A stretch of DNA of 40,569 nucleotides from a virus. Made by a program: the position numbers and the translations under genes. This document shows, piece after piece, positions 1 through 40,569 of this stretch. The DNA is taken from IMG/VR virus record IMGVR_UViG_3300020005_000002, positions 1 to 40,569 of that record. One strand, 5' to 3'. The notes under the pieces were generated by a model. That model was given only the letters and a program-made list of their open reading frames with translations, was not told the origin of the DNA and did no database searches. The first letter of the stretch is position 1; each line of letters begins with the position of its first letter.

Positions 1-127
1 CAGGTCATCAAATCCATTGGGCGAATAAAGACCACGAATACAAAAGAAATTTAGAGGATTGGATTCGGCTATGTGTAAAGTGTCATCAACTTTACGATAT
101 TAAAAATAATGATTACCAATTCACCAG
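1..127. repeat. Terminal direct repeat, left copy
   Basis: These 127 bases are identical to 40443-40569. An exact overlap of this size at both ends of a contig is what a circular assembly leaves behind, and 127 is a common maximum k-mer in short-read assemblers. I therefore read it as an assembly overlap on a circular or terminally redundant genome, not as a proven physical terminal repeat. The reading frame of an HNH endonuclease passes through the join without interruption, which supports circularity. Confidence 0.9.
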
Positions 128-131
128 ATGA
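1..131 (+). CDS. HNH endonuclease, C-terminal part (continues from 40100)
   Basis: This is the 3' end of the gene that begins at 40100. The frame starting at base 3 reads through the zinc-binding HNH end (IHWAN, then WIRLCVKCHQLYD) and stops at TGA 129-131. That stop overlaps the ATG of the next gene (ATGA at 128-131), so the two genes are translationally linked on the circle. Joined to 40100-40442 the protein is 157 aa. See the entry at 40100 for the domain description. Confidence 0.85.
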   Translation, partial: GHQIHWANKDHEYKRNLEDWIRLCVKCHQLYDIKNNDYQFTR

Positions 132-778
132 AAAAGGGGATTGTTGTGGGCACAAGTTTATATACTTCCGCTTTTCTGAAACCTCTTTTGGATTCTATAA
201 AAAACACAAAATATGATATACTTGTAGTGAGTAATGGAGGATATAATCCTAATAAAATAATTGCTGATTTTTTAATTGAAAGTGGGCATTCTGCTCATTG
301 GTGCGATTTAATTGTCAATGATTGGAACGGCTGGGAAATTGCCGTGATAGAAAGAGGAAAAGAAACATTTGATGAGTTTGTTCACTTAATGGACACAACT
401 TTAATAAAAGACATCTCGCTCTTTGATAAATTATTCGCCATAGAAGGAAATGTAGTCTTGACTAAAGGTAATTTTCATTATATGGGAAAATTTGTAACCA
501 AAGAATTACCAAATCTTCCAAGAGTCCACGATAAGACTACGGCAATAATGCTAGAAACTACTTGGCTTCAAGGTTATGAATATACTGAATTCAAACCAGA
601 CTTGCCTGTTCACAGCACTAAATGGATTGAGATTCATGGGCAGAAGCGTATGGTTATCGCCAATCAATATATGGAAAAATATAAGGGTACTGCGTGGATT
701 TCTCCCGAGCAATTAGTAGAATTAACTGAACAAGAAAAAAAGAAATTGAATAAAGAAACATCTAGTGGTAGAATATAG
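128..778 (+). CDS. Putative GT-A-type glycosyltransferase-like protein
   Basis: A 216-aa protein. The N-terminus (IVVGTSLYTSAFLKPLLDSI, then YDILVVSNGGYNP) has the beta-alpha-beta opening of GT-A glycosyltransferases, and a 'LMDTT' segment near residue 88 sits where a DxD-like metal site might lie, although no clear DxD is present. The start is ATG 128, in a 4-nt overlap with the stop of the endonuclease. On the circle it follows the sugar cassette at 36-40 kb and precedes the terminase genes, so it may be the last member of that cassette. The family assignment is by fold resemblance only; an acceptor and donor cannot be proposed. Confidence 0.5.
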   Translation: MKKGIVVGTSLYTSAFLKPLLDSIKNTKYDILVVSNGGYNPNKIIADFLIESGHSAHWCDLIVNDWNGWEIAVIERGKETFDEFVHLMDTTLIKDISLFDKLFAIEGNVVLTKGNFHYMGKFVTKELPNLPRVHDKTTAIMLETTWLQGYEYTEFKPDLPVHSTKWIEIHGQKRMVIANQYMEKYKGTAWISPEQLVELTEQEKKKLNKETSSGRI

Positions 779-780
779 TA

Positions 781-1122
781 ATGAGTGAAGAAATACTAGA
801 TAAACAAGTTGAAAACAAGCCATTAAGGAATGAAAAGGGACAATTACTTCCAGGTAATACCGCTAATCCAAATGGTAGACCAAAAGGAAAAAATCTAAAG
901 GAATATGTAGCTGATAAATTCCGTAATATGACAGATGAAGATAAGGAGAAGTGGCTTATCTTAAATAAAATTGAGGGGGCTACTATGTGGAAGATGGCTG
1001 AAGGTAATCCAGCTATTGATGTTACTAGCAAAGGAGAAAGTTTCGCTCCAATACCTATTTTGAGCAATGTTCCAAAAGACAACAGCGACAAAGAAGATAA
1101 TGAATCTTCAGAAGAGGATTAG
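781..1122 (+). CDS. terS: Putative terminase small subunit (DUF5681-like)
   Basis: A 113-aa protein with a central PGNTANPNGRPKGKNL motif (about residues 24-38), the signature of the DUF5681 domain often found in the gene just before phage large terminases. The middle is charged and helical, and the C-terminus is strongly acidic. The ATG lies 2 nt after the previous stop, and the 3' end overlaps the large terminase by 23 nt. Small terminase subunits recognise phage DNA and pass it to the large subunit. Position and domain support this role; no DNA-binding helix-turn-helix is obvious, so the call remains probable. Confidence 0.65.
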   Translation: MSEEILDKQVENKPLRNEKGQLLPGNTANPNGRPKGKNLKEYVADKFRNMTDEDKEKWLILNKIEGATMWKMAEGNPAIDVTSKGESFAPIPILSNVPKDNSDKEDNESSEED

Positions 1123-2260
1123 AGTTGTTCAAGGCGGGACTTCTGCAAGCAAGACAGTTTCTATTATTTTGTATTTAATTGCTTTAGCACAATCTGATAA
1201 AATTCCCACATTGACTTCAGTTTGTTCAGAATCTTTCCCACATTTAAGAAGAGGGGCAATAAGAGATTTTGAAACGATAATGAAAGAGCATTATTATTGG
1301 AAGCAATCAAGATGGGACAAAACAAATTCAACCTATACATTTGAAACTGGAAGTAAGTTAGAGTTTTTTTCTGTCGACCAACCAGAGAAAGTGCGAGGAG
1401 CAAGACGAAATAGATTATTTATCAACGAATGTAATAATGTTCCATTTGAAGCGTTTGAAGAATTAGAAGTTAGAACAAAGGATTTTATTTTTCTTGACTA
1501 TAATCCAACATCAGAATTTTGGGTGTTTGAAATGCTACAAAAAAGAGAAGATGCTGAAAAGATTATATTGACTTATAAAGATAATGAAGGGCTTTCTAAA
1601 GAAATTATAGATTCTATTGAACAGAGAAAGGAACGCAAAGGATGGTGGAGTATTTATGGCTTAGGTGAATTATCTGATTTAGAGGGAAAGATTTATAAAG
1701 ATTGGCAAATCATTGATGAGATACCACACGAAGCAAGACTTGAAAGATATGGACTAGACTTTGGATATAGTAATGACCCAACAGCAATCATAGCGATTTA
1801 TTATTATAATGGCGGATATATTTTAGATGAGATAACTTTTCAGAAAGGGTTAAGCAATAAGCAGATAGCGGATATTCTAAAGAATCACGATACATCTTTA
1901 GTGGTAGCGGATTCGGCAGAACCAAAAAGTATTGACGAGATAGCGAGTTATGGAATATCTATCGTGGGTGCGGAGAAAGGAAAGGATAGCGTTGTTCATG
2001 GCATAGCTTTGGTGCAAGCTCAAAGAATATCCATGACTAAACGAAGTGTGAATTTGATTAAAGGTTATCGCAACTATTTGTGGGAAACTGACAAGTTAGG
2101 TAAAATAATAAATGAACCAGACCACACTTGGAGTGATAGCTTGGACGCGACTCGTTACGGCTTAGTTTCTTTAATTAAAAGTGGAACAGGAGATATGGAA
2201 GCTGAAAAAGCTGATAGACTTATGAGTAGATTGAAAAACTTACAGCCTCAAACACGATAA
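1100..2260 (+). CDS. terL: Terminase large subunit (packaging ATPase and nuclease)
   Basis: A 386-aa protein from ATG 1100; the open frame extends to 1067, but the extra residues lie inside the small terminase gene and do not look conserved. The ATPase domain has a Walker A-type loop GGTSASKT (residues 12-19) and a Walker B segment RLFINECNN (about 100-110), with the LDYNP coupling segment after it. The nuclease domain begins at YGLDFGYSNDPTA (about 215) and includes a later acidic motif VVADSAEP and DHTWSDSLDATRYG near the end, as in RNase H-fold terminases. It packages DNA into the prohead through the portal encoded downstream. Length and motif order match the PBSX/Terminase_3-like group. 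Confidence 0.93.
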   Translation: MNLQKRIRVVQGGTSASKTVSIILYLIALAQSDKIPTLTSVCSESFPHLRRGAIRDFETIMKEHYYWKQSRWDKTNSTYTFETGSKLEFFSVDQPEKVRGARRNRLFINECNNVPFEAFEELEVRTKDFIFLDYNPTSEFWVFEMLQKREDAEKIILTYKDNEGLSKEIIDSIEQRKERKGWWSIYGLGELSDLEGKIYKDWQIIDEIPHEARLERYGLDFGYSNDPTAIIAIYYYNGGYILDEITFQKGLSNKQIADILKNHDTSLVVADSAEPKSIDEIASYGISIVGAEKGKDSVVHGIALVQAQRISMTKRSVNLIKGYRNYLWETDKLGKIINEPDHTWSDSLDATRYGLVSLIKSGTGDMEAEKADRLMSRLKNLQPQTR

Positions 2261-2421
2261 TGGAAAATAAAAGACCAACATTATACGACCCAGAAGAATT
2301 TGCGATAATCAAAGCTGTCTATTTCAAAAATGACAGATTGCCATTTGAAGATTTAGACCCAATAGAAAGACTGGAACGTCAAGAGGCAAAACAGCGCAAT
2401 CAAAATAAAAGCTCGCGATAA
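2260..2421 (+). CDS. Small hypothetical protein between terminase and portal
   Basis: A 53-aa open frame whose ATG shares one base with the terminase stop (TAATG), a usual coupling in this genome. The protein is highly charged, begins MENKRPTLYDPEEF, and its C-terminal third is a basic and acidic helix. No family is recognised. Its tight packing between coupled genes is the main evidence that it is real. Confidence 0.6.
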   Translation: MENKRPTLYDPEEFAIIKAVYFKNDRLPFEDLDPIERLERQEAKQRNQNKSSR

Positions 2422-2588
2422 TGGAATTGACAGAAAATGAAAAAGAAATAATTTTATTCTTAAGAGAGGCAAAACCTTTTGAAACTATTACCATCCAAAA
2501 AGACGCAAATGGAAAACCTGATTACTATATTATTAAGCGTGAACAGAAAATCCACTTTGACTTGCAATTAAAAAAATTGTATCATTAA
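2421..2588 (+). CDS. Small hypothetical protein
   Basis: A 55-aa open frame starting at an ATG that overlaps the preceding stop by one base. It is charged (MELTENEKEIILFL at the start) and ends in KKLYH. No motif is recognised. After it comes a 48-nt gap with a TATAAT hexamer before the portal frame opens. Confidence 0.6.
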   Translation: MELTENEKEIILFLREAKPFETITIQKDANGKPDYYIIKREQKIHFDLQLKKLYH

Positions 2589-2592
2589 CTAT

Positions 2593-2598
2593 TATAAT
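2593..2598 (+). promoter_or_regulatory. Possible -10 hexamer upstream of portal gene
   Basis: TATAAT lies in the short gap between 2588 and the portal gene and is followed by an AGGAG at 2606-2610. There is no good -35 hexamer at normal spacing and no TG extension. It may serve the portal gene. Confidence 0.35.
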
Positions 2599-2636
2599 CG
2601 TCCGCAGGAGAACTGGGGCAAGTAACAACAATTACT

Positions 2637-4451
2637 TTGCTATCCATAAAACAGGAGTTGGAAACTATTCGCAGTAACTACGACAAAACTATTGATTTAG
2701 TTACTGGTCTTAAATTTTCTCAAAAAGAGCGGGTTAGAACGACAGAATTTTATAACAATTCAAAATATCTTAATGGACAGAAAGACGAACTAGGCAGAGA
2801 GAAACCTTTTTTCCAAATACTGAACGCAATCTGCGATGTGGAAAATTCCGCTAAGGATATAGATACAAAGGATATACAAATAACCTCCGATGACGCTAAT
2901 CACTATTTAGAGAGCTGGCTTCTTTCCAAAGATATATATGTTTGGATGAAAGAAACTAACTTTGCCAAGACACTAAACGATATGCGGGATATGCACACCC
3001 GTTATGGTTCTTTACTTGTAAAGAAAGTAATGAAGGACAAAGAGCTTACGCTAGAATTGCCAGAATGGAAAAATACTCTCACTGACCAAGTGAATATAAT
3101 CAAAGGAGCTATTGTGGAAACTCACTGGATGACCGCCAATGAACTATCAAAGATGACAGAATGGAGGGATGTGGATTTGGTTTTGGAAAAACTAAAAGGC
3201 AAAGGTTCTAGCAAGAGAATACCCATTTTTGAAATAAGGGGAGAATTTAGCAGAGCGACTTACAAGGATGCGATGGGGGAGAAATACAAGGACAAGGATG
3301 AAAAAGAATACTCATACCAGCTTTATTATGTGGCAGGCAATCCAACTGAAAGCGGGAATGAAAACTTTGTGGATGGATGCGTAATGCTTTATTGCGAAGA
3401 TGACACTGAAAAAGTATATAAGTATCTGGCAAGGAAACCCAAAGCTGGACGTTCGTTTGGCGTAGGCGTAATGGAAGAAGGCGAAGAAGCGCAGGTATGG
3501 ACGAACGATGCGGTGTTAAAACAAGTAAGGGCTATGGAATATACCACGAAAGTTATCGGACAATCCGCTTCCAAGAAACTTAAAGGCAGAAACTTACTAA
3601 CCGAAACAGATGATGGAACTATCCTAGAACACGAGGATGGCAAGCCGATAGAAGCTCTAAATCTCTTGCCCAGTGGCGGACTTAATCAATACGGACTGCT
3701 TATCACGCAATGGTATGACCAACTGGAAAAAACCACATCAGCTTACGCGGCGCAAAGAGGTGAAACACCGCCCTCTGGCACGCCATTTAGATTACAAGCG
3801 ACTGTTTTACAGCAATCAAACAGCGTGTTTAAGACTTTACAGCAAGAGTTCGGCATTTTCATAACTGAAATTATAGAAGATTGGGTTATGCCGTATCTGT
3901 CTTCCAAATTGAATCAAGAACATATCCTCGCTTATGATTTTTCACCCGAAGAACTCAAAGAAATAGACAACAAGTTTACCGCTAAAGAAGCTAATCGTAG
4001 AGCCATAGAAGAAATACTGGCAGGCAAGATGGTAACACAAGAGCAATATGACGGCTGGATAGAGAATTATGATGAATTTATCAAGCAGACCAAAGCGCAA
4101 AGATTTATTCAGATACCAAAAGATTTTTACAAGAATCTCAAAGCTAAAGTTACTGTAAATATCACAGGTGAACAGAGGAATAAAGCGGCTACACTGGAAA
4201 GCTTAAACAATATCTTAATCACTTACGCTTCCAATCCAAATCTCTCTCAAGACCCTGTGGCTTCACAATTACTTACGAGGATTATAGAACTTTCTGGCGC
4301 GGGAATCAGTCCAATCAATATAACCAGCGCTATAAACGAGAAAGCCAAGAAAGACGCGGAAACAATGGAGCAGAATCAAATGATGCAAAGTAATACAAAA
4401 CCAGTTCCAAGTCCAATGTCATTAACAGCTAAACAACCACAAACAGCATAA
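2637..4451 (+). CDS. Portal protein
   Basis: A 604-aa protein matching a phage portal in size and position, directly after the terminase. It forms the dodecameric ring at the capsid vertex through which DNA is packaged and released. The segment YAAQRGETPPSGTPFRLQ (about residues 366-383) followed by a long helix is typical of portal stem and crown regions, and the C-terminal 50 residues are low-complexity and Gln/Met-rich. The start is unclear. There is no ATG: TTG 2637 is the first accepted start, but the frame is open back to 2598 and could begin at a non-ATG codon nearer the AGGAG at 2606. The stop overlaps the next ATG by one base. Confidence 0.85.
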   Translation: MLSIKQELETIRSNYDKTIDLVTGLKFSQKERVRTTEFYNNSKYLNGQKDELGREKPFFQILNAICDVENSAKDIDTKDIQITSDDANHYLESWLLSKDIYVWMKETNFAKTLNDMRDMHTRYGSLLVKKVMKDKELTLELPEWKNTLTDQVNIIKGAIVETHWMTANELSKMTEWRDVDLVLEKLKGKGSSKRIPIFEIRGEFSRATYKDAMGEKYKDKDEKEYSYQLYYVAGNPTESGNENFVDGCVMLYCEDDTEKVYKYLARKPKAGRSFGVGVMEEGEEAQVWTNDAVLKQVRAMEYTTKVIGQSASKKLKGRNLLTETDDGTILEHEDGKPIEALNLLPSGGLNQYGLLITQWYDQLEKTTSAYAAQRGETPPSGTPFRLQATVLQQSNSVFKTLQQEFGIFITEIIEDWVMPYLSSKLNQEHILAYDFSPEELKEIDNKFTAKEANRRAIEEILAGKMVTQEQYDGWIENYDEFIKQTKAQRFIQIPKDFYKNLKAKVTVNITGEQRNKAATLESLNNILITYASNPNLSQDPVASQLLTRIIELSGAGISPINITSAINEKAKKDAETMEQNQMMQSNTKPVPSPMSLTAKQPQTA

Positions 4452-4678
4452 TGGCTACTCTACAAAAAATAACTCAAGATTATTTGAATACTAAGGCGGG
4501 AACTATCGGACTCTCAAAACAAGAAGCCTTGAATGTTTTAGCGGGAACTACGGGAAGAACAGGACAGGATGCCGCCAATATCTATGCGAGTTCTAATGGG
4601 CAATCCAAACAAAATGCTTTGAATATAAAAGTAAGTAAGACAGGATTATCAACTCAAGCGGCGGCGGCATTATTATGA
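4451..4678 (+). CDS. Small repeat-containing structural candidate
   Basis: A 75-aa protein made almost wholly of an imperfect repeat of about 17-20 residues with the pattern TG-x-S-x-Q-x-A-L/A-N (for example GLSKQEALNVLAG, GRTGQDAANIYAS, GQSKQNALNIKVS, GLSTQAAAALL). Such short helical repeats could line a channel or bind along a filament, but no family is recognised. It is coupled to the portal gene by a one-base overlap and to the next gene by ATGA, so it is probably a virion or assembly protein. Confidence 0.65.
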   Translation: MATLQKITQDYLNTKAGTIGLSKQEALNVLAGTTGRTGQDAANIYASSNGQSKQNALNIKVSKTGLSTQAAAALL

Positions 4679-4899
4679 ACTCTCTTAAAGACTTTTATAT
4701 AAATGAGTCAATGAGGAATGATGTCAAGGCATATTTGATAGATTTCTTAAAAGACGAAGCGGTGAAACGACTGATGGCAAGAGAAGAACCTTATGCAGTG
4801 GCGGATGCAAACGAGATAATAGTAAAAGCGTTTGACAACTTAGAAGTATTATTTTCTCCCAAGGTCAAAGAGAAAGAAATAGTAAACGAAGCTCGTTAA
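4675..4899 (+). CDS. Hypothetical protein in head gene cluster
   Basis: A 74-aa helical protein starting in a 4-nt ATGA overlap with the repeat protein. It contains MAREEPYAVADANEII near the middle and ends in a charged helix. No family is recognised. The location between portal and scaffold suggests a role in head assembly, which is inference from context. Confidence 0.65.
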   Translation: MNSLKDFYINESMRNDVKAYLIDFLKDEAVKRLMAREEPYAVADANEIIVKAFDNLEVLFSPKVKEKEIVNEAR

Positions 4900-4900
4900 A

Positions 4901-5035
4901 ATGCCTTACCAGTCAAAAGCTCAAGCCGCTTACTTCCACGCTCACAGAAAAGAGTTAGAGGCACAGGGAGTGAATGTAAGTGAATGGGATAGGGCAAGTA
5001 AAGGTCGCAAATTACCAAAGAAAAAGAAAAAATAA
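4901..5035 (+). CDS. Small basic hypothetical protein
   Basis: A 44-aa protein beginning MPYQSKAQAAYFHAHRKEL and ending in a run of lysines. Short proteins opening with a 'M-P-[YF]-x-S-K-A-Q' motif are frequent in phage head clusters, but the function is not known to me. Its ATG follows the previous stop by one base and its stop overlaps the next ATG. Confidence 0.6.
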   Translation: MPYQSKAQAAYFHAHRKELEAQGVNVSEWDRASKGRKLPKKKKK

Positions 5036-5106
5036 TGGCAAAAAAGAAAAAAACAAAAAAGAAACAGAGTTATTGGAGCAAAGCGACAGGAGGTCGCATG
5101 AAGTAA
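5035..5106 (+). CDS. Very small lysine-rich protein
   Basis: A 23-aa frame (MAKKKKTKKKQSYWSKATGG, then three residues) that overlaps the preceding stop by one base. It is extremely basic and could bind nucleic acid or be compacted with the genome. An AGGAGG at 5088-5093 lies inside it but is not followed by a start. The evidence is only tight coupling and composition. Confidence 0.4.
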   Translation: MAKKKKTKKKQSYWSKATGGRMK

Positions 5107-5215
5107 TTTGAACACGACCCCAGCATGTCGTTAAAAGGCAGTGTATAAAACTTATAAACCGCATAATGGCTCTGCATGAACCATCTAAGCCAGTCGCGAG
5201 GCATGAACCGACAAA
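5107..5215 (+). other. Non-coding gap before scaffold gene
   Basis: 109 nt with no convincing frame. Two AT-rich stretches resembling -10 sites (GTATAAAAC near 5141 and CATAATGG near 5162) are present without good -35 hexamers. I see no hairpin with a T-run. Confidence 0.4.
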
Positions 5216-5752
5216 ATGTCTATGTCTAAAGAAGGCAATGATGTCGCTGTGGACACAAACACAGAGGTTGAGGGAGCTACCGAGAGCAACGAAAACAGTG
5301 TTGAGGGCACAGAGGTCGAAGGAACTCAAGAGGACACTGACGCCTTGAAAGTTGAATTGGAGAAACAGCGAAAAGCCAATCTCGAAATCAACATTGCAAG
5401 GAAAAAGGCTGAAGCTGAACTCAAGAAATTGAAATCAGACCAAGCTCAATCTCAACTTAACAATAACTCACAACTTTCAGACGAACTTAAATTGATTGCT
5501 CGCGGATTATCAGATGAAGAAATCGGGCAGGCAAAAATAATAGCGAAAGGCAAAGATATTCCTTTGACGGAAGCTATTAAAGACCCTCTATTCCTCTCTT
5601 ATCAAAAAGAATTTAAGGATAATGAACGGAAAGAGAAAGCCAAACTCGGAGCTTCAAAAGGTTCAGGCGAGTCGGAGAACGAAGCCTTAATCAAACCCGA
5701 TATGACTCGCGAGGAGCATGAAAAAGTTTTTAAGAAAGTTATGGGTGTATAG
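5216..5752 (+). CDS. Putative capsid scaffolding protein
   Basis: A 178-aa acidic protein placed immediately before the major capsid gene, the classic scaffold position. Residues 1-40 are Glu/Thr-rich and probably disordered. Residues 45-85 form a strong coiled coil (LKVELEKQRKANLEINIARK onward), followed by helices and a short C-terminal segment that could contact the coat. Scaffolds direct prohead assembly and then leave. Two in-frame ATGs (5216 and 5222) are possible starts; neither has a clear Shine-Dalgarno sequence. Confidence 0.75.
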   Translation: MSMSKEGNDVAVDTNTEVEGATESNENSVEGTEVEGTQEDTDALKVELEKQRKANLEINIARKKAEAELKKLKSDQAQSQLNNNSQLSDELKLIARGLSDEEIGQAKIIAKGKDIPLTEAIKDPLFLSYQKEFKDNERKEKAKLGASKGSGESENEALIKPDMTREEHEKVFKKVMGV

Positions 5753-5758
5753 AAATAT

Positions 5759-5979
5759 ATGGCATTCCCAACATCAACAATGACAGGCACTACGCTTGCC
5801 GCTAGTATTCCTTTACTTTGGGGTGAGCGCATAAATGAATTCTTCAAACTAAAACTGATGATAGCGGACTTTTTTACAGACCGCTCATCGGAATTGGCAG
5901 GCGGAGGTTCAGCGCTTTATACTCCAAACTTGACGGAATTTTCTGCAAGCGCAAAAACTGTCGCAACGGCAGTAACCCT
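5759..5979 (+). CDS. Major capsid protein, exon 1
   Basis: First 73 codons plus two bases of an HK97-type major capsid protein. The frame runs on after 5979 for 18 further codons (ending at 6034), but that tail is intron sequence. Exon 1 ends at the U of a P1 helix: CCCTT at 5976-5980 pairs with AGGGG at 5995-5999, with a U-G wobble at 5979, the hallmark of a group I 5' splice site. Joining base 5979 to 6797 gives a CTT codon and restores a 301-aa protein (906 nt, exact multiple of three) reading AVTL-NAPTDTKVTLTVDQW. This protein forms the icosahedral shell. Confidence 0.85.
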
Positions 5980-6796
5980 TTTTCTAAAAAGATTAGGGGC
6001 ATTGATTAACTTTCCAACCTATGCTAAAGTGTAGGTATGAGAAAGAACCAAGTAATTGTTCACTGTAAAACTTGTAATAAGAAATTATCTCGCCCACCCT
6101 CATTAATTTTGGATAACGTTTTTTGTAGCCAAAAATGTTATTCACAACAAAAGCGTGAGAATTGGAGCAAAAAGAACAATCCAAGATGGAGAGGTGGAAA
6201 TGATAAATTTAATTGTATAATTTGTGGTAAATTCTGTGAACGAAAGAAATACGGCAAGAAAGCACATAAAAACAAGTATTGTTCAATTAAATGTTCTGCG
6301 GAACATAGAGGCACATATCAAAGAGGTAAGAATCATCCAATGTGGCTAGGATTAGGTGGCAGAAGAACCGCTACCCCAATTCGTAGAATGGCAAAATATG
6401 AAATTTGGCGACTAAAAATACTAGAACGAGATAAAATTTGCCAACGTTGCGGAAGTGATAAGGAACTTGAAGTAAATCATAAATACCCACTCGCGAAAAT
6501 GGTGAATGAGTATAAAAAGAAATTCGGCAAGTTAAATGTAGATGATGATTACTTCTATGATATAGAAAATGGAGAGGTATTATGCCTCTCGTGCCATAGA
6601 AAAACATTCAATGAAAAATCTTCTTTAATTGACTCGAACGCTGAAAAGCCAACGAGGCGGAAGGCGAAAGCCACCGTGAGAGACTAAACAAGAAGAACTC
6701 GAAAGGGTATGTAATAGTCCGCTCTTATAGAAAAGAAAACTAACTATAAGAAGTTAGCAGAAATGACTAACTAGCTCGAAAGAGTTTAACAAATGG
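5980..6796 (+). mobile_element. Group I self-splicing intron with HNH endonuclease ORF
   Basis: An 817-nt intron in the capsid gene. Visible elements: P1 with a U-G wobble (5976-5980 with 5995-5999); P10 of ATTA 5992-5995 with exon-2 TAAT 6797-6800; a GGCGAAAGCC hairpin fitting P6; R element AGAGACTAAA with GACTA 6682-6686 pairing to TAGTC 6715-6719 as P7; a P8-like ACTC-GAAA-GGGT hairpin; P9-type hairpins CTTATAG/CTATAAG (6724-6750) and GTTAG/CTAAC (6753-6771); terminal G at 6796. P3 is not certain. The endonuclease ORF occupies 6037-6687 and its stop overlaps P7, as in other phage introns. Confidence 0.85.
6037..6687 (+). CDS. Intron-encoded HNH homing endonuclease
   Basis: A 216-aa protein with two N-terminal zinc ribbons (CKTCNKK...CSQKCY, about residues 10-35, and CIICGKFC...YCSIKC, about 60-90), a middle with NHPMWLG, then an HNH nuclease: KICQRCG (about 137), LEVNHKYPLAK (about 148) and a closing EVLCLSCHRKTF (about 183). 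It should cut intronless capsid genes and drive intron homing. The ATG follows TAGGT two bases after the read-through stop of exon 1. The C-terminus overlaps the ribozyme core, so the same bases serve as codons and as catalytic RNA. Confidence 0.88.
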   Translation: MRKNQVIVHCKTCNKKLSRPPSLILDNVFCSQKCYSQQKRENWSKKNNPRWRGGNDKFNCIICGKFCERKKYGKKAHKNKYCSIKCSAEHRGTYQRGKNHPMWLGLGGRRTATPIRRMAKYEIWRLKILERDKICQRCGSDKELEVNHKYPLAKMVNEYKKKFGKLNVDDDYFYDIENGEVLCLSCHRKTFNEKSSLIDSNAEKPTRRKAKATVRD

Positions 6797-7481
6797 TAAT
6801 GCTCCAACGGACACTAAGGTTACGCTGACAGTAGACCAGTGGTATGAAGTTTCATTTGCAATAGAAGACCGCGAAGCGGCGCAAGTCAAACACTCATACT
6901 ATCTCCAAGAGAGGTATGCAAAGAGTTCGGGTTATACAATGGCAAAGAAGTTGGAAGTTGCTCTGGCATCCTTATTCCAAGGATTTAGCACAGTAGTAGG
7001 CGCTTCAACCGCAAACCTAGCCGATAGCGATATCCGTGCGGCTATTTCCGCATTGGAATCGGTAGGAATTGATACATCTTCGGATGTAGCTTTCTTCCTT
7101 TCGCCTTCGGTATTTTGGAAGCAAATCCAAAACATTGATAAGTTTTCTCTAGCGGTAAATTCACCAGTGAATGACCCAACAGCGAAAACGCCTCGAGCGA
7201 GCCTGTATGGAATTCCTGTTTACGTTTCCAACAACATTCAGTATGTTTCGGGAACGGCTGGACGCTACAATGCGCTGGCTCATAGAGATGCTTTGCATTT
7301 TGCAACCTCACCGCTTGGAAGCGGGGGAAGCATGGGCTCTAGCATGACTGGTAGATACGGAGTTCGCGTGCAGTCAAACTATATTCCTGATTATCTTTCA
7401 ACTGTAACCACCGCAGACTTGCTCTACGGGGTTGTGGAAAATAGAGATACGGCAGGAGTAGAGCTATTGACCGCCGCTTAG
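6797..7481 (+). CDS. Major capsid protein, exon 2
   Basis: Last 228 codons of the coat protein. The frame is open upstream of the first ATG (6939), and the residues before that ATG (APTDTKVTLTVDQWYEVSF and onward) are typical capsid E-loop/P-domain sequence, so the ATG is not the real start. The C-terminal half (residues of the type SLYGIPVYVSNNI, then ALAHRDALHFA and YGVRVQSNYIPDY) is characteristic of HK97-fold P22/T7-like metagenomic coats. Without splicing, no complete capsid protein could be made from this genome. Confidence 0.88.
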
Positions 7482-7502
7482 ATTATCAATTTAATTAAAT
7501 TG

Positions 7503-7541
7503 TTTGCTGGTGTCCACACCTAATTGCGGAACATCAGCAAA
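7503..7541 (+). other. Intercistronic hairpin after capsid gene
   Basis: TTTGCTGGTGT (7503-7513) pairs with ACATCAGCAAA (7531-7541): 11 bp with one G-U wobble and a 17-nt loop. No T-run follows, so it is more likely an mRNA stabiliser or processing element than a terminator. A 14-bp palindrome (AATTTAATTAAATT) lies just upstream. Confidence 0.5.
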
Positions 7542-7556
7542 TTAGGGAACAATTTT

Positions 7557-7832
7557 ATGGGAGGAGTATTTATTGCGCCAAATATAAAAAGAGAGAGCGT
7601 TAGGATTGACCCGCAAGGAAACATTATCAATGCCAAGACCAGAGAAATAATCAAACCAGTAGAGCCAGAGTATATTCCGCCAGCAATACCACCAGTAATT
7701 CCAGTTGAAGAAAATGTTTTAGCCAAACTTCCACAAGAGCCTGTCAAAACAAGTAAAATAGATGAAATGATAAGTAAAAAAATAGAAGAAATTATTAACA
7801 AAAAGATTGAAGAAGCATTAAATAAATTATGA
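7557..7832 (+). CDS. Hypothetical virion-cluster protein, proline-rich with C-terminal coiled coil
   Basis: A 91-aa protein. I chose ATG 7557 over the upstream TTG 7524 because AGGGA lies at proper distance before it and because 7524 falls in the hairpin. The N-terminus is extended and polar, the middle is proline-rich (PEYIPPAIPPVIPVEE), and the end is a Lys/Glu/Ile coiled coil. No family is recognised; it may be a head decoration or connector accessory. It overlaps the next gene by ATGA. Confidence 0.65.
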   Translation: MGGVFIAPNIKRESVRIDPQGNIINAKTREIIKPVEPEYIPPAIPPVIPVEENVLAKLPQEPVKTSKIDEMISKKIEEIINKKIEEALNKL

Positions 7833-8902
7833 AAGTATATTTTATGGGGTCGTATGAGGGATGTTTTAATGTAAGATGTCTTTTCCCTTTGCAGGAGAAT
7901 GGCTGGGATGGCGACCGCACAACAATGTCATTACAGCGAATATCCCCAGAACAGAAAGCAAAAGCATTGGTGGATGCCGATGTAATCGTATTTCATCGCC
8001 CTGAAAGAGAAGAACATTTAGCCATGCTCCGAGCTTTGAAACAAGCTGGGAAAAAAATTGTGTGCGATAACGATGATACTTTTAAGGATTATGGAGGCTT
8101 CAAATTCAATGAATATATGAATGAAGAAAAGGTTAAGCGAGGATTGGGAACGCTGAATAAGAATATAGATACTTTCATTAAAGAAGCAGACCTCGTAACC
8201 TGCGCAACAGAATTTCTTAAAAAGGAATATGCAGAACTTAATCCGAATGTCGTTGTCTTGCCGAATTGTGTAGACCCTTTCTATTACCCCGAACCCCTGC
8301 GCAATGAAACGGAGATAATACGCATCGGTATAACTGGGAGTGTGGGTGTAACTTCCGATGTGGAAGCACTGAAGCCGATTATTGACCATTATCAAAATGA
8401 CCCCAGAGTGCGATTAGTCTTGTTATCGCTCCCGCCAGAGGGAGATAATGAAATATACAAACAGCTTTATGTGGATGAATACGCTTTTTGGAATAAAGTG
8501 AACATTGAATGGCACTCTTTTGTCGCTACGGATGTGTATTACGATTATCTGAATGGATTGAAACTGGATATGGTTATCATCCCGCGCGCGAATAATTATT
8601 TTAATCGTTGCAAATCCAATCTAAAGTTTTTAGAAAACTCTATGTTAAAGATTGCTACCATTGCGCAAGGATTTTCAACAGGCGATTCTCCATATCAATC
8701 AGATAAAGATGATATGGCTCACATGATAATCGCAACAGATACGCAGAGCTGGATAAATGCCATTGAAGATTTAATCAACAACAAAGAAAAACGTGTGCAA
8801 CTCGCGGAAGAAGCGTATAATTATGTTAAGGAAAAATACTCCATTGAAAAAAATGCGCACTTATGGAAACAGGCTTACGAATCTTTATTCATTAAAAAAT
8901 AA
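7829..8902 (+). CDS. GT4-like glycosyltransferase inside the virion operon
   Basis: A 357-aa GT-B-fold enzyme. The N-terminal Rossmann half includes 'DADVIVFHRP' (about residues 50-60), KKIVCDNDDT (about 73-82) and DLVTCATEFLKKEY (about 114-127); the C-terminal half begins at RIGITGSVG (about 166) and contains CKSNLKFLENSMLKIATIA (about 263-281), the place where GT4 enzymes bind the donor nucleotide. It is coupled by a 4-nt overlap to the preceding gene and sits between capsid and connector genes, so a structural protein is a likely acceptor. That is inference; host-glycan modification is the alternative. Confidence 0.75.
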   Translation: MKVYFMGSYEGCFNVRCLFPLQENGWDGDRTTMSLQRISPEQKAKALVDADVIVFHRPEREEHLAMLRALKQAGKKIVCDNDDTFKDYGGFKFNEYMNEEKVKRGLGTLNKNIDTFIKEADLVTCATEFLKKEYAELNPNVVVLPNCVDPFYYPEPLRNETEIIRIGITGSVGVTSDVEALKPIIDHYQNDPRVRLVLLSLPPEGDNEIYKQLYVDEYAFWNKVNIEWHSFVATDVYYDYLNGLKLDMVIIPRANNYFNRCKSNLKFLENSMLKIATIAQGFSTGDSPYQSDKDDMAHMIIATDTQSWINAIEDLINNKEKRVQLAEEAYNYVKEKYSIEKNAHLWKQAYESLFIKK

Positions 8903-8905
8903 CTC

Positions 8906-9439
8906 ATGATATATCCCAAAACTATTACAATAGAAAACGCAAAACTTAAAACCCTTCTGCAAAAAAAGGGAGAATTGATTACTCTCGGCAGAGAAAAATC
9001 GGTAGAAATAGAAGAACTGGAAAAACAGATGGAGGAAACTGATAAAAAGATTCAGGAAGAAGAAAAGAAAGTAAACATTGAAGACCTCCTAGAAAAGGAA
9101 AAAGTAGAAACTAAAATCGTGGAAGAATGTATTGAAAAGATGAAAGTGATTAAGCAGGGAATCTTTGACCGAATGATAAAAGAAGTGCCAGCCGAATTAC
9201 ACACAAAATATGATGAGCTTAAAAAGAAAAAAGAAGAATTGGAAACAGAACGCAACAAACTGGCGCTCAAAGCGCAGAAGTATTCAGACCGTATTATTCC
9301 TCAAGCTCGTGAAATGATGAAGCCATTTTTAACAGACCAATTCGATGATTACGATAGTTTACAATTACAAGGCGATGAGATTGTAGCAACAATATTTAAT
9401 CATTTAAATGACTTCCGCACTAACTTCAAGAAAAAATAA
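8906..9439 (+). CDS. Coiled-coil hypothetical protein
   Basis: A 177-aa protein, largely a charged coiled coil (about residues 10-125), with a globular C-terminus containing AREMMKPFLTDQFDDYDSL. No family is recognised. It lies in the virion operon immediately after the glycosyltransferase, 3 nt apart, and its stop shares a base with the following endonuclease ATG, so that endonuclease was inserted exactly between it and the connector gene. Confidence 0.7.
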   Translation: MIYPKTITIENAKLKTLLQKKGELITLGREKSVEIEELEKQMEETDKKIQEEEKKVNIEDLLEKEKVETKIVEECIEKMKVIKQGIFDRMIKEVPAELHTKYDELKKKKEELETERNKLALKAQKYSDRIIPQAREMMKPFLTDQFDDYDSLQLQGDEIVATIFNHLNDFRTNFKKK

Positions 9440-9921
9440 TGAAAAAGATTCAATTAAACAATTCAAGAAAAACCAAGAATTATAGAAAATACTTTGCATT
9501 GGTAGACGATGAGGATTTTGAATTAGTTAGTCAGTATAAATGGAGCATTAGTTCATATGGATATGCAGAATGTCGAGATTCAGAGCATAAAATTCTTGGT
9601 ATGCATAGACTCATAATACCCACTAAAAGTGGAATGAAAATTGACCACATCAATATGAATCCCTTAGATAACAGACGAGAAAATTTGCGGATATGCACTC
9701 ACCGACAGAATTTATGGAATAGAATAAAACCAACAAATAATACTTCTGGATTTAAGGGGGTGTCTTGGGAAAAGAGGCGCAATAAATGGCGAGCATCTAT
9801 TTGTAAAAACTATAAACAGTTTTCATTGGGTGAATTTTTTACAAAGAATGAAGCCGCACTTGCATATAATCGTAAAGCAAGAGAATTATTCGGTAACTTT
9901 GCAAGACTAAATACTATATGA
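9439..9921 (+). CDS. HNH endonuclease with C-terminal AP2 DNA-binding domain
   Basis: A 160-aa free-standing homing endonuclease. The HNH core is MHRLIIP (about residue 55) then KIDHINMNPLDNRRENLR (about 68-86) with RQNLWNR. The C-terminal AP2/ERF-like domain starts at NTSGFKGVSWEKRRNKWRA (about 100) and ends with the usual AALAYNRKARELFGNFARLN. The combination is well known in phages. It overlaps the genes on both sides by 1-4 nt, so its arrival did not break the operon. It should cut related phages lacking it. Confidence 0.92.
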   Translation: MKKIQLNNSRKTKNYRKYFALVDDEDFELVSQYKWSISSYGYAECRDSEHKILGMHRLIIPTKSGMKIDHINMNPLDNRRENLRICTHRQNLWNRIKPTNNTSGFKGVSWEKRRNKWRASICKNYKQFSLGEFFTKNEAALAYNRKARELFGNFARLNTI

Positions 9922-10625
9922 GCGCAAATTTTACAAACATTGTTTCCTTAATAAATTCCAACACCAAAGCGAATGCTACGAGTTATCCGATAGCTGAAAA
10001 AGTGATAGATATAAACTTGGCGCTGGATAGAGCGTGGTCTATTATTTTGCAGGCGAGCGGAACTTGGCAACTAGATGATTCTAACCAGACCGATTATCCG
10101 ATAATCACTACCAATCTTACTTCCGCGCAAAGAGATTATTCTTTTACAGTAGACGGGTCGGGAAATGTAATCTTAGATATTTATAAGGTGCTAGTCGCCG
10201 ACCCCAATGGATTGTTCCATGAAATTTATCCAGTGGATGTGCAATCTGGTAAAGGTATGGATAGTTTCTTTAGCGGACAGAATATCGGCGGGCAACCTTT
10301 TAGATACGATAAGACCGCTAATGGTATTTTCCTAGACCCTGTGCCGAATTACAGCGTAGCTGGCGGATTAAAAATTTATATCAACAGGGAAGCAACCTAT
10401 TTTACAGTTTCTGATACCACCAAGAAGCCTGGCTTTGCGGGTATTTTCCACGAATATCTGGCTTTGCGTCCCTCTTACCAATACGCCTATCGCAACGGAC
10501 TGGCTAATATGAATGTTTTGAAATCGGAGATGCTAGAAATGGAAGATGCGATAGGAGAGTATTATTCCAAAAGGTCGAAAGACGAAAAGATGCAGATTTT
10601 GACTAGGCATAGAAATCCAAGATGA
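9918..10625 (+). CDS. Putative head-tail connector / adaptor protein
   Basis: A 235-aa protein with the sequence style of connector subunits that follow the coat gene in short-tailed phages. It has an N-terminal helix, a beta-rich middle, and the segment KKPGFAGIFHEYLALRPSYQYA (about residues 180-200, quoted in part), a pattern I associate with phage adaptor proteins below the portal. The C-terminus is helical and basic. It overlaps the endonuclease stop by 4 nt. The role is from context and general resemblance. Confidence 0.65.
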   Translation: MSANFTNIVSLINSNTKANATSYPIAEKVIDINLALDRAWSIILQASGTWQLDDSNQTDYPIITTNLTSAQRDYSFTVDGSGNVILDIYKVLVADPNGLFHEIYPVDVQSGKGMDSFFSGQNIGGQPFRYDKTANGIFLDPVPNYSVAGGLKIYINREATYFTVSDTTKKPGFAGIFHEYLALRPSYQYAYRNGLANMNVLKSEMLEMEDAIGEYYSKRSKDEKMQILTRHRNPR

Positions 10626-10831
10626 GTTCATTTACTAATCAAAATAAAAATTCCGCAAGCTGGAACAATGCTTCAAAAAATATAAGCACATATGTAAATT
10701 CAGATAAAACCAAATTTGAGCAATTCTTATTAACAGAAGACGGAGGATATTTATTACAAGAAAATGGAAGCAGAATAATTTTAGAACAATCATCTGTTTT
10801 AGGTAACTGGGCTAGTCAAACAAAACATTAA
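10622..10831 (+). CDS. Small putative tail protein
   Basis: A 69-aa protein ending with EDGGYLLQENGSRIILEQS, a beta-strand motif (LLxEDGxxLLQE) recurrent in phage tail and baseplate proteins. The N-terminus is Asn/Ser-rich. It overlaps the preceding gene by 4 nt. The exact function is unknown. Confidence 0.6.
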   Translation: MSSFTNQNKNSASWNNASKNISTYVNSDKTKFEQFLLTEDGGYLLQENGSRIILEQSSVLGNWASQTKH

Positions 10832-10832
10832 A

Positions 10833-11606
10833 ATGGCAGACCAAAAAATTACAGCTTTAACAAATTACACTACTCCACTTGATGCGGATGTTTTACCAAT
10901 CGTGGATGTGGCGAATGGAATCACTAAAAAAATTCCTATCAATGCTATTTTCCCTGCTTCCTCCACCGACAATGCTATTGCTCGTTTTGATGGCGTTACA
11001 GGCAAATTATTACAGAATAGTGGAATTATATTAGAAGATATTGATAGTAATCTTAATTACATATTGCATCCTTTAGCTGTTGCGGGAGTTGGAACGGGAG
11101 TAGTTCTTCGTGGTTCTCAGGGAGGAAATAATTTTACGGGAGGAGGAGTAATCGTAATCGGTTATGATGGTGCTGGTTCAGGAGATGGAGGAACTGCGCG
11201 AGTTATTGGAGGAGCTGGTGGGACAACTGGTGTAGGAGGTGCGGTTACTATTGAAGGCGGTAATGGTGGTTCAGTTTCAGGAAGTGGAAATACTGTTTCA
11301 ATAATCGGAGGTGCTGCTGTATCTGGTAATGGAGGAAATATAAATATATTTCCAGGAGCAACGGCTGGAGGTGGGGGTATAGGACATATAAATTTGTATT
11401 CTTATCATGGATTTGCTTTTGGTGCAACACTAGATTTAAGTGGTATTACTGCATCTGATAAAACTTTCACTTTTCCTAATCTAACAGGGACATTTGTCGT
11501 AGCTTCCGCAGTGAATGTAGTCAGTCCAACTTCTCCTAATAGAACATTAACCATAGATATAGGAGGCACAACTTATTATATCGCCGCTAAAACAACAAAC
11601 AATTAA
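10833..11606 (+). CDS. Glycine-rich tail or fiber-associated protein
   Basis: A 257-aa protein. The N-terminus (MADQKITALTNYTTPLDADV, then PIVDVANGITKKI) is a widespread tail attachment module in metagenomic phages. Residues about 85-190 are Gly/Ser-rich repeats that alternate with valine and isoleucine, suggesting a beta-solenoid or poly-Gly helix like those in cold-adapted adhesins. The C-terminus is a compact beta domain (FPNLTGTFVV, then TIDIGGTTYYI). It is probably part of a tail spike or fiber. Confidence 0.65.
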   Translation: MADQKITALTNYTTPLDADVLPIVDVANGITKKIPINAIFPASSTDNAIARFDGVTGKLLQNSGIILEDIDSNLNYILHPLAVAGVGTGVVLRGSQGGNNFTGGGVIVIGYDGAGSGDGGTARVIGGAGGTTGVGGAVTIEGGNGGSVSGSGNTVSIIGGAAVSGNGGNINIFPGATAGGGGIGHINLYSYHGFAFGATLDLSGITASDKTFTFPNLTGTFVVASAVNVVSPTSPNRTLTIDIGGTTYYIAAKTTNN

Positions 11607-11638
11607 AATGGAAAGAATAATTAACAAAATTTCTCCGA

Positions 11639-11929
11639 ATGGATAAAACAACACAACTTGAAAAAAGAATTGAGGAATTAGAAAAGAAACTTGTTTCTTT
11701 AGAAACTTCTAGTGGTGTTCCTGATAATTTGGTTAAGTCTTTAGCAGGCAGAGGATTTTTGAAACCACAAGCTCCAGCTATTTTTGTCATAGGAGCTGAC
11801 CAAGGGGCTTGGCTTAATACAGGTGGAGGCTCAGACTTAGCATTTCCTCCTGCTTTTGCTCCAATTACACAAGGTGATTTTGCAGGTTTTTGGATTCCAT
11901 TATATATACCTCCACCATCTCATTTATGA
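11639..11929 (+). CDS. Small coiled-coil protein before tail nozzle gene
   Basis: A 96-aa protein with an N-terminal coiled coil (TQLEKRIEELEKKLVSLET) and a hydrophobic, Gly/Pro-rich C-terminus (PPAFAPITQGDFAGFWIPLY). Its stop overlaps the next ATG (ATGA). No family is recognised; the coiled coil suggests a trimer, as for tail tips or fiber adaptors. Confidence 0.6.
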   Translation: MDKTTQLEKRIEELEKKLVSLETSSGVPDNLVKSLAGRGFLKPQAPAIFVIGADQGAWLNTGGGSDLAFPPAFAPITQGDFAGFWIPLYIPPPSHL

Positions 11930-14031
11930 AACATTATTTTCCCCCACAAAATCAAAACTTTCGTTACTTACAGACTAATCGTTCTGACCGACTGGGTTCT
12001 ATTTGGAGTTCATTCAATCTTGACTTTCAAAGCAAATTGGGAACTTTGAGATTGGCAAACAAGTTGGTTACCAACACCACATCTTCAGATGACGCAGATT
12101 TAGGATTACCTATCGCTTTTGAGTTCTATTATAGTGAATGGTGGGCGATAGCGGGAACAAGGCTGTTCAAAAATGGTTCACCAGAACTTACGGCAACATT
12201 CGTTGAGGATACTACATCTTACGATGGACGAGAGATAGGAGATGGCACAACCCAATTTGATGTATCCAATCCAGCAGGAACAACTTTTAGATATTCGTAT
12301 GATGGAACAGGAACTAATCCTAATATCTATGTGGATTTTATTGTCGGTTCAACTATTATAATCACTGCTACGAACATGGCGGCAGGGAATGAAGGAACTT
12401 TTATAATAACTGGAAATGGAATCAATTATTTTGAAGTAACAAATGCGGCAGGAGTGGTGGAAATAAACAAAACTATTGGTTCAGGAAGTATTTTTCTAAA
12501 AATACCCACCATAGGAACAGACTATTCTTCTATTGTTTCAGATATGAAGGTATTTAATGATAAACTCTGGGTAAGTTCCGCCACCGCTTTACGGTCTAAA
12601 TTTTCTGACCTTGGTTTTACAAATTGGGTGGATGTGGCTTTTTTTGCTAGTTCGGTTACTCCCCATGTTTTATCTTATTTTAAGAAAACCATTCGCCTTT
12701 ATTTCGTTAATAGTAGTGTAAGTATCGGTTCGGTAGATTCGTCCGATATTGTTTCTGTTTCGGGTAATTATACACTCGGAGTTAATGAGTTAACTTCGAT
12801 TGGTTTTATTTCCTCAATGGTTGTTTCTAGTAATTTTATTTGGATAGGCAGTTTTCAAAATAATACTAATAATACCGACCCGATTAGAGATAATAATACC
12901 AAAGGAGCTGTTTTGCAGTGGGATGGATTTTCCAATCAGATTACAACCCAATTTGATATTGAAGCAGGCGGAGTATTGGCAATGTGCGTACACGATGATG
13001 TGCCTTACGCATTGGACACCGAAGGAAGAATTTTGAAATACACAGGATATTCTTTTCAAGAAATTGCCCGCTTACCTATTGACAGAACTTTATTAACAAA
13101 TACTACGGCTCTTTTGGTAAATCACTTTGTTCACTTCAATGGAATGACATCGACTAAAAATAATACAATTCTGATAAATATAAATAACCTAAATCATGAC
13201 AACCAAGCTGATGTGAATGAAAATACTCCTTCAGGAATTTGGGAATTGGATTTAGAAACAAATAACTTCACTCATAGATATTCTCCAACCTTAAAAGCAA
13301 GAAGCAGTAGCACTATCACGGACTATGGACAAAATAAAATCTCCGCAGGAGGCGCGATAAAGATAAACACTTTACAAAGTAATTCCGTAAATGGACGAAG
13401 CACTTTAATTGCTGGATTTAATTACTTTATGGACGCTACGACAATTAAATCAGGTATCTTCATAGATAGTCCAGCCAAAGCGGTAAATGACAACGAAGGA
13501 CAAAAGAGGGGTTACTTCGTAACCACTTGGTTTGAATCAAATGAGATAACCGATAACTGGACAAGAATCTGGGCGACTCATAGGAGATTTTTAAATGAAA
13601 CAGATAAAATCGTTGTAAAATATAGGTTAAATGACGAAGACCCTCTACAAAATATCACGATAACTTGGACTTCCACGACCACTTTCACCACGACTACCGA
13701 TGTGTCCGCCTATGCTCTCTACGAAGTGGAAATCTTGCAAGGCACGGGAAGCGGGAGTTGCAATCAAATCACCACAGTAACTTTCTCATCTCCTAATTAC
13801 ACAGTAACGCTAGATACTGCGGTAACAGGCGTAAGTGGAACGGCTAAAGCTAGATTCCAAAAATGGATAAAGTTAGGAGAAATCACTGGTCAAGTTCTAT
13901 CTTACGGAAGTTTCCCGATAACTTTAACGAACACGCGAATACAAATAAAATGCTGTATGGAATTTACGGGCGATGATGAGTTTCATAAAATAATTTTAGT
14001 TTCCAATGACGACTTAAAGGCGATTGCTTAA
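11926..14031 (+). CDS. Large beta-rich tail protein, probable tail nozzle/tube subunit
   Basis: A 701-aa protein from ATG 11926, chosen because it makes an ATGA overlap; the frame opens earlier at 11890 inside the preceding gene. It is beta-rich with several WD/propeller-like strands (DMKVFNDKLWVSS, VLSYFKKTIRLYF, VLQWDGFSNQI). Size and gene order (after the connector, before internal proteins) match tail tubular protein B/gp10-like nozzles of short-tailed phages. The assignment rests on order and fold style; no short motif is diagnostic. Confidence 0.65.
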   Translation: MKHYFPPQNQNFRYLQTNRSDRLGSIWSSFNLDFQSKLGTLRLANKLVTNTTSSDDADLGLPIAFEFYYSEWWAIAGTRLFKNGSPELTATFVEDTTSYDGREIGDGTTQFDVSNPAGTTFRYSYDGTGTNPNIYVDFIVGSTIIITATNMAAGNEGTFIITGNGINYFEVTNAAGVVEINKTIGSGSIFLKIPTIGTDYSSIVSDMKVFNDKLWVSSATALRSKFSDLGFTNWVDVAFFASSVTPHVLSYFKKTIRLYFVNSSVSIGSVDSSDIVSVSGNYTLGVNELTSIGFISSMVVSSNFIWIGSFQNNTNNTDPIRDNNTKGAVLQWDGFSNQITTQFDIEAGGVLAMCVHDDVPYALDTEGRILKYTGYSFQEIARLPIDRTLLTNTTALLVNHFVHFNGMTSTKNNTILININNLNHDNQADVNENTPSGIWELDLETNNFTHRYSPTLKARSSSTITDYGQNKISAGGAIKINTLQSNSVNGRSTLIAGFNYFMDATTIKSGIFIDSPAKAVNDNEGQKRGYFVTTWFESNEITDNWTRIWATHRRFLNETDKIVVKYRLNDEDPLQNITITWTSTTTFTTTTDVSAYALYEVEILQGTGSGSCNQITTVTFSSPNYTVTLDTAVTGVSGTAKARFQKWIKLGEITGQVLSYGSFPITLTNTRIQIKCCMEFTGDDEFHKIILVSNDDLKAIA

Positions 14032-14035
14032 TAAA

Positions 14036-14044
14036 TGTTATAAT
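14036..14044 (+). promoter_or_regulatory. Extended -10 promoter, leaderless
   Basis: TGTTATAAT is a perfect extended -10 (TGNTATAAT). Seven bases separate it from the ATG at 14052, so transcription is expected to start at or next to the start codon. No -35 is visible. It starts the internal-protein transcription unit. Confidence 0.7.
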
Positions 14045-14051
14045 AAATAAA

Positions 14052-15479
14052 ATGCCAACCAACACATTTAAAAAAGGAGATACATTATACAGTCAAGATA
14101 CGGGAGAATCTCTTGGGATTGTTAATTATGATACTCAAACGGGAGCTAAACTGCGCAAAGGACAGACAACCGATATAATTTCCAATCCGCCGACTAATAT
14201 AATTCCCTCTGATACACTATCCAATTCCACACAGCGCTTAAAATTGCCACCTGCGAGTACCGATACAACTGGCGCGGGGTTAAGTTCTTATGTGGAAAAT
14301 ATGGCTAGTGCTTCGCAGACTGCAAGTGATAAAACGATAACGGAAAAAGATACTTCTGGGCTAGACTATTTAAAAGCTTTGACAGATTCAGAAAATATAC
14401 CTAGTAGTATTGATTACACGGCGCAAGATAAGGCTAAAAAGATATCTGATAAATTAAATGCGCAAATAATGGCGGATGCCAAAGCGACCAGAGATAGGAT
14501 TGAACAGGTAAAACAAACTTTTGGAGGTACAACGGCAGGAGCGCAACAAGAAATAGGGCGTATTCAAAATGAAAGTTCCAATCATCAAGCGGATTTGGCT
14601 ATTCTAAAATTTGTGGCGGATAATGATTATCAAGGAGCGGCAGATATAGCAGATAGACAATTAAAAAATAAATTGGAAGCAAGTCGTATCAAACTGGAAG
14701 GATTAAAATTTATTTATACCGAAAACAAAGAAATGTTTAATAAGGCGGAGGATAGGGCTTATCAAGAGAAAATCAAAAATGATGAAAGAGCTTATGATGA
14801 GAAAGTAAAGTTTGAAACCGACCTAAATAATTTGAAACTTAAAGCCGCGGAACATAAAGTTGATGCGACAACTCTTCAAAAAATGGGTGAAGCAAAAACA
14901 ATTAGCGAAGCAATAGACATTGGGAGAAATTGGATGTCAGATGCGATAAAAACAGATGCAAATGTTCCAACTATTAAAACTATCAACGGGGTAGATATGC
15001 AATGGGACGGAACTAAATGGATAACCCCAACAGGAGCAGGCGGAGGCGGTGTAATTTCTCCTTATCAAGATGAAAGAATGACTAGGAATCTTCAAGCAGT
15101 AGCCAATTTAAAGTCAAGAGTGAATTTTCAGACAATCGGTGTTTTTAACGCATTAGGTGGTTGGACGCCAGGGTCAATTCAGAGAGATTTTAATTCGGAT
15201 GTTAAAACTTTGATAGCAAATATAACTTTCGGGGAATTAACGGCGATGCGCGAAGCGTCTAAAACAGGTGGAGCTTTGGGGCAAGTGTCGGATAGAGAAA
15301 ACCAGTTACTTGGTGCAACCTTAGGTTCACTTGATACTTGGCAAAGTCCAAGTCAATTTTCTGATAATCTTCAGAAAATAGAGGATAGCATATTGAGATG
15401 GAAAAATGCGGTTCATCAATATGGTAGTGGACAGATAATAATATCTCCAACAGGCGAACAAATAATAATCACTGATTAA
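14052..15479 (+). CDS. Putative internal virion / ejection protein
   Basis: A 475-aa protein. Residues about 1-100 are Thr/Ser-rich, residues 120-270 are long helices and coiled coil, and the C-terminus carries GELTAMREASKTGGALGQ followed by VSDREN and LGSLDTWQSP (about 390-430), a motif that recurs at the ends of internal and ejection proteins of short-tailed phages. Such proteins are packed in the head and injected before or with DNA. It lies after the nozzle gene and is followed one base later by the next internal-protein gene. The start is the ATG 7 nt after an extended -10 promoter. Confidence 0.7.
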   Translation: MPTNTFKKGDTLYSQDTGESLGIVNYDTQTGAKLRKGQTTDIISNPPTNIIPSDTLSNSTQRLKLPPASTDTTGAGLSSYVENMASASQTASDKTITEKDTSGLDYLKALTDSENIPSSIDYTAQDKAKKISDKLNAQIMADAKATRDRIEQVKQTFGGTTAGAQQEIGRIQNESSNHQADLAILKFVADNDYQGAADIADRQLKNKLEASRIKLEGLKFIYTENKEMFNKAEDRAYQEKIKNDERAYDEKVKFETDLNNLKLKAAEHKVDATTLQKMGEAKTISEAIDIGRNWMSDAIKTDANVPTIKTINGVDMQWDGTKWITPTGAGGGGVISPYQDERMTRNLQAVANLKSRVNFQTIGVFNALGGWTPGSIQRDFNSDVKTLIANITFGELTAMREASKTGGALGQVSDRENQLLGATLGSLDTWQSPSQFSDNLQKIEDSILRWKNAVHQYGSGQIIISPTGEQIIITD

Positions 15480-15480
15480 A

Positions 15481-17946
15481 ATGCCTATATCGATGACTAG
15501 AAAAGAATATGAGTTGAAATATGGATTCGCTCCTGTTCTTCCACCTGTCTCAAATGTTGATACAACTCCATCTCCCCGCAGAATGACTAGGGCAGAATAT
15601 GAAGCGGAATTTGGCACACCCGAAACACCCAAAGAAGGATTTTTTACTAAAGCTGGTAATGCGATAAATGAGTTTAATCCTTTTTACCAAATTCCTAAAA
15701 TGGCTATTGAAGGAGCGTCTAAACTCGGAACAGGGTTAGGTGAGATATTAGACTCCAAAAGCCCTAGTGAGGTTATAAGACCCACTGTAAGTGCTCTAGC
15801 TGGCGGAACTCAAATGGCATTAGCTATTCCTTTCGGACTTTTTGAATCAGCTATCAATCTGCCTGGTGTGAAACAAGTTAAAAATTTCCTTTGGGGGACA
15901 GAACCAGGCAAAGTTACTTTACCTAATATAATAGCGGGAGTAGTGCCTGGGATAAAAGGCACTGGTGATATAAAACCATTGCAAGAATTGGTAACTAAAT
16001 ATCAAGATTCACCTGAAATAGCTGGTGATTTAATCACTCTTATTCTGGGTCTTTATGGCGTAAAAGAATTAAAAACACCTGAACTTAAACCCAATATTCA
16101 AGTGGAGTTTCAAAGGGCATACGATAAAGCAATAAAAATACCGATAGTTAAAGCTACTAAAAACAAGATAGAAACCGCTAGAGCAAACGCAGATATTAAA
16201 GCGAAAGCAAGAGAAGTTGCATACAATGCTGAAATAACTCAAGAAGTAGCGGATGAAATTGCTAATATTGAAAGTCAATATTCCAAATTAAGAAAAGCCA
16301 ATGCTTATTCTAAAGACGCCAATGCTTCAAGATTAAGAATAGCTGAAGCTGATGTTCTGCCAGGTTCAGTAGATAGCACAGGAATGATTAACTCTAAACT
16401 GGCAGTAGACGAGTATTATAAGAAAACATTGGAAGGCAAAGAAGCGGTAGTGAGAGAGAATCTTGCTTATCTTGGCGAAACAGTTACTCCGAAGCAAATT
16501 GAGAGAGATTTAACCTTAGAGATAAACCGAAGCGGATTAGAGGGAGGCGACTTGATTACCGCCCTAAATGGAATTAAAAGGGAAATACAAGGATTAAAAC
16601 TGCGAGCGGATAAGAATGGCAACATACCTTTGGAGAGTGTTCACGATGCTAAAATTAGCACGACCCGAAATATAGATTACAATACTCCACCCGAAACTAA
16701 AACTTACAGAAAAGCTAACGCAAGAGCCTACAAAAAAATTGTGGAAGATAATAGTAGTTTCAATGTAAAAGAAGTGAACACTGAACTTGCTAAATACTAT
16801 GAAGACATCACAAGATTAGAAAACCTAAATGGTAGAAAAGTCAAGGGAGGAAAACTAGGTAAATATTTCGCTCAAATATCGGGGAATATTGTCGGCGGAG
16901 CGGTAGGTAGTGCAGTTGGAGGAACAATAGGAATGGCGGCTGGGACAGTTATTGGTGGTGAAGTCGCATCTGGGTTAAGAGGCGAACAAATGGCATCTAC
17001 TTTCGGTGAACCGCGAGGATTGGAAATTCCCAAAAATCCTATTCTTGAAAGGGCTAGACTATCTGTGCCAGATAAAGTAATTAAAGCCGTAAAAGGCATA
17101 CCAAAAACCAAAGAAATCACCCAAATTGAAAAGGATATAAAGAAGAATGTGGCACAACAAGAAAAAGCCATAAAAGCTAATGATTTTACTTTAGTGGCTA
17201 AATTAAAGGAGATTTACGCTATTTTAGTAGATAAGTTGAAAGAGCTCATAAAGAGATATAAGGACACACCGAATAAAGAGGGAGGATTCATTAAGAACTC
17301 CACTGTTCCTCCTTCCACATCAGATATAACCCAAACATCAGCCCAAAAATCGCTCCTACAATCATCTGATAAGAGTAGCATACCTACTAAAAAGAGTCAA
17401 GGTTACAAGGAAACAGGCAACCTCACCACTAAAATCTTAAAAGATTTAGAAGGCAGAACCACTGTCAGCCGACAATATATACTTGATGCTACAAATCGTG
17501 GTGAATTGAAACAAGTTGAACGAGATTTAACTCGTGAAGTATTATCTACAATGGAAGGCGACACCATCAATGTCCAAGAGTTTGCAGATAAAGTGAACAT
17601 AGCAGAATTTTCTAAAAAAGAGTTTAGATACACAAACAGTATAGAACCAAATGCTACTATTGGTGAACTTCCAATATCAAGATTTGACGGCAAGGATATA
17701 TCTTCTTCACAAAATACAGTAGATAAAAAAGGAGTAAATGCTTGGAAAAAGAAAATTCAGGCAGGCGAAAGACCTTATATTTTAATTGAGTATTCAGAAC
17801 GATTAAAAACCAATAAAGTAATTGATGGACATACTCGGCTTACTGCCTATAAACAACTTGGTTTTGAAAAAGTACCAGTAATAGATAACACGAATAAAAT
17901 ACTGAAGTCCAAAACAAAAGTTACTAGCTTAATTAACTCAGAATGA
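15481..17946 (+). CDS. Large ejection-type protein with C-terminal ParB/sulfiredoxin-like domain
   Basis: An 821-aa modular protein. Two N-terminal repeats of MTRxEYExxFG (about residues 5-14 and 35-45) are followed by helices, a coiled-coil region, and a Gly/Ala-rich segment of about 30 residues (about 465-495, GGAVGSAVGGTIGMAAGTV) that resembles a membrane-inserting glycine zipper. Residues about 720-805 resemble a ParB/Srx fold: IGELPISRF, then PYILIEY and VIDGHTRLTAYKQLG. Virion 'polyvalent' proteins of this type enter the host and can act against its defences or nucleic acids; the activity here is unknown. Confidence 0.7.
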   Translation: MPISMTRKEYELKYGFAPVLPPVSNVDTTPSPRRMTRAEYEAEFGTPETPKEGFFTKAGNAINEFNPFYQIPKMAIEGASKLGTGLGEILDSKSPSEVIRPTVSALAGGTQMALAIPFGLFESAINLPGVKQVKNFLWGTEPGKVTLPNIIAGVVPGIKGTGDIKPLQELVTKYQDSPEIAGDLITLILGLYGVKELKTPELKPNIQVEFQRAYDKAIKIPIVKATKNKIETARANADIKAKAREVAYNAEITQEVADEIANIESQYSKLRKANAYSKDANASRLRIAEADVLPGSVDSTGMINSKLAVDEYYKKTLEGKEAVVRENLAYLGETVTPKQIERDLTLEINRSGLEGGDLITALNGIKREIQGLKLRADKNGNIPLESVHDAKISTTRNIDYNTPPETKTYRKANARAYKKIVEDNSSFNVKEVNTELAKYYEDITRLENLNGRKVKGGKLGKYFAQISGNIVGGAVGSAVGGTIGMAAGTVIGGEVASGLRGEQMASTFGEPRGLEIPKNPILERARLSVPDKVIKAVKGIPKTKEITQIEKDIKKNVAQQEKAIKANDFTLVAKLKEIYAILVDKLKELIKRYKDTPNKEGGFIKNSTVPPSTSDITQTSAQKSLLQSSDKSSIPTKKSQGYKETGNLTTKILKDLEGRTTVSRQYILDATNRGELKQVERDLTREVLSTMEGDTINVQEFADKVNIAEFSKKEFRYTNSIEPNATIGELPISRFDGKDISSSQNTVDKKGVNAWKKKIQAGERPYILIEYSERLKTNKVIDGHTRLTAYKQLGFEKVPVIDNTNKILKSKTKVTSLINSE

Positions 17947-17948
17947 AA

Positions 17949-18497
17949 TCACTTTTTATTCCATGGAATCCTACCTTTCTTGAATCTCCCAGAATTAAAA
18001 TGGGGAATGGGTTTTCTCCTATTGTGTTGTTGTTCTTCAATAGTCGCCCAACGACAATTTTCCAAACAATAATCTCCATCATTGTCAATTCTTTCAATCG
18101 TGGTATTGCTATGAGTTTTCAAATGCAGTTTAAGCGATTTCAACATATCATCTCTAAATTCTTCAAAAGATTTCCACAAACATTTTATTCCACGACCACC
18201 ATAATTCTTAAAATCCACACTTTTAGGATTATTACAGCGAGCAAGAATATGGTGATAAGTATTATAAATTCTCGTGCCATAAAATCCATGCTTGGTAGCA
18301 GTTTTCCGCAAAGCATCTACTCTTGCACAACCACAGGATTGAATATGTCCATTTTTAAGATTATATCCTGCTACAATAGATTTATTACCACAGTCGCAAA
18401 GACAATTCCAAAACGAATTATTATTTATAATTCCGTGAAATTTTACTACCGAAAGACGATTAAATTTTTTGCCCGCAATATCTATAAATTTACTCAT
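17949..18497 (-). CDS. Putative HNH-type homing endonuclease (NCRWAT family), only minus-strand gene
   Basis: A 182-aa protein with an N-terminal zinc-ribbon-like part (WNCLCDCG then SCGCAR, about residues 30-56), then GTRIYNTYHHILARCNNP, NYGGRGIKCLW (about 97-108) and TIERIDNDGDYCLENCRWAT (about 132-151), with EQQHNRR following. This architecture is common in phage genomes and is usually annotated HNH or AP2-like endonuclease. The C-terminal FKKGRIPWNKK resembles a NUMOD-type tail. Its stop faces the stop of the preceding gene with 2 nt between them. It has its own promoter at 18504-18532. Confidence 0.8.
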   Translation of the reverse strand: MSKFIDIAGKKFNRLSVVKFHGIINNNSFWNCLCDCGNKSIVAGYNLKNGHIQSCGCARVDALRKTATKHGFYGTRIYNTYHHILARCNNPKSVDFKNYGGRGIKCLWKSFEEFRDDMLKSLKLHLKTHSNTTIERIDNDGDYCLENCRWATIEEQQHNRRKPIPHFNSGRFKKGRIPWNKK

Positions 18498-18503
18498 ACC
18501 TCT

Positions 18504-18532
18504 ATTATATACGCAGGTAGTAAAAATGTAAA
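18504..18532 (-). promoter_or_regulatory. Sigma70-type promoter of the minus-strand endonuclease, leaderless
   Basis: On the minus strand TTTACA (18527-18532) and TATAAT (18504-18509) are separated by 17 nt, and the -10 ends 6 nt before the ATG at 18497. The start codon therefore coincides with the expected transcription start, although AGAGGT in the gap could pass for a Shine-Dalgarno sequence. Confidence 0.75.
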
Positions 18533-18602
18533 TACAAGGGGTGTATTATTATTCGGCGGAGTCAAGTTCAAAGACAAACAAGGTTTGGTGCTAACTTATT
18601 AA
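18524..18602 (+). pseudogene. Possible displaced 3' end of a structural gene
   Basis: Reading from about 18534 to the TAA at 18600-18602 gives VNTRGVLLFGGVKFKDKQGL and four more residues (VLTY), which looks like a natural protein end with beta strands but has no start of its own because the endonuclease occupies the sequence before it. It could be the original C-terminus of the 821-aa protein gene, cut off when the endonuclease was inserted. The evidence is weak. Confidence 0.3.
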
Positions 18603-18625
18603 AGAAGAAAAAGAAGAAAAAATAG

Positions 18626-18631
18626 TATAAT
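18626..18631 (+). promoter_or_regulatory. -10 promoter element of the fiber gene, leaderless
   Basis: TATAAT ends 6 nt before the ATG at 18638, matching the spacing seen at eight other genes. There is no -35 hexamer; the upstream sequence is a purine tract of GAAGAAAAA type. Confidence 0.6.
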
Positions 18632-18637
18632 AAAATT

Positions 18638-21130
18638 ATGGATGAAAATAAACAAAATCTAGCCAAACTCCTAAAGATATTTGATACCTCTAAAATTGTA
18701 TCTTCTGATGACATCCGAGAGACATTAACTGGCGTTCTAAAACTTTTAACTACTTGGAAACAAGAAAATCAAAATTTAAACACTGAAACTAAACAAACTG
18801 TGAACTCTTTGCTTGAAAGAGTTTTAGCTGAACATTCCAAGATGAAAGAGGATGTTACACATGAAACATCCAAGATGAAAAAGGAAACGACTGCCGAATT
18901 CTTCGCTAAACTAAATGAAGTAAAATCTCTATTAAAAGAAGTAGAGAAAAAAAAGCCCAAAGACGGCAAGGATGCGGATGAAGAAATCATCGTTGACAAG
19001 GTTTTAGCTCAAATAAAATTGCCTGAATATAAAGAAACTGTCTTGGATGGCAGACCAGAGATTGTAACTAAAATCAATTCTGGTGCAAAAGACGACACCC
19101 AAATAGCACTAAAACAAATAGAGAATGGAAACAAACTCTTAACGCAGACTGTTTTAGATAGAGCTATCGGCATACTAGACCAGCGTTCTCAATTTTTAAT
19201 CAATAAAGTAAGCAATTTACAATCACAAGTAGATAACGCGCAAATTAGCGTAGGAGCTATTGGAGGCACAATCACGGGCGGAACGGCAGGTTCTGTCTTA
19301 TTCGTCAATCCCACAGGCATAATAGCGCAGGATAACGCCAATTTATTTTACGACAGCTCTCTCGGCAATCTGGGAATAGGAACAAACACTCCATATCTCA
19401 AACTCAATGTATTAAGTAGCACCACAGTCGCGAGTTTTGATTCAACTATCACGGGGGACGGAGCAGTAATAGACCTTTATACTCCGAATATCACGGCAGG
19501 GAACTATGGGAGTATCTCATTCCGTTCCGATAACAGTATCGCGGTAAAACGCATTTTTGCAAGTATACAAACTATCTTTACGGATAAAACATCGGGAAGT
19601 GAAAGCGGGGATTTTGCCATAAATACCATAGGCGTTGGTGTTGGTGCGGCTACAGAAAGAGTGCGGGTAACTTCTTTGGGTGATGTGGGTATTGGAACGG
19701 CAGTACCAGAAGGGAAACTACACGTTTGGAGTGGAAATGCAGGAACAGTAACGGCTGATATAAATGCAAACATCGGTGTTTTTGAATCGGCTAGTTCTAA
19801 CGGTATTTCCATACTAACGCCAGATATTTCAACAAGCCATATCCATTTTGGCAGTCCTTCAACCAATTTCGGCGCCCGACTTACTTGGTCATATAGTAGC
19901 AATTTACTAACAATCGGAACGCATAATACAGGCGCAGAATTTAGTATAACAACGGGCAATGATGTAGCGGCAGTCAGAGTTGATAGCAGTGGCAAGGTGG
20001 GGATAGGAACTACAGCGCCAGAGGGGAATTTGCACGTCTTTAGCGCAACCGCAGGGACATTAACGGCAAACGCGAACGGAAATCTTGGGGTTTTTGAAGC
20101 GGGCGGTTCTAATGGTATCTCCGTTCTAGTGCCAGATGCTTCAACTGCACAAATCTTTTTCGGCAGTCCAACGAGCAATCGTAGCGCTGAAATCACGTGG
20201 CGTTATAGCACTGGTTTAAATCAGATAGGCACGCGCAAAGTAGGCGGAACAATGAGTTTGATGACAGGCAATGCTGTGGAGGCAATCGCGATTGATGCTA
20301 GTCAGAATGTGGGCATCGGAGGGACGGGGACTGGCAGGGTAACCATACAAGGCAACGGCTCTAATTTCAATTTGGAACTAACCAACGTAACGGACGCCAT
20401 TACCGCTTTCAAAATGACTGGCGGCTCAACCACGCTGTTTATGACTTCTAGGTCTACTTATTTTGACATCCAAACGAATACTGCCAGCAAGGGACTAGCG
20501 CTTACGACTGCTGGCGGAGTGGTGTTTGTAAGCTCAACGGGAAGCGTGTCTATCACTGGCGGAACGACTACGCCTATCGCGCCTACGGCAAAATTGCATC
20601 TAGCCGCTGGAACTGCCGCCGTAAATACCGCGCCCTTGAAATTTACTTCGGGACCGCTGCTCACAAACGGCGAAGCGGGAGCAATGGAATATCTAACTGA
20701 CGCATATTATGTAACTACGACGACGAATACAATAAGACGAATGGTGGTAGCTGGTAGCACGGGACGAGCCACAGCACAGAACGCCGCTAATGCCTCTGTG
20801 GCAACTTATACGCTCGGTGCGACCGATGCTTCCTACAAAGTATCTATGAATGTGCTGATAACAACTTCAACCCTATTCAGCTTTACTTGCGAATGCGCGT
20901 ATACCGATGAAGGGAACACGGCTAGAGTGGTAACTCTTAACTTTACGACATTGGCGGGAGTAATCAGCAACGCGGCTCTCACCAACGCTGGCGGAGCCGT
21001 GCCGTATGAAGGAGTGCCATTGCATATAAGGTGTAAAGCCAGCACCGCGATAACATTGCGAACCCAAGCGGCAGGGACGTATACCACTGTAACTTTTAAT
21101 GCAGAGGGGTTTATTTCTCAGATAGCTTGA
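18638..21130 (+). CDS. Tail fiber with GIGT repeats
   Basis: An 830-aa fiber. Residues 1-105 are charged helix and coiled coil (probable trimeric stalk attached to the tail), then a KDGKDADEE turn, a helical region to about 200, and beta-structure to the end. Two tandem 104-residue repeats (about 345-555) begin with VGIGTxxPEGxLHV, and a third VGIGG copy follows. The module KLHLAAGTAAVNTAPLKFTS (about 655) and the C-terminal beta domain are typical of metagenomic phage fibers. It should recognise the host surface. The base composition is visibly richer in G+C than its neighbours, which suggests module exchange. Confidence 0.85.
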   Translation: MDENKQNLAKLLKIFDTSKIVSSDDIRETLTGVLKLLTTWKQENQNLNTETKQTVNSLLERVLAEHSKMKEDVTHETSKMKKETTAEFFAKLNEVKSLLKEVEKKKPKDGKDADEEIIVDKVLAQIKLPEYKETVLDGRPEIVTKINSGAKDDTQIALKQIENGNKLLTQTVLDRAIGILDQRSQFLINKVSNLQSQVDNAQISVGAIGGTITGGTAGSVLFVNPTGIIAQDNANLFYDSSLGNLGIGTNTPYLKLNVLSSTTVASFDSTITGDGAVIDLYTPNITAGNYGSISFRSDNSIAVKRIFASIQTIFTDKTSGSESGDFAINTIGVGVGAATERVRVTSLGDVGIGTAVPEGKLHVWSGNAGTVTADINANIGVFESASSNGISILTPDISTSHIHFGSPSTNFGARLTWSYSSNLLTIGTHNTGAEFSITTGNDVAAVRVDSSGKVGIGTTAPEGNLHVFSATAGTLTANANGNLGVFEAGGSNGISVLVPDASTAQIFFGSPTSNRSAEITWRYSTGLNQIGTRKVGGTMSLMTGNAVEAIAIDASQNVGIGGTGTGRVTIQGNGSNFNLELTNVTDAITAFKMTGGSTTLFMTSRSTYFDIQTNTASKGLALTTAGGVVFVSSTGSVSITGGTTTPIAPTAKLHLAAGTAAVNTAPLKFTSGPLLTNGEAGAMEYLTDAYYVTTTTNTIRRMVVAGSTGRATAQNAANASVATYTLGATDASYKVSMNVLITTSTLFSFTCECAYTDEGNTARVVTLNFTTLAGVISNAALTNAGGAVPYEGVPLHIRCKASTAITLRTQAAGTYTTVTFNAEGFISQIA

Positions 21131-21200
21131 TTGTAGTAGAATTATTAGTATAGAAAAAAGGTCGTGATTAAAAAAATAATTATCAAATAAACATTATTAT

Positions 21201-21776
21201 ATGCCAACTGGATATGCTAAAAATGGAATAAATATAGGACAATTCACAAAAGGATTTATTCCGTGGAATAAAGGCAAAGAATTTACAGAGGAGCATAGAA
21301 AAAATTTAAGTTTGGCTCATTTGGGAAATGAGGGATACTGGCTTGGCAAAAAAAGACCAGAAGAAACTATAAAAAAGATGATTGAGAATCGTCCAAAAGG
21401 TTTGAAATGCCATATTACACCTCATACAGAAGAAACTAAAAAGAGAATGAGCTTGGTGAAGATAGGAAAACCACTATTCAGAACAGAAGAAGGAAAAAAA
21501 TCTTTTAAAGAAAAGGTGAGTGGAGAAAAAAATTGGCAATGGAAAGGGGAAAATGTAAGTTATAGAAGTTTACATAAATGGATTGAAAGACTTTTAGGGA
21601 AACCGCATGAGTGTGAAAACTGCGGTATTAAAACATTAAATCACCGCCAGTATCATTGGTCGAATATTAGCGGACTTTATAAGAGGATAATAACTGATTG
21701 GCGAAGGTTGTGTGTTAAGTGTCATAAGGCAGTTGATAAAGACCGAGTTAAATCAGAACTACAATTCCAGTATTGA
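21201..21776 (+). CDS. NUMOD3/HNH homing endonuclease
   Basis: A 191-aa protein. Residues 1-90 hold several NUMOD-type DNA-binding segments (FIPWNKGKEFTEEHRKNLSL, GYWLGKKRPEETIKKM, HTEETKKRMSLVKIGK). The HNH end is SYRSLHKWIERLLGKPHECE, CGIKTLNHRQYHWSNISGLY, then DWRRLCVKCHKAVD. The same C-terminal layout is found in the gene at 40100 and in the fragment at 31004. It is inserted between fiber and a small tail or lysis gene and shares its stop with the TTG start of the latter. Confidence 0.9.
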   Translation: MPTGYAKNGINIGQFTKGFIPWNKGKEFTEEHRKNLSLAHLGNEGYWLGKKRPEETIKKMIENRPKGLKCHITPHTEETKKRMSLVKIGKPLFRTEEGKKSFKEKVSGEKNWQWKGENVSYRSLHKWIERLLGKPHECENCGIKTLNHRQYHWSNISGLYKRIITDWRRLCVKCHKAVDKDRVKSELQFQY

Positions 21777-22024
21777 CTTTTCAATTTGACACGGGAAGCG
21801 TGCCCTTGTCAAGAATTACAGATGCCTACGCGGCAAAGTATTTTTATCAAGCAAACATCCCTGACCCCGCGAACGAAGGAGGCACGATACCGAACCCTGA
21901 AACGAAAGCGAACTTCGCAAGACGCACATTAAAGGAACAGATAATAACCATCGTGAAGGCGGCGGAATCAGACGCGGCGGCAAAGGCGGCGAGCGATGCA
22001 ATTCTTCCGATTGTTTTGACGTAA
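21773..22024 (+). CDS. Small conserved-type phage protein after the fiber
   Basis: An 83-aa protein starting at TTG 21773 in a 4-nt overlap with the endonuclease stop (TTGA). It contains SRITDAYAAKYFYQANIPD and NFARRTLKEQIITIVKAAES and ends in an alanine-rich helix. Small proteins with this pattern often precede lysis genes in phages, with unknown role. The non-ATG start may reflect replacement of the original start when the endonuclease arrived. Confidence 0.6.
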   Translation: MTFQFDTGSVPLSRITDAYAAKYFYQANIPDPANEGGTIPNPETKANFARRTLKEQIITIVKAAESDAAAKAASDAILPIVLT

Positions 22025-22055
22025 TTACAAATAAATATGATAAAATAAGGATATT

Positions 22056-22295
22056 ATGAAAAAGAAAAAAGGACAGACGACACCAAGATTCAAGAAAGGA
22101 AGCAAAAGGAAAACGAAAAAGACTGACAACGAGGTCGAGCAATTAAAAGCTAACACGGAAGATAAATTATTTATGGATGAAGAAAAAAAAGCAGAGACAC
22201 CAGTTGAAGCAACTGATACGCCTGCAGAAGCGCCTGCAACAGAAACTCCTGCTACCGATGCGCCTGCTGAACCTACAACAGAAACGCCAGCATAG
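22056..22295 (+). CDS. Low-complexity protein with Pro/Ala/Glu/Thr-rich tail
   Basis: A 79-aa protein with a very basic N-terminus (KKKKGQTTPRFKKGSKRKTKK) and a C-terminus of PAETPA-type repeats (about residues 45-79). Such a charge split suggests a flexible linker or a nucleic-acid-binding tail. AAGGA 6 nt before the ATG is a reasonable ribosome site. No family is recognised. Confidence 0.6.
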   Translation: MKKKKGQTTPRFKKGSKRKTKKTDNEVEQLKANTEDKLFMDEEKKAETPVEATDTPAEAPATETPATDAPAEPTTETPA

Positions 22296-22345
22296 TTTTT
22301 ACTCTCCGCTCATTTCTCTTTGAAGCGGGCGGGCTTGTGGAAATT

Positions 22346-22519
22346 ATGAAAACGCGAAGTATTCCATCAAAATATACGGACAGAAACAAATGCGCTTATT
22401 GCAGTAGTAAAAATGATATTGACTTCATTCTTTCTATAGAAAAGTTTTTATGTATAGATTGTTTCGCTCGTTTGCAAAATGCAACCAAGAGTACGGAGGA
22501 AGAAGAGAAATGCGATTAA
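22346..22519 (+). CDS. Small zinc-ribbon protein
   Basis: A 57-aa protein from ATG 22346 (GTG 22337 is possible upstream). CAYC at about residues 18-21 and CIDC at about 38-41 make a four-cysteine zinc ribbon. The role is unknown. It belongs to a group of at least seven tiny CxxC proteins in this genome. Confidence 0.6.
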   Translation: MKTRSIPSKYTDRNKCAYCSSKNDIDFILSIEKFLCIDCFARLQNATKSTEEEEKCD

Positions 22520-22539
22520 CAAGTAATTAACAAGTAACT

Positions 22540-22761
22540 ATGCCTGATTCATATACCAAAAGACAAGAAGATATTGACTTAGCGGTGGTCGCATCGGATG
22601 TCAAATATCTAATAAAAAGCATTGATGGGATAAACGAAGTTCTGAAACATAAATTTGTTACACAGGAGGAATTTGAACCTATTAGAAGAATTATTTATGG
22701 TCTAGTGGCTACTATTTTAATTGCTTTTATTGGAGCTGTAATTGCTTTAATAATAAAATGA
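22540..22761 (+). CDS. XhlA-like small membrane protein, lysis module
   Basis: A 73-aa protein with a helical, mostly charged N-terminus and one C-terminal transmembrane helix (about residues 50-72, IIYGLVATILIAFIGAVIAL). This layout matches XhlA/hemolysin-type partners of holins. It overlaps the next gene by 4 nt and begins the lysis cluster. Confidence 0.6.
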   Translation: MPDSYTKRQEDIDLAVVASDVKYLIKSIDGINEVLKHKFVTQEEFEPIRRIIYGLVATILIAFIGAVIALIIK

Positions 22762-23204
22762 AAAATTTTTTCACTGAAAATATATTACCGAAAGCCGCTT
22801 TGTATATCACCATCTTGGGTTCGCTGATGATGCTCTATCTTGCATTTCTGCTTTTGCATCCGATAAATGAAATTAAATTCGTGCAACCTTTCCACGTTAT
22901 TACAATTTTCACCAATCAAGGAGGAGGTTTTAATTATGAGATAGAGTATTGTTCTCCAAAAGAATCTCTCTATGTAATGGACAACCAATTTGAGAATATA
23001 GAGACAGGCGAACTATGGGATGTGCCAGACCGAGTAGCTCGTTTCACCAAAGGATGCACAAAAGAAATGCACAATCTTCCAATCCCAATTAAAATAGACG
23101 CGGGGATATATAAACTTCGTTCAAGTATCACGATTAAAATCAATTCATTGCGAACGGAGAAATATGATTATGAAAGCGAATCGTTCACTATTGGAAATTA
23201 TTAG
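22758..23204 (+). CDS. Membrane-anchored protein in lysis module
   Basis: A 148-aa protein with an N-terminal signal-anchor (about residues 13-36, ALYITILGSLMMLYLAFLLL) and a beta-rich outer domain with two cysteines (about 63 and 95). It may cross the inner membrane with the domain outside. It might contribute to lysis or exclude superinfection; no family is recognised. Coupling (ATGA) to the XhlA-like gene puts it in the lysis operon. Confidence 0.6.
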   Translation: MKNFFTENILPKAALYITILGSLMMLYLAFLLLHPINEIKFVQPFHVITIFTNQGGGFNYEIEYCSPKESLYVMDNQFENIETGELWDVPDRVARFTKGCTKEMHNLPIPIKIDAGIYKLRSSITIKINSLRTEKYDYESESFTIGNY

Positions 23205-23229
23205 ATAATGTTAGCAGATAAATAATTTT

Positions 23230-23463
23230 ATGGACACAAACTTAATTGACTTTCTAGCGGTAGGTGTGGTGGGTGCGGCGTTATCGGTGGCTTTTCAGTA
23301 TTTCAAAAGCACCAGTGGCAACAGGTCAAAACTGTTGATGATAGGACTTTCAGTTTTAGTAGGAGGGATATATGTGTTTCTCCGAGATACAGTGTGGTGG
23401 ACTACCATTTTAGGAGTGTTAGCGAGTGCTAGCACTGTGTATGCTTTGTTCCTGAAAGAATAA
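23230..23463 (+). CDS. Putative holin
   Basis: A 77-aa protein with an N-terminal hydrophobic helix (LIDFLAVGVVGAALSVAF), a short basic loop (KSTSGNRSK), and one long or two short further helices (LLMIGLSVLVGGIYVFL, then TTILGVLASASTVYALFL). It lies 3 nt before the endolysin gene. Size, topology and position fit a class II or III holin that releases the endolysin. Confidence 0.7.
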   Translation: MDTNLIDFLAVGVVGAALSVAFQYFKSTSGNRSKLLMIGLSVLVGGIYVFLRDTVWWTTILGVLASASTVYALFLKE

Positions 23464-23466
23464 AAT

Positions 23467-24417
23467 ATGAATAATAAAATTTACAACGATGGTCTAGTTC
23501 CCGACTTAAGAGCGGACGAATTGAAGGCAAAAGATTACAGACAACTTGTTTCTGCTGGTTTAAGGGATGCTATTTGGTTGGAGAAACTAGAGATTCTGTG
23601 GAAGCAATACATACCAAGAGAACAAGATAGTTCGCTCTCATGCGTGGCTCATTCTGGGGCTAAAGCAATGACTATCCTAAACCCAAAAGAGTATTCCGCA
23701 CATCCATCTTACCGAGCTAGAAGTAATTTTCCACAGGGAGGGATGTTTTTACAGAATTTGGGAGAAATTTTGAAAAACAAAGGTACAACTTTAGAATCTC
23801 TTGACGTTTCGGAAAATCAAGGTGAAATACAGATGAATCGCGATATACGCGTTTTAACACCCGATAAAATAGGAGGGTACTACTTTGTACCTTTTAAGGA
23901 TATAGATGCAATAGCGGACGTTATACAGCGTTTCCAGCACTGTATTTTAATCATTCATGGTAATAAAAAGGAGTGGACAGCTATTCCCGTCTATAATGGA
24001 CAGGAAGAAAATTTTGGACATGCAATTTGTCTTGTGGATTATTTTCTATATAAAGGACAGAAAGTTTTGCTAGCGGAAGATTCTACCTCGCATATAAATT
24101 CTTTTGACGGGCAAGGCAGACGGCTGATTACGGAACATTATTTGCTTAAAAGAGCGGCGGGAGCAATGTATTTCACAGCCGAGATTCCAATTCCTCCGTT
24201 TAAGTTTACTCAAACAATGAGAATGGGAAACAGGGGCGGACAGGTTTTTGAACTGCAAAAATTTCTGGCTAAATCTGAAAATGTCGTTCTCGTTTTAGAT
24301 GGAATTTTCGGGGCAAAAACTTTGGGGGCAGTAAAGATGTTTCAAAAAAATCACGGACTCGTGGAAGATGGAATTTTCGGATTAAAGTCAAGGACAGTCG
24401 CTAATTTATTAATATGA
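23467..24417 (+). CDS. Endolysin: papain-like peptidase plus peptidoglycan-binding domain
   Basis: A 316-aa protein. The N-terminal domain resembles a papain-fold cysteine peptidase: QDSSLSCVAHSGAKA with catalytic Cys59, and FGHAICLVDYF (about residue 187) carrying the His, followed by LLAEDSTS in place of the usual Asn motif. The C-terminal PG_binding_1-type domain has MRMGNRGGQVFELQKFL and two repeats of DGIFGxKT/SxxxV (about 245-315). It should cut peptide cross-bridges of the host wall after release by the holin. No signal peptide. The alternative, a virion-associated peptidase, is less likely given the neighbours. Confidence 0.78.
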   Translation: MNNKIYNDGLVPDLRADELKAKDYRQLVSAGLRDAIWLEKLEILWKQYIPREQDSSLSCVAHSGAKAMTILNPKEYSAHPSYRARSNFPQGGMFLQNLGEILKNKGTTLESLDVSENQGEIQMNRDIRVLTPDKIGGYYFVPFKDIDAIADVIQRFQHCILIIHGNKKEWTAIPVYNGQEENFGHAICLVDYFLYKGQKVLLAEDSTSHINSFDGQGRRLITEHYLLKRAAGAMYFTAEIPIPPFKFTQTMRMGNRGGQVFELQKFLAKSENVVLVLDGIFGAKTLGAVKMFQKNHGLVEDGIFGLKSRTVANLLI

Positions 24418-24665
24418 AAAAGCATAAAAAATATAAAGAAGAAGATGACGATTACACTCTGGCTAAAAAAGCGGAAGAAAAAGCTGGACAAGATGAGCTG
24501 GACAAAATAATCTTGGAGGCGACAAGTGCATCAGAAACGAAACCTGAAGTAAAACCAATAGTGGAAAAAGAAAATCAAATTCTTTGGAAAGTGGTATTAA
24601 AATTCTGCGTGGTGATTATACTCTGTGCGGCTCTATTTCTAGCGGTTATATTCTTTTTAAGATAG
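24414..24665 (+). CDS. Tail-anchored membrane protein after endolysin
   Basis: An 83-aa protein with a charged N-terminal two-thirds and a C-terminal transmembrane helix (about residues 60-82, FCVVIILCAALFLAVIFFL). It overlaps the endolysin stop by 4 nt. Tail-anchored proteins at this place could be spanin-like or antiholin-like. No family is recognised. Confidence 0.6.
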   Translation: MKKHKKYKEEDDDYTLAKKAEEKAGQDELDKIILEATSASETKPEVKPIVEKENQILWKVVLKFCVVIILCAALFLAVIFFLR

Positions 24666-24667
24666 TT

Positions 24668-24766
24668 TATAATTATTCTGGGCGAGCCTACTCGTCTAGC
24701 GTACGATAGACTTGTGTCGTCTAACTTTAACGCAGAAAGTCGCCACCATAAGGATTGGCGGCTTTT
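24668..24766 (+). ncRNA. Candidate structured small RNA with own promoter and terminator
   Basis: A TATAAT at 24668-24673 is followed after about 7 nt by sequence that folds into CGAG-CCTA-CTCG (24683-24694) and GTCTA/TAGAC (24694-24698 with 24707-24711, loop GCGTACGA), and then a terminator hairpin at 24739-24762 with a T-run. No start codon or frame is present. The expected transcript is about 85 nt. It does not fold as a tRNA and I cannot assign it to a known family. Confidence 0.5.
24739..24766 (+). terminator. Rho-independent terminator
   Basis: GTCGCCA (24739-24745) pairs with TGGCGGC (24756-24762), 7 bp with one G-U, followed by TTTT. It closes the lysis operon and the candidate small RNA. 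Confidence 0.7.
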
Positions 24767-24809
24767 CTGTTTGACAATATAGTATGATATGTGTAAAGGA
24801 GATTGTTCT

Positions 24810-24926
24810 ATGAAGAAATGTGCCTCGTGCAAAAAGAGAATTTTTTTTTGGATGAGGGCTACCGAATTCTACGGTTCTCTTTTCCATTATCCAGCCTGCT
24901 ATCGCAGATGGATGAACAACCGATAA
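24810..24926 (+). CDS. Very small cysteine-containing protein
   Basis: A 38-aa frame with a strong ribosome site (AAAGGAG, 8 nt before the ATG). It has CASC at residues 4-7 and a later Cys at 30, then an Arg/Trp/Met end. A TTGACA lies at 24771 but no good -10 follows at normal spacing. It is enclosed by two terminators, so it forms a unit of its own. Confidence 0.6.
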   Translation: MKKCASCKKRIFFWMRATEFYGSLFHYPACYRRWMNNR

Positions 24927-24936
24927 AGAAGCACTA

Positions 24937-24961
24937 GGCGCAGGCATCTGCGCCTTTTTTT
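24937..24961 (+). terminator. Strong Rho-independent terminator
   Basis: GGCGCA (24937-24942) pairs with TGCGCC (24949-24954) around a 6-nt loop and is followed by seven T residues. It ends the 38-aa gene unit. Confidence 0.9.
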
Positions 24962-24966
24962 GGGAA

Positions 24967-24985
24967 TATAATAATAGCAGGAGGT
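24967..24985 (+). promoter_or_regulatory. -10 element and strong ribosome site of the 146-aa gene
   Basis: TATAAT at 24967-24972 precedes a full AGGAGGT at 24979-24985, 4 nt before the ATG at 24990. This is the best Shine-Dalgarno in the window and contrasts with the leaderless starts elsewhere, which suggests high expression of this gene. Confidence 0.6.
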
Positions 24986-24989
24986 AACG

Positions 24990-25430
24990 ATGCCAAGTTT
25001 CAAGTTTTGGACTGTTGTTAATCGCAACTGGAGCGTTAGAGAAGCAATACAGTTCTCAAAACGCACTTTCCATGGCGATATTAAAATTGCGGACACTATG
25101 CCGATTATTTCAGGCATAGGTTTGGTGGAAGTTAAGTTTATGTTCTTCAAACCCTCGTATGTTATCACCGACCTTGAAGAAGTGGAAAGAGAACGAAGAA
25201 AGAGAGGATTGTGGCAAGACACGATTGCTCAAATCAGAGTCAATGCTATCCATCCTGATTTCTCTCGCAAACAGCCGAATGGCGATTGTTGGCAGGATGA
25301 AAATGGAAAATGGCACACCATCTATTTCCACAAACACGAGGCGGACAAAGAAGATTGCTTGAATATCTATGATGAACCAGTTTGGAACAGCCAGACTTGG
25401 TTTGGGGGAGCAATGGATAAAGTGAGTTGA
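24990..25430 (+). CDS. Hypothetical protein, well-expressed single-gene unit
   Basis: A 146-aa soluble protein, beginning MPSFKFWTVVNRNWSVREAI, with an Arg/Glu-rich helix at about residues 63-75 and a Trp-rich C-terminus (CWQDENGKWHTIYFHKH). I recognise no family. It has its own -10, the strongest ribosome site in the genome, and its own terminator, so it is a small independent module between lysis genes and the origin region. Separate, well-translated modules at such borders are often accessory genes acting on the host, but that is inference. Confidence 0.7.
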   Translation: MPSFKFWTVVNRNWSVREAIQFSKRTFHGDIKIADTMPIISGIGLVEVKFMFFKPSYVITDLEEVERERRKRGLWQDTIAQIRVNAIHPDFSRKQPNGDCWQDENGKWHTIYFHKHEADKEDCLNIYDEPVWNSQTWFGGAMDKVS

Positions 25431-25435
25431 TAGTC

Positions 25436-25462
25436 AAAAGGGGGATATTTGTTCCCCCTTTC
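25436..25462 (+). terminator. Rho-independent terminator
   Basis: AAGGGGG (25438-25444) pairs with CCCCCTT (25454-25460) around a 9-nt loop and is followed by a short T-rich run. It closes the 146-aa gene. Confidence 0.85.
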
Positions 25463-25467
25463 TAGTA

Positions 25468-25476
25468 TGTTATAAT
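25468..25476 (+). promoter_or_regulatory. Extended -10 promoter at start of the non-coding region
   Basis: TGTTATAAT is a perfect extended -10. No gene starts nearby; the first ATG (25495) opens only 10 codons. The product is probably a structured RNA or a replication primer. Confidence 0.6.
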
Positions 25477-25716
25477 CAGTATTTGGTGTATAAAATGGAG
25501 AAATGGGTGAATATTCGGGTTAATTAGCCTCGAAATACCACAAATGAAATGTGTGAAGACGCAAAGTAGTTTGGTAAGAACGCAACTAATTAAAATTTAG
25601 CTAATTCGTTCATCCGAGAGTTTACGCATGCTACAAAATATCTCTCGGTTTCTCCACTTTGTATATCAAAGTTATCCACAAAATATGCTTTTAAGATACT
25701 AGACTTGCTGAATTTT
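25477..25716 (+). other. Structured non-coding region, candidate replication origin
   Basis: About 240 nt with no gene. It holds the near-palindrome GGTTAATTAGCC (near 25518), TAGTT/AACTA (25567-25571 with 25584-25588), AATTA/TAATT nearby, and a 7-bp hairpin CCGAGAG/CTCTCGG (25614-25620 with 25642-25648) enclosing a GCATGC palindrome. A perfect DnaA box follows. An active promoter points into it. It directly precedes the replication genes, which together makes it the best origin candidate in the genome. Confidence 0.5.
25672..25680 (+). promoter_or_regulatory. DnaA box
   Basis: TTATCCACA matches the bacterial DnaA consensus TTATNCACA exactly. It is a single copy within an otherwise non-coding segment upstream of the replisome organizer gene. 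A single match is expected by chance in a genome of this size only occasionally, so location is what gives it weight. Confidence 0.55.
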
Positions 25717-25725
25717 TGGTATAAT
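25717..25725 (+). promoter_or_regulatory. Extended -10 promoter of early operon, leaderless
   Basis: TGGTATAAT ends 6 nt before ATG 25732. GGAGGA fills the gap, too close to act as a normal ribosome site, so a leaderless start is expected. This promoter should drive the replication operon. Confidence 0.7.
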
Positions 25726-25731
25726 GGAGGA

Positions 25732-25851
25732 ATGGTCAAAATGGTAAATAATAATTTAATAATTTATTGGCAACAGGGAGTTGTTTTTGTTATATGGGCT
25801 TTTACCAGCCTTGACCGACAAGACAACTCCCTTTTGCTTGCAAGTATATGA
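25732..25851 (+). CDS. Small leader-type ORF
   Basis: A 39-aa frame with a hydrophobic centre (LIIYWQQGVVFVIWAF). Its start lies at the expected transcription start and its stop overlaps the next ATG (ATGA). The sequence also folds into a 9-bp stem (25776-25831), so it may be a leader peptide controlling the operon rather than a functional protein. Both readings are possible. Confidence 0.5.
   Translation: MVKMVNNNLIIYWQQGVVFVIWAFTSLDRQDNSLLLASI
25776..25835 (+). promoter_or_regulatory. Long-stem hairpin with T-run, possible attenuator
   Basis: GGGAGTTGT (25776-25784) pairs perfectly with ACAACTCCC (25823-25831), followed by TTTT; an inner GGCT/AGCC stem sits in the loop. It lies within the 39-aa leader frame upstream of the replication genes, where translation could control its folding. 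Confidence 0.5.
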
Positions 25852-26075
25852 AAAAGAGAAATCCAATTTTTGATTCTTTGGGTTATGTTCCGCCTGTTGT
25901 TTTATCTGAAAAACAACTAAAAATAAAACGAATAGAAGCACAAAAAGAATTAGAAGCAGAAAAAATAAAAAGGCGACAACTGCATGATACCGACATTGAA
26001 GCGTGGAAAAAATATAAAGAAGAAACGAGAGAAAAAATTAGTAAGTTACATAGCATAGTTACGAGAAATGTCTAA
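25848..26075 (+). CDS. Hypothetical charged protein
   Basis: A 75-aa protein, N-terminus MKKRNPIFDSLGYVPPVVLS followed by a long charged helix. It overlaps the leader frame by 4 nt and the next gene by 8 nt. No family is recognised; as the first full gene of the replication operon it may assist the organizer protein. Confidence 0.6.
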   Translation: MKKRNPIFDSLGYVPPVVLSEKQLKIKRIEAQKELEAEKIKRRQLHDTDIEAWKKYKEETREKISKLHSIVTRNV

Positions 26076-26826
26076 ACAACGATATATACAGGACAGCTTT
26101 TGGACTGACCCATATATTGAAACACTAAACCCAGAAGAAAAACTGCTTTTCCTTTATTATCTTACTAATCCACTTTGCAATATCGCAGGAATATACGAAA
26201 TAAGAGATAGTCGTGTATCTTATGAATTAAAAATAACCGAAAAAGAAGTGTCAAGTATAAAAAATAAGTTTGTAAAAGACAAAAAAATCCTTATATTAAA
26301 TGACTGGATTGTAATAATTAACTTCGCTAAACATCAATCACCGAACCCAAATGTGCTACTCGGAATGCAAAGGATTATAGATACCTTACCAAGCGACCTA
26401 AAGGCTTTGAAAGGCTTTGAAAGGCTATCACACTTTACTTTACTTAACTTAACTATACTTAATACCCCTTTTTCTCACGAAAAAGGGGAGGAAATCCAAC
26501 TATTAAAGAAAAATAAAATGGATATAGACTACGAAACAGGAGAACCCATACCAAAAAAACCGAAATCCCATAAAAGGGAAGACGTGATTCGCTTGGCGAA
26601 TCTCTTTGATGAAATGGCTTCAGAGTTTACCAAAGTCCGCATTCGCACTCCGAAATCATACTTTATAGTCTTGAATGCTATAAATACCCACAAATTAAAA
26701 CCAAAGGGGGTGGAAAAGTTATTTGAAGATTGGTTTAGAAATAATAAAGTAAAAAAAGAGGATAAGGTAAACCTGTCGTTCGCATTATCAGCCAATAACA
26801 TAAATGCCTTTAAGGTGTTAAATTAA
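26068..26826 (+). CDS. Replisome organizer / DnaD-like helicase loader
   Basis: A 252-aa protein. The N-terminal winged-helix domain (KQRYIQDSFWTDPYIETLNP, then EKLLFLYYLTNPLCNIAGIY, DSRVSYELKITEKEV) is typical of phage replisome organizers that bind the origin and load the host helicase. A linker of about 50 residues leads to a C-terminal helical region (HKREDVIRLANLFDEMA onward). The non-coding, DnaA-box region 600 bp upstream fits as its target. No helicase or polymerase is encoded here, so host replication proteins must be recruited. Confidence 0.75.
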   Translation: MSKQRYIQDSFWTDPYIETLNPEEKLLFLYYLTNPLCNIAGIYEIRDSRVSYELKITEKEVSSIKNKFVKDKKILILNDWIVIINFAKHQSPNPNVLLGMQRIIDTLPSDLKALKGFERLSHFTLLNLTILNTPFSHEKGEEIQLLKKNKMDIDYETGEPIPKKPKSHKREDVIRLANLFDEMASEFTKVRIRTPKSYFIVLNAINTHKLKPKGVEKLFEDWFRNNKVKKEDKVNLSFALSANNINAFKVLN

Positions 26827-27291
26827 ATGGGAAAATATTATGAGAGTTCAGAGGGAGAGGAACAAGAACAAAAAGAGCCATACAAATTTCCTGAATATAC
26901 TAATCAAGAATTATGGGCTTTGAATAACTTACTAAAAGAAAAATATGGCGATGGGAATAAGATTGATGATATTACAAGGTGGTTACAAGATGAGGGGGCT
27001 TTGAGTAAAGACGGAAGTATAATTGTAACGGGCTATCACTTAAAGCGTAATCGCAAGGGAGATTTTTGGTTTCCTTACCACGACTATCCAACCAAATATC
27101 AACTTTGTCAGGATAAATTAGAAAAGGCGAGCAAACTTTTAGGTCGTAAAGAATTCGCCGTAAAAAAAGAATTGGAAGAATTAGAGAAAGGTATGAAATT
27201 GGAAATAAATGAATTTGACCGACCAGAAATCCTAAAAGATGAAGCAGAGAAAGATGAAAACGAAATTAAAAATCAAGATAAAATTTTCTAA
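26827..27291 (+). CDS. Hypothetical protein in replication operon
   Basis: A 154-aa protein starting immediately after the preceding stop. It is rich in Glu and Lys, with an apparently folded middle (ITRWLQDEGALSKDGSIIV, WFPYHDYPTKYQL) and a charged C-terminal helix. No family is recognised. Confidence 0.65.
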   Translation: MGKYYESSEGEEQEQKEPYKFPEYTNQELWALNNLLKEKYGDGNKIDDITRWLQDEGALSKDGSIIVTGYHLKRNRKGDFWFPYHDYPTKYQLCQDKLEKASKLLGRKEFAVKKELEELEKGMKLEINEFDRPEILKDEAEKDENEIKNQDKIF

Positions 27292-27338
27292 GGAAAAATC
27301 CCACGAAAGAAAGTTTTATTTAAACAATATAAACCATC

Positions 27339-28601
27339 ATGGATAAAATAATCTGTGGTGATGCCTTAATAGAATTAAAGAAACTACCAGAGAACTCGGT
27401 GGATGCTATTGTAACCGACCCGCCTGCGGGGATTTCTTTTATGGGTAAATCGTGGGATAGCGACAAAGGTGGTAAAAATGAATGGATAAAATGGTTAAGC
27501 GAAGTTATGAAAGAATCTTTGAGAGTTCTAAAGCCAGGGGGACACGCTTTAGTCTGGGCTTTGCCGAGAACTTCCCATTGGACAGGAACAGCCCTAGAAG
27601 ATGCGGGATTTGAGATTAGGGATTGTGTGTATCACCTATTTGGGTCGGGATTTCCGAAAAGTTTGGATATTAGTAAGGCGATAGATAAACAGGCGGGAGT
27701 GGAGAGAAAAATCATTGGAAAAAGAAATGATGGTGCAGGAAATAAACCTAATGGTAATAGTTTTGATGACGATAATTTTGAATGGAAAAAAGAAATAGAA
27801 ATTACAGAACCCTCAACCCCCGAAGCTAAACAATGGGAAGGTTGGGGCACATCTCTGAAGCCCGCAGTAGAGTGTTGGTGGTTATGCAGGAAACCTTTGA
27901 GTGAAAGTACAGTAGCGGAGAATGTATTGAAATGGGGAACTGGGGGATTGAATATCGATGGGAGTAGGATTGGAACAGAAGAGAGTACTGTAAGGGAAAT
28001 TAAAAATGTAAACCGAGAGTGGGGAGGATTATCTAAGCCGTTTACTGGTGGCTCAACGACTGGTCGTTTCCCCGCTAACCTAATCCACGACGGCTCTGAT
28101 GTAATACTGGCGGAGTTCCCTAATAGTAAAGCTGGAACTAATAAGCTGGAAAAAGGAACAGGTGGAATTTTTAATGAAGGAACAAACTTACCTGTTGGTT
28201 ATGAATATGGCGATGAAGGTTCTGCCGCCCGCTTTTTCTATTGTGCAAAGCCAAGTTCCACAGAAAGAAATTGGATGCGTGGGGAGTTTGAGGAAAGGGG
28301 GAAAGTGTTTAATGGTCAATCAGGTAAATCTAGTAAGGATATGAAAGGAGTAAAAGAAAAATTTACCACAACACCACAAATGAACTCGCATCCAACTGTC
28401 AAGAGTATCGCCCTGATGTCATATCTCATAAAACTGATTACACCACCGAAAGGCATTGTGCTTGATTGCTTTGCGGGAAGTGGAAGCACCCTAGTCGCCG
28501 CCAAACAACTTGACCATCCTTTTATAGGAATAGAGATTTACCCAGAATATTGTAAAATCATCGAAGGAAGATTAAATGCTATTCCACCTAAATTATTTTA
28601 A
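27339..28601 (+). CDS. DNA methyltransferase (N6-adenine or N4-cytosine type)
   Basis: A 420-aa amino-methyltransferase. Motif IV lies near the N-terminus as VTDPPAG (residues 25-31), motif I near the C-terminus as DCFAGSGST (about 385), an order typical of the beta class. The long middle part (GFPKSLDISKAI, RFPANLIHDG, FFYCAKPSSTERN) occurs in a group of phage and prophage orphan methylases where motif IV reads DPPA instead of DPPY or NPPY. No matching restriction gene is present, so it probably protects phage DNA or marks it for regulation. Start by ATG 27339; the 47-nt gap before it holds no strong signal. Confidence 0.88.
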   Translation: MDKIICGDALIELKKLPENSVDAIVTDPPAGISFMGKSWDSDKGGKNEWIKWLSEVMKESLRVLKPGGHALVWALPRTSHWTGTALEDAGFEIRDCVYHLFGSGFPKSLDISKAIDKQAGVERKIIGKRNDGAGNKPNGNSFDDDNFEWKKEIEITEPSTPEAKQWEGWGTSLKPAVECWWLCRKPLSESTVAENVLKWGTGGLNIDGSRIGTEESTVREIKNVNREWGGLSKPFTGGSTTGRFPANLIHDGSDVILAEFPNSKAGTNKLEKGTGGIFNEGTNLPVGYEYGDEGSAARFFYCAKPSSTERNWMRGEFEERGKVFNGQSGKSSKDMKGVKEKFTTTPQMNSHPTVKSIALMSYLIKLITPPKGIVLDCFAGSGSTLVAAKQLDHPFIGIEIYPEYCKIIEGRLNAIPPKLF

Positions 28602-28708
28602 TGAAAATTCCTCTAAAAAGAATAATCAAATCCTTACTAAAATATCTATGGAGAATCACTTTCGGCTTCCATCCCCGCCATTATAGATTTATTTATAGAA
28701 AGAAATGA
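28601..28708 (+). CDS. Small basic protein after methyltransferase
   Basis: A 35-aa frame sharing one base with the methyltransferase stop. It is very basic and aromatic (KYLWRITFGFHPRHYRFIYR). A second frame through the same DNA (see the next entry) looks equally protein-like, so the reality of this one is uncertain. Confidence 0.4.
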   Translation: MKIPLKRIIKSLLKYLWRITFGFHPRHYRFIYRKK

Positions 28709-28968
28709 AGGGGTAAATAAAAGATTGCTTTTAAGAAATTGCGTAGAACCCGAACTTGCCAAGCACATACTGGATTTGGCTATCAACCCTATTATTTTAC
28801 AGAAAAGCATCTTTTCTTGACAGAATAAGTTATCCCACATCGAGTTTGGGGAGTTTGGTAAAACTGGGGATAAACCAAAGTCCTGAAAAATACTTTTTTT
28901 ATCGCCAAACGAGCTATATCCCATAGCACGCCATAGGATTATCTAAAAACTTGCCTGAACGAGATTGC
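28709..28968. other. Intergenic region with nested inverted repeats and a possible decayed gene
   Basis: About 260 nt. A plus-strand frame from about 28634 to a TGA at 28820 reads like protein (IPAIIDLFIERNEGVNKR, LAKHILDLAIN) but has no start codon, so it may be a decayed gene. Further on TTATCCC (28830-28836) pairs with GGGATAA (28867-28873), and AGTTT/AAACT (28852-28856 with 28861-28865) sits inside, giving nested stems; the TTTGGGGAGTTTGG in the loop is a short direct repeat. This could be an operator or a second replication element. Confidence 0.4.
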
Positions 28969-28997
28969 TTGACAAAGGTAAGGGATAGGTATATACT
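28969..28997 (+). promoter_or_regulatory. Consensus sigma70 promoter, leaderless
   Basis: TTGACA (28969-28974), a 17-nt spacer and TATACT (28992-28997), then 6 nt to the ATG at 29004. This is one of the two best promoters in the window and should drive the run of small early genes to about 31.8 kb. Confidence 0.85.
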
Positions 28998-29003
28998 CTA
29001 CTT

Positions 29004-29183
29004 ATGATAAACAGAACAAAACAAGATTGGTCAATAGGTAATTGGGTAAAGGTTGGTTTTATGACATTAAAAGTTATAGGAGCTAGGGCGGAATTTGATG
29101 GTCTACCTGACATTTATGAGCTTGAAAATGAGGTCGGCAAGAAGTATGAGTTTATCCCTCATAATGGGCTATATGTAATCTAG
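29004..29183 (+). CDS. Small SH3-like conserved-type protein
   Basis: A 59-aa protein with the pattern GNWVKVGFMTLKVIGA, DGLPDIYELEN and KYEFIPHNGLYVI, which suggests a small five-strand SH3-like barrel. Proteins of this kind are common early products of phages with unknown role. It begins at the predicted transcription start of a consensus promoter, so it is likely expressed early and strongly. Confidence 0.7.
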   Translation: MINRTKQDWSIGNWVKVGFMTLKVIGARAEFDGLPDIYELENEVGKKYEFIPHNGLYVI

Positions 29184-29184
29184 T

Positions 29185-29355
29185 ATGGAAGAAAAAACAA
29201 AAGACGAGCAAAAAATAGATGAGCTTATAGAAAGATATTATCCTAAATATCTAGGGGATAGTATTAAATTAAAGATGTTCGCCCTAGACGTGTATAAAAC
29301 GGGGATGTATCGGGGTAGAGAAATTTACAAAGGTAATTCGGCTGAAATTGCATGA
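29185..29355 (+). CDS. Small hypothetical protein
   Basis: A 56-aa charged protein with ELIERYYPKYLGDSIKLKMF in the middle. It starts 1 nt after the preceding stop and overlaps the next gene by ATGA. No family is recognised. Confidence 0.6.
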   Translation: MEEKTKDEQKIDELIERYYPKYLGDSIKLKMFALDVYKTGMYRGREIYKGNSAEIA

Positions 29356-29579
29356 AAGATATAAAAGTTTTAGAAACATTCAAAGAAATAATGGACGACC
29401 AAGAATGGTGGGCTGGGAAACATCATCCAATAGAGTTCTTTGCCGAAGCGGTCGCAAGAACTAGGCAAGAGGATATAAGCAAGAGTGTTTCCATTGAAAA
29501 TATAGCAAAGTGTTTCAAAGCACAATTTGACGAAGCGGAAATTATTGCCCTAATAAAAGAACTTAACAAACCAAAATGA
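29352..29579 (+). CDS. Small helical hypothetical protein
   Basis: A 75-aa acidic helical protein (EWWAGKHHPIEFFAEAVART, then FDEAEIIALIKELNK). It is coupled to both neighbours by 4-nt overlaps. No family is recognised. Confidence 0.6.
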   Translation: MKDIKVLETFKEIMDDQEWWAGKHHPIEFFAEAVARTRQEDISKSVSIENIAKCFKAQFDEAEIIALIKELNKPK

Positions 29580-29731
29580 ATAATTCAAAAAAAATATACA
29601 ATACCACGTTACGAATCCTTTTACCAAAGGAGATGAAAGTATGGATAGAAAAATCCGCCAAAGAGGGTGAAATATCAGAAGCGGAGGTCGTGCGTAATAT
29701 CCTAGAAGTGGCGATGAATAAAAAACAATGA
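29576..29731 (+). CDS. Ribbon-helix-helix (Arc/CopG-like) DNA-binding protein
   Basis: A 51-aa protein with a beta strand TLRILLPKEMKVWIE (about residues 11-25) followed by two helices (ISEAEVVRNILEVAM, about 33-47), the standard length and layout of a ribbon-helix-helix dimer. It is the only clear small transcription regulator in the genome and may control the early promoters. Overlaps both neighbours by 4 nt. Confidence 0.7.
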   Translation: MNNSKKIYNTTLRILLPKEMKVWIEKSAKEGEISEAEVVRNILEVAMNKKQ

Positions 29732-29883
29732 ACACACTAGAAAAGGAATTGGATTTCAACGAACAAGAGCACAAAGCTGGATTCCACAATACTTTTACCG
29801 AACACTGCCACCAATGTTTCACCGAGAATAAAATTATTATGGATTATAAAAACAATAATATAGTTTCACCCTATGCCCGATAA
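29728..29883 (+). CDS. Small His/Cys-containing protein
   Basis: A 51-aa protein with HNTFTEHCHQCF (about residues 20-31), a possible metal-binding cluster. It overlaps the previous gene by 4 nt and the next by 11 nt. No family is recognised. Confidence 0.55.
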   Translation: MNTLEKELDFNEQEHKAGFHNTFTEHCHQCFTENKIIMDYKNNNIVSPYAR

Positions 29884-30013
29884 AATGGAAGAAATAAATA
29901 ATTTAATCAGTTACGCAATCAAGGAAGGGTTCATTGATGATTCGGCAGAGGATTGGTCGGATGCCGAAAAACTAAATTATTATCGCAAGTGCGAGTTAGC
30001 CGAGCAAGATTAA
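29873..30013 (+). CDS. Small acidic protein
   Basis: A 46-aa acidic protein from ATG 29873; ATG 29885 in the same frame is an alternative that avoids the overlap. It contains EGFIDDSAEDWSDAEKLNYY. No family is recognised. Confidence 0.5.
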   Translation: MPDKMEEINNLISYAIKEGFIDDSAEDWSDAEKLNYYRKCELAEQD

Positions 30014-30015
30014 AT

Positions 30016-30213
30016 ATGAAAATGGAAGATTTCAAAACTAAAGAAGAACAGTTGGCTTATCTATACGGCAAAGAAGATATGCTAATCGCATTTCAGCCGT
30101 CCATTGATAAGTTAAAAAAAAAGGCGGACAGATTAAAAGAATTAATGAAAGAGAACCCAATGGATATGTTGGGTAAAGAAGATGAAAAAGAAGATGAAAA
30201 CACTACGAAGTAG
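30016..30213 (+). CDS. Small charged helical protein
   Basis: A 65-aa protein from ATG 30016; an upstream GTG frame (29953) lies within the preceding gene and is less likely. It is helical with KLKKKADRLKELMKEN and an acidic end. No family is recognised. Confidence 0.55.
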   Translation: MKMEDFKTKEEQLAYLYGKEDMLIAFQPSIDKLKKKADRLKELMKENPMDMLGKEDEKEDENTTK

Positions 30214-30289
30214 AAAATTTCAAATCACGCTTGTAATGGAACTATTCCTAATGGTTGCAATTTTTGGATTACTAATAATTCAAAACTAA
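30182..30289 (+). CDS. Very small single-pass membrane protein
   Basis: A 35-aa frame with a basic N-terminus (MKKKMKTLRSRKF) and one hydrophobic helix (LVMELFLMVAIFGLLII). It overlaps the previous gene by 32 nt in another frame. The clear membrane-anchor pattern supports reality; the function is unknown. Confidence 0.5.
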   Translation: MKKKMKTLRSRKFQITLVMELFLMVAIFGLLIIQN

Positions 30290-30292
30290 TAT

Positions 30293-30469
30293 ATGAAATT
30301 CAATAATCTATCTTCTAAAGAAAAAGACAAAATAGTTACCGCTGGGTCGGGCAGAAAACTCACCAAAGAGGAGTCCGCATGGAAAAGTAGAAACTGGAAG
30401 GTGATGCAAAAAGATTTCAAACCCAAAGATACCTTTGAAGAATTAGCTTACTCATATTTTAGAAAATAA
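30293..30469 (+). CDS. Small basic hypothetical protein
   Basis: A 58-aa protein (MKFNNLSSKEKDKIVTAGSG, then KLTKEESAWKSRNWKVMQKD). It is spaced 3 nt from the previous and 4 nt from the next gene. No family is recognised. Confidence 0.55.
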   Translation: MKFNNLSSKEKDKIVTAGSGRKLTKEESAWKSRNWKVMQKDFKPKDTFEELAYSYFRK

Positions 30470-30473
30470 AATT

Positions 30474-30908
30474 ATGAAATATAAAATCACAAACAAAAAT
30501 AATAAAGAGTGGAACGGCAAACCTTTCGTAGAAGCGGATTTAGATGATGGGGGAGATGAAGTGTTCAAAGTTAGCGCTTGGAATAATGAATTTGCGGGCG
30601 ATTACTGGGAGGGCGAACTAGAAAAGAACGACAAAGGGTATTGGAGGATTAAGAAACCAAAAACAGGTAATCCTAATTTTAGAACGCAACAGATGGAAAA
30701 AGTAATGGATAGAAAAGAGCAGTCTATTGGCAAGACAATGGATAGAAAGGAGGAAAGTATCGCTTTAGCTGGGGCGCAAAGAGATGCGGTGCTAATAGTA
30801 ACGAGAATGTTTCCTCCCCTTGTTGATGATAACCAAATTAAAACAGACATTATTAAATGGCGAAATTGGTTCTTATCAGATGATTTCAGGGATACACCGC
30901 CGTTTTAA
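30474..30908 (+). CDS. SSB-like DNA-binding protein with acidic C-terminal tip
   Basis: A 144-aa protein. The N-terminal 60 residues form alternating strands that could be an OB fold (KYKITNKNNKEWNGKPFVEA, VFKVSAWNN, YWRIKKP), followed by a charged helix with a repeated MDRKExSI motif, and an end reading SDDFRDTPPF. An acidic tip closing with PPF or IPF is the signature by which bacterial single-strand binding proteins recruit partners. That points to a phage single-strand DNA-binding protein of the recombination or replication system. No direct family motif confirms it. Confidence 0.55.
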   Translation: MKYKITNKNNKEWNGKPFVEADLDDGGDEVFKVSAWNNEFAGDYWEGELEKNDKGYWRIKKPKTGNPNFRTQQMEKVMDRKEQSIGKTMDRKEESIALAGAQRDAVLIVTRMFPPLVDDNQIKTDIIKWRNWFLSDDFRDTPPF

Positions 30909-31003
30909 TGCCTTCTGTGCGGTTAGGGATGCCCGTAGAATCAATTATAAGGGGTTAGCCAAGCATTTAGACGAGAGTTAGGGCAGGGGGTGGCACATTA
31001 TGA

Positions 31004-31255
31004 CCTTTAGAAGTTTTTAATGCCACAGGGCAATTTCGAGCATTACATCTTTGGGTTCAAAAGAAATTAGGGAGTCCAAATTATTGTGAAAATTGTAAAA
31101 ATACAAAGTTAAAAAATAGGCAATATCATTGGGCAAATATAAGTGGAGATTATAAACGAATAACATCTGATTGGCGAAGATTGTGTGTTAAATGCCACAT
31201 GGCATTTGATAGACAAAAGAAGTTAAGTCAGAAAATCAAATTAAATACAAAGTAA
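31004..31255 (+). pseudogene. Decayed HNH endonuclease fragment
   Basis: The frame after the TGA at 31001 reads ALHLWVQKKLGSPNYCENCK, RQYHWANISGDYKRITSDW, RRLCVKCHMAFD and ends at TAA 31253-31255. It matches the C-terminal HNH half of the genes at 21201 and 40100 closely, even at the nucleotide level around TGATTGGCGAAG, but lacks all NUMOD segments and any start codon. It is therefore a remnant. It lies exactly where the 5' end of the next gene should be. The 95 nt before it hold no gene; TTTTAATGCC occurs at both ends of that stretch. Confidence 0.75.
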
Positions 31256-31275
31256 AAATATCTGGCATAGCACCT

Positions 31276-31794
31276 TTGCTTCAAGCAAAACATCCTACGC
31301 CAAAAGAAGAACAGGAAATCTTGAAAAGAAAATCTAGTCCAAAAGCGAAAGTAAAAGATTTAACGGATAAAGAACAGTTTGATATGCACTCTTACAAGAC
31401 CGCAAGTGGTAAGTTTATGCAACCTTCAGAGATGATAGAAGCCGCGATGGTTCGTGCGGCTACAACGTTTAAGATGGAAGGCAAGAAAACATACAAAGAT
31501 GTGATTAAAGGAGGCATCATCGTAGAACCAACCGAGATAATACATGAGAATCAGAAACCGATTGTGGATGCTCGCTGGGGAAGAAACAAAAACACAGGCG
31601 GTGCGGTATGGGTAGTAAGACCTTGTTTTCCAAAATGGAGTCTAACTTTCACGATTGACCTTCTTCAAGATGAAAGAGTGTCGGAGGAAATGTTACGGGC
31701 GATACTTGACTATTCGGGAATTTATGTCGGGATTTCTGCCTGGCGCCCGAAATTTGGTAGGTTTTCTGTCGTATCTTGGAAAAAAGAGGATTGA
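31276..31794 (+). CDS. Conserved-type phage early protein, start altered
   Basis: A 172-aa protein from TTG 31276, but the natural N-terminus is probably longer: the same frame upstream reads IKYKVKISGIAPLLQ without an ATG and is open to 31213, overlapping the endonuclease remnant. Features are KFMQPSEMIEAAMVRAATTF (about residues 51-70), VDARWGRNKNTG and an ending YVGISAWRPKFGRFSVVSWK (about 150-169). I recognise the pattern from uncharacterised phage proteins near recombination genes, function unknown. Expression may depend on the TTG, on an unusual start, or on RNA splicing. Confidence 0.65.
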   Translation: MLQAKHPTPKEEQEILKRKSSPKAKVKDLTDKEQFDMHSYKTASGKFMQPSEMIEAAMVRAATTFKMEGKKTYKDVIKGGIIVEPTEIIHENQKPIVDARWGRNKNTGGAVWVVRPCFPKWSLTFTIDLLQDERVSEEMLRAILDYSGIYVGISAWRPKFGRFSVVSWKKED

Positions 31795-31819
31795 CAATAT
31801 ATGGTAGTTTTGATATATT
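31791..31819 (+). promoter_or_regulatory. Consensus sigma70 promoter of endonuclease gene, leaderless
   Basis: TTGACA (31791-31796), a 17-nt spacer and TATATT (31814-31819), then 6 nt to the ATG at 31826. The -35 overlaps the stop of the preceding gene. Confidence 0.85.
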
Positions 31820-31825
31820 CAAATT

Positions 31826-32419
31826 ATGATAAAAAGAAAATGTATCAAATGTGGCAATGAGTTTAAAGCAAAAGCACATAATACTCGTTATTGCAAAGAC
31901 TGTCATAAATCAAAATGTGTCATTTGCAATAAAAGATTTATTGCATCAGCTAAATCAATTAAGCGTGGAGCAAAGTTTTGTAGTAATCGTTGCTGGATGA
32001 AGGCAAAATGGGAAGTTGAAAAATGTAGAGTATGTGGAAAAAAGATTAAAAAAAATGGAAAGCGAATACGATATTGTTCTGAAAAATGTTACGAAAAACA
32101 ATTCAAGATATGGGACAAAATAAGAACACCAGAAAAAAATCGTAAAAGTAAAGCTAAAAGTTGGATAAAGAAAAAAGATTTATTGTTATCGCTTGGTGGA
32201 AAATGCTCAGGCTGTGGAAATTCTGATTTACGAGTACTGGAGTTCTCTCATATTGGTGAAAAGAATGTTCGTTTAAAGAAAAGAGAAAAAATGAATCCGA
32301 TGACAAGATGGAAAATAATGGCAGATGAAATAAAAAAAGGTCGGGTAGTATTGGAGTGTGCTAATTGCCACCGAATCAGAACACACGAAGAATTTTGGAA
32401 AAACGAAACTATAAAATAA
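31826..32419 (+). CDS. Zinc-ribbon HNH endonuclease
   Basis: A 197-aa protein with three N-terminal zinc ribbons (CIKCGNEF...YCKDCH, CVICNKRF...FCSNRC, CRVCGKKI...YCSEKC; about residues 5-90), a basic linker, and an HNH-type end: KCSGCGNSDLRVLEFSHIG (about 133-151) and VVLECANCHRIRTHEEF (about 172-188). The ribbon layout resembles that of the intron endonuclease at 6037. It carries its own consensus promoter, so it is a self-contained mobile unit inserted between early genes. Confidence 0.85.
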   Translation: MIKRKCIKCGNEFKAKAHNTRYCKDCHKSKCVICNKRFIASAKSIKRGAKFCSNRCWMKAKWEVEKCRVCGKKIKKNGKRIRYCSEKCYEKQFKIWDKIRTPEKNRKSKAKSWIKKKDLLLSLGGKCSGCGNSDLRVLEFSHIGEKNVRLKKREKMNPMTRWKIMADEIKKGRVVLECANCHRIRTHEEFWKNETIK

Positions 32420-32449
32420 AGGTTGGCATTAATTATTAGTTAATAAAGA

Positions 32450-32749
32450 ATGAAAATGAAAAAATTGTTGAAGGTATATTCAAGAGATAAAATTGAGCAT
32501 ATTGAAAATCTAAATTTGGTGCAATTAAGCAGAGATTTATTGACAGCTATGATAGAAGCGACAGCTCTGATGGAAGGTCAGAAAATGACTGAACAGGGAC
32601 TAAAAGAAGCCAAGTTGGTGTTAGGTTACCTAAACGCCGCCAATTCAACTGTTAAGACTAGAATCGGCTGGTTTAAAATGTCAGGTTTACAAGATAAAGT
32701 TAAAAAAATCAAAGAAAGAACAGAAAAGACAATGGAGATAGGAAAATAG
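32450..32749 (+). CDS. Hypothetical helical protein next to the pentamer array
   Basis: A 99-aa helical protein (ATG 32450, or 32456 in frame) with LVQLSRDLLTAMIEATALME, LKEAKLVLGYLNAANSTVKT and a basic end. Small phage proteins with an LGYLNA-type motif exist but have no known function. Its stop codon supplies the G of the first GTNNN pentamer, so it directly abuts the array. It is a natural candidate for a partner of the array, by position only. Confidence 0.65.
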   Translation: MKMKKLLKVYSRDKIEHIENLNLVQLSRDLLTAMIEATALMEGQKMTEQGLKEAKLVLGYLNAANSTVKTRIGWFKMSGLQDKVKKIKERTEKTMEIGK

Positions 32750-32753
32750 TAAT

Positions 32754-33205
32754 GCTTCTGCGGTCGCGTACAGTGGAGTGGGGTTGGGTGGCGTAAGGTT
32801 ATGTTTAGTAAAGTAAAGCTTCTCGGGTACAGCATAGTGGTGTTAAGTTATGTGAGGCAAGGTTAAGTATAGTTCTGCTTTTTTTGTGATGTTCTGTGCA
32901 GTTGTGTGGTGTATCGTTCAGTGAAGTTTAGCTTTTGTTGTGTGGTTCGGTCGTGTCCTGTGCAGTGTGGTTAACTAGTGTAATGTGTGGTCTTGTGTGG
33001 TAAAGCTTCTAGGGTATAGCGATGCGAAGTGGAGTGATGTAGTGTTCCGTCTTGTTAGTTACAGTTCTGTAAAGCTTTTGGAGTGATGTTATGTGTTGTC
33101 TAGTTCAGTGTTGTATGGTGAAATAATGTTCAGTAGAGCTTCTATTGTTGCGTGAGGTGGTGTGAGGTCTAGTGACGTAGTGTAAAGTTTTGTAAAGCTT
33201 CTAAA
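32754..33205 (+). repeat. GTNNN pentanucleotide array with GCTTYTNNN dividers
   Basis: 452 bp in strict register. Eight 9-nt dividers (GCTTC or GCTTT, then T plus three variable bases) start at 32754, 32818, 32877, 32931, 33005, 33074, 33138 and 33197. Between them lie seven blocks of 11, 10, 9, 13, 12, 11 and 10 pentamers. Of these 76 pentamers 69 begin GT; the exceptions are four GC and one each CT, TT, AT. The three other bases vary freely, but AAA is favoured just before a divider. Further GT pentamers flank it at 32749 (in the stop codon of the previous gene) and 33206. No frame, terminator or CRISPR-like identity explains it. Confidence 0.95.
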
Positions 33206-33268
33206 GTCTAATGAAAGAATATAGTTACGAAAAGAAAAAATGGGATGTTGGCTGAGAAAGGAATTATC

Positions 33269-33352
33269 GTGAACAGTTGGATTTTCCAACCAGGTATTTA
33301 TCTTCAATGTTTGGTTTGTGGAAAAAGAGATTATTCAAATAACAAAGATTAA
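33269..33352 (+). CDS. Possible very small CxxC protein
   Basis: A 27-aa frame starting at GTG with AAAGGAA 6-8 nt upstream; it contains CLVC at residues 14-17. It fills part of the gap after the array. Support is the ribosome site and similarity in style to the other tiny CxxC proteins. Confidence 0.35.
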   Translation: MNSWIFQPGIYLQCLVCGKRDYSNNKD

Positions 33353-33365
33353 ATGAAATATACAG

Positions 33366-33713
33366 ATGATAGGAAGTAAGAAAAAAGGGAATCATGGAGA
33401 AAATGAATTTTCAAATTGGCTTCAAGAAAATGGAATCAAGGCGTATCGCAATTCTTCTTCTGGGGCGGGACTTTACAAAGGAGATGTAAATAATTCATTA
33501 GATTATACTTTTGAAGTCAAGACAGTTAAGAGAATAAATTTACAAGACGCGTGGCGGCAAGTGCAAAAGGATAGCAGTATCGCTCACAACACGCCATTAT
33601 TGGCAATTCATTTTAATGGAATGGGCAAGAAACAGTGGCTAATTGTGCAACATAGCGAAGATTGGTTGGAAAGTATTAAAAGTAAAATTCCGCATAAAGG
33701 GAAAATAGATTAA
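33366..33713 (+). CDS. PD-(D/E)XK nuclease, Holliday-junction-resolvase-like
   Basis: A 115-aa protein with the compact layout of Hjc or RusA-replacement resolvases: N-terminal KKKGNHGENEF (Glu12/Glu14), a Ser/Gly-rich loop, Asp40 in KGDVNNS, then LDYTFEVKTVKR with Glu50-x-Lys52 as the ExK motif, and a helix LQDAWRQVQKDS. The C-terminal strand QWLIVQHSEDWL is typical. It probably resolves branched DNA before packaging or trims recombination intermediates. No start-proximal Shine-Dalgarno sequence is seen. Confidence 0.75.
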   Translation: MIGSKKKGNHGENEFSNWLQENGIKAYRNSSSGAGLYKGDVNNSLDYTFEVKTVKRINLQDAWRQVQKDSSIAHNTPLLAIHFNGMGKKQWLIVQHSEDWLESIKSKIPHKGKID

Positions 33714-33720
33714 AGCTATT

Positions 33721-33846
33721 ATGAAAACCATAGACAAAGAATTAGCTGAATACTACCGAATAAATAGAATCGCCCAAAGATTTAATAAGAAATCTAAACT
33801 TATTTTAATTACAGTTTATGAGAGAATTAAAAGGAAAAATAAATGA
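33721..33846 (+). CDS. Small basic protein
   Basis: A 41-aa basic helical protein (ELAEYYRINRIAQRFNKKSK) followed by an ATGA overlap with the next gene. No family is recognised. Confidence 0.5.
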   Translation: MKTIDKELAEYYRINRIAQRFNKKSKLILITVYERIKRKNK

Positions 33847-33968
33847 GAATAATAATCTGTTGGATATTTGGACATAAAATTGGAGACATTGTAAGACCCG
33901 CTGAGTATTTTCCAACAAAACCTTGGATGGTTACTTGTACTAGATGCGGTTGTAAACATTATCTTTAA
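33843..33968 (+). CDS. Small cysteine-rich protein
   Basis: A 41-aa protein with Cys6, a His at 11 and CTRCGCKH near the end (about residues 32-39), a likely zinc site. It overlaps the preceding gene by 4 nt. Many phages carry similar very small proteins of unknown function. Confidence 0.55.
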   Translation: MRIIICWIFGHKIGDIVRPAEYFPTKPWMVTCTRCGCKHYL

Positions 33969-33985
33969 TCCACAGTAAAAATAAT

Positions 33986-34336
33986 ATGAAAATAACAATT
34001 TTAGTTTTAATAGAGTTTATCTTTTTTATTACACTACTTGAATGTGTAGGTCGCATTATTTTTGGAAGATTTCTTTACAATAAAGAAGTCTTGCCGTTCT
34101 TGGAAAAACATTTGCAAGAATATAGGTTGAACAAAACGTCATGGCAAGACGGAAAAAAATGTTTATTCAATATGACATTACCCTATATAGCTGCTACTCC
34201 TCTAAACCTTTTTACCAGATGGTATATACAAGACTACGGTCGCATCCCAAAGTGGTCAAAGGCGGATAAGATGATTACCGATTATTTTAACGCTCTGCCT
34301 AAACCGCCAAAAAGAAGTTTATTAAAAGATTTATGA
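33986..34336 (+). CDS. Membrane-anchored hypothetical protein
   Basis: A 116-aa protein with an N-terminal transmembrane helix (ITILVLIEFIFFITLLECVG) and a basic cytoplasmic or external part. It overlaps the next gene by 4 nt. No family is recognised. Confidence 0.55.
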   Translation: MKITILVLIEFIFFITLLECVGRIIFGRFLYNKEVLPFLEKHLQEYRLNKTSWQDGKKCLFNMTLPYIAATPLNLFTRWYIQDYGRIPKWSKADKMITDYFNALPKPPKRSLLKDL

Positions 34337-34698
34337 AAATGAAAAAAGAAACACCATATGTTGATGGTTTTACCAATAATTTTGTGATATTTGGAAAGCA
34401 TTATGTTATGGGTGATACAATATGGAAAAAAATCGGCAAAGTTAAGCATATTGATAAAATTTTATTAGAAGAAGTAGAGCCAAAAAAAGAAGCTAGTATT
34501 TTAGATGAAATTGCCCGAAGAATGAATGGTAAAGTAAGTCCTGAAAAAATAATAAGGGAAGCAATTAAAAAACAACTCGGAACATTTCAAAGGAAGGAAT
34601 TACTAAAATTGTTAAAAGATGGAAAAGCAAAAATAAAAGAACACGATGGGTGTTATGGAATAGAATTAAAGGGAAGATATTTTCAATTATTTGATTAA
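34333..34698 (+). CDS. Hypothetical protein with N-terminal beta and helical middle
   Basis: A 121-aa protein; residues about 55-80 (ILDEIARRMNGKVSPEKIIR) form helices and the end (AKIKEHDGCYGIELKGRYFQ) forms strands. No family is recognised. Confidence 0.55.
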   Translation: MKMKKETPYVDGFTNNFVIFGKHYVMGDTIWKKIGKVKHIDKILLEEVEPKKEASILDEIARRMNGKVSPEKIIREAIKKQLGTFQRKELLKLLKDGKAKIKEHDGCYGIELKGRYFQLFD

Positions 34699-34705
34699 AA
34701 GATTT

Positions 34706-34867
34706 ATGACCGCTTTCACTGTAATGAAAATTAAATGTATCGCTTGTGGTGAAGAATGGAACGGGGCGTTCTATGATTATGCAATTCAAGAAAAAAGAAT
34801 GATGGAACCGCTATGCAAGAAATGTTTTAGCAAAGTCAAAAGATTTATCAAGAGCATAAAGAAATGA
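34706..34867 (+). CDS. Small zinc-ribbon protein
   Basis: A 53-aa protein with CIAC (residues 11-14) and CKKC (about 37-40), a classical four-Cys ribbon, and a basic C-terminus. It overlaps the next gene by 4 nt. Confidence 0.55.
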   Translation: MTAFTVMKIKCIACGEEWNGAFYDYAIQEKRMMEPLCKKCFSKVKRFIKSIKK

Positions 34868-35034
34868 AAGATTGGAAAGAAAGATTAGAAAAATTAAGAC
34901 CTAAAGTAAGTATTTCACAGGCGAAAGATGAACCAATGAGAGAAAAACTTCAAAGCATATTAGATTTATATTGGGACGACCTAAAACCGCATCTTGAAAA
35001 ATTTATAGAAGATTTATTATCCCCGCTCTCATAG
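34864..35034 (+). CDS. Small helical protein
   Basis: A 56-aa protein, charged, with QSILDLYWDDLKPHLEKFIE near the end. No family is recognised. Confidence 0.5.
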   Translation: MKDWKERLEKLRPKVSISQAKDEPMREKLQSILDLYWDDLKPHLEKFIEDLLSPLS

Positions 35035-35043
35035 AGAGATAAA

Positions 35044-35196
35044 ATGACCCAAAATACAAATTATTATGCGGTAGGAGAAACAACCGCTTGCGGACATTGT
35101 GATAAAAGATTTGAGGAAGGATTAAAAAAACAAGCAGAAAAAGCAGGTATATTTATATGTGATTGTAAATGTCATAAATCAGAAGAAACAAAATGA
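35044..35196 (+). CDS. Small cysteine-rich protein
   Basis: A 50-aa protein with CGHCDKRF (about residues 16-23) and CDCKCH (about 39-44), suggesting a zinc-binding knuckle. It overlaps the next gene by 4 nt. Function unknown. Confidence 0.55.
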   Translation: MTQNTNYYAVGETTACGHCDKRFEEGLKKQAEKAGIFICDCKCHKSEETK

Positions 35197-35351
35197 ACCT
35201 AAAACAATTCTTAGGAATGTGCGAACATAAGTGGAAGATAATTTCTCGGAATTATGTGAATAATGAAGATAATAAAACAATAGGCGAGAAATTCGTCTTA
35301 CAATGCGAAAAATGCGGGAGATTAAAAACAGAAAAGTCTTTTGGAGGTTAG
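35193..35351 (+). CDS. Small zinc-ribbon-like protein
   Basis: A 52-aa protein with CEHKWKIISRNY near the start and LQCEKCGRLK near the end (about residues 37-45): Cys-x-x-Cys with an upstream Cys and His. Function unknown; part of the run of tiny zinc proteins at 33.8-36 kb. Confidence 0.55.
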   Translation: MNLKQFLGMCEHKWKIISRNYVNNEDNKTIGEKFVLQCEKCGRLKTEKSFGG

Positions 35352-35354
35352 AAA

Positions 35355-35363
35355 TGATATAAT
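35355..35363 (+). promoter_or_regulatory. Extended -10 promoter, leaderless
   Basis: TGATATAAT followed by exactly 6 nt and the ATG at 35370. No -35 is seen. Confidence 0.7.
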
Positions 35364-35369
35364 TTTAAT

Positions 35370-35555
35370 ATGGAAAATACTTCGCTTGAAGGCGTGCTGG
35401 CAATAAAAAGAAATGGAACATTAACAGCAATCATATACAACGATGTCAAAAGGCGCGCGCAGGTTATTTACTCTGTCAAGGAAATGGGAGTTGATGAAAT
35501 ACAGGAATTGTTTAGAAACGGGTTTGAAAATCCAACGAAACGTGATATAATTTAG
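35370..35555 (+). CDS. Small hypothetical protein
   Basis: A 61-aa protein of strands and one helix (LEGVLAIKRNGTLTAIIYND, then VIYSVKEMGVDEIQELF). It begins at an expected transcription start. No family is recognised. Confidence 0.6.
   Translation: MENTSLEGVLAIKRNGTLTAIIYNDVKRRAQVIYSVKEMGVDEIQELFRNGFENPTKRDII
35543..35551 (+). promoter_or_regulatory. Extended -10 promoter within end of preceding gene
   Basis: TGATATAAT ends 9 nt before the ATG at 35561, giving a leader of at most a few bases. It overlaps the end of the 61-aa gene. Confidence 0.6.
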
Positions 35556-35560
35556 ATAAT

Positions 35561-35866
35561 ATGCTTACAATAGATACAAAAATAATACTCAAATCTCTGA
35601 AAGGCGAAGACTTGAAAGACGGCACTACTCCTATTACAGTCGGAATAATTTGCGCCAATATCTTATCTGGCATTACGGCTAATCCGAGCCTTGCTTGGCA
35701 ACTAGGAAAGAAATTCGCCACTGAAGACAAAGTGGAGCTAAAGGCGGAAGATATAATATTTCTAAAGGCGGAAATAAATAAGGTCGCCACTTCCGAGAAA
35801 GCGTGGTTAAACTCAATAGTAGCGGGTCAAGTATTGGAAATTCTTGATGGGAAAAATGAAACATAA
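35561..35866 (+). CDS. Hypothetical protein
   Basis: A 101-aa mostly helical protein (LKDGTTPITVGIICANILSG, LAWQLGKKFATEDKVELKAE, ending VLEILDGKNET). Its style resembles small phage proteins of unknown function that precede DNA or sugar genes. It overlaps the next frame by 11 nt. Confidence 0.6.
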   Translation: MLTIDTKIILKSLKGEDLKDGTTPITVGIICANILSGITANPSLAWQLGKKFATEDKVELKAEDIIFLKAEINKVATSEKAWLNSIVAGQVLEILDGKNET

Positions 35867-35978
35867 TTTTGACGGAGTCTGCGAAGAATGCAAATATAGT
35901 GAGAAAGGATTTTTTTATGGCTGTTTCGGAATGACTTTTAAAGAATGGTTTTATGAATATTTTTTAACTCTGTATTAA
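35856..35978 (+). CDS. Small CxxC protein
   Basis: A 40-aa protein with CEEC (residues 9-12) and a third Cys at 23, ending in aromatic residues. It precedes the cytidylyltransferase by 1 nt. Function unknown. Confidence 0.5.
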   Translation: MKHNFDGVCEECKYSEKGFFYGCFGMTFKEWFYEYFLTLY

Positions 35979-35979
35979 A

Positions 35980-36384
35980 ATGACAGGATTCACATGCGGT
36001 GCTTGGGATGTCTGCCACGCTGGGCATCTAGTAATGTTTGAAGAATGCAAGAAACAGTGCAATTATTTAATCGTAGGATTGCAGACTGACCCGACTATTG
36101 ACAGACCAGAAAAACATAAACCAGTGCAGACTATTTTTGAGAGATATATGCAACTGCGAGCATGCAAGTTCATAGATGAGATAATACCTTATGACACAGA
36201 AGAAGATTTATATAATTTATTGGTATGTCTAAAACCCGACATCCGTTTTATGGGCGCAGACTGGAAAGATAAGCCCAATTATTCGCGGGATTTATTGCCC
36301 CAGATGAAAGTAATTTACAACAGCAGGGAACATACTTTTAGTAGTACGGAGTTAAGAAAAAGAATCTGCGATGCAAAAATATAA
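35980..36384 (+). CDS. Cytidylyltransferase (glycerol-3-phosphate / sugar type)
   Basis: A 134-aa nucleotidyltransferase with HAGH (residues 13-16) in GAWDVCHAGHLVMFEECK, then ERYMQLRACKFIDEII (about 49-64) and a closing FSSTELRKRI (about 117-126, the ISTTxLxxRI site). Length and motifs fit the TagD/HldE cytidylyl- or adenylyltransferase superfamily, which activates glycerol-3-phosphate, ribitol-like or heptose phosphates with CTP or ATP. It opens the sugar cassette; the substrate cannot be told from sequence. Confidence 0.85.
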   Translation: MTGFTCGAWDVCHAGHLVMFEECKKQCNYLIVGLQTDPTIDRPEKHKPVQTIFERYMQLRACKFIDEIIPYDTEEDLYNLLVCLKPDIRFMGADWKDKPNYSRDLLPQMKVIYNSREHTFSSTELRKRICDAKI

Positions 36385-36407
36385 ACATTTTTTCTTTGAT
36401 TTAGATA

Positions 36408-36416
36408 TGGTATAAT
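36408..36416 (+). promoter_or_regulatory. Extended -10 promoter of the sugar cassette, leaderless
   Basis: TGGTATAAT ends 7 nt before the ATG at 36424. There is no -35. It should drive the 18-aa leader frame and the glycan genes to 40 kb. Confidence 0.7.
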
Positions 36417-36423
36417 GGATTAC

Positions 36424-36480
36424 ATGTCAAAGAATAGAAATCCTAGAGATTTACTAGATAAGTTACAAGAATATGTCTAA
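36424..36480 (+). CDS. 18-codon leader ORF overlapping the dehydratase start
   Basis: MSKNRNPRDLLDKLQEYV, starting at the expected transcription start and ending 8 nt inside the next gene. Translation of it would bring ribosomes to the dehydratase start at 36473, which lacks a Shine-Dalgarno sequence. It looks like a coupling leader. Confidence 0.5.
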   Translation: MSKNRNPRDLLDKLQEYV

Positions 36481-37474
36481 ACGCGTTTGTCTAACAGGAA
36501 TTTCGGGCTTTATTGGGGCGCATTTAATGTCCCATCTATTGAAAAATACAGACTATGAAATAATCGGCATAGCGAGTTGGCAACATAAAGGCATGCCGAC
36601 TAGGGTCGCCGAAGATGAGAATTATTTGGCAGATATAGATAGAGTAAAGATAATTACACACGATTTATCCGCTCCTTTGACTCCCGATATTATAAAGAAA
36701 ATCGGCAAAGTGGATATAATTCTAAACCTAGCCTCTGATAGTCATGTGGATAGGAGCATCATAGACCCTGTGTCCTTTGTAAAAAATAATGTAGGCGTAG
36801 CTTTGAATATGTTGGAGTTCGCCCGAATAGTAAAACCTGAATTATTTATCCAATTCTCAACCGATGAAGTTTATGGACAAGCCAAGAAAGGCGAATATCA
36901 CAAGGAGTGGGATGCTATCAAGCCCTCTAATCCATATTCAGCTTCTAAAGTGGCGCAGGAAGCACTGGCTATCTCTTACTGGAGAACCTATGGAGTTCCA
37001 GTAATCATAACCAATACGATGAATGTTTATGGTCAATATCAAAATAAAGAAAAGTTTGTGCCGTTATGTATAGATAAAATTATGAAAGGCGAAACAGTAA
37101 GCATACACGGCTACCCTGATAAACAGGAAGCTGGAACAAGATTTTATTTACATGCCAGAAATATCGCCTCCGCTATTCTATTTATGATTCAAAATGTCAT
37201 ACCTAAACCTTATCCCGAAATAGATAGACCAGAACGATTTAACGTAGTAGGCGAAGTTGAGTTGGATAATTTAGCTTTGGCTAAAAAGATAGCCAAAATA
37301 CTCGGAAAGGAATTAAAATATGAAATTGTAAGTTTCCACGCCAGCCGCCCTGGTCATGATTTGCGTTACGCTTTGGATGGACAAAAACTAAAGGATTATG
37401 GATTTAATTATCCAATAAGCTTTGAAGAAAGCTTAAAAACAACAGTGGAGTGGTATAAAAAACAATATGAATAA
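36473..37474 (+). CDS. NAD-dependent nucleotide-sugar 4,6-dehydratase/epimerase
   Basis: A 333-aa extended SDR enzyme. Rossmann loop TGISGFIGAH (Gly9, Gly12, Gly15), STDEVYG with the Thr130-Asp131-Glu132 triad of 4,6-dehydratases, and the Tyr155-x-x-x-Lys159 active-site pair in NPYSASK. The C-terminal SRPGHDLRYALDGQKLKDYG segment is typical of RmlB and GDP-mannose or UDP-sugar dehydratases. It converts an NDP-hexose to its 4-keto-6-deoxy form. It is coupled to the next gene by an 8-nt overlap. The exact nucleotide sugar is unknown. Confidence 0.88.
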   Translation: MSKRVCLTGISGFIGAHLMSHLLKNTDYEIIGIASWQHKGMPTRVAEDENYLADIDRVKIITHDLSAPLTPDIIKKIGKVDIILNLASDSHVDRSIIDPVSFVKNNVGVALNMLEFARIVKPELFIQFSTDEVYGQAKKGEYHKEWDAIKPSNPYSASKVAQEALAISYWRTYGVPVIITNTMNVYGQYQNKEKFVPLCIDKIMKGETVSIHGYPDKQEAGTRFYLHARNIASAILFMIQNVIPKPYPEIDRPERFNVVGEVELDNLALAKKIAKILGKELKYEIVSFHASRPGHDLRYALDGQKLKDYGFNYPISFEESLKTTVEWYKKQYE

Positions 37475-38333
37475 AACTATCGCGTGTGTTGTGCCAAGTC
37501 ATAAACAAGAACTCACAGATTTGTTCGTGAGCAACTGGAAAGAGTTATTTAAAAAGCACAATGTGGAGTTTATTCTAGTTAATGATAGCGAGGATATTCC
37601 CTTTATAGAATATGAGGGAAAAAGGATTGACTTAAAAAGCGAGTTAATTTCCAACCATTGCGCTGGGGTTCGCCAATTAGGATTTCTTTTTATAGCGCAA
37701 AATTTGCCAGATGTGGAATATATTTTAACCTTTGACACTGATACTTCTCCGATTGGCGACCCTATACAAGACCATATAGACCAACTTAATCATAAAGTTC
37801 CTATATCATGGCTCTCAACAGCTACAAACGCTTATATGCGGGGTTTTCCATATGGAGTGCGGGAAGAAGCGCAGACTATGTTGAGTCATGGCGTGTGGGA
37901 GGGCACACCAGATTACGATGCGCCAACCCAACTCTTAACACCAAAAGATTTTAAGCCAGAATATTACAAAGGAGTAATTCCAAAAGGTATTTTCTTTCCG
38001 ATGTGTGGGATGAATCTTTGCTTTACACGAGCCGCGCTTCCTCATATATTTTTCGCTCCAGTAGGAAATTTCAAAGGTGCGGAGAGGTGGGACGACATCA
38101 TCGCTGGAATTTATATAATAAAAGATTTCGCCAAATTAAATTGGGGGATTGTTAGTGGCTATGCAAAAGTTAATCATTTAAGAGCTTCCAATGTATTTAC
38201 TTCACTTGCAAAAGAGGCAGTTGGAATTTTGCATGGAGAGGAACTGTGGAAAGACCCAGACAATTATAATGGCGACCCGTTCTTTGAAGAATTTAGAATT
38301 AAAAGAGCTAAGTGGTACGAGTTAACAAAATGA
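37467..38333 (+). CDS. RGP/UDP-arabinopyranose mutase-like protein (GT75 family)
   Basis: A 288-aa protein that matches the reversibly glycosylated polypeptide family, known mainly from plants, where it interconverts UDP-arabinopyranose and UDP-arabinofuranose. Matching signatures in order: FDTDTSPIGDP (89-99, at the plant DDDC position), RGFPYGVRE (125-133, containing the family's sugar-accepting Arg), SHGVW (140), PDYDAPTQL (148-156), IPKGxxFPMCGMNL (171-184), RWDDIIAG (207-214) and RASNxFxxLxKE (239-250). It may supply an arabinofuranose-like donor to the next glycosyltransferase. Substrate is inferred from the family. Confidence 0.85.
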   Translation: MNKTIACVVPSHKQELTDLFVSNWKELFKKHNVEFILVNDSEDIPFIEYEGKRIDLKSELISNHCAGVRQLGFLFIAQNLPDVEYILTFDTDTSPIGDPIQDHIDQLNHKVPISWLSTATNAYMRGFPYGVREEAQTMLSHGVWEGTPDYDAPTQLLTPKDFKPEYYKGVIPKGIFFPMCGMNLCFTRAALPHIFFAPVGNFKGAERWDDIIAGIYIIKDFAKLNWGIVSGYAKVNHLRASNVFTSLAKEAVGILHGEELWKDPDNYNGDPFFEEFRIKRAKWYELTK

Positions 38334-39193
38334 TAATCTACCCAGAACAAAAGTATAAAGTAGTAGTGGTAACTCCCGCAGGGCGTGAAAAATATCTCTC
38401 TATTTTTAAGAATTTTATTTATAGAAAAATAAATGAAGGCGTAGTGGATGAGTGGCAAATTTGGCTCAACACAGTAGATGCTAATGACATTGCCTATCTT
38501 GAAAGTATGGAGCGTGAAAACCCAAAGGTGAAGATTTACAGATTAGGCGAACCGATTACTCCCACATGGGAAACATACAACGCTTTGCAGACTCATAAGT
38601 TTTTTGTAAACACGCACGATGATGATACAATTTATATAAGATTTGACGATGATATAGTCTGGTGCGCGGACGATGCGATTGAAAAAATATGCAAAGCGAG
38701 AATAGAAAATGCCAATGCTTTCTTAATAGTTCCCAATATCATAAATTCAACGTTAATGACTTCGTGGCATCAAGAGAACGGAGCATTAAGCGAGGAAGCT
38801 GGAGTAGTGAAGAAATATACAAAGAGCGACCCCGATTATGCCTATTTAGACGCTTTTAATTATACCGATGGCAGATTGATAGATTTAATCCATTCTACTT
38901 TTAAGAAACGCTATCTTGAAGGAACACTCCGTGCATATTATCTTCCCAGTAAAATTCTTTATGAGTTCCAAAGATTTTCCATTTGTTCTATTGCTTGGTG
39001 GGGAAAAGATAAACTGCGACCTGGATATATTGAAGAACCGCAGTTATCGTATCAAATCCCAGAAGCATTAGAACGTCCTAATTTCTTTTGCGGAGATAGT
39101 TTACTTTGTCACTATTCGTACCATACCCAAAGAAATTATTTAACAGCAAATGGAGATGTACACTTAGAATTTTATCGTGAAATTGTTAAATGA
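38330..39193 (+). CDS. Glycosyltransferase, GT-A type
   Basis: A 287-aa protein from ATG 38330, in a 4-nt overlap with the previous stop; GTG 38312 upstream is less likely. VVVVTPAGREKYLSIF opens the nucleotide-binding half, and two acidic clusters NTHDDDT (about 94-100) and RFDDDIVW (104-111) fit the metal-binding DxD of GT-A enzymes. The C-terminal half has Trp-rich acceptor-like segments. It is placed between the RGP-like gene and the FkbM methyltransferase, so it probably transfers the sugar made by the cassette. Confidence 0.72.
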   Translation: MIIYPEQKYKVVVVTPAGREKYLSIFKNFIYRKINEGVVDEWQIWLNTVDANDIAYLESMERENPKVKIYRLGEPITPTWETYNALQTHKFFVNTHDDDTIYIRFDDDIVWCADDAIEKICKARIENANAFLIVPNIINSTLMTSWHQENGALSEEAGVVKKYTKSDPDYAYLDAFNYTDGRLIDLIHSTFKKRYLEGTLRAYYLPSKILYEFQRFSICSIAWWGKDKLRPGYIEEPQLSYQIPEALERPNFFCGDSLLCHYSYHTQRNYLTANGDVHLEFYREIVK

Positions 39194-39351
39194 ATTTAGA
39201 GAAATTTAATTTATTATGGGCGGAAAAAGCGGAGCACACTTTCACACAGGAAGAATTAGACAAAGAGCTAGGTGAAAAGCCAAATCTTTTTAAGAGTTAT
39301 TATTTAATGGAACAATTAGCAAAAAAATATCATGTTAAAAGCATCAGATGA
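39190..39351 (+). CDS. Small helical protein in sugar cassette
   Basis: A 53-aa protein (LLWAEKAEHTFTQEELDKEL, then KSYYLMEQLAKKYHVKS) that overlaps the previous gene by 4 nt and the next by 20 nt. No family is recognised; it may help translational coupling. Confidence 0.55.
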   Translation: MNLEKFNLLWAEKAEHTFTQEELDKELGEKPNLFKSYYLMEQLAKKYHVKSIR

Positions 39352-40072
39352 ATTGCGTTTATGCGCAGATGCGCACGAAACTGCCGTGATAACCGAAGAC
39401 GAATATCGCATAGAAGAACTATATGGTTTGGATAAAGATATTGAATACATTGCAGACCTCGGAGCGAATATCGGTTCGGCAAGCGTGCAATTTCAAAAGT
39501 TCTTTCCGAACGCTAAAATCCTCGTCTGCGAACCAGAACCAGAACTAATGAAATACACTAAATTAAACACAGAGGATAAATTGATTTATGTGGAAGAAGC
39601 AATCATCGGAGATGATAGAAAGGAAGTAACATTTAACATTTGCAAATGGCAGGGCAATCATCATGTAGATGGAAACTTCAGATGGGATTTATTCGCTCCA
39701 ATGGGAAGCAAGAAGATAGGAGAGATAAAAGTCAAAGCGTCTACTCTAAAGGACATAATGGACAGATATGAATTTCCGCGAATTGATTTAATAAAACTGG
39801 ACACCGAAGGAATGGAAGGGCAGATACTCCGAGCTTTCAAGCCGTATATGGATAAAATAAAACACATAAGAGGAGAATGGCATGGAGATGCGGATAGAGA
39901 GATAATCAGAGAGGCGTTGAAAGACACGCATGAGATTTTCTTTGATAGAAAACTTACCACGCATGGAGGCATATTCGCTGTTAGAAAAGATATTCCTGTT
40001 AAGACGATAGAATATGACGGATATAAAGTGATTAAAAGAATTGGTTTGCCTGATACAGTTCAAACGATATGA
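39332..40072 (+). CDS. FkbM-family methyltransferase
   Basis: A 246-aa SAM-dependent O-methyltransferase. Motif I is IADLGANIGSASVQFQKFFP (about residues 40-59), followed by ILVCEPEPE, and the FkbM hallmark RIDLIKLDTEGMEGQIL (about 149-166). Family members methylate hydroxyls on sugars and natural products. As the last enzyme of the cassette it could cap the sugar with a methyl group, protecting the glycan or changing receptor properties. Confidence 0.88.
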   Translation: MLKASDELRLCADAHETAVITEDEYRIEELYGLDKDIEYIADLGANIGSASVQFQKFFPNAKILVCEPEPELMKYTKLNTEDKLIYVEEAIIGDDRKEVTFNICKWQGNHHVDGNFRWDLFAPMGSKKIGEIKVKASTLKDIMDRYEFPRIDLIKLDTEGMEGQILRAFKPYMDKIKHIRGEWHGDADREIIREALKDTHEIFFDRKLTTHGGIFAVRKDIPVKTIEYDGYKVIKRIGLPDTVQTI

Positions 40073-40084
40073 ATAAAGGAAATA

Positions 40085-40093
40085 TGCTATAAT
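40085..40093 (+). promoter_or_regulatory. Extended -10 promoter of HNH gene, leaderless
   Basis: TGCTATAAT ends exactly 6 nt before ATG 40100. No -35. It gives the endonuclease its own transcript, which would continue on the circle into the terminase genes. Confidence 0.7.
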
Positions 40094-40099
40094 AACTAT

Positions 40100-40569
40100 A
40101 TGCCAACAGGGATATATCAACGCAAATCAACACAAGGTTTTCAAAAAGGCAAAGGTTATTGGACTGGTAAAAAACGACCACCTTTCTCTAAAGAATGGAA
40201 AGAAAAAATCAGTAAAAATAATGCTCGCCATAATTTAGGTAAAAAACTTTCAGTAATAACTATACAGAAAATAAGTGAAAATAGAAAAGGCATTCCAGCT
40301 TGGAATAAAGATATCAAAGTTCCTCAAATGACTGGAGAGAAACATTTTGCTTGGCTTGGTGATGATGTGGGCTATGATGCATTGCACAAATGGGTTGTAA
40401 GAAATTTAGGGACACCAGATACTTGTGAAGAATGTGGTCGGTCAGGTCATCAAATCCATTGGGCGAATAAAGACCACGAATACAAAAGAAATTTAGAGGA
40501 TTGGATTCGGCTATGTGTAAAGTGTCATCAACTTTACGATATTAAAAATAATGATTACCAATTCACCAG
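40100..40569 (+). CDS. NUMOD3/HNH homing endonuclease, N-terminal part (continues at 1)
   Basis: The frame from ATG 40100 runs to the window end and continues at base 3 to 131, 157 aa in all. N-terminal NUMOD-type repeats (FQKGKGYWTGKKRPPFSKEW, HNLGKKLSVITIQKISENRK, AWNKD) are followed by the HNH end GYDALHKWVVRNLGTPDTCE, CGRSGHQIHWANKDHEYK and WIRLCVKCHQLYD. It shares this end with 21201-21776 and the remnant at 31004. It is inserted between the sugar cassette and the glycosyltransferase-like gene at 128. Confidence 0.87.
   Translation, partial: MPTGIYQRKSTQGFQKGKGYWTGKKRPPFSKEWKEKISKNNARHNLGKKLSVITIQKISENRKGIPAWNKDIKVPQMTGEKHFAWLGDDVGYDALHKWVVRNLGTPDTCEECGRSGHQIHWANKDHEYKRNLEDWIRLCVKCHQLYDIKNNDYQFT
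40443..40569. repeat. Terminal direct repeat, right copy
   Basis: Exact copy of bases 1-127. Removing one copy gives a 40,442-bp circle and an intact 157-aa endonuclease frame. Confidence 0.9.

Follow-up and report, generated by a model that had tools for sequence, protein, structure and literature searches.

The window, that is, the whole stretch of DNA analyzed here (40,569 bases, a virus record of IMG/VR, which places the locus in a virus or provirus), most probably contains a VIPR guide array and locus (probability of about 0.92), located on the genome of a phage or an archaeal virus and representing a variant without the first register guanine. VIPR (Viral Interference Programmable Repeat) is a CRISPR-related, virus-borne system reported in a preprint of April 2026, in which it is proposed as the root of CRISPR (PMC13142463). 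According to this source, its guide RNAs (vrRNAs) carry 9–16 YNNGG repeats and are coated by RAMP subunits, with the fixed bases setting the register and the variable bases reading target DNA non-contiguously; the NN bases pair with double-stranded DNA, two bases being read and one target base skipped (PMC13142463). For SUSP1, RNA binding and co-purification with the Vipr protein, the code, sequence-specific repression and reprogramming were shown; satellites and prophages are reported as carrying targets, and a total of seven types is distinguished, with GGY/NN "or a related consensus" and with differing array architecture, hammerhead-divided arrays being mentioned (PMC13142463). The preliminary description of the window, which knew of no described element of this form, is superseded on this point by the preprint.

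The array occupied positions 32,754–33,205 of the plus strand and consisted, by sequence count, of seven vrRNA-like units with a G-Y core every 5 nt. Eight 9-nt dividers of the form GCTTYTNNN began at positions 32,754 (the first spanning 32,754–32,762), 32,818, 32,877, 32,931, 33,005, 33,074, 33,138 and 33,197. Block 1 (32,763–32,817) contained 11 pentamers, and blocks 2–7 (32,827–32,876, 32,886–32,930, 32,940–33,004, 33,014–33,073, 33,083–33,137 and 33,147–33,196) contained 10, 9, 13, 12, 11 and 10, respectively, giving 76 pentamers without a single indel. GT stood at the start of 69 of them (binomial P ~ 5 × 10−42 even when the local GT frequency was used), and a chance origin of the GT register is excluded; these counts coincided in full with the preliminary ones. 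The autocorrelation proposed there as a check showed an identity of 0.47 at lag 5 versus 0.20–0.31 at lags 1–4. Strict selection on GT had also been claimed, of which the selection on the register stood, but the core proved to be strictly G-Y rather than G-T (73/76, 96%): four of the seven exceptions were GC, and the first pentamer of the divider, GCTTY, itself fits the G-Y core. The base preceding G-Y was most commonly A (38%), and a strict GGY triplet was not found. The entropy of pentamer columns 3–5 was near the maximum (1.89, 1.96 and 1.82 bits), and the combination of two fixed and three near-random columns agrees with the earlier view that this is not a slippage repeat. The lack of an open frame, noted earlier, was confirmed, with none of the frames of the array staying open beyond 40 codons, and the array differed from a CRISPR array with identical repeats and unique contiguous spacers in its strict 5-nt register and its 9-nt dividers with three free bases. 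A search of Rfam with the array gave no family match, the dividers contained no inverted repeat or hairpin that could serve as a structured 3′ tail, and the array RNA folded less than shuffled sequences (−94.8 versus −113.0 ± 5.2 kcal/mol). In a whole-genome scan for 5-nt periodicity, the array was the only site of such strength in the window. The second-highest score (51.9) belonged to a coding, low-complexity site at 26,400–26,462 (plus strand) within the ORF 26,068–26,826, composed of AAAGGCTTTG repeats followed by ACTTT/ACTTA pentamers, which are probably unrelated to the array.

Scanning of viral contigs for (GTNNN)8GT yielded at least 120 matching stretches, some of which were plain pentamer microsatellites, while dozens were varied arrays built like that of the window but with other fixed bases. 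The plain microsatellites matching this pattern would fit an origin of the window array as a diverged pentanucleotide microsatellite or an assembly artefact, but the two fixed columns argue against it, and the finding of this design in isolated phages as well as in hundreds of contigs refutes it for the family; its probability is negligible. An all-against-all comparison of ORFs from 62 pattern-picked loci revealed one protein cluster beside the array in approximately 45 of the 62 loci, mostly within 50 nt of it, the figure being approximate because the cluster had also absorbed part of a second, neighbouring family. The cluster corresponded to PHROG 4652, annotated as being of unknown function, and a Pfam search gave no match for it. 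In the reverse test, which started from the protein, a 5-nt array was found nearby in 159 of the 160 loci or phages, although these include duplicates and are not all independent: in 9/9 phages found by tblastn (Alf5, MakoManhole, DSL-LC04, phiHSIC, Brocalys, Saal, Trine, ODay and LESphi2), in 65/65 viral loci retrieved with the profile (the DNA scan had also picked up four of the contigs, or their copies) and in another 85/86 loci, some of them on genome contigs with a DPANN archaea label. In the control, only seven array windows of 102 (3.5 kb, seven whole genomes) passed G ≥ 55; the 5-periodicity threshold was passed by 97% of regions near the gene versus 2% of those far away. One alignment (A1) includes a protein of family 2; the conclusions rest also on alignments A2–A6 and on single proteins. 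Relatives of the protein were also encoded on contigs labelled Aenigmatarchaeota, Parvarchaeota and Dehalococcoidales (L314, L315, L317 and L318); in L317, an array was not clearly visible within 1.5 kb, and this contig carried a nuclease-like ORF related to that of L143. In one clade (L144–L149, L168 and L316), a small HNH protein of ~90 aa, a possible nuclease vap (vipr-accessory protein), was recurrent downstream of vipr, next to the arrays. Apparent GTCNN/GTGNN arrays antisense to the gene were rejected as a class, being GAC/CAC types when read on the gene strand.

The window contained the corresponding gene, vipr, at about 31,225–31,794 on the plus strand (phrog_4652, E-value = 2.3 × 10−16; Cas7/RAMP fold). 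The ORF was open; its listed form begins at TTG 31,276, yet homology extends from about 31,243, so that the true start lies upstream, possibly at a rare codon. The start of vipr was overlapped by a segment at 31,020–31,254 (plus strand) that resembled the end of an HNH-type ORF rich in Cys (CENCKN...CVKCHMAFD), and vipr is thus flanked by two HNH-like genes. Downstream, vipr was separated from the array by an HNH endonuclease ORF of 197 aa (31,826–32,419, plus strand; phrog_1271, E-value = 1.1 × 10−15) and a 99-aa ORF (32,450–32,749, plus strand). The HNH ORF, which had no relative beside any other collected vipr locus, is probably an inserted homing-type gene, or it may be a vap. The 99-aa ORF, a candidate vap by position, belonged to no Pfam, PHROG or PADLOC family and had no relative at the other collected vipr loci; the preliminary description had suggested this protein, or host proteins, for a pull-down to identify a ligand of the array, a role that passes to Vipr. 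The gap between vipr and the HNH gene contained a putative sigma-70-like promoter, TTGACA-17-TATATT (31,791–31,819, plus strand; 11/12 consensus matches), from which the HNH gene, the 99-aa ORF and the array could be transcribed; promoter-like sites in that region were no more numerous than in shuffled sequences.

A RAMP fold was predicted for the family from its glycine-rich motif before the structure search, which then confirmed it: the AlphaFold model of the L113 protein was assigned a Cas7/Csm3 fold by Foldseek, and that of the window Vipr (pLDDT 91) had its best matches among type VII Cas7 proteins (E-value = 1.2 × 10−7). Compared with PDB sequences, the family profile matched entry 36pp, "SUSP1 Vipr protein" (E-value = 2.7 × 10−30), and the window Vipr alone matched the same entry (E-value = 3.1 × 10−9). 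The window therefore combines a RAMP protein with an RRM core and glycine-rich loop, as judged from the 36pp match and the predicted Cas7 fold, with pentamers of fixed (G-Y) and hypervariable (NNN) bases in blocks of 9–13 repeats, within the 9–16 expected. Thus, the match to 36pp, the RAMP fold and the linkage to the array identify the window as a VIPR locus. A TRAP-like ring had been an early idea, which was dropped once the partner protein proved to be a RAMP.

Under the VIPR reading, Vipr, a single-domain Cas7-like RAMP, would polymerise on RNA copied from the plus strand of the array, with each pentamer held at its G-Y bases by one subunit, and each of the seven blocks would represent one guide RNA. 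The exposed variable bases would pair non-contiguously with double-stranded DNA, and the complex would repress genes of competing phages or satellites, the first register guanine having presumably been lost together with the Vipr residues predicted to read it. For the window itself, we infer that the array is transcribed, that its RNA is processed at GCTTYT, that each pentamer takes up one subunit and that DNA is targeted. The earlier suggestion that an oligomeric protein binds DNA or RNA at a ladder of sites fits best with a Cas7-like RAMP on RNA, with the amendment that the variable bases, by homology to VIPR, are considered to be a guide and not filler. Points that weigh against the VIPR reading are the unfixed first G, the lack of a target in the window and in four rule-based scans of viral contigs, the lack of a hairpin tail and of a recognised vap, the HNH gene between vipr and the array, and the ambiguous start codon of vipr.

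Nine Felix O1-like phages were compared before the preprint was found and gave a result in agreement with it. In these phages, arrays lay on both sides of vipr, 8–19 GGYNN pentamers per block alternated with a conserved hairpin divider, and the blocks were preceded by a TTGACA-TATACT promoter on the same strand as the array. The register was kept while the variable bases changed, as the preliminary description had asked to be verified: G was conserved in 455/459 and Y in 458/459 pentamers, only 9 of 666 block pairs were related, and the dividers and genes were conserved, which demonstrates block turnover among related phages. Phage RNAs hijacking Cas proteins are known, and an RNA serving as a scaffold, sponge or decoy for the RAMP filament (e.g., an anti-CRISPR mimic), with neutral variable bases, would agree with the lack of a target found for the window blocks. 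This is quite improbable, given the unrelated blocks between conserved dividers and genes in near-identical Felix O1-like phages, as well as the sequence-specific repression and reprogramming described for SUSP1 in the preprint (PMC13142463). The strict register and noncoding position would also suit a DNA ladder, i.e., a centromere, origin or packaging site bound in double-stranded form, but the strict association with a RAMP fold that binds RNA, the same-strand promoter and the hairpin or tRNA-like dividers in other phages, and the co-purification of RNA with SUSP1 Vipr (PMC13142463) make it very improbable indeed.

Approximately half of the Felix O1-related records were without most of the vipr locus. 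FelixO1 itself (L212:633–914, against L130) had only one block left, together with a promoter whose −10 element was altered, and carried neither vipr nor the partner gene, as if the remainder had been deleted, which suggests a natural deletion derivative of the locus that lends itself as a control. In the Gordonia phages Trine and MakoManhole (L136:3570–3860 and L131:2975–3150), vrRNA blocks were divided by tRNA-like minihelices composed of an acceptor plus T-arm, GGTTCGACTCC, one of which in Trine was called a tRNA with a two-base anticodon by ARAGORN; this suggests vrRNA processing by host RNase P/Z as an alternative to hammerheads. Compact arrays with short dividers like those of the window were found at L057:4500–5300 (minus strand), L027:4550–5070 (minus strand) and L102:4720–5080; the dividers were GCAGA GCAGA plus TATTTTC, GCTAATGG and TCTTGGCTC, and the block ends were fixed and the middle variable. 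In the A4 clade (L234–L313; more than 200 viral loci), gene-strand triplets were CAC, CGC, GAC, GGC, GTC and GTT, so that the register triplet differs between phages and can be summarised as S-N-Y followed by two free bases.

The window array had the form NGYNN, i.e., the first G of the published GGY was free, leaving three variable bases, and by this unfixed G the window VIPR is a variant and not a member of type II. Within the RxRP-motif clade, such doublet arrays were found in 13 unique Vipr loci from five tree groups. An R/K residue at window position 130 was absent in 13/13 doublet loci and present in 62/68 triplet loci (Fisher's test, 7 × 10−11, uncorrected for phylogeny). This column was first spotted by eye; in a subsequent scan of 170 alignment columns it ranked third, below the acidic positions 51 and 172. 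The codons of the corresponding window residues Q51 (31,375), V130 (31,612) and A172 (31,738) lie within 31,375–31,740 on the plus strand, numbered from 31,225. Positions 51-130-172 were E/D-R/K-D/E in most triplet loci versus RVS, RTS, IVS, PIS, QVA and similar in doublets, and the three residues are predicted to form a pocket recognising the first guanine. SUSP1-type proteins, with Q-S-D at these positions and the first G at 78–83%, are by these sequence features intermediate between the two states. A decaying VIPR locus, split by the HNH gene, with the guanine pocket lost and the array drifting at its first G first, would account for the HNH gene between vipr and the array, the ambiguous start codon, and the fact that in the nearest relative, L143, the array is strictly GGT and the key position still holds R. 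We consider decay unlikely, since G-Y is still kept at 96% over 76 pentamers without an indel, the vipr ORF is open with a confident structure model, and doublet arrays, accompanied by loss of these same residues, recur in four other lineages, one clade comprising at least seven loci. A more far-reaching and rather doubtful proposal is that doublet VIPRs, having lost the guanine pocket, expose and read three variable bases per subunit step, a denser or contiguous code reached several times in parallel.

Target searches with the window blocks using codes with a skip of 0, 1 or 2 and the NNN code did not outperform shuffled sequences, either in the window or in 5.3 Mb (both strands) of collected loci. 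The in-register 5-nt (skip 3) search found nothing beyond chance within the window, and the same search with a block of the Felix O1-like phage wV8 found only itself, failures explained by the published rule, which skips 1 nt. Four 1-nt-skip patterns from four window blocks were scanned in viral contigs; three gave nothing, and the fourth matched six contigs (19/24 bases at best), with the four flanking pentamers at about the chance level, so that no convincing target was obtained in viral contigs for these four blocks.

The window demonstrates that the VIPR register motif is not fixed; gene-strand triplets across the examined loci comprised GGT, GGC, GAC, GTC, GTT, CAC and CGC. The register shrank to two bases in five tree groups together with a loss of charged residues, and the covarying residues point to what may set the register, which makes the number of bases read per Vipr directly testable through three side chains. 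If true, the doublet code would take VIPR one step away from its gapped code and closer to contiguous pairing of the CRISPR kind.

The NAGNN repeats bound by TRAP (trp RNA-binding attenuation protein) likewise combine a triplet with two free bases, ~11 per RNA; unlike Vipr, TRAP has an unrelated fold and function. Type III/VII Cas7 proteins (Csm3; 8z4j and 6xn3) share with Vipr the RAMP fold, the glycine-rich loop, the coating of guide RNA and repeat-like dividers, whereas the VIPR register is 5 and not 6, its register bases are sequence-specific and its code is non-contiguous; unlike CRISPR-Cas, the window had no repeats with acquired spacers, and no adaptation genes were found at it. In L143 (IMG/VR 3300036760_000785), the nearest protein relative (Vipr 42% identical), the array is likewise downstream of vipr on the same strand, but it consists of strict GGTNN arrays (23 + 20 pentamers), the covarying residues are D-R-D, and a nuclease-like ORF (DUF559-like by eye) lies between the arrays. 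Compared with SUSP1 VIPR type II (36pp; PMC13142463), the window has NGYNN in place of GGY, 9-nt dividers where SUSP1 has a structured tail, and no recognisable vap1, and its Vipr is without R/K and acidic residues at the covarying positions (Q-S-D in SUSP1, whose first G is kept at ~78%). Both have a homologous Vipr RAMP, an adjoining pentamer array of several units, with 9–13 repeats in the window versus 9–16 per vrRNA in SUSP1, and a location on a viral genome (PMC13142463).

Follow-up and report, generated by a model that had tools for sequence, protein, structure and literature searches.

What would a phage make with a gene of the reversibly glycosylated polypeptide (RGP) family, GT75? 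Among glycosyltransferase families it is described as unique in doubling as an NDP-pyranose mutase, and the members characterized at the time of that account were the plant ones and two bacterial ones (PMC9937993). Soil microbiomes are one reported source of phage-encoded GT75 (PMC12016548, which cites Xu et al. 2024 PNAS); the citing passage mentions the family on phage contigs alone and gives no anatomy, cassette or mechanism. Groundwater viruses have also been found enriched in nucleotide-sugar genes, GDP-mannose 4,6-dehydratase among them (PMC10980836). Our literature search found no paper on the mechanism, cassette or assay of a phage GT75. Phage GT75 as such is already in print.

The viral record and the family of the encoded protein

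The DNA analyzed, here called the window, is the viral record IMGVR_UViG_3300020005_000002, of environmental metagenome origin, at its full length of 40,569 bases. An exact direct repeat of 127 nt was found at both ends (1-127 and 40443-40569), and the window therefore looks like a complete phage genome, about 40,442 bp long and probably circularly permuted or assembled with an end repeat. The phage origin assumed in an earlier sequence-only reading of this DNA is borne out by the viral record, the end repeat, and the presence of terminase, tail fibre, and endolysin genes. Relatives of the terminase occur across many hosts, with the best match (46%) to Flavobacterium phages; in FpV9, the sole one of these inspected, no sugar cassette is annotated next to the terminase. 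Elsewhere in the window, positions 9439-9918 encode an AP2 domain with an HNH endonuclease of the homing type, and positions 15481-17946, in the structural gene region, encode a protein of 821 aa with a weak C-terminal match to ParB-like families.

The gene in question (37467-38333, plus strand) runs uninterrupted from ATG to stop and encodes 288 aa, while the opposite strand carries stops throughout and offers no competing long in-register reading. Checking the sequence recovered the intact frame and every motif that had been quoted for it. The metal-binding DxD lies in FDTDT (aa 89-93; 37731-37745, plus strand), where D90 corresponds to D109, T91 to D110, and D92 to the Mn ligand D111 of MtdL, a GT75 enzyme from Marinactinospora thermotolerans. 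RGFPYGVRE (aa 125-133; 37839-37865, plus strand) begins with R125, which aligns with MtdL R159 and OsUAM1 R158, the Arg that becomes covalently linked to sugar in self-glycosylation. The stretch H237-L-R239-A (38175-38186, plus strand) holds the equivalents of the Mn ligand H287 and the diphosphate contact R289. The remaining motifs are PDYDAPTQL (148-156), FPMCGMNL (177-184), RWDDIIAG (207-214), and RASN (239-242).

The protein matched Pfam RGP (PF03214) with E=3.6e-28 and 99.2 bits, well above the 23.8-bit cut-off, as the earlier assignment to GT75 would have it. A profile built from 22 viral sequences retrieved rice UAM2 (8cid; 1.4e-35) and MtdL (9e-27) from the PDB and nothing else notable; searches of PHROGs and NCBIfam with the protein assigned no family. 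The AlphaFold (AF2) model had a pLDDT of 88.4, with values below 50 in the loop 115-131 that bears R125. Its best structural matches were MtdL and rice UAM2, each at Z 24.8 in alignments of 271-273 residues that span the whole model, and the model contains the GT-A N-terminal domain, the RGP-specific core, and the C-terminal helices seen in both. The next fold family was GlfT2 at Z 13.9 (10.9 lower), and all other GT-A proteins scored at or below 13.9; a search for a better match to another GT-A family thus left GT75 in first place. Because of the profile match and this gap in structural similarity, membership of the phage protein in GT75 is firm.

Catalytic residues and nucleotide-sugar contacts

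Structures and mutants of MtdL define the working residues of GT75 (PMC9937993), and these were mapped onto the phage protein by profile alignment. MtdL D109/D111 correspond to D90/D92, R159 to R125, D195 to D149, R257 to R207, D260 to D210, H287 to H237, and R289 to R239, giving the phage protein the same catalytic set as MtdL (R159/D195/R257/D260/H287/DxD). R125, D149, D210, H237, and D92 are each present in 78/78 phage homologues; D90 is found in 77/78, and position 207 is Arg in 66 and Gln in 12. R125 was also kept in 22/22 cellular homologues, and the conservation of the self-glycosylated Arg proposed by the sequence-only reading is upheld. It was noted that all positions at which a change abolished MtdL activity are retained except D87 (here Ala) and Q229 (here Met; Ile in rice). 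OsUAM2 (8cid), reported to have no activity, carries N in place of D111, T in place of R257, and R in place of H287, whereas the phage protein retains all three residues. The DDDC motif had been described as changed to FDTDT, which is correct for the middle Asp (T91; Thr in 14/78 phage proteins), but the motif is not lost, with its first and third Asp kept. The middle Asp of the DDD in MtdL, D110, contacts ribose (PMC9937993).

The most marked change concerns residue 66. MtdL D87 contacts the sugar C4-OH, its replacement abolishes MtdL activity, and mutants at this site lost mutase activity in both MtdL and AtRGP2 (PMC9937993). Residue 66 of the phage protein is Ala, compared to Asp in MtdL and Ser in the active plant enzymes; across the 78 phage proteins it is A in 27, S in 24, D in 22, and other residues in the rest. 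As far as the alignment goes, Ala at this site is a real departure from the known GT75 enzymes. Raw counts tied Ala at residue 66 to a neighboring 4,6-dehydratase (17/32 with Ala against 2/68 of the others), but the association failed on independent tree pairs and is a lead only.

Four positions distinguish GDP-using MtdL from the UDP-using plant enzymes (MtdL 13, 42, 86, and 87; PMC9937993). The plant state is P, D, D, S and that of MtdL is T13, N42, S86, D87, while the window has P10, E42, C65, and A66, which is the plant state at one of the four sites (P10) and the MtdL state at none. Taken together, the base-contact residues P10, E42, and C65 follow the pattern of neither the GDP-using nor the UDP-using enzymes. 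Compared to MtdL, the phage protein is about 20% identical and about 90 aa shorter, and differs in its base contacts as well as in D87 to Ala, Q229 to Met, and D110 to Thr. With the plant UAM/RGP proteins (OsUAM1, OsUAM3, AtRGP1-3) it shares the RGxPxxxRE Arg loop, Gly at the MtdL S228 position (G181), and Pro at T13; it differs from them at three of the four selectivity positions, in its shorter C-terminal region, and apparently in lacking close kinship, in a tree that holds a single plant sequence.

Kinship of the phage proteins and exchange within the gene

We assessed the distribution of related proteins among viruses and cells. A first IMG/VR scan returned 24 relatives, 19 of them at 44-77% identity over the best segment, and the INPHARED phage collection held one distant relative (32%). 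In a tree of 102 sequences, the window falls inside a 51-row clade (SH-aLRT 100; stem of 1.26 changes per column) made up of 49 viral records and two MAG contigs. The C-terminus is shorter in this clade, with a median of 51 residues from the H237 equivalent to the end compared to 76 in the other homologues. GT75 is rare in the cells sampled, being found in 2/286 and 9/294 genomes of the two phyla covered. The cellular relatives encountered were CPR, Planctomycetota, Chloroflexota, and Acidobacteriota sequences. Haloarchaeal and bacterial RGP proteins of chromosomes and plasmids, named 'alpha-1,4-glucan-protein synthase', belong to the same Pfam RGP family; they are 24-33% identical, about 317-394 aa long in the two inspected, and lack the phage cassette.

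The sequence-only reading had called the protein plant-type. Its fold is equally near bacterial MtdL and rice UAM2, and the sole plant sequence in the tree (8cid), on a long branch of 3.28, lies outside the virus-dominated clade; 'plant-type' thus appears to describe the motifs and not descent. Capture of a plant gene by a phage was rejected as an origin, given that the nearest homologues are from phages and the cellular relatives are from the bacterial groups listed above. Separately, it was noted that two phage-clade GT75 genes lie on contigs binned as Saccharimonadales (L029, 39 kb) and as a bacterium (L030, 528 kb). These contigs may be phage or prophage DNA within MAGs and could hint at hosts.

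Comparison with close relatives revealed a replacement inside the gene itself. The identity of the window to the DNA of relatives L001 and L002 is about 92-96% in much of the half that codes for the N-terminus (about 37500-37790), about 62-71% across the remainder of the GT75 gene, and about 97% again where the glycosyltransferase gene begins. Compared to L002, positions 37790-38320 comprise a replaced core half of GT75 between flanking genes that are about 95% identical. Trees of the two halves conflict: the N half rejects a grouping of the window with L004 (p-AU 1.7e-5), and the C half rejects one of the window with L001 (p-AU 4e-47), both groups having been picked after the identities were seen. 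From the drop in identity and the conflicting trees it follows that the sugar-binding core was exchanged between close phage relatives, with the nucleotide-binding half unchanged. One possible reason is a change of sugar; another is plain phage mosaicism, since identity dips elsewhere in the cassette too.

The sugar cassette and its proposed product

The genes around GT75 form a sugar cassette near the right end of the window, and on the circle the terminase gene (1067-2260) comes next. A nucleotidyltransferase of the glycerol-3-P cytidylyltransferase / HldE C-domain superfamily with an HxGH motif (35980-36384, plus strand; PF01467 1.2e-13; phrog_7878 8e-35) is a possible NDP-sugar maker; it falls in the CTP/ATP-using HxGH group and matches TIGR01518 and TIGR02199 at about 1e-17, below cut-off. 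An NDP-hexose 4,6-dehydratase-like SDR (36473-37474, plus strand) overlaps the GT75 start by 8 nt and carries the active-site motifs FSTDEVYG and YSASK, with the active-site motif present in 13/13 close relatives. Its nearest PDB matches are dTDP-glucose 4,6-dehydratases (3e-44), and its TIGR01181 match (4e-66, 223 bits) is under the 365-bit equivalog cut-off for dTDP-glucose 4,6-dehydratase (RmlB). With its TDE and YxxxK residues, it may work like a 4,6-dehydratase on another substrate; because the SDR and the nucleotidyltransferase both score below equivalog cut-offs, their substrates are guesses.

Downstream of GT75 lies a GT-A-fold glycosyltransferase with an FDDD motif and no Pfam family (38330-39193, plus strand, with GTG at 38312 as an alternative start; AF2 pLDDT 90.3; phrog_4447 1e-8), a candidate acceptor transferase. 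A structural search for its family gave many GT-A enzymes tied at Z 13-14.4 and no prominent furanosyltransferase, which proves nothing on its donor. It is followed by an FkbM-family methyltransferase (39332-40072, plus strand; PF05050 1.9e-12; TIGR01444 3e-20, above cut-off), a candidate sugar O-methyltransferase. The dehydratase, glycosyltransferase, and methyltransferase neighbors named by the sequence-only reading were thus all recovered in profile searches. Outside the cassette, a second, GT4-like glycosyltransferase (7829-8902, plus strand; phrog_7162 4e-31; PF13439 weak, under cut-off) possibly serves the same glycan.

The order of SDR, GT75, GT-A glycosyltransferase, and FkbM genes was found, apart from inserted genes, in all 13 nearest homologues (the window, L001, L003-L012, and L073), mostly just upstream of the terminase; the GT-A glycosyltransferase is of the same family in each. 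The nucleotidyltransferase precedes these genes in 6/13. In four (L004-L007), a HAD-type protein related to phosphoglucomutase/phosphomannomutase lies between the nucleotidyltransferase and the SDR (L005:1549-2190, L004:6342-6998, L007:1431-2084, L006:6333-6983; Pfam PMM 8.8e-6; 4bnd 3.5e-14 for L007). The wider phage relatives carry SDRs of other kinds, GT2-like enzymes, methyltransferases, or a UDP-sugar dehydrogenase. By eye, a small cupin-like protein, possibly a sugar isomerase, was also seen between the SDR and GT75 genes at L007:3084-3410. A zinc-finger/HNH-like endonuclease (159 aa when joined) adjoins the window's cassette, running from 40100-40442 on to about 137 across the end repeat; a relative lies at 21201-21776, and several related phages have similar ORFs within their cassettes or next to them. 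These endonucleases may help move cassettes.

With moderate confidence, we consider the gene to encode an active, shortened GT75 that makes an NDP-hexofuranose for the glycan pathway of the phage's own cassette. By analogy with MtdL, the protein is probably an NDP-pyranose/furanose mutase that depends on metal and works through a covalent Arg: an NDP-hexopyranose would be bound with Mn/Mg by D90, D92, and H237, the R125 guanidine would attack C1 to give a covalent Arg-sugar, D210 would open the ring as acid/base with the aid of D149 and R207, and reclosure on O4 would release the NDP-hexofuranose. FAD-dependent UDP-galactopyranose mutase (Glf) catalyzes a reaction of this kind and likewise forms a covalent adduct between enzyme and sugar (PMC9937993), but it is a different protein that uses FADH N5 where GT75 uses Mn/Mg and Arg. 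The bacterial GT75 mutases MtdL and Hyg20 (Streptomyces hygroscopicus) are encoded in an antibiotic gene cluster, unlike the phage gene in its phage cassette. Both act on GDP-L-fucose, a 6-deoxyhexose (PMC9937993), which fits a 6-deoxyhexose reading of the phage cassette.

In the pathway we infer, the nucleotidyltransferase, with the phosphohexomutase-like protein in some relatives, would make an NDP-hexose from a phosphohexose, and the SDR would convert it to the 4-keto-6-deoxy form. A ketoreductase from outside the cassette, perhaps a host enzyme, would restore O4 before GT75 contracts the ring; the GT-A protein would then transfer the furanose, possibly to a virion protein or to the host surface, and the FkbM enzyme would methylate it. 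A furanose-type product, as suggested earlier, is a reasonable expectation, and we would expect a methylated furanose, with a 6-deoxyhexofuranose more likely than arabinose. The weak step is the ketoreductase, as furanose closure needs O4 and a 4-keto sugar cannot close through it; no 4-ketoreductase was seen in the cassette. The host may supply this enzyme, GT75 may take another sugar, or GT75 may only self-glycosylate. Ala at the MtdL D87 position and the low-confidence modeling of the R125 loop also count against the proposed mechanism. DNA hypermodification was considered as a glycan target; the annotated ORFs include no base hydroxylase or hydroxymethylase, and many ORFs are without a match.

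Other roles for the protein were weighed against an active hexose mutase. It could self-glycosylate on R125 without ring contraction, acting as a reversible carrier or primer that hands the Arg-linked sugar to the neighboring glycosyltransferase. AtRGP2 with UDP-glucose does show glycosyltransferase and not mutase activity (PMC9937993), and Ala replaces the residue that assists the C4-OH, which the upstream SDR should remove; yet D149, D210, and R207, the acid/base and sugar-pocket residues required of a mutase, are retained, and residue 66 varies among A, S, and D in proteins whose remaining catalytic residues are intact. We regard this role as unlikely. A true plant-like UDP-arabinopyranose mutase making UDP-L-arabinofuranose would account for P10 at the base site, G181 at the sugar site, and a motif order like that of plant RGPs. 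The sequence-only reading had named UDP-arabinofuranose as the plant product; for the phage enzyme it looks improbable: three of the four base and sugar selectivity positions differ from the plant enzymes, and the cassette has a hexose 4,6-dehydratase-like SDR and no recognized UDP-xylose synthase or arabinose epimerase.

It is quite improbable that the protein is a catalytically dead scaffold for the other cassette enzymes, in the manner of OsUAM2 or AtRGP5. Some plant members show neither UAM nor RGP activity (PMC9937993), and the phage protein departs from MtdL at residue 66 (D87) and in the middle of the DxD, but the metal ligands and essential Arg and Asp residues are invariant or nearly so in the 78 phage homologues, where OsUAM2 lost several. 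An ordinary GT-A glycosyltransferase that merely resembles GT75 is barely credible; the protein shares its Rossmann half with many GT-A families (Z up to 13.9), whereas the full-length match to GT75 structures and the retained RGP core motifs and Arg set it apart. As far as family membership is concerned, the fold and the profile match already refute this reading.

Returning to the active hexose mutase, a phage carrying the GT75 cassette probably builds its own unusual sugar decoration. More speculatively, the widespread phage branch could be a compact mutase that turns NDP-6-deoxyhexoses or 4-keto sugars into methylated furanoses destined for virion or host-surface glycans, its sugar-binding core being swapped by recombination to change the sugar; direct action on 4-keto sugars would call for a chemistry that does not close the ring through O4. 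With its catalytic residues kept, its chain shortened, and its sugar contacts varied, this large viral branch of GT75 offers natural variants for probing how a covalent-Arg enzyme selects its sugar. It also draws attention to phages that supply most of the pathway for a methylated furanose themselves, a decoration that host defenses or receptors might read.
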